From NCBI RefSeq assembly GCF_015142735.1, contig NZ_JACSPN010000031.1, positions 5,614 to 44,439 of the forward strand: a stretch of DNA of 38,826 nt, read 5' to 3'. The position numbers were made by a program, and so were the translations under genes. The notes beneath the pieces are model-generated. The model saw only the letters and a program-made list of their open reading frames with translations. It made no database searches and was not told the origin of the DNA. Positions 1 through 38,826 of the stretch are shown here, in pieces (position 1 is the stretch's first letter; each line of letters opens with the position of its first letter). This DNA is from Oerskovia douganii. GTDB taxonomy: Bacteria > Actinomycetota > Actinomycetes > Actinomycetales > Cellulomonadaceae.

Positions 1-80
1 GCGGATCACCGCCGGGGCCCTCACCCTTTCCCGCGGCGTGTCCGGGGCCCGGTGCCGGGGCCTCGGGAGCGCGGGTGCGC

Positions 81-2501
81 CTACCGCTGGGCGCAGTCCG
101 TCGCGTCGAACGTGGCCTCCTGCGTGGTCGTCACGTCCCGGCCGTCGACGGTCGCCCGCGCCGTGACGGTCACCGCCCCGGCCGGCACGCTGCCTGCCCT
201 GGTGGCGAACGTCTGCTGCGCGCTCCTCGTCGGCGAGAGCCCCTCGAAGGTCTTGCGTCCGAACGGCGTGGACATCGTCACGTCGACGGGACCCGCGCCG
301 TCGTTGACGGCGCGCACCGTGAGGGAGACCTTGCCGGCGAGGCAGCGCGCAGCGGCCGACACCGAGACGTCGAGGGTCGGCGTCTCGGACGCGGCGGCGA
401 ACGACCACGTGTCGAGCTCCACGAGGTCGCTCCCGGACGGCCCGGAGAACGTGAAGTAGACGTCGTGGACGCCGGCGACGTCGGTGAGGTCCGCCGACGC
501 ATCCACCCAGTCGCCGATCTCCGCGTCGAGGGTGATCGTCGCGACCACGGGGCCGGCACGGTCGTCGAGACGGACGTCGATGCTCGCCCCGGCGACCAAC
601 GGCTTGACCCGCGCGGTGACGCTCGCGGCCCCCGCCCCGAAGTCCACGGCTGACAGTGCCGACCAGTCTCCGTCATCGACGTCGTGCACCACGAGGTGGG
701 GTGCGTCGTCGCCGAACTGGGCCGATCCCGTACCGACCTTCTTGGTCGCCAGGCCCTGCTGCCACGCGAAGGTCTCGGCCTCGAGCGTCTGGTACGGGTC
801 GAGGTTCTTGACCTGGTCGACGCCCGCGAAGTCGCCCACCACCTGCTGGATGGTGCCGTCCGCGTTGAACGTCAGCTCCTGGAGGTGGGTGCTGCGGTAG
901 CCCTGCGTGACGTCGCCGTTGATGCGCTTGTTGAGGGTCGGCGCGTGGTAGGTGAAGTAGTACTTCCCGTCGAGCTCGAACACCGACTGGTGGTTGTTCC
1001 CCCCGGTGCCGGCACCGAAGAACTGGCTCTGGTTGGGGAACAGCACGCCGGAGTAGGTCTCCTTGGGCCACGACATCGGGTCGGTCGACATCATGTAGCC
1101 GATCTGGCCGCCACCGGGATACCCGGGCACCTTGACCTGGTTGCCACCGAAGTCGGCGCCGCCGAAGTGCGACGAGTACGACAGGTAGTACATGCCGTCG
1201 CGCTCGAAGACCTGTGCCGCCTCGAACGCGACGGGCGCGTCGACGACCGCGGCGGTCCCCGTGGTCGAGACCATGTCCTCGCCGAGCTGGATGACGCGGA
1301 TGTTCTTCGGGTTGTTGAAGCGTTCTGCGGCGGGCATGCTCGTCGCGGCCGGTCCGCCGCCGAAGAACAGGTAGGGGGTGCCGTCCGTCGCGATGAGCGG
1401 CGCCGGGTCGAACTTCCAGGCCACGCCCTCGGTGCCCGGGGTCCTGCCGTCGATGAGCGTGCTGGTGCGTTCGCTGGTCCAGGGCCCCAGGGGCGAGGAG
1501 CCGGTGATCACGTTGCTCGAACCGCCGCCGTTCGCGTAGTACAGGAAGTACTTCTCCTGACCGTCCACGATCTTCTTCGCGACTCCGGGCGCCCACGAGT
1601 TGCCGGTGAACGGGGCGACCCCGCCGGCGCCTGCGACGTCGATCTCGCCGTGGTCGGTCCAGTTGACCAGGTCCTCGGACGAGATCAGGGTGATCTGGTT
1701 GATGCTCCCGTAGTCGATCTGGGGGGACACCCCGGTGACCGAGCTCGGCGCGTACCCCTGGGTGTCGTTCGTCATGTAGAGGTAGACGCGACCGTCGTCG
1801 ACGAACCCGTAGGCGTCGGCCCCGAACTTGTGGGAGATCACGGGGTTGTGCTCGCCCGGGACCTTGCCGAGCACCTCGATGGTCTTGGACGGCGGTGCGG
1901 GCGGTGCGGCTCCGGTCAGGGAGACGTCGTCGAGCCTGAAGTCCATGAGGTGCGTGGCAGGGGCGCTCGACGGGTTGCTCGTCCAGGGCGTCTCGAAGAA
2001 GAGGCGTGCTGTCGTCGTGCTCTGCGTCGCCGGGATGGTGAACGTGCCGCGGAGAGTGGCCCAGGCGCCCTTGACGGCCGTGACGCTCACCAGGTTCGTG
2101 TAGGTGCCGCCGCCGTAGTGCATGGTGGCGAAGAACTGCTTGGACGCGGGCGCGTCGGCGCCGTCGTAGCGGATCTTCGCCGACAGGTCGTACGTCTCGC
2201 CCGCCTGCACCTTGCCGCTCAGCACCTGGAGCGGGCCGGAGCCCGTGGTCGCGCGCTGCGTCATGAGCGCGGCGCCCTGCCCGGCGTAGGCGTCCGAGGT
2301 CGTGGACAGCAGACCGTCGTCGGTCGGGTTGCCGTCGTTGACGATCCACCCGGTCGTGCCGTCCTCGAACCCTCCGTTGACGATGAGCTCCGTCTCGGCG
2401 GCCTGGGACGGGATCACGGACAGCGCGGAGGAGAGCAGTGCCGCGAGGACCGCTCCCGCCAGGACGCCCCGGACCGTCGGTCGTCTCTCGTGTCGCCTCA
2501 T
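81..2501 (-). CDS. Secreted GH43 arabinanase/arabinofuranosidase-like enzyme with carbohydrate-binding modules
   Basis: An 806-residue exported glycoside hydrolase. Residues 1-35 form a Sec signal peptide (RRHERR, hydrophobic core, cut near SQA-AE). Residues 38-195 resemble a CBM4/9 or CBM22 module (NGGFEDG). Residues 215-550 are a GH43 five-blade propeller with the expected acids: D229 (GADAYGF), D365 (FDPAP) and E427 (AFEAA). Residues 572-702 resemble CBM6 (LEAE...DTWSF), and 708-806 form an Ig-like tail. GH43 enzymes of this layout act on arabinan, arabinoxylan or xylo-oligosaccharides outside the cell; the exact substrate cannot be read from sequence. The ATG at 2501 is chosen because a strong AGGAGG sits just upstream (near 2507-2512) and the signal peptide follows. 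An in-frame start at 2702 has no ribosome site and lies in an operator. A LacI-type promoter region lies upstream. Confidence 0.9.
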   Translation of the reverse strand: MRRHERRPTVRGVLAGAVLAALLSSALSVIPSQAAETELIVNGGFEDGTTGWIVNDGNPTDDGLLSTTSDAYAGQGAALMTQRATTGSGPLQVLSGKVQAGETYDLSAKIRYDGADAPASKQFFATMHYGGGTYTNLVSVTAVKGAWATLRGTFTIPATQSTTTARLFFETPWTSNPSSAPATHLMDFRLDDVSLTGAAPPAPPSKTIEVLGKVPGEHNPVISHKFGADAYGFVDDGRVYLYMTNDTQGYAPSSVTGVSPQIDYGSINQITLISSEDLVNWTDHGEIDVAGAGGVAPFTGNSWAPGVAKKIVDGQEKYFLYYANGGGSSNVITGSSPLGPWTSERTSTLIDGRTPGTEGVAWKFDPAPLIATDGTPYLFFGGGPAATSMPAAERFNNPKNIRVIQLGEDMVSTTGTAAVVDAPVAFEAAQVFERDGMYYLSYSSHFGGADFGGNQVKVPGYPGGGQIGYMMSTDPMSWPKETYSGVLFPNQSQFFGAGTGGNNHQSVFELDGKYYFTYHAPTLNKRINGDVTQGYRSTHLQELTFNADGTIQQVVGDFAGVDQVKNLDPYQTLEAETFAWQQGLATKKVGTGSAQFGDDAPHLVVHDVDDGDWSALSAVDFGAGAASVTARVKPLVAGASIDVRLDDRAGPVVATITLDAEIGDWVDASADLTDVAGVHDVYFTFSGPSGSDLVELDTWSFAAASETPTLDVSVSAAARCLAGKVSLTVRAVNDGAGPVDVTMSTPFGRKTFEGLSPTRSAQQTFATRAGSVPAGAVTVTARATVDGRDVTTTQEATFDATDCAQR

Positions 2502-2720
2502 AAAAATCCTCCTTGATTCGTGTGGTGCGCGTGGATCGGTACCCATGACGGCCGGTCCGTCGCCGGGCAGCGGGGCACGCCGCCGGGCGGGTGGAGCTGC
2601 TGTCGTGGCCGGCGCCGAGCGCTCGACCGGGCTGCCGCGAGGAGTCTCCTTTCGCCGTGCAGCTCGTCGGCTTCGTTGCCGACTCCCGGTGTGAGCGCTC
2701 ACATGCGCCTCGGTGTGGCC
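2502..2720 (-). other. Long 5' leader of the GH43 gene
   Basis: About 210 nt separate the predicted transcription start (near 2713) from the GH43 ATG at 2501. The stretch is open in the GH43 frame but lacks a ribosome site at its upstream end. Its translation is Arg/Pro-rich and does not look like protein, so I read it as untranslated leader containing one operator (2690-2703). I recognise no riboswitch. Confidence 0.5.
2690..2703. promoter_or_regulatory. LacI-family operator 1
   Basis: TGTGAGCGCTCACA is a perfect 14-bp palindrome with the central CG typical of LacI/GalR-family operators. It lies just downstream of the predicted GH43 transcription start, a blocking position. The cognate repressor is not in this window. 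Confidence 0.75.
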
Positions 2721-2748
2721 ATGTTAGCGCTCACGATTGCCTTGTCAA
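2721..2748 (-). promoter_or_regulatory. GH43 promoter overlapping LacI-family operator 2
   Basis: On the minus strand TTGACA (2743-2748) and TAACAT (2721-2726) are spaced by 16 nt and read towards the GH43 gene. The second operator copy, TGTTAGCGCTCACG at 2722-2735 on the plus strand, overlaps the -10 box. Its centre is 32 bp, about three helical turns, from the first operator, allowing cooperative repression. Confidence 0.65.
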
Positions 2749-2827
2749 CGGCTGAGCGGCCCCCGTGCCCGTAGCCGACCGGGAACACCCGGACACCCGG
2801 CGCGGTTGTCGCTGTCGGAGGTGGAGC

Positions 2828-3277
2828 ATGACCAACGAGACCCACGACACGACCGGCAACCTGTTCTCGCAGAAGGTGTACCCGGTGGCCAAGCCCGACG
2901 CCCGGTGGCGGGAGGAGCTGGCTCCCGAGGAGTACGCCGTGCTCCGCCAGGCGGGCACCGAGCGTCCCTGGACAGGAGAACTCCTCGAGGAGAACCGGGA
3001 AGGCATCTACCGGTGTCGGGCCTGCGGCAACGAGCTGTTCCGCTCGGACACCAAGTTCGACTCGCACTGCGGGTGGCCGAGCTTCTACGCGCCCAAGGAG
3101 TCGGACGCGGTCGAGCTGATCCAGGACCGCAGCCACGGCATGGTCCGCACCGAGGTGCGGTGCGCGAACTGCGGCTCGCACCTGGGGCACGTGTTCGACG
3201 ACGCCCCCCAGACCCCGACGGGCGACCGGTTCTGCATGAACAGCCTGAGCCTGACGTTCGAGGACGCGGGCGCCTGA
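2828..3277 (+). CDS. msrB: Peptide-methionine (R)-S-oxide reductase MsrB
   Basis: A 149-residue cytosolic repair enzyme that reduces methionine-R-sulfoxide in proteins. Four zinc cysteines are present (C63, C66, C112, C115). The catalytic cysteine is C136 in RFCMNS, and C81 in HCGWPSF is in the usual resolving position. Length and motifs match complete MsrB. The ATG at 2828 is preceded by GGAGG about 6 nt upstream; an in-frame upstream ATG at 2765 has no such site and would add non-family residues. It is transcribed alone, divergent from the GH43 gene and convergent with the DUF2809 gene, ending before a 34-bp palindrome. Confidence 0.96.
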   Translation: MTNETHDTTGNLFSQKVYPVAKPDARWREELAPEEYAVLRQAGTERPWTGELLEENREGIYRCRACGNELFRSDTKFDSHCGWPSFYAPKESDAVELIQDRSHGMVRTEVRCANCGSHLGHVFDDAPQTPTGDRFCMNSLSLTFEDAGA

Positions 3278-3299
3278 GCCAGCACTGCAGGTGATCGTC

Positions 3300-3333
3300 G
3301 GAGCGGGCGTGACCTCGAGGTCACGCCCGCTCC
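3300..3333. terminator. Bidirectional hairpin between msrB and the DUF2809 gene
   Basis: A perfect 34-bp palindrome with 17-bp arms (GGAGCGGGCGTGACCTC and its complement) and no loop bases beyond the turn. It follows msrB by 22 bp and overlaps the last codons and stop of the opposing gene (stop at 3321-3323). No T-run follows, as is common in actinobacterial hairpin terminators. Confidence 0.75.
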
Positions 3334-3770
3334 GGCACGTCGGCACGACGAGCACGAGCGACACCGGCGAGCGCGTCGAGGCCCGTCGCGAATAGCGCTC
3401 CCAGCAGGTAGAACAGCAGGTCACGCGCGTTGAACGTGCTCCCGAGCACCCACGCCGCCGCGGGCGCGACGTCCAGCACGGCCCCCACGAGCGGGGTCGC
3501 CTGGAGAGCCTCGACGAGCCAGCACCACGCGAGCACCACGACGCCCGCGACCCACGGTCGCGACCGCGGGGCCACGAGCACGAGCGCCGCGTACGCCGCG
3601 ACCGCGTAGAGCAGGTCACCGACCGCGTCGCCGACCGGGTCGGGGACCTGCGTCGTCGCCACGAGTCCCAGGACGACCACGCCCGCGAGGACGGCCAGGA
3701 CGCGAGGGCGGCTGCGCCGTCGGGCGCCGTGCGGCCCCGGTCCGGGCGCGGCTGGCGTCCTCGGCGCCAC
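3321..3770 (-). CDS. DUF2809-family small membrane protein
   Basis: A 149-residue protein with four or five hydrophobic segments. After a basic N-terminus (GARRRSRPR) come VLAVLAGVVVLGLVATT and later membrane stretches. A DUF2809-like signature, LGSTFNARDLLFYLLGAL, lies near the C-terminus; the family has no settled function. A GTG start at 3770 is proposed because it lies 2 nt after the stop of the upstream marR gene, suggesting translational coupling. The ribosome site is weak, so the start is uncertain. The stop lies inside the 3300-3333 palindrome. It is the last gene of the marR/efflux cluster. Confidence 0.7.
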   Translation of the reverse strand: MAPRTPAAPGPGPHGARRRSRPRVLAVLAGVVVLGLVATTQVPDPVGDAVGDLLYAVAAYAALVLVAPRSRPWVAGVVVLAWCWLVEALQATPLVGAVLDVAPAAAWVLGSTFNARDLLFYLLGALFATGLDALAGVARARRADVPERA

Positions 3771-3772
3771 CG

Positions 3773-4300
3773 TCAGTGCGTCGCCTGCCAGCGCACGACG
3801 TCCTCCGAGTACCGGTGCAGCAGGCCCGCGAGGGCCGCGACGTCCTCGGAGGACCAGTCGCTCAGCGCCTGCGAGATCGAGTCGACGCGTCGTTCGTGCG
3901 TGGTCCGCAGGAGCGTCGCACCGGCCTCGGTGAGCGTGATGACCTGCCCGCGCGAGTCCTCGGGGTCGACCTCGCGGTCGACCAGCCCGACGGACTCGAG
4001 CCGGGCGAGCTGGCGCGAGATGGTCGCGCGCCCGACGCCGAACTGCTGCGCGAGGTCCGACCCCCGCACGCCCGGGTTGGCCCAGATGTGCGCGAGCAGC
4101 GGGTAGGCGCTCGCGTCGAGGTCGGGGTGGATGCGCTTGGCCATCGCGTTCGCGGACGAGCCGGCGCGGCGCGTCAGGACGCGCAGCTCGCGTTCGAGCG
4201 CGGAGAGCGGCGACTCGTCGGCGGGGGGTGTGGCGGGCGTGAGGGACACAGTTGGCTCCGGCTGGTCGATCGGCGAGGGCGGGGTCACACGCCCCATCAT
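3773..4300 (-). CDS. MarR-family transcriptional regulator (downstream of exporter)
   Basis: A winged-helix DNA-binding protein of the MarR family, about 175 residues from the start used here. The core shows ALERELRVLTRRAG, a recognition helix in GVGRATISRQLARLESVGLV, the wing REVDPEDSRGQVITLTEAG, and a C-terminal dimerisation helix. MarR proteins usually repress a nearby exporter and release DNA on binding small aromatic ligands. It lies 70 nt downstream of the MFS exporter on the same strand and is probably co-transcribed with it. The start is ambiguous: a GTG at 4336, tandem ATGs at 4300 and 4297 and a GTG at 4288 are all in frame with no clear ribosome site. Confidence 0.88.
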   Translation of the reverse strand: MMGRVTPPSPIDQPEPTVSLTPATPPADESPLSALERELRVLTRRAGSSANAMAKRIHPDLDASAYPLLAHIWANPGVRGSDLAQQFGVGRATISRQLARLESVGLVDREVDPEDSRGQVITLTEAGATLLRTTHERRVDSISQALSDWSSEDVAALAGLLHRYSEDVVRWQATH

Positions 4301-4369
4301 GGCGTGCGACGGGGCCGCCGCGGAACAAACATCCACGGCAGCCCCGGGTGAGGTCCGGCAGGTGGGGCG

Positions 4370-6073
4370 TCAGCGCGAGGCGCTGCCCCCGGTAGCGGTG
4401 CCCTCGGCGGGTCGCGTCGAGGTGCCGGTGGCCCCGCTCGGCGAGCCCGACGACGTCGCGCCGGCCCCGGCGAGGACGGACTCCTCGGCGTGGTCGCCCT
4501 CGTGCTCCTGCTCGATCTCGTCGGTCAGGTCCGGCAGGCCGGCCGCGAGGTCGCGCTCGAGGCGCTCGTCGAGACCGGACTTGGTCCCGAGCGGGACCTC
4601 CTTGAGGAACAGCACGCAGATCAGCCCGATGACCGCGAGGGGCACGGCCACGAGGAAGATGTCGGCGATGCCGTCGCCGTACGCGCGCTCCACGAGGTCG
4701 CGCATCGGGGCCGGGAGGGTGTTGACGTCGGGCACGGTGCCGCCCCTCGCGTCGGACGGGACGCCCATGGAGGCGAGTCCGGCCTGGATCGATGACGTGA
4801 CCTTGCTCGCGAGGACCGCCCCCAGGACCGAGACGCCGATCGTGCCGCCCAGGGTGCGGAAGAACGCGACGGTCGCGGTGCCCGCGCCCATCTCGGAGAT
4901 GTCGAGCGTGTTCTGGACCGCGAGCACGAGGTTCTGCATGAGCATGCCCATGCTCGCCCCGAGCGCGAACAGGTAGATGCTGATGAGCACGAAGCTCGTC
5001 TGGTAGTCGATGGTCGACAGCGCGAACAGCGAACCGACCAGGAGCACGCCGCCGGCGACCATGAACGCCTTGTAGCGACCGGTGCGCGTGATGAGCTGCC
5101 CGATCAGGGTCGACGCGACGAAGGTGCCGATGATCATGGGGATGGTCAGGAGGCCGGACTCGGTCGCGGTCCGTCCGCGAGCGACCTGCATGTACTGGCT
5201 GAGGAAGACGGCCGTGCCGAACATCGCGACGCCCACGGCGACGCTCGCGAGGACCGCGAGGACGAACGTGCGGTTCTTGAACAGGTGCAGGGGGATGATG
5301 GGCTCGGCCGCGCTCTTCTCGACCAGCACGGCCGCGACCAGCGCGAGCAGCGAGCCGATCACCATGACGGCGCTCTGCCACGACACCCACTCGAAGGTGT
5401 TGCCCGCGAACGTGACCCACAGCAGGAGGGTCGAGACGCCGACGCTGATGAGCAGCGCGCCCCAGTAGTCGATCTTCACGATGCGGCGGGGGATGGGCGG
5501 CAGGTGGAGCGTGCGCTGGAGGACGACGATCGCGGCGATCGCGAACGGCAGGCCGACGAAGAAGTTGAGACGCCAGCTCACGGTGTCCGTCAGGACGCCG
5601 CCGAGGAGGGGGCCGCCGATCTGGCTCACGGCCATGATCCCGCCCATGAGCCCCATGTACTTGCCGCGCTCGCGCGGCGAGATGATGTCGGAGATCAGGA
5701 CCATGGCGAGCGCCATGAGACCGCCGGCGCCGATGCCCTGGAGGGCGCGGAACGTGATGAGGGTGCCGACGTTCTGCGACAGGCCCGCGAGGGCCGACGC
5801 GAGGACCGAGACGACGAGCGCGAGCTGGATCAGGACCTTGCGGTTGGTCAGGTCGGCGAGCTTGCCCCAGATGGGGGTGGAGATGGTGGTCGTCAGGAGG
5901 GTCGCGGTGACGACCCACGTGAACGACGACTGCGACCCCTCGAGGTCGCTGATGATCTTGGGGAGCGAGCTCGAGACGACCGAGGTCGCGAGGACCGAGA
6001 CGAACATCCCGAGCAGGATGCCGGACAGTGACTCCAGCACTTCCTTGCGGGTCATGGTGGTGGTAGCGCTCAT
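4370..6073 (-). CDS. MFS drug exporter, DHA2 (EmrB/QacA) type, 14 TM
   Basis: A 567-residue proton-driven multidrug exporter of the 14-helix DHA2 family. Motif A-like GKLADLTNRK follows the second helix, and motif C-like GGPLLGGVL with SWRLNFFVGLPF is typical of EmrB/QacA. A Glu/Ser/Gly-rich cytoplasmic tail of about 60 residues ends the protein. The start at 6073 (MSATTTMTRKEVLESLSG) has a poor ribosome site; a second ATG at 6055 is possible. MarR genes lie on both sides on the same strand, so it is probably drug- or aromatic-inducible. Substrates are unknown. Confidence 0.93.
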   Translation of the reverse strand: MSATTTMTRKEVLESLSGILLGMFVSVLATSVVSSSLPKIISDLEGSQSSFTWVVTATLLTTTISTPIWGKLADLTNRKVLIQLALVVSVLASALAGLSQNVGTLITFRALQGIGAGGLMALAMVLISDIISPRERGKYMGLMGGIMAVSQIGGPLLGGVLTDTVSWRLNFFVGLPFAIAAIVVLQRTLHLPPIPRRIVKIDYWGALLISVGVSTLLLWVTFAGNTFEWVSWQSAVMVIGSLLALVAAVLVEKSAAEPIIPLHLFKNRTFVLAVLASVAVGVAMFGTAVFLSQYMQVARGRTATESGLLTIPMIIGTFVASTLIGQLITRTGRYKAFMVAGGVLLVGSLFALSTIDYQTSFVLISIYLFALGASMGMLMQNLVLAVQNTLDISEMGAGTATVAFFRTLGGTIGVSVLGAVLASKVTSSIQAGLASMGVPSDARGGTVPDVNTLPAPMRDLVERAYGDGIADIFLVAVPLAVIGLICVLFLKEVPLGTKSGLDERLERDLAAGLPDLTDEIEQEHEGDHAEESVLAGAGATSSGSPSGATGTSTRPAEGTATGGSASR

Positions 6074-6123
6074 ACAGGTCTCACATTCATAGGTCGTGCA
6101 TTGAGGTCGAAACGTCATGGCGG

Positions 6124-6146
6124 GGCCCGACGGCGGAGGTCGGGCC
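6124..6146 (-). terminator. Hairpin between the upstream marR gene and the exporter
   Basis: GGCCCGAC and GTCGGGCC form a perfect 8-bp stem around a 7-nt loop in the 137-bp gap between marR (ends 6211) and the exporter (starts 6073). It may end the marR transcript or attenuate read-through into the exporter. Confidence 0.45.
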
Positions 6147-6210
6147 GGTGGGGCGGGTCGCCCGGGTGGTCGGTCTGGTGCGCGAGAGGTCGTGCGGGTG
6201 GTGCGGTCGG

Positions 6211-6717
6211 TCAGGAGCGGGAGAGCGCCTCGGTCAGGCGTCCGAGGTGGTGGACGGACTCGCGGAGCTCCTGGGCGGTCCAGCCGGCGAAGGTGCCGGC
6301 GGTGCGCCTCGCGAGGAGGCGGAAGGTCTCGTCGACCTTCTCCCTGCCCTCGGGGGTCAGGGTCACGCTGCGGGCCCGCCGGTCGTCGTCGCACGCGGTC
6401 CGTTCGACGAGGCCGGCCTCGACGAGGTGCGTCACCTGGCGGCTCGCGACCGACAGGTCGACCTTCAGGTGGTGCGCGAGCTCGGTGACCTGCAGGGGGC
6501 CGCAGCGCTGCAGGAGGCGGAGCGTGCCGAGCGACGCGCGTGGGAAGTCGAGCTCGCGCGCCAGGCGGGCCGAGACCTCGCGCTGGGCGCGGTTGAGCTC
6601 CTCGAGCGCGATCGTCAGCTCCTTGACGGGTCCGTCGTAGGGCGAGGGGGTCGCGCGGTCGGCGGCCGCGGGGTCGTCGAGGGGTGAGGCGAGGGACGGG
6701 GTGGGGGAGGGGGGCAC
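6211..6717 (-). CDS. MarR-family transcriptional regulator (upstream of exporter)
   Basis: A 168-residue MarR-type winged-helix regulator. A Pro/Ser-rich N-terminus is followed by the helix VKELTIALEELNRAQREVSARL, the DNA-reading segment HHLKVDLSVASRQVTHLVEAGLV, the wing ERTACDDDRRARSVTLTPEG and a dimerisation helix. The GTG start at 6717 has a good AAGGAG 9 nt upstream. Two copies of a GTTGCTGnAnGCAAy-like box lie just upstream (6734-6777) and probably mediate autoregulation. The next gene on the strand is the MFS exporter, the likely second target. Confidence 0.92.
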   Translation of the reverse strand: MPPSPTPSLASPLDDPAAADRATPSPYDGPVKELTIALEELNRAQREVSARLARELDFPRASLGTLRLLQRCGPLQVTELAHHLKVDLSVASRQVTHLVEAGLVERTACDDDRRARSVTLTPEGREKVDETFRLLARRTAGTFAGWTAQELRESVHHLGRLTEALSRS

Positions 6718-6733
6718 GCGAGAGATCTCCTTA

Positions 6734-6777
6734 GTTGCTGCAAGCAACCATAAACCCGCATGGTTGCTGAAGGCAAT
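6734..6777 (-). promoter_or_regulatory. MarR-type operator pair and promoter
   Basis: GTTGCTGCAAGCAAC (6734-6748) and GTTGCTGAAGGCAAT (6763-6777) are related palindromes repeated 29 bp apart. Between them AGCAACCAT (6743-6751) and ATGGTTGCT (6760-6768) form a perfect 9-bp inverted repeat. Minus-strand TTGCCT (6772-6777) and a -10-like TTATGG 17 nt downstream lie within it. The block ends 17 bp before the marR GTG. Confidence 0.7.
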
Positions 6778-6877
6778 AGTTGCAGCGGGCATGTTCTCGG
6801 ACGGCCGTGCCGGACCTCGTCCCTGACCGGACCAGGCGGCGAGCCCTCCCACCCGCCGCCCCCGCGGGTCGCGTGCG

Positions 6878-6883
6878 TACGAT
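6878..6883 (+). promoter_or_regulatory. Leaderless -10 box TACGAT
   Basis: TACGAT lies 6 nt before the GTG at 6890, with no Shine-Dalgarno sequence. This is the spacing of leaderless actinobacterial transcripts that begin at the start codon. Confidence 0.55.
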
Positions 6884-6889
6884 CGAGAC

Positions 6890-7534
6890 GTGAGCGAACA
6901 ACCGAGTCCCAACCACCGCCCGCGCCGCCCTGCGATGCTCGACCCCCGCGAGGCCGAGGAGCTCCCCGGGGACCTCGACCCCGCGCTGCGCGACCAGATC
7001 GCCCACACGACCGCCGCCGCGATCGTGCACGGAGCGCGCGCCGCAGAGGATCCCGAGGTCGTCGAACGCCTCATCCGCCTCGTCGAGACCGAGGGGCTCG
7101 ACGTCGTGTCCGGCCTCTGGGCCGACTCGGCCCCCGCGACCCTGCCCGGAGCGCTCTGGCGCCTGTACGTCCTGCGGGAGTGGGTGCGCCGCGACCCGCA
7201 GACCGTGACCCTGCGCTACCGCCTCGGCGTCGATGCCGCCCCCGTCCAGGAAGCCGTCGCCGGCGTCGTGAGCGCACCCGGCCCCGAGGACGTGCGCGAG
7301 CTCGCAGACGCCGTCCTCTCCGGGGTCTTCGCCGGCGACCTCGCCGTGGCCCTCGAACGAGCCGCCGCGTTCTGCCGCATCCTCGCCACGGGCGCCGCGT
7401 TCGACGCCGACACGCGAGAGGCCGTCGACCCCGACTCCGCGCTCCGGATGACGCGCGGCGCCTCCTCGCTCCTGCGTACGGCCGAGGAGCTCGAGCACTC
7501 CGCCGCGCTCTGGCGGGCCGACAGGCTCGACTGA
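6890..7534 (+). CDS. Conserved actinobacterial protein of unknown function
   Basis: A 214-residue soluble, acidic, mostly helical protein. I recognise no named domain. A basic proline-containing N-terminus (PNHRPRRPAM) leads into LDPREAEELPGDLDPALRDQIAH. A central segment, LWRLYVLREWVRRDPQTVTLRYRLG, and a helical C-terminus follow, with no membrane segment or signal peptide. Its overall look is of a family known to me only as hypothetical proteins in actinomycetes. The GTG start at 6890 is supported by a leaderless -10 box. It stands alone, divergent from the marR gene. Confidence 0.82.
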   Translation: MSEQPSPNHRPRRPAMLDPREAEELPGDLDPALRDQIAHTTAAAIVHGARAAEDPEVVERLIRLVETEGLDVVSGLWADSAPATLPGALWRLYVLREWVRRDPQTVTLRYRLGVDAAPVQEAVAGVVSAPGPEDVRELADAVLSGVFAGDLAVALERAAAFCRILATGAAFDADTREAVDPDSALRMTRGASSLLRTAEELEHSAALWRADRLD

Positions 7535-7571
7535 CGCTGCGACGTCGGGCGCCGGTCGCCGACGCGGCGTC
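7533..7571 (+). terminator. Hairpin after the 6890-7534 gene
   Basis: Starting within the stop codon, GACGC..GCG..TCGG can pair with CCGACGCGGCGTC with a small bulge, giving a GC-rich stem. It is not followed by a T-run. Confidence 0.45.
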
Positions 7572-7909
7572 ATCGTGGTCCGCGGTGCGTCGCGGCCCGA
7601 CGCTCGGGACCCGTGCCGACAGGCGCCCAGGAGCGTCCCGCGAGGCCCGGGAAAGACCCCTGACCTGCAGGTTCGAAGCCTCCGGAACACGGGCGTACGA
7701 TTGTTCACGACGTCGGGTCGCGGTAGCCCCGGGCTCCAACATCAGCCGCTTCGAGCGGCCTTCGCGCCGACAGGCGCTCCCGGCCCGGCGTCGCCCCCCA
7801 CCATGACGTGAGCACCGTTCGACCTGCCCTGAGCAGGCCGTGACGGAGCCCCCGTCAGGCTGCCCGAGCGATTGAACGTTCAGGCGACAGTTCGGTTACA
7901 TTTGACGAG
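7572..7909. other. Intergenic region without a recognised gene
   Basis: No coding sequence is convincing here. A possible promoter, TTCGAA (7672-7677) and TACGAT (7696-7701), is followed about 140 nt later by hairpins CCTGC/GCAGG and TGACGG/CCGTCA (about 7826-7860). This could delimit a short non-coding RNA, but only weakly. TTGAAC (7872-7877) and TTACAT (7896-7901), 18 nt apart, form a second promoter candidate for the phosphate operon. Confidence 0.35.
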
Positions 7910-7961
7910 CGTCGACCGTGCGTCAACCCGCGCGTCGACCGCCCGTCACCACAGCGTCACC
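7910..7961 (+). promoter_or_regulatory. PHO-box-like phased direct repeats upstream of the Pit operon
   Basis: Five direct repeats of CGTC(R)ACC start at 7910, 7921, 7933, 7944 and 7955, spaced 11, 12, 11 and 11 bp. Actinobacterial PhoP binds 11-bp direct repeats related to GTTCACC. The genes downstream are a PhoU-like protein and a phosphate transporter. A GACGAT -10 candidate at 7991-7996 would put the repeats directly upstream of -35, an activator position. Confidence 0.6.
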
Positions 7962-8060
7962 TCTCAACAGAACACCTGTGACATCCAGGTGACGATCGCC
8001 CCGAGCGGTCGTCACCTGCCTGTGAAACCCCATCAGCGTCCAGCCCTTCCGGAGCCTCCC

Positions 8061-8681
8061 GTGCGCTTGCGCCTCACCCCGCGCGATACCTCGTTCTTCG
8101 ACCTCCTCGCTGACTCCGCGCAGCACCTGGTCACCGGGGCAAACCTTCTGGCCGAGCTCCTCGGCGCCGACCGGCCCACCCGCAAGGAGCTCGCCAAGAA
8201 GCTGGCGGAGACCGAGCACCTGGCCGACGACGCGACCCACACGATCATGCGGCGCCTCAACCAGACGTTCGTCACGCCGTTCGACCGTGACGACATCTAC
8301 GGGCTCGCCTCCGCGCTCGACGACTGCATGGACTACATGGAAGAGGCCGCGGACCTCATCGTCCTGTACAAGATCGAGGAGCTGCCCGCCCGCGTCGGCG
8401 AGCAGGTCCAGGTCCTCCAGCGCGCCGCCGAGCTGACCGCCGAGGCCATGCCGCGCCTGCGCTCGCTCAACGACCTCGCCGAGTACTGGGTCGAGGTCAA
8501 CCGCCTCGAGAACCAGGCCGACAAGATCCACCGCAAGCTCCTCGCCGAGCTCTTCGACAACGTCGCCGACCCGATCCTCCTCATCAAGCTCAAGGAGGTC
8601 ATCGAGATCCTCGAGCAGGCCGCCGACGCGTTCGAGAAGGTCGCGAACATGGTCGAGACCATCGCGCTCAAGGAGTCCTGA
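8061..8681 (+). CDS. PhoU-like DUF47 protein paired with phosphate transporter
   Basis: A 206-residue all-helical cytosolic protein of the DUF47 (PhoU-divergent) family, which usually accompanies Pit-type phosphate transporters and probably modulates them. Family features include TPRDTSFFDLLADSAQHLVTGANLL at the start, then metal-site-like acidic helices with LADDATHTIMRRLNQTFVTPFDRDD and YMEEAADLIVLYKI. The C-terminus has LKEVIEILEQAADAFEKVAN. The GTG at 8061 follows GGAG by 6 nt; an in-frame ATG at 7872 would extend through the promoter region and is rejected. The stop is 5 nt before the transporter start, so the two are one operon. Confidence 0.93.
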   Translation: MRLRLTPRDTSFFDLLADSAQHLVTGANLLAELLGADRPTRKELAKKLAETEHLADDATHTIMRRLNQTFVTPFDRDDIYGLASALDDCMDYMEEAADLIVLYKIEELPARVGEQVQVLQRAAELTAEAMPRLRSLNDLAEYWVEVNRLENQADKIHRKLLAELFDNVADPILLIKLKEVIEILEQAADAFEKVANMVETIALKES

Positions 8682-8686
8682 GCCCC

Positions 8687-9691
8687 GTGGAATTCGCTCT
8701 GGTCGTCCTCGTCGTCGCGCTCGCGCTGAGCTTCGACTACACGAACGGATTCCACGACGCGGCCAACGCGATCGCGACGTCCGTCTCGACGCGCGCCCTC
8801 ACCCCGCGCGCAGCCCTCATCATGGCCGCCGTCATGAACTTCGCCGGAGCGCTCCTGGGGACCGAGGTCGCGGAGACCATCGCGACCTCGATCGTCGACC
8901 TCAACGGGGTGGACTCCCATCAGGCGCTCATCGTGGTGCTGTGCGCCCTCGTCGGCGCCATCGTGTGGAACCTCATCACGTGGTGGTTCGGCCTCCCGTC
9001 GTCGTCGACGCACGCACTGATCGGTGGCCTCGTGGGTGCCGGGCTCGCGGGCGGCCTCATGATCTACGGGCAGGCGATCGTCGACAAGGTCGTCCTCCCG
9101 ATGGTCTTCTCGCCGCTCGTGGGCTTCGGCCTCGCGTTCGTCGCCATGGTCGGTCTGCTGTGGGCGTTCCGCCGTGCCGCCCCGTCCAAGACGACGCGCC
9201 GCTTCCGCCTCGCGCAGACCGTGTCCGCCGCGGCCATGGCCCTGGGCCACGGCCTGCAGGACGCGCAGAAGACCATGGGCGTCATCTTCATGGCGCTGCT
9301 GACCGTCGGCTGGGCCAGCCCCGACGAGGGCATCCCGCTGTGGGTCAAGCTCGCCGCCGCGGCCGCGATCTCCGCCGGGACCTACTCGGGCGGGTGGCGC
9401 ATCATGCGGACGCTCGGGCGCAAGATCATCGAGCTCGACCCGGCGCGCGGGTTCGTCGCCGAGTCCGTGTCCGCGATCGTGCTCTACGTCAACGCGTTCG
9501 CGCTGCACGCGCCGGTCTCCACGACGCACACCATCACCTCGGCGATCATGGGCGTCGGCGCGACCAAGCGGCTGTCCGCCGTGCGGTGGGGCGTCGCGAA
9601 GAACATCGCCGTCGCGTGGGTCCTGACGATCCCCGCCGCCGCGCTCGTGGCCGCGATCATGTACTGGGTCCTGTCGCCGATCCTGCTCTGA
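8687..9691 (+). CDS. Pit-family inorganic phosphate transporter
   Basis: A 334-residue low-affinity, cation-coupled phosphate permease (PF01384). It has about ten membrane segments and the duplicated family signatures: DYTNGFHDAANAIATSVSTR near residue 17 and STTHTITSAIMGVG near 277. SSSTHALIGG and ALGHGLQDAQKTMG lie between them. The GTG start has AAGGAG in the end of the preceding gene. The protein works in the cytoplasmic membrane with its DUF47 partner. Upstream phased repeats suggest PhoP control, and a hairpin follows the stop. Confidence 0.96.
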   Translation: MEFALVVLVVALALSFDYTNGFHDAANAIATSVSTRALTPRAALIMAAVMNFAGALLGTEVAETIATSIVDLNGVDSHQALIVVLCALVGAIVWNLITWWFGLPSSSTHALIGGLVGAGLAGGLMIYGQAIVDKVVLPMVFSPLVGFGLAFVAMVGLLWAFRRAAPSKTTRRFRLAQTVSAAAMALGHGLQDAQKTMGVIFMALLTVGWASPDEGIPLWVKLAAAAAISAGTYSGGWRIMRTLGRKIIELDPARGFVAESVSAIVLYVNAFALHAPVSTTHTITSAIMGVGATKRLSAVRWGVAKNIAVAWVLTIPAAALVAAIMYWVLSPILL

Positions 9692-9719
9692 ACCGTCCCC
9701 TCGCACGAGGTGACGGTTC
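9690..9719 (+). terminator. Terminator of the phosphate operon
   Basis: GAACCGTC and GACGGTTC form an 8-bp outer stem, with CCTC/GAGG pairing inside. It begins within the stop codon of the Pit gene. Confidence 0.75.
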
Positions 9720-9777
9720 GTCCCCTCGCATCTGAAGGCGTGTCAGAATCGGGACCTTCGGCCGTGCGCTGCGGACC

Positions 9778-9796
9778 TTTGGACAGCCTGTCCTAA
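9778..9796. promoter_or_regulatory. DtxR/IdeR-like iron box
   Basis: TTTGGACAGCCTGTCCTAA is a near-perfect 19-bp palindrome matching the DtxR/IdeR consensus TTAGGTTAGSCTAACCTAA at 14 of 19 positions. It covers the -35 region of the leaderless ABC-exporter promoter (-10 at 9809-9814). The four central mismatches are symmetric, so another dimeric regulator is possible. Confidence 0.45.
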
Positions 9797-9808
9797 ACTG
9801 CGCGCGGA

Positions 9809-9814
9809 TAGCGT
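9809..9814 (+). promoter_or_regulatory. Leaderless -10 box TAGCGT
   Basis: TAGCGT lies 6 nt before the GTG at 9821, and there is no Shine-Dalgarno sequence. Confidence 0.5.
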
Positions 9815-9820
9815 TGAACG

Positions 9821-11416
9821 GTGAACCGTGCACGCGCCGTCGCGCTCTCCTGGGCCTCGTCCCTCCTGCTCGCCCTCCTGTTCCTCGGGGTCGGGACCGC
9901 CATGGACGACCTGCTCGTCGGGGAGGGCCCGCCCGTCGCCCTGCTCGTCGCCCTCGCGCTGCTGGCGGGCGTCGCCGCGTGGGCGGTGCCCACCCTCGGC
10001 GCCCGGGAGCAGGCACGCGAGGAGCGGACGCTGCGGAGCGGCGTCGTCGGGCACGTCCTGGCGCTCGGGGTGGCCGAGCGCACGCGGGAGCGTGCCGGAC
10101 GCATCGTCTCGACCGCGACCGACGGCGTCGAGCGGGCGGCCGCGTACCGTGGCACCTTCGTCGGGCCGATGATCGCCTCGATGACCGTCCCGCTCGTCGT
10201 CCTGCTCGTCGTCGCCCTGACGATCGACCCCGTCGCAGCGCTCTGGCTGCTCGCGGGCGTGCCCGCCATCCCGCTCGCGGTCGGCGGCTTCCAGGCGGCG
10301 TTCCGCTCCGTGAGCCAGCGGTACCGAGCCAGCTCACGCCTGCTGTCCGCACGGTTCCTCGACGCCTTCCAGGGCCTGACGACCCTGCGCCTGCTGGGCG
10401 CGGGCGAGCGGATGGGCGCCACGCTGGCCGACGCCGCGGAGGACGTCCGCAAGCACGTCATGCGGATGCTCGCCGGCAACCAGGTCGTGCTGCTCGTCGT
10501 CGACTCGGTGTTCTCGCTCGCGATGATCACGGGCGCGGCGGCCCTCGCGATGAACCGCCTCGCCGACGGCGCCATCACCGCCGGCCAGGCCCTCGCCCTC
10601 GTGCTGCTCTCGACCCTCCTGCTCGAGCCGCTCGACCGGATCGGCCAGTTCTTCTACATCGGCATGGGCGGCATGGCCTCGGTCCGGGAGATCCGCCGCC
10701 TCCACGCCGAGCAGCCCGACGTCGTCGACGCCCCCGGGGCCGTGGACCCCGGCCCGCTCACCGAGGCGGGCGTCTCCTTCGAGGGGATCGGGTTCGCCTA
10801 CACCGAGGGCGTCCCGGTCCTGCAGGACGTGTCGTTCGAGGTGGCGCCGGGGGAGAAGGTGGCCCTCGTGGGCCCGAGCGGCTCGGGCAAGACGACCGCC
10901 GGGTCCCTCCTGCAGACCGCCCTGCGGCCGGACTCCGGGCGGGTGAGCCTCGGCGGGCACGACCTGACCGAGGTCCCGGTCGCCTGGGTGCGTGAGCACG
11001 TCGCCGTCGTCGCGCAGCACACCTTCCTGTTCACCGGCACGTTGCGCGACAACCTGCTCGTCGCCGCGCCCGGGGCGAGCGACGCGGACTGCTGGCAGGC
11101 CCTCGCCGACGCAGACCTCGCCGAGGTGGTCCGTGCCCTGCCCGCAGGGCTGGACACCCCGGTCGGGGAGCGCGGGCTCTCCCTGTCCGGCGGACAGGCC
11201 CAGCGCCTCGCGATCGCCCGGGGCTTCCTCAAGGACGCCCCGGTCCTCGTGCTCGACGAGCCCACCTCCCACGTGGACCTCGCGTCCGAGCGGGCGATCC
11301 TCGAAGCCCTCGACCGCCTCGGTGCCGGCCGCACCGTGCTCATGATCTCGCACCGCCCGGCGACCATCGCCGGGGCAGACCGGGTGCTCACGCTGACCGA
11401 CGGGACGATCCGATGA
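9821..11416 (+). CDS. ABC exporter half-transporter, CydD-like (permease-ATPase fusion)
   Basis: A 531-residue half-transporter. The membrane domain (residues 1-300) has paired helices and the CydD-like stretch SARFLDAFQGLTTLRLLGAGERM. The ATPase domain has Walker A GPSGSGKT (351-358), Q-loop VVAQHTFLF, signature LSGGQ (455-459), Walker B VLVLDEPTSHVD and switch SHRPAT. It overlaps the next gene by 4 nt (ATGA), so the two should form a heterodimer. In true CydDC the pair exports cysteine/glutathione and supports cytochrome bd, but no cydAB is here. The substrate is therefore open: a thiol, heme or siderophore-like molecule. The GTG start fits the leaderless box. Confidence 0.9.
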   Translation: MNRARAVALSWASSLLLALLFLGVGTAMDDLLVGEGPPVALLVALALLAGVAAWAVPTLGAREQAREERTLRSGVVGHVLALGVAERTRERAGRIVSTATDGVERAAAYRGTFVGPMIASMTVPLVVLLVVALTIDPVAALWLLAGVPAIPLAVGGFQAAFRSVSQRYRASSRLLSARFLDAFQGLTTLRLLGAGERMGATLADAAEDVRKHVMRMLAGNQVVLLVVDSVFSLAMITGAAALAMNRLADGAITAGQALALVLLSTLLLEPLDRIGQFFYIGMGGMASVREIRRLHAEQPDVVDAPGAVDPGPLTEAGVSFEGIGFAYTEGVPVLQDVSFEVAPGEKVALVGPSGSGKTTAGSLLQTALRPDSGRVSLGGHDLTEVPVAWVREHVAVVAQHTFLFTGTLRDNLLVAAPGASDADCWQALADADLAEVVRALPAGLDTPVGERGLSLSGGQAQRLAIARGFLKDAPVLVLDEPTSHVDLASERAILEALDRLGAGRTVLMISHRPATIAGADRVLTLTDGTIR

Positions 11417-13284
11417 CCACCCAGCAGGCCACCACGCCCCCGAGCGTCACGACGGCCACGGACGCCGCACCCGCCCCGGCGGCCCCCCTCACCCGCGCCG
11501 CCCTGCGGCGTCGGCTGCTCGACGTGGGCCGCCCCGTGCTGGCCCCGCTCGTCGTCTCGGCGGTCTTCCGGACCCTGGCGCTCCTCATCGGGATGGCGCT
11601 GCTCGCCGTCGCGGCATGGGGAGTGGGCGCCGTGGTCGCCGACGTCACGGGCACGCGAGGCGTCCCGGCGGCCGCGCCCGTCGGCGCGATCATCGCCGTG
11701 ATGGTCGTGCTCTCCCTGGTCAAGGGGGTGTGCCGGTACCTCGAACAGCTCGCCGGGCACTACGTCGCGTTCCACGCGCTGGCCCTGCTGCGGATCTTCT
11801 TCTACGACCGGCTCGAGCCGCAGGCCCCCGCTGCGGTCGAGGGCCGGCGTACCGGAGACCTCCTCTCCCGGGTGACCAAGGACGTCGACCGGGTCGAGGT
11901 GTTCTTCGCCCACACGCTCGTCCCGGCCACCACGGCCGTGATCGTCCCGGTCGTCACGCTCGGCTGTCTCGCCGTCGGGATCAGCCCAGCCGTGGCGCTG
12001 CTCCTGCTGCCGTTCCTGCTCGCGGTCGGCGTCGTCGTCCCGTGGTGCGGACGGGCCGCGACCGCTCGGGCGTCGGCGACCCTGCGGGCCACGCGCGGTG
12101 ACATCGCCCAGCACGTCACGGACACCGTCCAGGGGGTGCGCGAGGTGCTCTCCTTCAACCACGAGGACGCCCGTCAGCGCGAGCTCGCCGAGCTCGACGC
12201 GCGCTCGGCCCGTTCGCTCACGGGCATCGGGCGCTGGATCGCGCTGCGCCGCGGGGCGAACACCGCGCTCGTCGCGCTCGCGGTCGTCGCCGAGCTGGTC
12301 CTCGTGACCAGCATGGTCGACGCCGGGACGATGACCTGGCAGGGTGCTGCGGTCGTGCTCGCCCTCACGGTCGGCGCGTTCGGCCCGGTGCTCGCGGTCG
12401 AGGACTTCGCCGCCGACCTCGAGCAGGCCTACGCCTCGGCCCGACGGATCTTCGAGGTCACCGACGCCGCGCCGGTCGTGACCGAGACGGCCGACCCGGT
12501 CCCCGCGCCCCGCCGGGCGCCCACGGTCACGGTCGAGGACGTCACCTTCACGTACCCGGTCGGCGCGGACGCCGCCGGGGTGCGCGCCGAGCCCGCCGTG
12601 CGCGGGGTCTCCTTCACGGCGGCAGCAGGCACGACGACGGCCCTCGTCGGCACGTCCGGCTCCGGGAAGTCGACGATCGCCTCGTTGCTCGTGCGCTGCT
12701 GGGACGTGGACTCCGGGGCGCTGCGCCTGGACGGCACGGACGTCCGGGAGCTCGGGCTCGCGGACCTGCGGGCGACGGTCGCCGTCGCCCAGCAGCGGCC
12801 CTACCTCTTCAACACCACGATCGAGGAGAACCTGCGGATGGCCCGGCCGGACGCCACGGCCGAGGAGGTCGCCCAGGCGTGCCGCCGCGCCGCGCTCGAC
12901 GAGGTGGTCGACTCGCTGCCCGACGGGCTGGCGACCGTGGTCGGCGAGATGGGCGAACGGCTCTCGGGCGGTCAGCGGCAGCGGCTCGCGGTCGCGCGGG
13001 CGCTGCTGGGCGACTCGCCCGTCCTGGTCCTCGACGAGGCGACCTCCCACCTCGACGCAGCCGCCGAGGCCCGGGTCCTGGCCGGGGTCCGTGAGGCGGG
13101 CGCCGGGCGCACGGTCGTCGTCGTGGCGCACCGCCTGTCGACCGTCGCCGACGCGGACCGCATCGTCGTGCTCGACGCCGGTCGCGTCGTCGAGCAGGGC
13201 ACGCACGCCGAGCTGCTCGCGGCCGGTGGTGCCTACGCGTCGCTGCTGGACCGGGAGGCCGGGTCGCTCGACGGCGTCCTCTAG
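11413..13284 (+). CDS. ABC exporter half-transporter, CydC-like (permease-ATPase fusion)
   Basis: A 623-residue partner of the preceding gene. A Thr/Ala/Pro-rich N-terminus precedes six helices. The segment RYLEQLAGHYVAFHALALLRIFFYDRL closely resembles CydC (RYLER...LR..FF..L.P). The ATPase domain shows Walker A GTSGSGKST, Q-loop VAQQRPYLFN, signature LSGGQRQRLAVARAL, Walker B VLVLDEATSHLD and H-loop AHRLST, so both ATP sites of the heterodimer look competent. The ATG overlaps the previous stop (ATGA), which implies coupled translation. The iron-box-like palindrome upstream of the pair is the only regulatory clue. Confidence 0.91.
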   Translation: MTTQQATTPPSVTTATDAAPAPAAPLTRAALRRRLLDVGRPVLAPLVVSAVFRTLALLIGMALLAVAAWGVGAVVADVTGTRGVPAAAPVGAIIAVMVVLSLVKGVCRYLEQLAGHYVAFHALALLRIFFYDRLEPQAPAAVEGRRTGDLLSRVTKDVDRVEVFFAHTLVPATTAVIVPVVTLGCLAVGISPAVALLLLPFLLAVGVVVPWCGRAATARASATLRATRGDIAQHVTDTVQGVREVLSFNHEDARQRELAELDARSARSLTGIGRWIALRRGANTALVALAVVAELVLVTSMVDAGTMTWQGAAVVLALTVGAFGPVLAVEDFAADLEQAYASARRIFEVTDAAPVVTETADPVPAPRRAPTVTVEDVTFTYPVGADAAGVRAEPAVRGVSFTAAAGTTTALVGTSGSGKSTIASLLVRCWDVDSGALRLDGTDVRELGLADLRATVAVAQQRPYLFNTTIEENLRMARPDATAEEVAQACRRAALDEVVDSLPDGLATVVGEMGERLSGGQRQRLAVARALLGDSPVLVLDEATSHLDAAAEARVLAGVREAGAGRTVVVVAHRLSTVADADRIVVLDAGRVVEQGTHAELLAAGGAYASLLDREAGSLDGVL

Positions 13285-13305
13285 GACGCGACGCCGGGGC
13301 GACCG

Positions 13306-13348
13306 GGCGTCGGGCGATCGGGCGACCGGGCGGCCGGACGCCGACGCC
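13306..13348. terminator. Weak hairpin between convergent genes
   Basis: GGCGTCGG (13306-13313) and CCGACGCC (13341-13348) could pair around a 27-nt GC-rich loop that contains repeated GGGCGACCGGGCG-like sequence. It lies between the CydC-like gene and mutT1, which converge. Confidence 0.35.
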
Positions 13349-13377
13349 GCGCCCCGGCACCTGGCGGCGGGGGCCGA

Positions 13378-14396
13378 CTAGTGCAGCGGTGGGGCGACCT
13401 TCTCCGCCGCGAGCACCCTCGGCCCCCGGGACGTGTCCGCGACGTGCGCCACGAGCATCTCGCCCGGCTCCAGGAACGGGTCCCGGCTCGGCAGGGCGTT
13501 CGCGACGGGGCGGCGCGAGTGCTGCCCCAGGACGTCGAGCACCGTGGGCAGGACGGGCCGGTGCGTGCACAGCACGGTCGACCGCTCGGACTCGAGGAGC
13601 TCGCGCACGGTGCGCGCGACCCGCGACGGCGACCGCTCGTGCTGCGCCTCGGACAGGTGGTCGATCGAGACCCGGTCCAGGCGCGCGGCCTCCGCGTACG
13701 GCGAGATGGTCTGCTCGCACCGGTTCCACCGGCTCGTCACGACCGTGTTGACGCCGTACGCCGCGAGCACGGGAACCAGCGCGACCGACTGCGCGTGGCC
13801 CGCGGGCGTGAGCGGTCGGTCCTCCTCGGCGCCGTGCCAGGCCGCGCGGGTCACGGCCTTGCCGTGGCGGGCGATCACGACCACGCGGGTCGCGAGCCGG
13901 TCCTGGGCGAACTCCTCGGCCAGGGCGGCGAGCGGCCCCCGGTCCGCCTTGCGGGTCACGCGCCGCGCCGCCTCCTCGACGCCGAGCCACACGGCGTCGT
14001 CGATCTCGTCGACCGACACGGGCGGCACGGGGGCGCGCGCGGCCAGCGGCCCCGCGTCCCGCACCCGCTTGGCCTGCCGCGCGGCCCAGTAGTGGACGCG
14101 CTTCACGCGCCCCTCGGGCGTGAGGTACTGCAGGCCGGGCAGCGGCACCCCGAGGACCACGGGCTTGCCCGTCTCCTCGGCGACCTCGCGCACCGCGGCG
14201 GTCTGGAACGCCTCTCCCGGGTCGAGCTTGCCCTTGGGCCACGACCAGTCGTCGTAGCGCGGACGGTGCACGAGCTTGACCTGCAGCTCGCCGTCGCGCA
14301 CGCGCCACACGAGCCCGCCCGCGGACTCGATCACGGGGGCGTGCGGGACGTGCGTGGGGCCGAGCGAGTCGACGAGCGGTGCGAACGAGGACGAGC

Positions 14397-14400
<4 letters not shown>
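13378..14400 (-). CDS. mutT1: MutT1-type NUDIX hydrolase with C-terminal histidine phosphatase domain
   Basis: A 340-residue two-domain enzyme. Residues 20-150 are a NUDIX fold with an intact box: G57, E63, R71-E72, E75-E76, G78. Residues 172-340 are a histidine-phosphatase domain beginning VVVIARHG (R178, H179, G180). In mycobacteria the same fusion, MutT1, hydrolyses 8-oxo-dGTP/GTP and diadenosine polyphosphates and is encoded next to ppk, as here. The ATG overlaps the ppk stop by 4 nt, so the pair is translationally coupled. The likely role is nucleotide-pool sanitation linked to polyphosphate metabolism. Confidence 0.93.
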
Positions 14401-16730
<2,330 letters not shown>

Positions 16731-16751
16731 GACTTCATGGTGGCATCACTC

Positions 16752-16769
16752 GGTGAACTTTGGGTGACG
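16752..16769 (-). promoter_or_regulatory. Two-unit PHO box upstream of ppk
   Basis: On the minus strand CGTCACC (16763-16769) is followed exactly 11 bp later by GTTCACC (16752-16758), matching the actinobacterial PhoP direct-repeat unit. It lies 22-39 bp before the ppk ATG. The first heptamer is identical to two units upstream of the Pit operon. Confidence 0.65.
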
Positions 16770-16773
16770 TGGT

Positions 16774-17724
16774 TCACTGCGGCGGCCCGTACTGCACGTC
16801 CACGGTGTCCTTGCCGAAGCCGGCCCCGAGATACGTGCGGGTCGCGGCGGTGTTGTCGCCGTCGACGTAGAGGACGGCGCGGTCGAGCCCTCGCGCGGCG
16901 AGGTGCGCGAGCCCGACGCCGGTCAGCACCTTCCCGAGGCCCTGCCCCTGCGCGTCGGGGTCGACGCCGACGACGTAGATCTCGCCCTCGCGCACGGGCG
17001 CACCCGAGGCCGCGCTCCGGTCCGTGGGCACCTTGGTCCACAGGTAGCCCGCGAGCGTGCCGTCCTCCCGCTCCAGGAGGAAGAAGCCCTCGGGGTCGAA
17101 CCAGGCCTCGGCGGTCCGGGCGTCGAGGTCGGCCTGCGTCAGGCGGCCCTGCTCGGGGTGGTGCGCGAACGCGCGGGCGTTGGCGCGGAGCCAGGCGGCG
17201 TCGTCGGGCCCGGGGCGGAACGTGCGCAGCCGCAGGCCCGCGGGGATCTCGGGGCGCTCCCACGTCCCGGACCGCAGGTCCAGGCCCATCTTCCACAGCT
17301 CGCGCACGACGACGAGGCCCGCGTCCGCGGCGAACGCGCGCGCGGCGGGCAGGTCGCCGTGCGCCCACACGTGCAGCGTGCGGCCGTGCTGGCCGGGCTC
17401 GCCCGAGCGTGCGGGCAGGGTCGCGTCACGCTGTGCGGTGCGCAGCAGCATGCGGCCGGTCCGACGGCGGCGCGCGGCCGGGTGCACCACGAGCTCGGCG
17501 CTCGCGACGTCGCCGCCGCGGTCGATCTGCGCGTACCCCGTGACGGTGCCCGCGCCGTCGTAGGTGACGACGTGCGTGAGGTGCTCGTCGTCGGTGCTCA
17601 GCCGCAGGAGCGGCTGCTCGGAGAGGGGGGCGACGCCGTCGGCCTCCTGGGCGGCGGCGGCCAGGGCGCGGACCTCGTCCGCGGTGGCCGGGTCGAGCGG
17701 GCCGATCTCGAGGGGGGAGTGCAT
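16774..17724 (-). CDS. mshD: Mycothiol synthase MshD
   Basis: A 316-residue tandem GNAT acetyltransferase that acetylates Cys-GlcN-Ins, the last step of mycothiol synthesis. The N-terminal GNAT half is degenerate. The C-terminal half shows the MshD hallmarks [46 protein letters not shown] (acetyl-CoA loop) and [19 protein letters not shown]. Length is normal. ATG at 17724; there is no strong Shine-Dalgarno sequence. It lies upstream of ppk on the same strand and could be co-transcribed with it, although ppk has its own PHO box. Its presence marks the host as an actinomycete. Confidence 0.95.
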
Positions 17725-17760
17725 GGTTCCATCCCATCACAACCGGGCGGGCGCGACGGC

Positions 17761-18999
17761 TCAGGGACGGGCCAGGTGCTCCGAGACGAACAGCAGCCCG
17801 TACGGCAGCCCCGCGTGGACCATGGCCCACGTGTGCCCCTGGCCGGGCTCCTCGCGCAGCTCGACGGTCTGACCGCGCTCGACGAGGGCCGCGGCGAGCC
17901 GACGGTTGGCCTCGCGGTCGGTCCGGGGGGCCTCGGTCCCGCCGTCGAGGAAGACCGCGACGGGCGCGGTGAAGTCCATGGTCGGGACGTAGCGGCTGGG
18001 GGAGTTGGCGCGGCGCTCCTCGGGGGTCGCGAGCATCGCGCGCCCGCCGGCGCCCGGGTCGCCGTAGGGTTCGAGCGCCATGATCGTGCTGAACGTGCCG
18101 AGGTGGCGCAGCCCCAGGTTGAGCGCGCAGAACCCGCCCGAGGACATCCCGCCGATCGCACGGTGCTCGCGGTCCGGGACGGTGGGGAAGGTCTTGTCGA
18201 CCCAGGGGACCACGACGTCGGTCACGTAGGTCTCGACCTGCGCGCCGCCCGTGGTCGAGTCCAGGCACTCGGTGTCGTGCGCGGAGGGTCCGGTCCCGTT
18301 GACGTCGACCGCGACGAGGATCATGGGCCGGACGAGCCCTGCCCTCAGCAGGGTGTCCACGACGTTCGCGCTGTCGGCCGCCGCGAACCAGTCGCTCGGC
18401 CGGCCGGGGCTGCCGTGGAAGAGGTAGAGGACGGGGTACCGCGTGTCCGTCGAGGGGTCGAAGCCGGGCGGCGTGTAGACCCACGTGGAGCCGTCGGCCA
18501 TGCGCAGGTCGGGGGCGGGCAGCAGCGTCGAGGTCACCGACCCGGTCGCCGCAGAACCGGCGCGCTCGGAGGGCTTGTCGCGGTGGCTGGGTGGCGGGTC
18601 GACGAGCCCCCACCCGGCCATCGTGGTGCGGACGGCCGAGACGTTGGGGACGTAGCCCGCGTAGGCGTTGACAGCGACCGACACGGACAGGACCACCAGA
18701 AGTCCCGAGGCGACCGTCCCGACCCAGGCGCGCCACGCGCCCCGCGGCCGCCCGGTGCCCTCCGCGGGGCGTGCGGCCCGTCGGCGCCGGTCCAGCACGA
18801 CGAGGCCCGCGACCAGGACGGCAGCGGCCGCGAGCAGCCCGGCCGTCCACCACGACGACACCCAGTCGCTGCGCCCGGCGAGCTCGCGCAGCACCGCAGG
18901 GGGCAGGGTCGGGATGGTGTCGGGCTCGGGCGGCGGGGCTGCGCCGGGCGACGGGGACGCGCCCGGCAGCAGACCCCCCGGGACAGGGGACGGGCTCAC
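17761..18999 (-). CDS. Membrane-anchored esterase (esterase D / Ag85-like alpha/beta hydrolase)
   Basis: About 412 residues. A Pro/Gly-rich N-terminus precedes two membrane helices (AGLLAAAAVLVAGLVVL and VGTVASGLLVVLSVSVAV). An extracytoplasmic PF00756-type alpha/beta hydrolase follows. YTPPGFDPSTDTRYPVLYLFHG starts the fold, GGMSSGGF carries the nucleophile serine, and GQGHTWA supplies the histidine. Relatives include carbohydrate esterases, S-formylglutathione hydrolase and mycolyltransferases; the substrate is unknown. The start is uncertain: a GTG at 18999 next to GGAGGG is used, and a GTG at 19032 is also in frame. It is divergent from the FAD oxidoreductase gene. Confidence 0.82.
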   Translation of the reverse strand: MSPSPVPGGLLPGASPSPGAAPPPEPDTIPTLPPAVLRELAGRSDWVSSWWTAGLLAAAAVLVAGLVVLDRRRRAARPAEGTGRPRGAWRAWVGTVASGLLVVLSVSVAVNAYAGYVPNVSAVRTTMAGWGLVDPPPSHRDKPSERAGSAATGSVTSTLLPAPDLRMADGSTWVYTPPGFDPSTDTRYPVLYLFHGSPGRPSDWFAAADSANVVDTLLRAGLVRPMILVAVDVNGTGPSAHDTECLDSTTGGAQVETYVTDVVVPWVDKTFPTVPDREHRAIGGMSSGGFCALNLGLRHLGTFSTIMALEPYGDPGAGGRAMLATPEERRANSPSRYVPTMDFTAPVAVFLDGGTEAPRTDREANRRLAAALVERGQTVELREEPGQGHTWAMVHAGLPYGLLFVSEHLARP

Positions 19000-19164
19000 C
19001 CCTCCAGGGTGCCCTCCGCGCGCGGGTTCCACCGGGCGGCCGTCCGTGCGGCCACCGGGGTCCACGGGACGTCCACCGGGCGTCCCCACCCGCGGCCCGG
19101 CGCTGTGCGGCGCGTCACGGCCGCGCGGAGGATGGGTCCTGGGCCCCGCGCGGTTGCTACGGGT

Positions 19165-20406
19165 GTGAGCACCTCGACCGCACCGGTCCCCTACGACGTC
19201 GACGTCCTCGTGGTGGGCGCGGGCCAGGCCGGTCTCTCGGCCGCGTTCCACCTGCGGCGCCGGGGGTTCGTCCCGCTCGGGCGCGACGGCCGCCCGTCCG
19301 GGCCCGACGGCGGCGCCTCCCCGGGCACGCCCCGCACCTCCGTGGTGCTCGACGCCGCGCCCGCGCCCGGCGGTGCGTGGCAGTTCCGCTGGCCCTCCCT
19401 CACCATGGCGCAGACGCACGCGGTGCACGACCTGCCCGGCCTGGCCCTCGACGCGGGCGACCCGCAGGAGAGCGCGAGCACCGCCGTCGGGCGGTACTTC
19501 GGGGCGTACGAGCAGGTCAACGACCTGCGCGTGCTGCGCCCGGTCGCGGTGCGCACGGTGCGCGACGACCCGGCGGGTGTGCTGCTCGTCGAGGCGACCA
19601 CGCCCGACGGGCCCGTGACCTGGCGCGCCCGGACGCTCGTCAACGCGACCGGCACGTGGACCAGGCCCTTCTGGCCCTGGTACCCGGGTCGCGAGACGTT
19701 CGCGGGCACGCAGCTCCACACGCACGACTTCCGGCGGGCCGAGGACTTCACCGGTCGGCGCGTGGTCGTCGTGGGCGGGGGTGCGTCCGCGACGCAGCTC
19801 CTGCTCCAGATCGCGCCGCACGCGACCTCGACCACGTGGGTCACGCGGCGCGAGCCCGTGTGGGTCGGCGGCCCGTTCGACGCGGACCGGGGGCGCGACG
19901 CGGTCGCGCTGGTCGACGAGAGGACGCGCGCGGGCCTCGTGCCGGAGTCGGTCGTGTCCGTCACGGGCCTGCCGCTCACGCCCGCGTACGAGGCCGGCAT
20001 CGCGTCGGGCGTCCTGCGTCGCCTGCCCGTGTTCTCGCGCGTCGTGCCCGACGGCGTCGCGTGGGACGAGGGGGTCCGTCCCGACGGCGTGACGCACCAG
20101 GGCGCCGACGTGATCCTGTGGGCGACGGGCTTCCGGGCAGCGCTCGACCACCTCGCGCCGCTCGGGCTGCGGGGACCCGGCGGCGGGATCGTCATGGACG
20201 GTCCGACCGTGGTCGCCGACCCGCGCGTCCAGCTCGTCGGGTACGGGCCCAGCGCGTCGACCGTCGGGGCGAACCGGGCCGGGCGCGAGGCGGTGCGTGC
20301 CGTGCTGCGCGTGCTGGACGACCGGGCGGCAGCACCGGCAGGGCCCGGCGGTCTCGTCCGGTCCGACGGCCCGGTCGTGGGGCCCGCCGCTAGGCTGCCG
20401 AGGTGA
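19165..20406 (+). CDS. FAD-dependent oxidoreductase (flavin monooxygenase-like)
   Basis: A 413-residue soluble flavoprotein. An N-terminal Rossmann motif for FAD (VVGAGQAGLSAAFHL) is followed by an apparent Pro/Gly-rich insertion (about residues 35-60, with PSGPDGGASPG). NATGTWTRPFWPWYPGRETF, a second dinucleotide motif VVVGGGASATQLL for NADPH, and a closing ATGF...GYGPSASTVGANRAGR come next. The layout matches small FMO/thioredoxin-reductase-like monooxygenases; the substrate is unknown. GTG at 19165 gives a clean N-terminus, with no clear ribosome site. The stop overlaps the start of the next MFS gene (GTGA), suggesting an enzyme-plus-exporter pair. Confidence 0.88.
   Translation: MSTSTAPVPYDVDVLVVGAGQAGLSAAFHLRRRGFVPLGRDGRPSGPDGGASPGTPRTSVVLDAAPAPGGAWQFRWPSLTMAQTHAVHDLPGLALDAGDPQESASTAVGRYFGAYEQVNDLRVLRPVAVRTVRDDPAGVLLVEATTPDGPVTWRARTLVNATGTWTRPFWPWYPGRETFAGTQLHTHDFRRAEDFTGRRVVVVGGGASATQLLLQIAPHATSTTWVTRREPVWVGGPFDADRGRDAVALVDERTRAGLVPESVVSVTGLPLTPAYEAGIASGVLRRLPVFSRVVPDGVAWDEGVRPDGVTHQGADVILWATGFRAALDHLAPLGLRGPGGGIVMDGPTVVADPRVQLVGYGPSASTVGANRAGREAVRAVLRVLDDRAAAPAGPGGLVRSDGPVVGPAARLPR
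20391..20396 (+). promoter_or_regulatory. Leaderless -10 box TAGGCT inside the FAD gene
   Basis: TAGGCT lies 6 nt before the GTG at 20403. It is a possible internal promoter giving the transporter its own leaderless transcript in addition to read-through. Confidence 0.45.
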
Positions 20407-21731
20407 CCACCGCCCCCCTGCCCGAGCCCAGCGACGACCCGGCCGGGCGCCCCGTCGACCACGTGCAGCGCAGGACCGTCGCGGTCCTCGCGACGAGCCA
20501 GGTCCTCGGCGGGATCGGGGTCGCGACCGGCATCGCCGTGAGCTCGCTCATCGCGTCCGAGCTGTCGGGCTCCGACGCGGTCGCGGGCCTCGCCCAGACC
20601 ACGGCCGTCGTGGGTGCCGCGATCGTCGCCCTGCCGCTCTCGCGCCTCGCCGAACGCCACGGCCGACGCCGCTCGCTCACCACGGGCTACGTCGTCGCGT
20701 TCCTCGGGGCGCTCCTCGCCGCGGCCGCGACCATGCTCCAGACGTGGCCGCTGCTGCTCGCCGGGATGCTGCTGTTCGGCGCGGGCTCCGCGACCGGGCT
20801 CGCCTCCCGGTTCACCGCGACCGACCTGGCCCGCCCCGAACGTCGCGCCACCGACCTCTCGGTCGTCATCTGGGCGACCACGATCGGGTCCGTCCTCGGA
20901 CCCAACCTCGCGGGTGCGACCGAGAACCTCGGTCTGCTGCCTGCGCCCGGCGGGGCGCACGGCACGTCGGCGGCACCCCTGCTCGTCGCGTCGCTCGCGT
21001 TCGCCGCCGCCGCGCTGTCCGTCTGGCTGCTCCTGCGCCCCGACCCGCTGCACGTGGCCGCAGCCCGGGCGGCCGCGGGTCGCGCGACGGCAGGGGAACC
21101 CGCCCCCGTGCCTCCCCGTCCCGGCTTCCGTGCCGGTCTCGCCGCCGGGTGGGTCGTGATCCGCGCGTCCACGACCGCGCAGCTCGCGCTCGCGGCGATC
21201 GTCGTGAGCCACCTCGTCATGGTCGGGCTCATGTCCATGACGCCCGTGCACATGGGGCACGGCGGCGCCAGCCTGCAGATCATCGGGATCGTCATCAGCG
21301 CGCACATCGCCGGCATGTACGTGCTGAGTCCCCTCATCGGGTGGGCCGCGGACAGGGTCGGGCACGCGCGCGTCCTCGCGGTGGGCGGCGTCGTCCTGCT
21401 CGTCTCGGCCGTGATCGTCGCCGGCGCCCCGAGCGACGACTCGGCGCGGCTCACGGTCGGGCTCGTGCTGCTGGGCGTGGGCTGGTCGTTCGGGCTGGTC
21501 GCCGGGTCGGCGCTGCTCATCGACGCGACCCCCGCGGCCGACCGGACCCAGGTCCAGGGGCTCTCGGACTTCGCGATGAACCTCGGTGGTGCGGCCGGCG
21601 GTGTGCTCGCGGGCGTCGTCATCGCGGTCTCGTCCTACGCCGCGCTGGGGTGGGGGGCCGCGGCGCTGCTCGTCGTGTACCTCGTGGTGGTCGCGGGGCG
21701 GCTGCTGCGCGCGCCGCGCGTCGCGACCTAG
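20403..21731 (+). CDS. MFS transporter, 12 TM
   Basis: A 442-residue major-facilitator protein with twelve predicted membrane segments. Motif A is SRLAERHGRRRSL after helix 2 and its repeat IGWAADRVGHARV after helix 8. A His/Gly-rich stretch, MTPVHMGHGGASLQIIG, lies in the second half. The N-terminus (about 25 residues) is cytoplasmic. It belongs to the drug/metabolite exporter type; the substrate is unknown. The GTG start overlaps the preceding FAD oxidoreductase stop by 4 nt, so the two probably act on a common compound. A hairpin follows before the convergent GNAT gene. Confidence 0.9.
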   Translation: MTTAPLPEPSDDPAGRPVDHVQRRTVAVLATSQVLGGIGVATGIAVSSLIASELSGSDAVAGLAQTTAVVGAAIVALPLSRLAERHGRRRSLTTGYVVAFLGALLAAAATMLQTWPLLLAGMLLFGAGSATGLASRFTATDLARPERRATDLSVVIWATTIGSVLGPNLAGATENLGLLPAPGGAHGTSAAPLLVASLAFAAAALSVWLLLRPDPLHVAAARAAAGRATAGEPAPVPPRPGFRAGLAAGWVVIRASTTAQLALAAIVVSHLVMVGLMSMTPVHMGHGGASLQIIGIVISAHIAGMYVLSPLIGWAADRVGHARVLAVGGVVLLVSAVIVAGAPSDDSARLTVGLVLLGVGWSFGLVAGSALLIDATPAADRTQVQGLSDFAMNLGGAAGGVLAGVVIAVSSYAALGWGAAALLVVYLVVVAGRLLRAPRVAT

Positions 21732-21763
21732 GAGGGGTGCTCGGGGCGCCCTTGCCCCGGGCG

Positions 21764-21803
21764 GTCAGGACCAGCGTGGTGCAGAGGCAGCACTCGTCCT
21801 GAC
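21764..21803. terminator. Bidirectional hairpin between MFS and GNAT genes
   Basis: GTCAGGAC (21764-21771) and GTCCTGAC (21796-21803) form a perfect 8-bp outer stem, with a GTGC/GCAC inner pairing. It sits between convergent stops at 21731 and 21860. Confidence 0.6.
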
Positions 21804-21859
21804 GCAGGTGGTGCCGGGACGCGCGAGCGGCTGTGGGCCGACGGTCCTGGCACGGGCTC

Positions 21860-22513
21860 TCAGCGCCCGCCGAGCTGCTTGTAGAAGATCGTCGTCGACA
21901 CGAGCGCACCGCCCGCGACCTTCGCGTACCCCGGGACGGCCCCGACCTCGGACCAGCCCCAGCGGCGGTACAGCGACTCCGCGAGGCTGCCCGTCTCGGT
22001 GTCGAGCGTCAGCAGGGTGAGTCCCTCGGCGCGCGCGTAGCGCTCGATCGCGACCATGAGCCCCGGCGCGAACCGGTTCCCGCGCGCCTCCCGGTGCACG
22101 AGGACCTTGACCACCTGGGCGCGGTGCGCACCGTTGGCCTGCGGCGTCAGGGCGAGCGACGCCGTCGTGACGATCCGGCCCGCGTCGTCCCGCCCGACCC
22201 ACGTGCGGTGGTCCGGGTCCGCGAGGAACGCCGACCACCACGCCGTCGCCTGCTCCGTGGTCGGCGCCTTGACCCAGCCGACGCTCGCGCCGCCCTGCAC
22301 GCAGTCGACCAGCACGTCCGCGAGGCGCGACAGGTCCGTGGTCCGCGCCACGAGGCTGTCGAGGAGCGAGAGCCCCGTCGACGGTGCGGTCGGCGGGCCG
22401 GGCCGGCCGGAGCCACCCTGGCGTCCTGGCCGGACCGCGGTCCCGCCGCGCGGGGACGAGGAGAGGAGCGCGCCACCGCCGGGCGCCGGGAAGGTGAGGG
22501 GTTCGATCCGCAT
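21860..22513 (-). CDS. GNAT-family N-acetyltransferase
   Basis: A 217-residue protein. A disordered Gly/Pro/Ser-rich N-terminus of about 45 residues precedes a single GNAT domain. Its acetyl-CoA core is AQVVKVLVHREARGNRFAPGLM, followed by LTLLTLDTETGSLAESLYRRWGWSEVG and the closing strand STTIFYK. These features are typical of small-molecule acetyltransferases that modify amines or antibiotics; the substrate is unknown. The ATG at 22513 lies 6 nt after a leaderless -10 box. It is monocistronic and convergent with the MFS gene. Confidence 0.87.
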   Translation of the reverse strand: MRIEPLTFPAPGGGALLSSSPRGGTAVRPGRQGGSGRPGPPTAPSTGLSLLDSLVARTTDLSRLADVLVDCVQGGASVGWVKAPTTEQATAWWSAFLADPDHRTWVGRDDAGRIVTTASLALTPQANGAHRAQVVKVLVHREARGNRFAPGLMVAIERYARAEGLTLLTLDTETGSLAESLYRRWGWSEVGAVPGYAKVAGGALVSTTIFYKQLGGR

Positions 22514-22519
22514 GCCGTC

Positions 22520-22525
22520 ACGCTA
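22520..22525 (-). promoter_or_regulatory. Leaderless -10 box TAGCGT
   Basis: On the minus strand TAGCGT ends 6 nt before the GNAT ATG at 22513, without a Shine-Dalgarno sequence. Confidence 0.55.
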
Positions 22526-22707
22526 GCCACGGTGCGTTTCGACCCCGTGAACGGCAGGGGTTCTCCCCGTGTCCGGACGGACGCGAGCCCGGCACCGTGT
22601 CGCGCCGACGGCGCGGGGCGTGCGTCTGCCGGGTCCGGCCGCGAGCGGGTCGCCGCGCGGCGCGGGCCCCTGCCGGGGAGACTGGGCACGACCCCACAGG
22701 AGGCCCC

Positions 22708-23562
22708 GTGTTCCTCAGCCTGCTCGCCGCCGTGACCGCAGCGGTCGGCTACGGCGTCAGCACCGTCATGCAGGCCGTCGCGGCCCGCCGCGCGCGGGGC
22801 CTCGCGGTCGTGCTCCAGCCCCTCGTGATCCTCGCGTTCACGGTCGACCTGGTCTCGTGGCTGTTCTCGCTCGTCGCTCTCGACCACCTGCCGCTGTTCG
22901 TGGTCCAGGCCGTGCTCGCGAGCTCGCTCGTCGTGACGGTCCTGCTCGCGAGGGTGTTCCTGTCGGTGCCCATGCGGCGGATCGACGTCGCCGCGATGGC
23001 CGCGATCGTGGCCGCCCTCGTGGTCCTGGGGATCGCGGGCGGCGAGCAGCCCGCGCCCGTGCCGCCCGACTGGTTCACGCCCGTCCTCATCGGGGTGGCC
23101 GGGGGGCTCGCGGTCGTCGCGCTGGTCTTCTACAAGGCCGGGACGCCCGTGCTGCTCGCGGTGATCGGCGCGCTCGGCTACTCGGGGGCGGCCGTCGCGG
23201 CGCGCGGCGCGCACGCCTCGGGCGACCTCTGGGACACGGTCCTGCAGCCGCTCGCGATCGCGATCGTGCTGTTCGGGGTCGTGGGCGCGCTCGCGTACCT
23301 GCGCTCGCTCGAACGGGGCAAGGTCGGGACGAACGCCGCGATCCTCTCGGTGATCGAGGTCGTGGTGCCCGGGGCCGTCGGCATCGCGGTGCTGGGCGAC
23401 ACGATCCGCTCGGGATGGGACCCGGCGGTCGTCGTCGCGGCGCTCGTCGCGCTCGCGGGCTGCGTGGTCCTCGCGACGAGCCCCGCGAACGAGGCGGCCG
23501 AGGCCGGGGAGGCGAGCGACGGCGTCGGGCCGTCGACGGACGCGACGGCCGAGCCGGCGTAG
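22708..23562 (+). CDS. DMT/EamA-like membrane transporter
   Basis: A 284-residue protein with nine or ten hydrophobic helices and little else outside the membrane. It resembles small-molecule DMT/EamA-type transporters found in actinomycetes: two five-helix halves, with the pattern LVALDHLPLFVVQAVLASSLV in the first and LRSLERGKVGTNAAILSVIEVVVP in the second. The C-terminus is an Ala/Glu/Gly-rich tail. GTG at 22708 follows AGGAGG by 4 nt; longer in-frame starts lack a ribosome site. The substrate is unknown. The stop lies at the edge of a 27-bp inverted repeat. Confidence 0.85.
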   Translation: MFLSLLAAVTAAVGYGVSTVMQAVAARRARGLAVVLQPLVILAFTVDLVSWLFSLVALDHLPLFVVQAVLASSLVVTVLLARVFLSVPMRRIDVAAMAAIVAALVVLGIAGGEQPAPVPPDWFTPVLIGVAGGLAVVALVFYKAGTPVLLAVIGALGYSGAAVAARGAHASGDLWDTVLQPLAIAIVLFGVVGALAYLRSLERGKVGTNAAILSVIEVVVPGAVGIAVLGDTIRSGWDPAVVVAALVALAGCVVLATSPANEAAEAGEASDGVGPSTDATAEPA

Positions 23563-23629
23563 GGTGCCGAACCCGAGGTCGGTCAGGCGACAAGGGGCAG
23601 TTGCCTGACCGACCTCGGGTTCGGCACCC
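23562..23629. terminator. Very long bidirectional hairpin between EamA-like gene and acsA
   Basis: Two perfect 27-bp complementary arms (23562-23588 and 23603-23629; the first begins GGGTGCCGAACCCGAGG) flank a 14-nt loop. The left arm starts at the last base of the EamA-like stop codon, and the right arm ends 5 bp before the acsA stop. It is far longer than an ordinary terminator stem. Confidence 0.8.
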
Positions 23630-23633
23630 GCGG

Positions 23634-25676
23634 TCAGTCCTCCGAGCCCGCCGGCTTCGCGAGGCCCGACGCGATGAGCGTCATGACCGACGAGTCCGCG
23701 AGCGTCGTCGCGTCCCCGACCGTGCGGTTCTCGGCGACGTCGCGCAGCAGGCGCCGCATGATCTTGCCCGACCGCGTCTTGGGCAGCTCGGGCACCACGA
23801 GGATCTTGCGAGGCTTCGCGATGGGCCCGATCTCCTTGGCCACGTGGTTGCGCAGCTCGAGCTCGACGGCCGCGGCTCCGTCCGGGTCCGCCGCTCGGGC
23901 GGCGTGCTCGCCGCGCAGGATGACGAACGCGACGACCGCCTGCCCCGTGAGCTCGTCCGTGGCGCCCACGACCGCGGCCTCCGCGACGAGCGGGTTCGAG
24001 ACGAGGGCGGACTCGATCTCCGTGGTCGACAGGCGGTGGCCCGAGACGTTCATGACGTCGTCGACGCGGCCGAGCAGCCAGATGTCGCCGTCCTCGTCCT
24101 TCTTGGCGCCGTCGCCCGCGAAGTAGATGCCGGGGAAGCGTGACCAGTACGTGTCCTTGAAGCGCTCGAGGTCTCCCCAGATGCCGCGCAGCATGGACGG
24201 CCACGGCTCGGACAGGACCAGGTAGCCGCCGCCACCGTTCGGGACCGGCTGCGCGTTGTCGTCGACGACGTCCGCGACGATGCCCGGCAGCGGGACCTGG
24301 GCCGAGCCCGGCTTGGTCGCGGTGACGCCCGGCAGCGGCGAGATCATGATCGCGCCCGTCTCCGTCTGCCACCACGTGTCGACGATCGGGGCCTTGTCGC
24401 CACCGATGACGCGGCGGTACCACATCCACGCCTCGGGGTTGATGGACTCGCCGACCGATCCCAGGACCCGCAGGCTCGTGAGGTCGAACTTGTTCGGGAT
24501 CTCCTCGCCCCACTTCATGCAGGCGCGGATCGCGGTGGGCGCGGTGTAGAAGATCGAGACCTTGTACTTCTCGATGATCTCCCACCAGCGGCCCTGGTGA
24601 GGGGAGTCGGGGGTGCCCTCGTAGATGACCTGGGTCGCGCCGTTGAGCAGCGGGCCGTAGGTCACGTAGGAGTGGCCCGTGACCCAGCCGATGTCCGCGG
24701 TGCACCAGTAGACGTCGGACTCGGCCTTGAGGTCGAACACGTTCTTGTGCGTGTACGCGGCCTGCGTCAGGTAGCCGCCGGTCGTGTGCAGGATGCCCTT
24801 GGGCTTCCCGGTGGTGCCGGACGTGTAGAGGATGAACAGCGGGTGCTCGGCCTCGACCCACACGGGGGTGTGCTGGACGTCGGCCGCCTCGAGGGCGTCG
24901 TGCCACCAGACGTCGCGTCCCTGCGTCCACTCGACGTCCTGCTCGGTGCGGCGCACCACCAGGACGTGCTCGACCGTGGTGGGCGCGGCGCCCTCCTTGG
25001 GGGCGAGGGCCTCGTCGACAGCGGGCTTGAGCGCCGACGCGGACCCGCGGCGGTAGCCGCCGTCCGCCGTGATGACGACCTTGGCCTCGGCGTCCGCGAT
25101 GCGGCTGCGCAGCGCGTCGGCCGAGAAGCCGCCGAACACGACCGAGTGCGGGGCGCCGATGCGGGCGCAGGCCAGCATGGCGACGACGGCCTCGACGACC
25201 ATGGGCAGGTAGATGACGACGCGGTCGCCCGTGGTCACGCCGAGCGCGTTCAGCGCGTTGGCCGCGCGCGAGACCTCGCGCTGCAGGTCCGCGTACGTGA
25301 CGGTGCGCGTGTCGCCGGGCTCGCCCTCGAAGTGGATCGCGACGCGGTCGCCGTTGCCGGCCTCGACGTGGCGGTCCACCGCGTTGTAGGCCGCGTTGAG
25401 CGTGCCGTCGCCGAACCAGCGCGCGACGGGCGCGTTCGACCAGTCGAGCGTCTCGGTGAAGGGCGTCCTCCACGACACGAGCTCGGTGGCCTGGCGTGCC
25501 CAGAACGCGAGACGGTCGGCCCTGGCCTCGTCGTACAGCGCCGGCTGGGCGTTGGCCTGGGCGGCGAACTCGGGGCTGGGCGGGAAGCTGCGCTCCTCGT
25601 GGAGGAGGTTCTCCAGACCCGGGGACCCGGCCTGCCCGTCGACCCTGGTCTCGGTGGTGGTCACATTCTCAGGCAC
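23634..25676 (-). CDS. acsA: Acetyl-coenzyme A synthetase
   Basis: A 680-residue AMP-forming acetyl-CoA synthetase that converts acetate, ATP and CoA to acetyl-CoA. Motifs include the P-loop [11 protein letters not shown], the acyl-adenylate region [15 protein letters not shown], the hinge region [17 protein letters not shown], and the C-terminal [15 protein letters not shown]638 in that last motif is the lysine acetylated in regulated Acs enzymes. Length is complete. The GTG start at 25676 has GGAGG 6 nt upstream. It is monocistronic, divergent from the ABC importer operon and convergent with the EamA-like gene. Confidence 0.97.
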
Positions 25677-25906
25677 TCTTACCTCCGGTGCGCATCGACT
25701 CTGGTGCGGGGCTCGTGACGTGGGGTCCCTCCGGCCGGTTGCGAGGAGGCCGGGAGGGGGCGAGACACGTCGAGCGACGGGGCCTGTCCTGCCCCGACCG
25801 GGCCGAGTCTAGACCCGATCGGGTGACCCGCGTCACTGTCTTCCGAAATGGGAGAAGGTGCTGACAAAAGCCCACGAGCCGTCGCGCGCGCTGCGAAGGG
25901 AACGTC

Positions 25907-27547
25907 GTGGCGCGATCTCGAGCAGTACGTCCTGTCCTCCCGGTGATCGCCCTGAGCGGCGCGCTGGTCCTCGCCTCGTGCACCGCCCCCGGAGGGAGTA
26001 CCGGCGGCGGGAGCGCCGCGGGGGCCGACAGCACCGACGGCATCGTCCTCGCGGACGGCTACGAGCTGGGCGGGTACAACCCCGTCGCGGGCTTCGGGGC
26101 CGCGGGCGAGGCCAAGATGTACGACGGCCTGGTCCGACTGACCGGAGGCGAGGGGATGCCGGGGTTCGAGCCCGCGCTCGCCGCCGAGCTGCCCACGGCG
26201 AACGAGGACGCGACCGTGTGGACCGTGACGCTCCGACCGGGCGTGACGTTCTCCGACGGGAGCACCCTCGGCCCCGAGGACGTCGTGGCGACGTACGAGG
26301 CGATCCTCGACCCGGCGTCCGCGTCGGAGGCGCGCTCGTCGTTCGACATGATCGAGGAGGTCGTCCAGACCGGCGACGACACGGTCGAGCTCCGTCTCGC
26401 GTACTCCTACGCGCCGCTCCTGACGAAGATGCTCATCGGCATCGTCCCGTCGGAGGCCGTCGCGACCCCGGGCCTCGCTGCCGAGTCCCCCCTCAACACC
26501 GAGCCGGTCGGCACGGGCCCCTACACGCTCGTCGACCTGTCCCCGGACCGTGCGGTCCTCGAGGCCAACGAGGACTACTGGGACGGCGCACCCGAGGTCA
26601 AGAGGCTCACCCTGCTCTACGTCCCCGACGACAACTCGCGCGCGCAGCGCATGGCCTCGGGGGAGATCGACGGAACCAACCTGCCGCCCCTGCTCGCGAA
26701 CACGTTCGAGGGCAAGGACGGCACGACCGTCACCGCGCACACCTCGGCCGACTGGCGCGGCCTCTCGCTCCCCACGGACAACCCCGTCTCGGGGGACCCG
26801 GCGGTACGCATGGCGCTCAACCTGGCAGCGGACCGGCGATCGATGATCGACAACGTCCTGGGCGGGCACGGCCGCGTGGCGGCGACCCCGTTCCCCGAGG
26901 TCTACGGCGACGCGTACGAGCCGGACGCGGTGTTCGAGCACGACCCGGCCCGGGCCGAACAGATCCTCACGGACGCAGGCTGGGTCGAGGGCGCGGACGG
27001 CATCCGCGTCAAGGACGGGCAGCGCGCGCAGATCGCTCTCATGTACAACTCGGTCGACACCGTCCGTCGCGACCTCGCCCAGGCGTTCGCGTCGGACGCG
27101 CTCGCGGTGGGCGTCGAGGTGAACCTCGAGGCGCTGTCCTGGGACCGGATCGACCCGCGCATCAACACCGACTCGACCCTCCTGGGCGGCGGCGACGAGC
27201 CGTTCGACCCCGACACCCAGGCCTACGGTGCCCTGAGCTCGGTGTTCGTCCAGCCGGACGTCGGCAGCGTCTACGACAACGCGAGCGACTACCAGAACGC
27301 CACGGTCGACGCCGCGCTCGAGGTCGGGCGCCGCAGCCTCGACCAGGCCGAGCGCGACGCGGCCTACCGTGAGGTCCAGGACGCGTACGTCAAGGACCCG
27401 GGATACGTGTACCTGGTCTTCCTCGACCACACGTACGTCTCGAAGGACGCGGGGTGGGACATGTCCGGCCAGGTCCTCGAACCGCACGCGCACGGGGTGA
27501 CCTGGGGCCCGTGGTGGTCGCTGCAGTCCTGGACGCGGGACCGGTGA
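25907..27547 (+). CDS. ABC importer solute-binding lipoprotein (family 5, dipeptide/nickel type)
   Basis: A 546-residue lipoprotein. A lipoprotein signal peptide ends in the lipobox LASC (C25), followed by a Gly/Ser-rich tether and an SBP_bac_5 fold. Family features are YDGLVRL, WTVTLRPGVTFSDGS, the adjacent hinge region GTGPYTL, and a late segment VDAALEVGRRSLDQAERDAAYREVQ. It captures peptides, opines or metal complexes outside the membrane; the ligand cannot be assigned. The GTG at 25907 has AAGGGA upstream. The stop overlaps the next start (GTGA, 27544-27547). It is the first gene of a five-gene importer operon. Confidence 0.93.
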   Translation: MARSRAVRPVLPVIALSGALVLASCTAPGGSTGGGSAAGADSTDGIVLADGYELGGYNPVAGFGAAGEAKMYDGLVRLTGGEGMPGFEPALAAELPTANEDATVWTVTLRPGVTFSDGSTLGPEDVVATYEAILDPASASEARSSFDMIEEVVQTGDDTVELRLAYSYAPLLTKMLIGIVPSEAVATPGLAAESPLNTEPVGTGPYTLVDLSPDRAVLEANEDYWDGAPEVKRLTLLYVPDDNSRAQRMASGEIDGTNLPPLLANTFEGKDGTTVTAHTSADWRGLSLPTDNPVSGDPAVRMALNLAADRRSMIDNVLGGHGRVAATPFPEVYGDAYEPDAVFEHDPARAEQILTDAGWVEGADGIRVKDGQRAQIALMYNSVDTVRRDLAQAFASDALAVGVEVNLEALSWDRIDPRINTDSTLLGGGDEPFDPDTQAYGALSSVFVQPDVGSVYDNASDYQNATVDAALEVGRRSLDQAERDAAYREVQDAYVKDPGYVYLVFLDHTYVSKDAGWDMSGQVLEPHAHGVTWGPWWSLQSWTRDR

Positions 27548-28675
27548 CCACGGTCCAGGCGGGGCGCGGGGAGCGCCCGGCCCCCCGGAACGGGCCAGGG
27601 GGTGGGCCCGCCGAGCCCGGCCGGTCCGGCACGGTGCCCGACGGCGCCTCCCGCCCCCCGGAGGGCGACGCACCCTCGGTGCGGGACCTGCGACGCGGGC
27701 GCCACCGTGACGTCTGGCGCATGGTGGGTCGCCGCCTCCTCTTCGTCGTGCCGGTCCTGGCCGCCGTCTCGGCCGGGCTGTTCGCGGCGGCGAGGTACTC
27801 GCCGTTCGACCCCCTGGTCGGGTACCTCGGCACCCGGTACATGACCACGAGCGAGGCCGACAAGGCGATCATCTCGGAGCAGCTGGGGTTCGAGCAGCCC
27901 TGGTACTCGACGTACGGGGGGTGGGTCCAGGACCTGTTCGGCGGGAACCTGGGCCTCTCGCGATCGTTCAACCAGCCCGTGGCGCAGGTCGTCGCCGAGC
28001 GTCTGCCGTGGACGCTGCTGCTCGCGGGGTCCGCGCTGGCGCTCGCGGTCGTGATCGCCCTGCTGCTGGGTATCACCGCGGGCGTGCGCAGCGGCGGGAT
28101 CCTCGACCGGGGGGGTCACGGCGCTGTGCGTGGTGGTGCAGGGGCTGCCACCGTTCGTCCTGTCGCTCGCCGCGATCGCGGTCTTCGCGCTCACGCTGGG
28201 GTGGCTGCCCGCTGCGGGGCTCTCGGACGCAGGCTCGGACCCGACGGCCGGGGGCGTGCTGCGCCACCTTGTCCTGCCGGTCGTGGTCCTCGCGATCTCG
28301 CAGGTGCCGTGGCTCCTGCTCGCTGTGCGCGAGTCGGTCGTGACCTCGAAGGGCGAGGACTTCGTCGCGGGGGCCGTCTCGCGAGGCGTCCCGACGCAGG
28401 TCGTCACGCGCCGTCACATCGTGCCGACGTCGCTCGCGCCGTTCGTCAACGTCGTCGGGGTGCGGCTGCCCGAGCTGGTCGTCGGGGCGGTCCTGGTCGA
28501 GGAGGTCTTCAGCTGGCCGGGTGTGGCCGGGGCGATCGTGACCTCGGCCCGCGACCTGGACATGGCGCTCCTGGCGTTCCTGACGATCGGGACGACCCTC
28601 GTGGTCATGATCGGGTCGCTCCTCGCCGACGTGGTCGTGGCCCTCGTCGATCCCCGGGTCAGCACCGATGGCTAG
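27544..28675 (+). pseudogene. DppB/NikB-like ABC permease interrupted by a frameshift
   Basis: This is the first permease of the importer. The 5' part reads MVGRRLLFVVPVLAAVSAGLF...GNLGLSRSFNQPVAQVVAERLPWTLLL in one frame up to ILDRG near 28109. The 3' part continues as VTALCVVVQGLPPFVLSL through the DppB signature ESVVTSKGEDFVAGAVSRGV to 28675 in the next frame. The switch falls exactly in a run of seven G (28109-28115); removing one G restores a continuous 376-residue protein. It is therefore a real recent lesion, a slippage site, or a sequencing error. The GTG start overlapping the previous stop gives a Pro/Gly-rich N-terminal extension of about 59 residues; an ATG at 27721 is an alternative. 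Confidence 0.85.
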
Positions 28676-29489
28676 GCGCCGGTTGCTGGTCGCCGGGTCG
28701 GTCCTGGCGGTCGTGGTGCTCTACGCGGTCCTGGTCCCGTGGCTCGCGGGGGTCGACGACCGCGTCACGGACTTCTCGCAGGCTCGTCTCGCGCCGTCGG
28801 GCGAGCACCTGTTCGGCACCGACTCCGCGGGCCGCGACCTGTTCGTGCGCATCGCGTCGGGCATCCGGACCTCGCTCCTCGTGGCGCTCCTGTGCGCGCT
28901 GCTCGCGACCGTGATCGGGGTCGTGGTCGGGACGGCGGCCGGGTTCTGGGGCGGCTGGCCGGACCGCGTCATCATGCGCAGCACCGACGCGGTCAACGCG
29001 CTGCCGCACCTGCTGCTCGGGATCGTGATCGTGGCCATGTTCCGCGGCAGCCTCGTCGCGATCGTCCTGTCGATCGCGCTGACCCACTGGACGCAGGTCG
29101 CGCGGATCGTGCGCTCGGAGATCCTGAGCCTGCGGCAGCGCCCGTTCGTCGACGCGGCGGTGCTCGCGGGCGCGAGCCGCCGGCAGGTCGCGGTGCGCCA
29201 CCTCGTCCCGGCGACCGCGCCGCAGGCCCTGATCGCGGTGGTGCTGCTCCTGCCGCACGCGGTGTGGCACGAGTCGACGCTGTCCTTCCTGGGCTTCGGG
29301 CTGCCCCCGCACGAACCGAGCCTCGGCACGCTGCTCGAGGAGGCACGCAGCTCGCTGCTCCTGGGCGGGTGGTGGACGCTCGTGTTCCCCGCGGCCGTGC
29401 TCGTGGTCGTCACCCTCGCGGTGGCGTTCGCGGGACAGGCCCTGCGCAAGGTCATCACCCCACCCCAACCTTCGGAGCTGAGACTGTGA
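28668..29489 (+). CDS. DppC/NikC-like ABC permease
   Basis: A 273-residue inner-membrane subunit with about six helices. The DppC-type N-terminal feature [24 protein letters not shown] is present. The EAA coupling segment reads [24 protein letters not shown], and the family-typical [18 protein letters not shown] follows. It pairs with the preceding permease to form the channel. The ATG lies inside the end of that gene (8-nt overlap with its restored frame), which supports the frameshift-corrected reading. Its stop overlaps the next gene (GTGA). Confidence 0.94.
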
Positions 29490-30400
29490 GCCTGCGCGTC
29501 GAGAACCTGACCGTGCGCCTGCCCCTGCCCGGCGGGTCGGTGGTCCACGCCGCGAGCGACGTGAGCCTCGACGTCCCGCGGGGCACCGTCACGGCCCTCG
29601 TGGGCGAGTCGGGCTGCGGCAAGTCGATCCTGGCCTCCGCGGTCATGGACCAGCTCCCGGCGGGTGCGTGGCGGACCGGGACCATCACGGTCACGACCGC
29701 GCAGGGGGTCGTCGACGTGTTCTCGGGGGAGCCCTTCCGGGGGCGGCACGCGGCCCTCGTCCCGCAGTCGGCGGCCACGCACCTGACACCCGTGCGCACC
29801 GCGCGCTCCCAGCTCGACGAGACCATCGCGGCCCTCGGCTCGGAGCGCACGAGCGACGACCTCGCGGTGCGTGTGGGCCTCGACCCCTCGGCCCTGGCCT
29901 GCTACCCGCACGAGCTCTCGGGCGGCATGGCCCAGCGTGTGGCCGTCGCGGGGGCGCTCGCGGGCGACCCCTCGGTCGTCGTCGCGGACGAGCCCACCGC
30001 GAGCCTCGACCGTGCCCTGACCGACAGGATCCTGGGGCTGCTGCGCGAGTGCGCCGACGACGGCGCGGCGGTCCTGCTCATCACGCACGACCTCGCGTCC
30101 CTGGTCCGCACGGGCGTGGCCGACCGGCTCGCCGTCATGTACGCCTCGCGCCTCATGGAGACGGGTCCGGCGGCCGAGGTGTTCGACGACCCGTGGCACG
30201 ACTACACGCGTGACCTCCTGGGCGCGCTGCCCTCGCGGGGGATGCACCCGTTGCCGGGGCTGCCGCCGCAGCTCACCGACCTGCCGGACGACTGCGTGTA
30301 CCACCTGCGCCGCCCCGAGACCCGGCAGTCGGGCGGACCGACGGCCCTGGTCCAGGTCGGCGACCGCTCGTACCGCACGCTGCGCGACGAGGTGGCCTGA
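29486..30400 (+). CDS. DppD/NikD-like ABC ATPase
   Basis: A 304-residue ATP-binding subunit. Walker A is GESGCGKS, the signature is [15 protein letters not shown], Walker B is [13 protein letters not shown], and the H-loop is [12 protein letters not shown]-terminal oligopeptide/nickel extension follows, ending in [13 protein letters not shown]. The usual three iron-sulfur cysteines of this extension (CxxxxxC type) are reduced to one visible Cys. GTG at 29486 overlaps the preceding stop, with GGAG upstream. The stop overlaps the next ATG by one base (TGATG). It powers import together with the fifth gene. Confidence 0.93.
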
Positions 30401-31062
30401 TGAGCCTCGCGGCGCACGGCGTGGTCGCGGGCTACCGACGCAGGCCGCCTGTCCTGACCGACGTGTCGATCAGCGTCCCGGCGGGCACGATCGTGGGGCT
30501 CTCCGGCCCCTCGGGCACGGGCAAGACGACGCTCGCCCGGGTCCTGGCGCTGCTCGACGCACCCCGCGCCGGGAGCGTGAGCGTCGACGACCAGGTCGCG
30601 ACGGGTACGAGGTTCGCGGTGCAGCGGGAGCTGCGGGGTTCCGTGGCGATGCTGTTCCAGTCGCCGCGGGCGTCGACCGACCCGCGCCTGTCGTTGCGCT
30701 CGATCATCGCGCAGCCCGCCGAGGTCGCGCGCCGCCCGGTCGACGTCGAGGGTGTCGCGGCGCGCGTGGGGCTGACCCCCGACCTGCTCACGCGCCGGCC
30801 GTACCAGGTCTCCGACGGCCAGCTCCAGCGGGCCTGCCTGGCCCGGGCCCTCGCGCAGGGGCCGCGCTACCTGATCTGCGACGAGGCGACCGCGATGCTC
30901 GACGCCGCGACGACCGCGACGCTCGTGCGCCTCGTCGAGGCCGAGGCCGCCGCTCAGGACGTGGGGGTCCTGCTCATCAGCCACGACGAGGAGCTGCTCG
31001 CGGCGTGCTGCTCGCAGGTCAGCGCGCTCGCGGACCTGCGGAGGGAACCGGCGGGGCACTGA
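30400..31062 (+). CDS. DppF/NikE-like ABC ATPase, short
   Basis: A 220-residue second ATPase of the importer. Walker A is GPSGTGKTT and the Q-loop is [15 protein letters not shown]. The signature is the divergent [15 protein letters not shown] (V-S-D-G-Q in place of LSGGQ, as in NikE-like proteins). Walker B is [12 protein letters not shown] and the H-loop is [10 protein letters not shown]. It lacks the long C-terminal oligopeptide extension. The ATG overlaps the previous stop by one base. It is the last gene of the operon and is followed by a hairpin. Confidence 0.92.
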
Positions 31063-31102
31063 CCTGTCGGCCCGGGCGAGGTGCGCCCGTGCGGGGGGCG
31101 AG

Positions 31103-31136
31103 GTGCCCGACGGCGGTGCGCGGCGTCGTCGGGCAC
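31103..31136. terminator. Hairpin ending the ABC importer operon
   Basis: GTGCCCGAC (31103-31111) and GTCGGGCAC (31128-31136) form a perfect 9-bp stem around a 16-nt loop. It lies between convergent stops at 31062 and 31175. Confidence 0.65.
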
Positions 31137-31174
31137 GTCGCCGCGGCGCGAGGTCCAGCCGGGCCGGGCCTCGC

Positions 31175-32584
<1,410 letters not shown>

Positions 32585-32897
32585 GGGGATCAGGGTATGC
32601 GGCACCGTCCCGGCACGGGAACGGCGCCCCCGGAGGGACGCCGTGCTCGCCAGCGGGGCGGGGGCTAACAAGCGTGCTGCGAGGGTAGTGCTGCAACGGG
32701 TCAAGCCCGGTCAGCCAGTCCTATGCGTGGACTTCTCGCGCGTGGGTTCCGCCCGCCCCTGATGCTGTTGTTCCTCAGTGATACTCCCGTCCCAGCCGTC
32801 GCGCAAGGGCCCGGCGGGCGCGCGGGCGAACCTCCACGCGGTGTTCGATCCCGAGCCGGGAGGAGCCGGACAACGGGGACCCCGCGCCTTCGAACGG
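32585..32897. other. Intergenic region between malic enzyme and HAD genes
   Basis: 313 bp without a convincing gene. It holds the malic enzyme promoter at its left edge and the 3' flank of the HAD gene at its right. A GTTCGATCCC string near 32843 resembles a tRNA T-loop, but no arms pair around it. Confidence 0.5.
32592..32597 (-). promoter_or_regulatory. Leaderless -10 box TACCCT
   Basis: Minus-strand TACCCT ends 7 nt before the malic enzyme ATG at 32584, without a Shine-Dalgarno sequence. Confidence 0.5.
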
Positions 32898-33761
32898 CTA
32901 GCGGTCCGTGCCCCCGCCCGAGCGCCTGCGCGCCGCCCGCCACACGAGCCAGCCCACGACCGCGAGCACCACGGCGCCGCCCACGACCGCGGCGGTCCGC
33001 GGCGGCGAGAGCTGGGTGCGCAGCGTGACCGGCCGCGTGAACGTGAGCGTGCCCCAGCCGCTCTCTCCCGCGAGACGCCGCAGCGTCCGGTCCGGGTTGA
33101 CCGCGAAACCGTGCCCGACGGCCCCGAGCATGGGCGCGTCGGTGATCGAGTCCGAGTACGCGTAGGACGCGTCGAGGTCGTAGCCGTGGGTCTCGGCGAG
33201 CTCGCGGATCGCGACGGCCTTGTTCTCCCCGTACGCGTAGAAGTCGATGTCGCCCGTGTACCGGCCCTCGACGATCTCCATGCGCGTCGCGACGTAGTGG
33301 TCCGCGCCCAGCACGGCGGCGATGGGCTCGACGACCTCCGACCCCGAGGCCGAGACGATCACGACGTCGTGCCCCCGGTCGTGGTGGCTCACGATGAGCT
33401 CGACCGCCTCGGCGTACACGACCGGGTCGATGTACTCGTGCAGCGTCTCCTCGACGATCTGCGAGACGGTCCGCACGTCCCAGCCCGTCACCAGGGCGCT
33501 CAGGTGCGAGCGCATGCGCTCGGTCTGGTCCGCGTCGGCGCCGCCCACCATGTAGAGGAAGTGCGCGTACGCGCTGCGCAGCACGTCGCCGCGGCTGATG
33601 AGCCCGCCCGCGTAGAACGGCTTGGAGAACGCCGCGGTCGACGACGTCGCGATGATCGTCTTGTCCAGGTCGAAGAACGCCGCGACCTTCCGCGGGCGCC
33701 CCTCGCGGGCGCCGGTGGCGGGGCGGTGGCCGGGCTGCGGTGAGTCCTGGAGATGGGTCAC
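32898..33761 (-). CDS. HAD-IB family hydrolase with C-terminal membrane anchor
   Basis: A 287-residue HAD phosphatase of the SerB/HAD-IB type. Motif I FFDLDKTI has nucleophile D31 and acid D33. Motif II is IVSASGSEVV, the lysine motif III is GENKAVAIREL, and motif IV is YAYSDSITDAPML. A single hydrophobic helix near residues 255-272 (AAVVGGAVVLAVVGWLVW), with an Arg-rich end, suggests a C-terminal tail anchor with the enzyme in the cytosol. Relatives include phosphoserine phosphatase-like and lipid-phosphate enzymes; the substrate is unknown. GTG at 33761 lies 6 nt after a leaderless -10 box. The transposon boundary lies only 45 bp upstream. Confidence 0.9.
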   Translation of the reverse strand: MTHLQDSPQPGHRPATGAREGRPRKVAAFFDLDKTIIATSSTAAFSKPFYAGGLISRGDVLRSAYAHFLYMVGGADADQTERMRSHLSALVTGWDVRTVSQIVEETLHEYIDPVVYAEAVELIVSHHDRGHDVVIVSASGSEVVEPIAAVLGADHYVATRMEIVEGRYTGDIDFYAYGENKAVAIRELAETHGYDLDASYAYSDSITDAPMLGAVGHGFAVNPDRTLRRLAGESGWGTLTFTRPVTLRTQLSPPRTAAVVGGAVVLAVVGWLVWRAARRRSGGGTDR

Positions 33762-33767
33762 CCGGCG

Positions 33768-33773
33768 AGCCTA
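33768..33773 (-). promoter_or_regulatory. Leaderless -10 box TAGGCT of the HAD gene
   Basis: Minus-strand TAGGCT ends 6 nt before the GTG at 33761. The transposon end at 33806 lies just upstream of the expected -35 position. Confidence 0.55.
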
Positions 33774-33805
33774 GCCGCAACGCGTCGTCGGCGGGGTGGT
33801 ATGTC

Positions 33806-33833
33806 CGGCGGTCTCAACCCACCAACGCACCAC
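33806..33833 (+). repeat. Left terminal inverted repeat (28 bp)
   Basis: It begins CGGCGGTCTCAACCCACC and ends CGCACCAC, and is the exact reverse complement of 37202-37229. Confidence 0.9.
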
Positions 33834-33892
33834 CTGCTGCTGACGTTACCGGTGGGGGTGAGTTCGGTAGCAGATGTTCGCTCGAGTTGGCG

Positions 33893-34516
33893 CTAGATTC
33901 TCCGCTTGTACTGTCGGCAGACGTAGACCCTGCGGAAGCGTGCGCGGAGATCCGATTCGTGCTCGATCTCGGCATGGGCGAAGGCCCGGACGGGGGAACT
34001 CAGACCTGGCGGCGATGTGAATCCTTCGGCGGCTCCATCCCAGTCCTTGTAGACGTGCAGGTACCGGAACTCCTCGGCGAATCCGTGGCGCTGGTACCAG
34101 GCGTTCGCCGCGACGTCTTCGCGGGTCCAGGCATCGAGGCTCGTGACTCCCCGGTCGTCGAGCATTGGGAGAGCGCTCGTGAGCAGTGCACTGGCGATGC
34201 CTAGCTGGCCGTGGTCGGGGTGCGTCGCGATGGTGTCGATCGTCGCCGAAGCGCCATCGATCTCAACGTCGAGGATTCCGACGACTTCTTGATCGAGTAC
34301 CGCGACGAGGCACAGTGCGGGACGCTCGAAGCGCGTCCGCTGGGGTTTGACGTCGTCGTAGTACTGCGAGCCAAGGAACGAGAGCGCCCGGCACCGTACC
34401 CAGCTCGGTTCGTCAACATCGAGGTACAGCCGGATCGACGCAACAGGACGTGCCCGGCCGTGTTCAACCATCAAGGACTCGTCGAAGCCAGCAGCCCGCA
34501 GGAAGTGTGAGGTCAT
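33893..34516 (-). CDS. GNAT-family N-acetyltransferase (transposon cargo)
   Basis: A 207-residue single-domain GNAT protein. ASIRLYLDVDEPSWVRCRALSFLG at the start matches a common environmental acetyltransferase type. LVAVLDQEVVGILDVEIDG is a core strand pair, and TIATHPDHGQLGIASALL is the acetyl-CoA loop. AWTREDVAANAWYQRHGF is the usual C-terminal motif. The substrate is unknown; as transposon cargo it could act on an antibiotic or amine. ATG at 34516 is the first good start, with no clear ribosome site; an ATG at 34474 is an alternative. Less GC-biased codons than the backbone suggest transfer. Confidence 0.83.
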   Translation of the reverse strand: MTSHFLRAAGFDESLMVEHGRARPVASIRLYLDVDEPSWVRCRALSFLGSQYYDDVKPQRTRFERPALCLVAVLDQEVVGILDVEIDGASATIDTIATHPDHGQLGIASALLTSALPMLDDRGVTSLDAWTREDVAANAWYQRHGFAEEFRYLHVYKDWDGAAEGFTSPPGLSSPVRAFAHAEIEHESDLRARFRRVYVCRQYKRRI

Positions 34517-34592
34517 GCGGTCAGGGTGCCCGCATCGGGCCCGGTGGTCGAGACAATTGCCTGCCGCCTCGTAGGGGCTGCTACTGACGGTC

Positions 34593-35192
34593 TCAGGCCA
34601 TCGGCCCAGTGAGCGACGGGGCGACAGCGCGCTGGATGGTGCGATAGACGGTTGCGCGTGAGACGCCGAAGAGCTCAGCAAGCTCACCGCTGGTGTGCTC
34701 GCCGGCGGCGTGGACGGCCAGGAGGTGGCGTTGCTGGGCGGGCGTGAGCTTCGGCTTCTTCCCACGCAACCGGCCCTTGGCCTTGGCTATGGCCATACCT
34801 TCGCGGGTACGCGCGCGGATGAGGTCAGCCTCGAACTCGGCGACCATGCCCAGGACGTTGAACAGGAGCTTGCCGACGGGGTCGGTCGGGTCGTAGGCGT
34901 TGCCGCCCAGGGAGAGGACGATTCGGCGGCGGGTGAGCTCGTCGGCGATGTGCCTGGCGTCGGGCAGGGACCTGGCGAGGCGGTCGAGCTTGGTGACCAC
35001 GAGCATGTCCCCGGCCCGGCACGCGGCGAGGGCTTCACGCAGCCCTGGCCGGTCGCGGTTGGTGCCGGTCAGGCCGTGGTCGACGTAGATCCGCTCGGCC
35101 TCGACACCCAGCCGCTCGAGCCCTTCGCGCTGGGCGGTCAGGTCCTGCCCTTGAGTCGAGACCCGCGCATATCCGATCTTCATACCCGTCAT
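34593..35192 (-). CDS. Serine recombinase / Tn3-type resolvase
   Basis: A 199-residue small serine recombinase of the resolvase/invertase family. The catalytic serine is S12 in IGYARVSTQGQ. The family block YVDHGLTGTNRDRPGLREAL follows, then LVVTKLDRLARSLPDA with active-site arginines, the long E-helix (NVLGMVAEFEADLIRARTREG), and a C-terminal helix-turn-helix (TSGELAELFGVSRATVYRTIQRA). It probably resolves cointegrates or mediates inversion at the repeats just upstream (35222-35307). The start is uncertain among ATG 35192, ATG 35183 and a TTG at 35213. Confidence 0.92.
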   Translation of the reverse strand: MTGMKIGYARVSTQGQDLTAQREGLERLGVEAERIYVDHGLTGTNRDRPGLREALAACRAGDMLVVTKLDRLARSLPDARHIADELTRRRIVLSLGGNAYDPTDPVGKLLFNVLGMVAEFEADLIRARTREGMAIAKAKGRLRGKKPKLTPAQQRHLLAVHAAGEHTSGELAELFGVSRATVYRTIQRAVAPSLTGPMA

Positions 35193-35221
35193 GGCGCAAG
35201 TGTCGCAGTTCAACCCCCTTC

Positions 35222-35307
35222 ACCGGGCACATTTGCGGGCGGGTCTACCGGGCACCAAGAATTGGCGGAACCGCGTGCGTTGAGTTGGCGGGTCCCAGGT
35301 GCCCGGT
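35222..35307. promoter_or_regulatory. Candidate res (resolution) region upstream of the resolvase
   Basis: ACCGGGCAC occurs at 35222-35230 and 35247-35255, and its inverse GTGCCCGGT at 35299-35307. GGCGGGTC occurs at 35238-35245 and 35287-35294. The cluster occupies the gap between the divergent resolvase and methyltransferase genes, where resolvase binding sites are normally found. Confidence 0.45.
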
Positions 35308-35333
35308 GAGGGATCGGCTAACGGGCGCTGGCC

Positions 35334-35339
35334 TACTCT
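35334..35339 (+). promoter_or_regulatory. Leaderless -10 box TACTCT
   Basis: TACTCT ends 7 nt before the methyltransferase ATG at 35347. Confidence 0.5.
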
Positions 35340-35346
35340 GCCTCCT

Positions 35347-35988
35347 ATGAACGAACGACTGGCCCGGGCGCGAGCCGGGTACGACGCCGTCGCTGCGGAC
35401 TACGCAGCGCTGCTCCCCGACGCGTCCTTCGAAGCGGGCATGGACCTGGCGATGATTGACCAGTTCGTTGATCAGCTGCCAGCAGGGGCACGGGTGCTGG
35501 ATGCGGGGTGTGGCACAGGTCGGATGCTGGGGCACCTTCACGAGCGAGAGTCGTCCTTGCGCCTGGTCGGCATCGACCTCTCATCGGGGATGCTCGCGGA
35601 GGCAGCACGACCCACCGTCCCGACGGCGCTGGTGGCAGCCGATCTTGCAGCGCTCCCGTTCGACCAGGACGTCTTCGACGGAGTACTGGCGTGGTACTCG
35701 ATCATTCACGTCCCCTCTGACGCGCTGGCAGCGGCCGTCGCGGAGATGGCTCGGGTGCTCCGACCCGGTGGAACCCTCCTGTTCGGCTTCCATGCGGGCA
35801 CAGGGGAACGGACGATCACGAGCGCCTATGGGCAGCCAGTAGAGCTCACCTCGTTCTTGCACCTCACGACGGATGTCGCCGCGGCGGCGCGCGCTGCCGG
35901 GCTCGACGTGGATACCGTGCTGGACCGCGCACCGCGCCCTACTGAGAAGCACGATCAAGGGTTCGTGCTCGCACAGGCGCCGAAGTAG
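35347..35988 (+). CDS. Class I SAM-dependent methyltransferase (transposon cargo)
   Basis: A 213-residue methyltransferase with a complete Rossmann core. Motif I is VLDAGCGTGRMLGHL and the acidic end of strand 2 is LVGIDLSSGML. Motif II/III surrounds DVFDGVLAWYSIIHVP, then MARVLRPGGTLLFGFHAG. The C-terminal HDQGFVLAQAPK looks like a natural end. It belongs to the UbiE/MenG-like small-molecule type; the acceptor is unknown. ATG at 35347 follows a leaderless -10 box. Its 3' end overlaps the oppositely directed transposase reading frame by 50 bp. Confidence 0.88.
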   Translation: MNERLARARAGYDAVAADYAALLPDASFEAGMDLAMIDQFVDQLPAGARVLDAGCGTGRMLGHLHERESSLRLVGIDLSSGMLAEAARPTVPTALVAADLAALPFDQDVFDGVLAWYSIIHVPSDALAAAVAEMARVLRPGGTLLFGFHAGTGERTITSAYGQPVELTSFLHLTTDVAAAARAAGLDVDTVLDRAPRPTEKHDQGFVLAQAPK

Positions 35989-37168
35989 CCCACTCTGCTG
36001 CGAGCTGACGTGGAAGTCGAGAATCTGCAGCAGCCTGCCGAAACGTGTCCGCTGGCGTTGCCCAGTTGAGCACTCGCCGCGGGCGCTCGTTGAGGAGTCG
36101 TTGGATCCGCTCGAGCTCGACGTCGTCGGTCGCGGTGAGGTTGGACCGTCGCGGTAGGTACTGGCGCAGGAGACGGTTGGTGTTCTCGTTGGTGCCGCGC
36201 TGCCACGGGCTGCGGGGGTCGCAGAAGTAGACCGGTGCGTCGATCAGGGCGCTGAGGAAGGCGTGATCAGCCATCTCACGGCCACGATCCCACGTCAGGG
36301 ACTTGCACATCCCGGGCGGCACGTTGAACAGCGCGCGGGCGACCGCGGTGCTGACGTCCTTGGCCTTGATCCCGTCGGGCAGCGGGACGATCTTCAGGTA
36401 GCGGGTCGAGCGCTCCACGAGCGTGGCCACCGCTGAGGGGCGCTTGCCCATCACGAGGTCACCTTCCCAGTGGCCAGGCTCAAGCCGGTCGGCCACGGTA
36501 GCCGGGCGGTGGTGGATGGACACCATGTCACGCAGCTGCCCCCGCCCGTGAGACCGCTGGACCATCCGGGGCCGTCGCATCGAACGACCCGTTCGCAGCC
36601 GCTGGTAGGTCGCCTTCGGAATCGACCGCGACCTCGGCAGGTACACCGCGCGATAGATCGTCTCGTGCGAGACCCACATGCCCGGCTCGTCAGGATGCTC
36701 ACGGCGCAACCACGCCGCAATCTGCTGCGGAGACCAGTCCAGCTCAAGCCGCCCCAGCACCACGGTCCGCAACCGCTCGTCACCCGCCAGGCGCGGCACC
36801 CGCGGGCGCCGCGCCTCACTCTGGGCACGCCCGTCTGCCGTGGTCGCCCGGTAGGCGGCGCGGCCGCCGTTGCGCGCGATCTCCCGCGACACCGTCGAGG
36901 CCGGCCGGCCGAGCCCTGCGGCGATCGCCCGTCCAGACAGCCCGCTCGCGATCCCGCGCGAGATCTCCTCCCGCTCCCCAGGACTCAGGTGTCGCAGCGA
37001 ACGCCTCGGCAGCGAAGGCCGGACCCCGCCATGGCGCAGCAAATACCGGCGCACCTGCTGCTCCTGCAGGCCAGCCCGATCAGCGATCCGCCGCAGCGAT
37101 TCCCCCTCACCCCACGCCCCCCACACCACAGCCTGCTCCGGCGCCGACAACGACGTCCCAACACCCAT
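35939..37168 (-). CDS. IS30-family transposase
   Basis: A 409-residue DDE transposase. N-terminal helix-turn-helix regions (EQAVVWGAWGEGESLRRIADRAGL, and RSLRHLSPGEREEISRGIASG with ASTVSREIARNGG) are followed by the IS30 catalytic core. Its acids are D237 (HWEGDLVMG), D294 (LTWDRGREM) and E328 (RGTNENTNR). The D-33-E spacing is typical, so the enzyme looks intact. ATG at 37168 has GGAGG 5 nt upstream; an in-frame GTG lies at 37186. The last roughly 25 residues (LPRQLAAEW...) may be read from sequence beyond the original element, because the frame runs into the methyltransferase gene. Confidence 0.93.
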   Translation of the reverse strand: MGVGTSLSAPEQAVVWGAWGEGESLRRIADRAGLQEQQVRRYLLRHGGVRPSLPRRSLRHLSPGEREEISRGIASGLSGRAIAAGLGRPASTVSREIARNGGRAAYRATTADGRAQSEARRPRVPRLAGDERLRTVVLGRLELDWSPQQIAAWLRREHPDEPGMWVSHETIYRAVYLPRSRSIPKATYQRLRTGRSMRRPRMVQRSHGRGQLRDMVSIHHRPATVADRLEPGHWEGDLVMGKRPSAVATLVERSTRYLKIVPLPDGIKAKDVSTAVARALFNVPPGMCKSLTWDRGREMADHAFLSALIDAPVYFCDPRSPWQRGTNENTNRLLRQYLPRRSNLTATDDVELERIQRLLNERPRRVLNWATPADTFRQAAADSRLPRQLAAEWATSAPVRARTLDRASQ

Positions 37169-37201
37169 CCCGGCCTCCACAACCACGCATCATCCACCCT
37201 C

Positions 37202-37229
37202 GTGGTGCGTTGGTGGGTTGAGACCGCCG
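37202..37229 (-). repeat. Right terminal inverted repeat (28 bp)
   Basis: Exact reverse complement of 33806-33833, lying just upstream of the transposase start. Confidence 0.9.
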
Positions 37230-37299
37230 TCGTTTTTGCGCAGGTCGAGGTTGAAGCCACTGTAACTCGCGACCGAGTGTCGGTCGAAGCGCGATGCGA

Positions 37300-38130
37300 T
37301 CAGTAGATCGCGACGGCGTCGATGACGACTGCGGGGCCGGGAATGAAGGCCTGGACGTCGTCGGCCGGCAGGTCGATCGCAAGTGACTTCGACAGGCCGG
37401 CGACCATGTCATCCATGCTGGTCATGAGAGTGCGCTTCATCAGCCACTCCCAGCCGTGCAACAGCCACTTCTCGGTATTGAGGAAGTCGTCCTCCTCGAT
37501 GAGTGATTCGACGGTGCCGACGAGTCCGATCTCTCCTTCGACCTGATCGGCCGCGGCGTCATCGACGAAGTGTCCTGGTCGCACGCTCACCAGAACCCGC
37601 GGTTCGAGGCCACAGCCTTCAAGCTCGAACAGAGTCGGCACGGGCACCAACTCGTTGCCCAGGTAGACCGCCTTGAGCGCTTCCTCCACACCGGTGGGCA
37701 TCTGACCAGAGGTCAGGTCTTCTAGCGACGTAGCAGATGAGCGGATCGCCTGCAGCGCGACGTAGAGCAGCTTGCCTGCCACCGAAGCTGTAGTCAGGTG
37801 CGCTGCGCCTTCCAGGACCAGGGCGGTGTCCTTGTGCAGCGCGAGACCGGCGCTCGGTGCTTGGACGTGTCCGCCGTGACTGAGCTGGTCAAGAACCTTG
37901 CTCACTGCGGCCTTCTGATTCGGAGCCAGGGTGTAGCTGGTCTGAACCTCGATCTCCGTTCCGCGCTCACCACCTAGTTCGCTTCCTTTGAACCCGAGCT
38001 TCCCGCCCCCCTTGCGGTTCTTCATCGTGCGTTCGGTGATCTCCTGCTGTAGCGGTACACCAACATCGGCATACTCGGCCAGCGCGAAGAGAGTCTCAAC
38101 ATCCAGGAACTTCGGCGTACGCAGAGGCAT
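37300..38130 (-). CDS. DUF6414-like protein of unknown function
   Basis: A 276-residue soluble protein. The beginning PKFLDVETLFALAEYADV, then a basic Gly-rich stretch (NRKGGGKLGFKGSE) leading into GGERGTEIEVQTSYTLAP, recalls DUF6414 proteins. These often sit beside mobile or defence genes and have no proven function; the match is from memory and moderate. The middle holds KDTALVLEGAAHLTTASVAGKLLYVALQAI. ATG at 38130 is preceded by CACTAT 6 nt upstream, a leaderless-type box; an in-frame GTG lies at 38148. It is divergent from the AlbA_2 gene with a shared 110-bp promoter region. Base composition is clearly less GC-rich than the backbone. Confidence 0.72.
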   Translation of the reverse strand: MPLRTPKFLDVETLFALAEYADVGVPLQQEITERTMKNRKGGGKLGFKGSELGGERGTEIEVQTSYTLAPNQKAAVSKVLDQLSHGGHVQAPSAGLALHKDTALVLEGAAHLTTASVAGKLLYVALQAIRSSATSLEDLTSGQMPTGVEEALKAVYLGNELVPVPTLFELEGCGLEPRVLVSVRPGHFVDDAAADQVEGEIGLVGTVESLIEEDDFLNTEKWLLHGWEWLMKRTLMTSMDDMVAGLSKSLAIDLPADDVQAFIPGPAVVIDAVAIY

Positions 38131-38227
38131 GTGTCGATAGTGCCGCACCCCACCGACATCCAGGTCCTGCCGATCGGGCGAAGGTCCCCCGACGCGACGT
38201 CGACCTGGGGCAGTTGATCTGAGGCCC

Positions 38228-38233
38228 TACGCT
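38228..38233 (+). promoter_or_regulatory. Leaderless -10 box TACGCT
   Basis: TACGCT ends 7 nt before the ATG at 38241, in the divergent promoter region shared with the DUF6414-like gene. Confidence 0.5.
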
Positions 38234-38240
38234 CTGGGGC

Positions 38241-38810
38241 ATGGCGATCACCTGGAGCAGGCTTCACGAACGTCTCGGAGTCCAAGTTGCACGGCCGCTC
38301 AGCGTCGCCGACATTGTCCAAGCCATAGCGCTCGATCTTGACGAGGACGAAGCGCTCGACTTCAAGGCACAGTTGCGAAGCGATGAAGCGGCGAAGGTCG
38401 AGCTCGCCAAGGATGTCGCGGCCATGGCGAATAGTGGTGGTGGCCTCATAGTCGTCGGCGTCGGTGAGGAAGGTGAAGAGAAACATCTCGTCGCCGCGCC
38501 GTACCAGATCCCTGCCGAGCCCGAGCAGGCGATTCACCAGCTCCTGGCGTCGCGCGTGCGCCCGCTCGTCCGGCCGGTCGTCGAGGCGATCCGAGGCGAC
38601 GGTGAGACGAGCGGCTACTTGCTCATCCAGGTCCCTGACTCGCCTGCAGCTCCGCACTTCTACGAACACAACCCCGACCAGAGGACCCCGCCCGGTGCGC
38701 CCTTCCGCCACGGGTCCGGCACGCTGATGATGCGTGAGTACGACCTAGATGTACCCGGCCGTGAGGTTGGTGCCAGTTCCGGTTGTCGAAGGGAGGACCT
38801 CCGGGCTTAG
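38241..38810 (+). CDS. AlbA_2 / Schlafen-type putative ATP- or DNA-binding protein, probably C-terminally truncated
   Basis: A 189-residue protein whose residues about 30-165 resemble the AlbA_2 (divergent AAA_4, Schlafen core) domain. Signs are EDEALDFKAQLRSD, KDVAAMANSGGGLIVVGVGE, then YLLIQVPDSPAAPHFYEH and a closing GTLMMREYDL. In the family such domains occur in nucleic-acid-linked regulators and in some phage-defence proteins, usually with a further C-terminal domain. Here the similarity stops at about 38745, and the last 20 residues look unrelated. No other frame continues the domain, so truncation or a junction is likely. The start follows a leaderless box. Confidence 0.75.
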   Translation: MAITWSRLHERLGVQVARPLSVADIVQAIALDLDEDEALDFKAQLRSDEAAKVELAKDVAAMANSGGGLIVVGVGEEGEEKHLVAAPYQIPAEPEQAIHQLLASRVRPLVRPVVEAIRGDGETSGYLLIQVPDSPAAPHFYEHNPDQRTPPGAPFRHGSGTLMMREYDLDVPGREVGASSGCRREDLRA

Positions 38811-38826
38811 TGGAGATGTCGAAGTC

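Follow-up and report, generated by a model that had tools for sequence, protein, structure and literature searches.

Insertion sequences of the IS30 type are generally regarded as carrying nothing but a transposase, and their transposition route includes circles, tandem dimers, and cointegrates. In the transposases of this family, about 33 residues lie between the second D and the E. The Tn552/Tn5053 group combines an rve-type transposase with a resolvase and cargo, and is defined by a transposase with an ATP-binding partner protein. For IS30, the sections of PMC9333248 used here describe dimers, cointegrates, hot spots, 2-bp duplications, and insertion beside the element's own ends. Tn3-family transposons have a modular plan with a serine resolvase, an upstream res region, and core passengers (excerpts of PMC6305408 and PMC4133298), and are believed to stem from IS elements gaining an additional module (2014, PMC4133298, same excerpt). 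Transporter ISs (tIS) carry passengers between their own ends, as defined in PMC9330008. The ISNCY elements ISArsp14 and ISBli29 contain a transposase, a resolvase, and cargo (for ISArsp14, the relevant part of PMC6305408). TIME-RES elements are portable resolvase–res modules between terminal repeats (described in part of PMC4133298).

The window analysed here, a 38,826-nucleotide stretch of the Oerskovia douganii genome, contains a unit that is probably an IS30-family unit transposon built on the Tn3-family plan, with putative resolution and cargo exchange at res, and located in a locally rearranged island. In this unit and its relatives, the transposase fits the IS30 family model and the ends and palindromic target are of IS30 type, as is the 2-bp duplication seen in 8 of 13 relatives. 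Compact relatives of 1.2–1.3 kb contain the transposase only, in line with the usual picture of the family, and share their ends with the larger units, whereas the units of 3–6 kb contain cargo and a resolvase with its res-like site as well. The likeness to Tn3 lies in the plan, the difference in a 415-aa IS30 rve-type transposase, ends of about 28 bp, and duplications of 2 bp rather than 5 bp. As in tIS, passengers lie inside the ends and, to judge from the flanks of four of five relatives though not of the window copy, have moved with them; the units here add a resolution module, and the consulted part of PMC9330008 names no IS30 member with one. ISArsp14 differs in also encoding an ATP-binding protein (PMC6305408, in the part cited) and is classified under a different transposase family, whereas TIME-RES elements are Tn3-derived and non-autonomous, with Tn3-type ends and no transposase of their own. 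Among the papers listed by our literature search, none was recognised as an account of an IS30-family unit that encodes a resolvase of its own. An IS30 transposon that has gained a resolution module and is present in single copy would illustrate the passage from a simple IS to a cargo-bearing unit transposon, and since a single subfamily includes both compact members and members with a resolvase, this step can be studied.

Architecture of the unit

The window unit is 3424 bp long (33806–37229) and is bounded by perfect 28-bp inverted repeats (Table 1). The two arms are complementary at 28/28 positions and lie 3,368 nt apart. The 24-bp end core, with up to 3 mismatches allowed, occurs in the window only at the two unit ends, and 100 shuffles gave no occurrence. 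All four genes between the ends match family models. Both the repeats and this gene content had been proposed in an earlier sequence-only reading, and both are borne out. That reading had also seen no IS30 end where the transposase gene stops; within 35700–36100 the 25-bp end is matched at no more than 14/25 positions, below the 16/25 that arises by chance elsewhere in the unit, so there is no second end there.

Table 1 Features of the unit and its flank
Feature	Position	Strand	Details
Flanking HAD-family phosphatase gene	32898–33761	-	kept in 7/7 genus genomes, own included
Distal inverted repeat (left end)	33806–33833	+	core GGCGGTCTCAACC from 33807; outer flank CC
Slot-2 cargo, GNAT acetyltransferase, ~207 aa	33893–34516	-	PF00583, E 7e-11
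Small serine resolvase, 199 aa	34593–35192	-	PF00239, E 3e-40, and HTH_7
Res-like site	35195–35328	.	conserved site I/II block upstream of resolvase
Candidate site III	about 35195–35219		a guess
Site II	about 35220–35253		34 bp
Site I	about 35299–35328		central AT 35313–35314, predicted crossover dinucleotide
Slot-1 cargo, class I SAM methyltransferase, 213 aa	35347–35988	+	PF13649, E 2e-22
IS30-family transposase, 415 aa, intact	35939–37186	-	NF033563, E 3.5e-79
Proximal inverted repeat (right end)	37202–37229	-	outer flank GT, then CGTTTTTG (palindromic-target half-site)

The ATG starts of the acetyltransferase (34516; the listed reading frame extends to 34765), the resolvase (35192; frame 34593–35213), and the methyltransferase (35347; frame 35299–35988, plus strand) were picked by eye. 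The methyltransferase and transposase genes overlap tail-to-tail by 50 bp. The transposase scores 266 bits against NF033563 (cutoff 80), and the terminal repeats that adjoin it are common to the compact relatives. Its residues D243, D300, and E334, which we take to be the catalytic DDE residues, are invariant in an alignment of eight sequences. Pfam models on the transposase are confined to HTH-type, rve, and sigma-70 region 4, with no Tn3-type transposase. In addition, the Pfam tables contain no ATPase match among the four proteins of the unit that could correspond to the Tn5053/Tn552 partner.

The resolvase contains the Y.R.S and KLDRLARS motifs, and a conserved res-like block of about 130 bp lies upstream of it. 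The names site I, II, and III within 35195–35328 follow an assumed analogy with Tn3. The combination of a serine resolvase with an upstream putative res is that of Tn3, as far as sequence can tell, and the conserved block supports the Tn3-like pairing suggested earlier.

Units of the same plan in other genomes

Units bounded by inverted repeats and containing a transposase with a co-oriented resolvase were found six times, in the window and in five other genomes. They measure 3424 bp (window), 3068 bp (L071), 5756 bp (L052), 3890 bp (L053), 3732 bp (L054), and 4185 bp (L055). The layout is shared and the cargo differs: a GNAT acetyltransferase and a methyltransferase in the window, the mercury reductase MerA in L055, a VanZ-like gene in L054, and reading frames without family match in L052, L053, and L071. 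A second copy of the exact window gene set, which the earlier reading had proposed to look for at other loci, was not found in our searches. Transposase and resolvase are both unbroken in three of the six units (window, L054, L055). The resolvase of L052 contains a stop, the transposase of L053 is broken, and in L071 both genes are broken, the resolvase by a frameshift.

The first 20 regions were fetched by strength or interest among the matches listed (170 of 221 genomes matched), and later ones were chosen likewise, so these counts come from chosen loci and are not frequencies. The genome-contig scan, in the 80 of 582 confirmed stretches listed, gave 79 at 42–50% identity and L071, the only one of them analysed, at 84%. 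Two phage records contain partial matches, and plasmid sequences gave no match to the 45-bp end. One further copy, on contig C67, has one end on its contig (up to 3 mismatches of the 24-bp core) and no second end found; three regions of that contig (L009, L237, and L238; 40.7 of 175.7 kb) hold no further 18-of-25 end match.

Target sites and local history

In the 13 relatives with paired ends, the flanking dinucleotides are identical in 8, compared with a mean of 2.3 in shuffles, of which 31 in 100,000 reached 8. Four of the five resolvase-bearing relatives have identical 2-bp duplications at their outer ends, and thus probably moved as whole units. The flanks differ in the other 5 of 13, among them the MerA unit (AT and AC). 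The outer half-sites of these relatives (26 in total) read CNNAAACG, forming CNNAAACG-NN-CGTTTNNG palindromes of the IS30 hot-spot type. All matches fit 2 bp, and nothing longer, such as a Tn3-style 5-bp duplication, appeared in the flanks inspected. An AAACG/CGTTT target with a duplicated CG was considered and dropped, since 2-bp duplications at a GGCGG boundary fit better. A family-wide joined-flank search for clean empty sites of six relatives yielded partial crossings only, for example by 7 bp over the L052 joint (G126 and G119) and by 10 bp over the L055 joint (G038).

With the ends set at GGCGG as in the relatives, the outer flanks of the window pair are CC (left) and GT (right) and do not match; only the right flank fits the palindromic half-site. 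The GTC duplication offered earlier is rejected, as it would require unequal end boundaries. The partner of the left end is instead an IS30 end at C11:8408, on a different contig of the same genome and likewise flanked by CC. At the insertion point of the left end, relatives have an empty site beside the HAD gene, the sole empty site used here, and this gene marks the original insertion site. The same genome also contains a transposase fragment and further lone ends on C11. The left partner on C11 and the unmatched right flank indicate that a larger, rearranged IS30 island surrounds the 3.4-kb unit. The island would sit, bounded by IS30 ends, between the HAD gene and another conserved gene, and later IS30 rearrangement may have altered it, for example by insertion beside an existing end followed by deletion. 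The insertion of IS30 next to its own ends, recorded in the cited part of PMC9333248, would explain such local rearrangement.

These observations also bear on a different origin, in which the window unit is no transposon but the ends of two IS30 insertions joined by deletion, and the island or a compact IS is what moves. The unequal flanks, the C11 partner, the empty site, and the lone ends all speak for it. However, five other genomes have the same layout between ends, four of them with matching duplications, and the window pair, with 28 identical bp at its ends and an intact transposase, should be usable regardless of how it arose. We regard this origin as rather unlikely. The earlier compound-element proposal is partly supported: the five genomes back an IS30 transposase that carries a resolvase and cargo between its own ends as one mobile unit, but the window copy is not one clean insertion. 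The alternative that 33806 is the end of a separate element holds in part at this locus and fails for the kind of element.

Proposed role of the resolvase in the unit

The plan of the proposed IS30-family unit transposon reads IR – transposase – [cargo slot 1] – res – resolvase – [cargo slot 2] – IR. The transposase would use the two outer ends, and, as the flanks of the relatives suggest, the unit would enter the centre of the palindrome and duplicate 2 bp. A larger cargo-bearing unit would give rise to dimers and cointegrates, which the resolvase most likely separates by recombining directly repeated copies at res. Both resolution and cargo swapping are functions that we infer for the resolvase from sequence.

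The resolvase might otherwise be a mere passenger, a plasmid-type multimer resolvase caught by chance that IS30 neither needs nor uses. Its kin on actinobacterial plasmids have no annotated transposase within 4.5 kb in all four records viewed (with incomplete gene tables), so the gene can travel without IS30. Moreover, locus L057 contains cargo without a resolvase, the compact relatives also lack one, and the gene is broken in two of the six units (L052 and L071). Against this, the same type of resolvase lies downstream of the transposase, in the same orientation, in three separate transposase clades (tree from the best HSP per locus, with only part of the L053 transposase). On a Curtobacterium plasmid it stands beside a transposase of 40% identity, with 35 bp between the genes and no convincing terminal repeats around the pair. 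In addition, the predicted site-I centre lies 121–130 bp ahead of the assumed resolvase start at 11/11 loci, and the frame is open across the aligned length in 8/10 loci. A passenger role is improbable.

That IS30-type elements inserted beside palindromic res sites and then lost their inner end is very unlikely: in L055 the 3' end of the transposase gene runs into the res region, the Curtobacterium genes are closely spaced, and on Rhodococcus pR8C1 about 170 bp separate an IS30 gene from the start of a recombinase, but the targets seen are the palindromes described above, not res-like sequences, and in all six units the resolvase sits inside, not beyond, the outer ends.

Proposed cargo exchange at the res-like site

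A shuffle function of resolvases has reportedly been put forward by Kholodii. In the IS30-family units, the site-I crossover adjoins slot 1, and recombination between the res sites of two elements would therefore exchange cargo, joining the transposase and cargo of one to the resolvase half of the other, as the breakpoints below support. We tentatively suggest, at somewhat less than even confidence, that IS30 insertion sequences became Tn3-like transposons more than once and that res site I serves as a cargo-exchange port, at which halves joined by resolvase at the crossover dinucleotide would let cargo turn over in an open-ended way, with no need for homologous recombination. The abrupt end of homology at site I makes this route of turnover directly testable; mercury-reductase and VanZ-like genes are among the cargo concerned.

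Loci L059 and L071 share a block of 1,060 bp with 99.15% identity, which starts 1 bp ahead of the AT and runs to just beyond the terminal repeat, and upstream of this block they have no BLAST match. Their genomes are distantly related, an aldolase-like gene beside L071 being only 79% identical. Near-identity that starts at the predicted crossover, with no match before it, suggests resolvase-mediated cargo exchange. A clear homology step is present in 31 of 55 pairs, with breakpoints from -48 to 0 and 12 of the 31 at -1 or 0; in distant pairs, conservation of function alone could account for a step at site I. The window itself is 89% identical to L009 up to 35315, next to the central AT, after which a different slot 1 follows.

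Ends and gene content of the unit

The unit carries identical 28-bp ends in inverted orientation, and no such end pair arose in 100 shuffles of the window. In agreement with the sequence-only reading, these ends enclose an IS30 transposase, a SAM methyltransferase, a small serine resolvase and a GNAT acetyltransferase. Its further claim that no IS30 end adjoins the transposase stop is borne out as well, the top match among all 25-mers of window 35700-36100 being 14/25. By eye, a TACTCT box directly precedes the methyltransferase ATG and likewise the first ORF between transposase and resolvase in a second own-genome copy on contig C67; it is possibly a promoter at the res edge, driving the cargo there.

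Coordinates of features in the window (C24:5614-44439), contig C11 and related loci
Feature	Location	Coordinates
HAD-family phosphatase gene	window	32898-33761
Left inverted repeat	window	33806-33833
Central AT of site I	window	35313-35314
TACTCT box	window	35334-35339
Right inverted repeat	window	37202-37229
Weakly DUF6414-like gene	window	37300-38148
Schlafen/AlbA_2-domain gene	window	38241-38810
82-bp repeat at contig end	window	38745-38826
Lone IS30 ends	C11	4882-4909; 215649-215676
IS30 end beside transposase fragment	C11	8381-8408
Apparent metal-transport genes and adjoining transposase-fragment ORF	L010 (C11)	5233-8408
Small ORF after resolvase	L071	11684-11950
Small ORF after resolvase	L052	4627-4905
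Left-flank hairpin	L052	1900-1947
Joined-flank hairpin	L054	4150-4210; 7942-8000

In the own genome (4.25-Mb assembly, 69 contigs), the C67 copy matches the window at the DNA level with 91% in the IS30 part and 89% in the resolvase part. It has only one recognisable end, and two ORFs without family match replace the methyltransferase between IS30 and resolvase. Contig C11 harbors two lone IS30 ends, a block resembling metal transport, and a third end adjoining a 5' transposase fragment, whose ORF opens as residues 1-86 and then runs into unrelated sequence. Beside this ORF are genes for an ArsR-like regulator and an apparently metal-transporting P-type ATPase, both named by eye.

Related units and their target sites

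When 221 genomes of the family were searched at the DNA level, 170 contained matches, of which many were short IS30 pieces. Forty loci were scored for ends, transposase and resolvase, namely 20 + 16 chosen regions, the Actinomyces polynesiensis locus L071, the window, the C67 copy and the C11 region. Among these chosen loci, six inverted repeat-bounded units carry both proteins co-oriented, with the resolvase distal (the window, L071, L052, L053, L054 and L055). L057 (2.9 kb) and L182 (1.7 kb) contain extra DNA and no resolvase, L056, L187, L190 and L191 are compact elements of about 1.2-1.3 kb, and L254 (left end weak) and L260 are further compact copies. In the order-wide search, close transposases (protein level, E ≤ 1e-90) occur in 11 of 396 genomes and the end pattern in 16 of 396, so the subfamily is sparse.

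With the end boundary set at GGCGGTCTCAACC for reading flanks, the flank dinucleotides are equal in 8 of the 13 paired relatives (L071, L052, L053, L054, L056, L182, L191 and L254) and unequal in five (L055, L057, L187, L190 and L260). Shuffling of the right flanks yielded a mean of 2.3 equal pairs, and at least eight in 31 of 100,000 shuffles. Pooling the outer half-sites of both sides gives C-N-N-A-A-A-C-G; according to PMC9333248, IS30 characteristically targets palindromic hot spots and duplicates 2 bp. By eye, the joined flanks of L054 form a long terminator-like hairpin with the unit in its loop. The left flank of L052 is an almost perfect hairpin with AAACG at its end, and it has matches on both strands elsewhere in the family; the stretches fetched from relatives G126 and G119 contain no IS30 end or transposase.

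History of the window locus

The HAD-family phosphatase gene at the left flank is found in 7/7 genomes of the genus, own genome counted. In G168 and G171 the site is IS30-free, ...atgtCC continuing directly as cggtt..., and G170 is likewise IS30-free with a single base differing (CT where the others have CC); the gene beyond begins ATGATCACGCTC in all three. In the own genome, the left half of this empty site stops at the left repeat of the window, and the right half and the same gene start follow the repeat on C11; both flanks are CC. The original insertion was therefore probably bounded by 33806 and C11:8408, and from the relatives we infer that C24 and C11 join here. At its right end, the 3.4-kb unit is flanked by GT, unlike the CC at the left, and the DNA beyond this end, with its DUF6414-like gene (below Pfam's cutoff) and its Schlafen/AlbA_2-domain gene, has only short matches in genus relatives.

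That 33806 might be the end of a separate element, a possibility raised by the sequence-only reading, holds in part for this locus, where its CC-flanked partner is probably C11:8408; for the kind of element, the same architecture in the relatives' units speaks against it. The locus appears to be an island in which IS30 elements are nested or rearranged; PMC9333248 documents insertion of IS30 next to its own ends as well as deletions beginning at an end. The ends, the intact transposase, the matching duplications in relatives and the empty site with its partner end are all evident from sequence; the transposase would move the whole unit. In G172, locus L202 is IS30-free after the phosphatase gene and diverges from other relatives about 10 bases beyond the same target, so that rearrangements may recur at this spot. 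The last 82 bp of C24 are repeated at several other own-genome places and in 4/6 other genomes of the genus; they are probably the end of an IS, which interrupted the assembly.

The res-like module and proposed cargo exchange

Alignment of 11 loci revealed a conserved block upstream of the resolvase. Nine of the loci are elements, whole or fragmentary, that have IS30 ends; the exceptions are L056, where the resolvase is located outside the compact IS, and L069, without an end. The block comprises site I around a central AT, the predicted crossover dinucleotide, and a 34-bp site II. In all 11 loci, 121-130 bp separate the site I centre, which reads AA in L069, from the assumed resolvase start. 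All 10 loci tested have the motifs Y.R.S and KLDRLxRS, and the resolvase frame is open across the aligned length in eight of these, with a stop in L052 and a frameshift in L071. The resolvase is predicted to resolve dimers or cointegrates.

L059, from another genome of the family, shares 1,060 bp with L071 at 99.15% identity. The shared stretch starts 1 bp ahead of the A of the AT, covers the resolvase and a small ORF, and stops just beyond the terminal repeat; upstream, BLAST found no match between the two. The aldolase-like gene adjoining L071 has only 79% identity in the L059 genome, so these distant genomes have shared the module recently. This break at the predicted crossover, in the single 99% pair, is what site-specific recombination would leave. 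Between the window and the C67 copy, 89% identity extends up to window 35315. A clear step is seen in 31 of all 55 locus pairs; the breakpoints range from -48 to 0, and 12 of the 31 fall at -1 or 0. Steps in distant pairs may mark only the edge of functional conservation. Site I would be the place of cargo exchange.

Origin and cargo of the units

The window unit is IS30 in transposase, ends and target, and by its plan would work like a Tn3 transposon, but is not a Tn3 member. In searches of openly licensed literature, no paper was recognised as describing an IS30 unit that encodes a resolvase of its own. In the transposase tree, resolvase-bearing forms fall into three clades (the window clade, L054 and L055), with compact or resolvase-free forms interspersed among them. 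A resolvase of 70% identity adjoins a transposase of 40% identity on a Curtobacterium plasmid, and on four plasmids examined, no transposase is annotated within 4.5 kb of the related resolvase. The pattern would fit a plasmid-type resolution module taken up repeatedly, or else its loss from a common ancestor.

Cargo occupies two slots, one between about transposase residue 387 and site I, the other between about resolvase residue 190-195 and the distal end. A family scan of ten chosen ORFs identified MerA in L055 (scoring above the TIGR02053 cutoff), VanZ-like and STM3941-like proteins in L054 and L057, respectively, and an AAA_33 kinase past the resolvase of the C67 copy; scanned ORFs of the other units were without family match. 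In both L071 and L052, the resolvase is followed by a small ORF (about 90 aa) that matches no Pfam or NCBIfam model.
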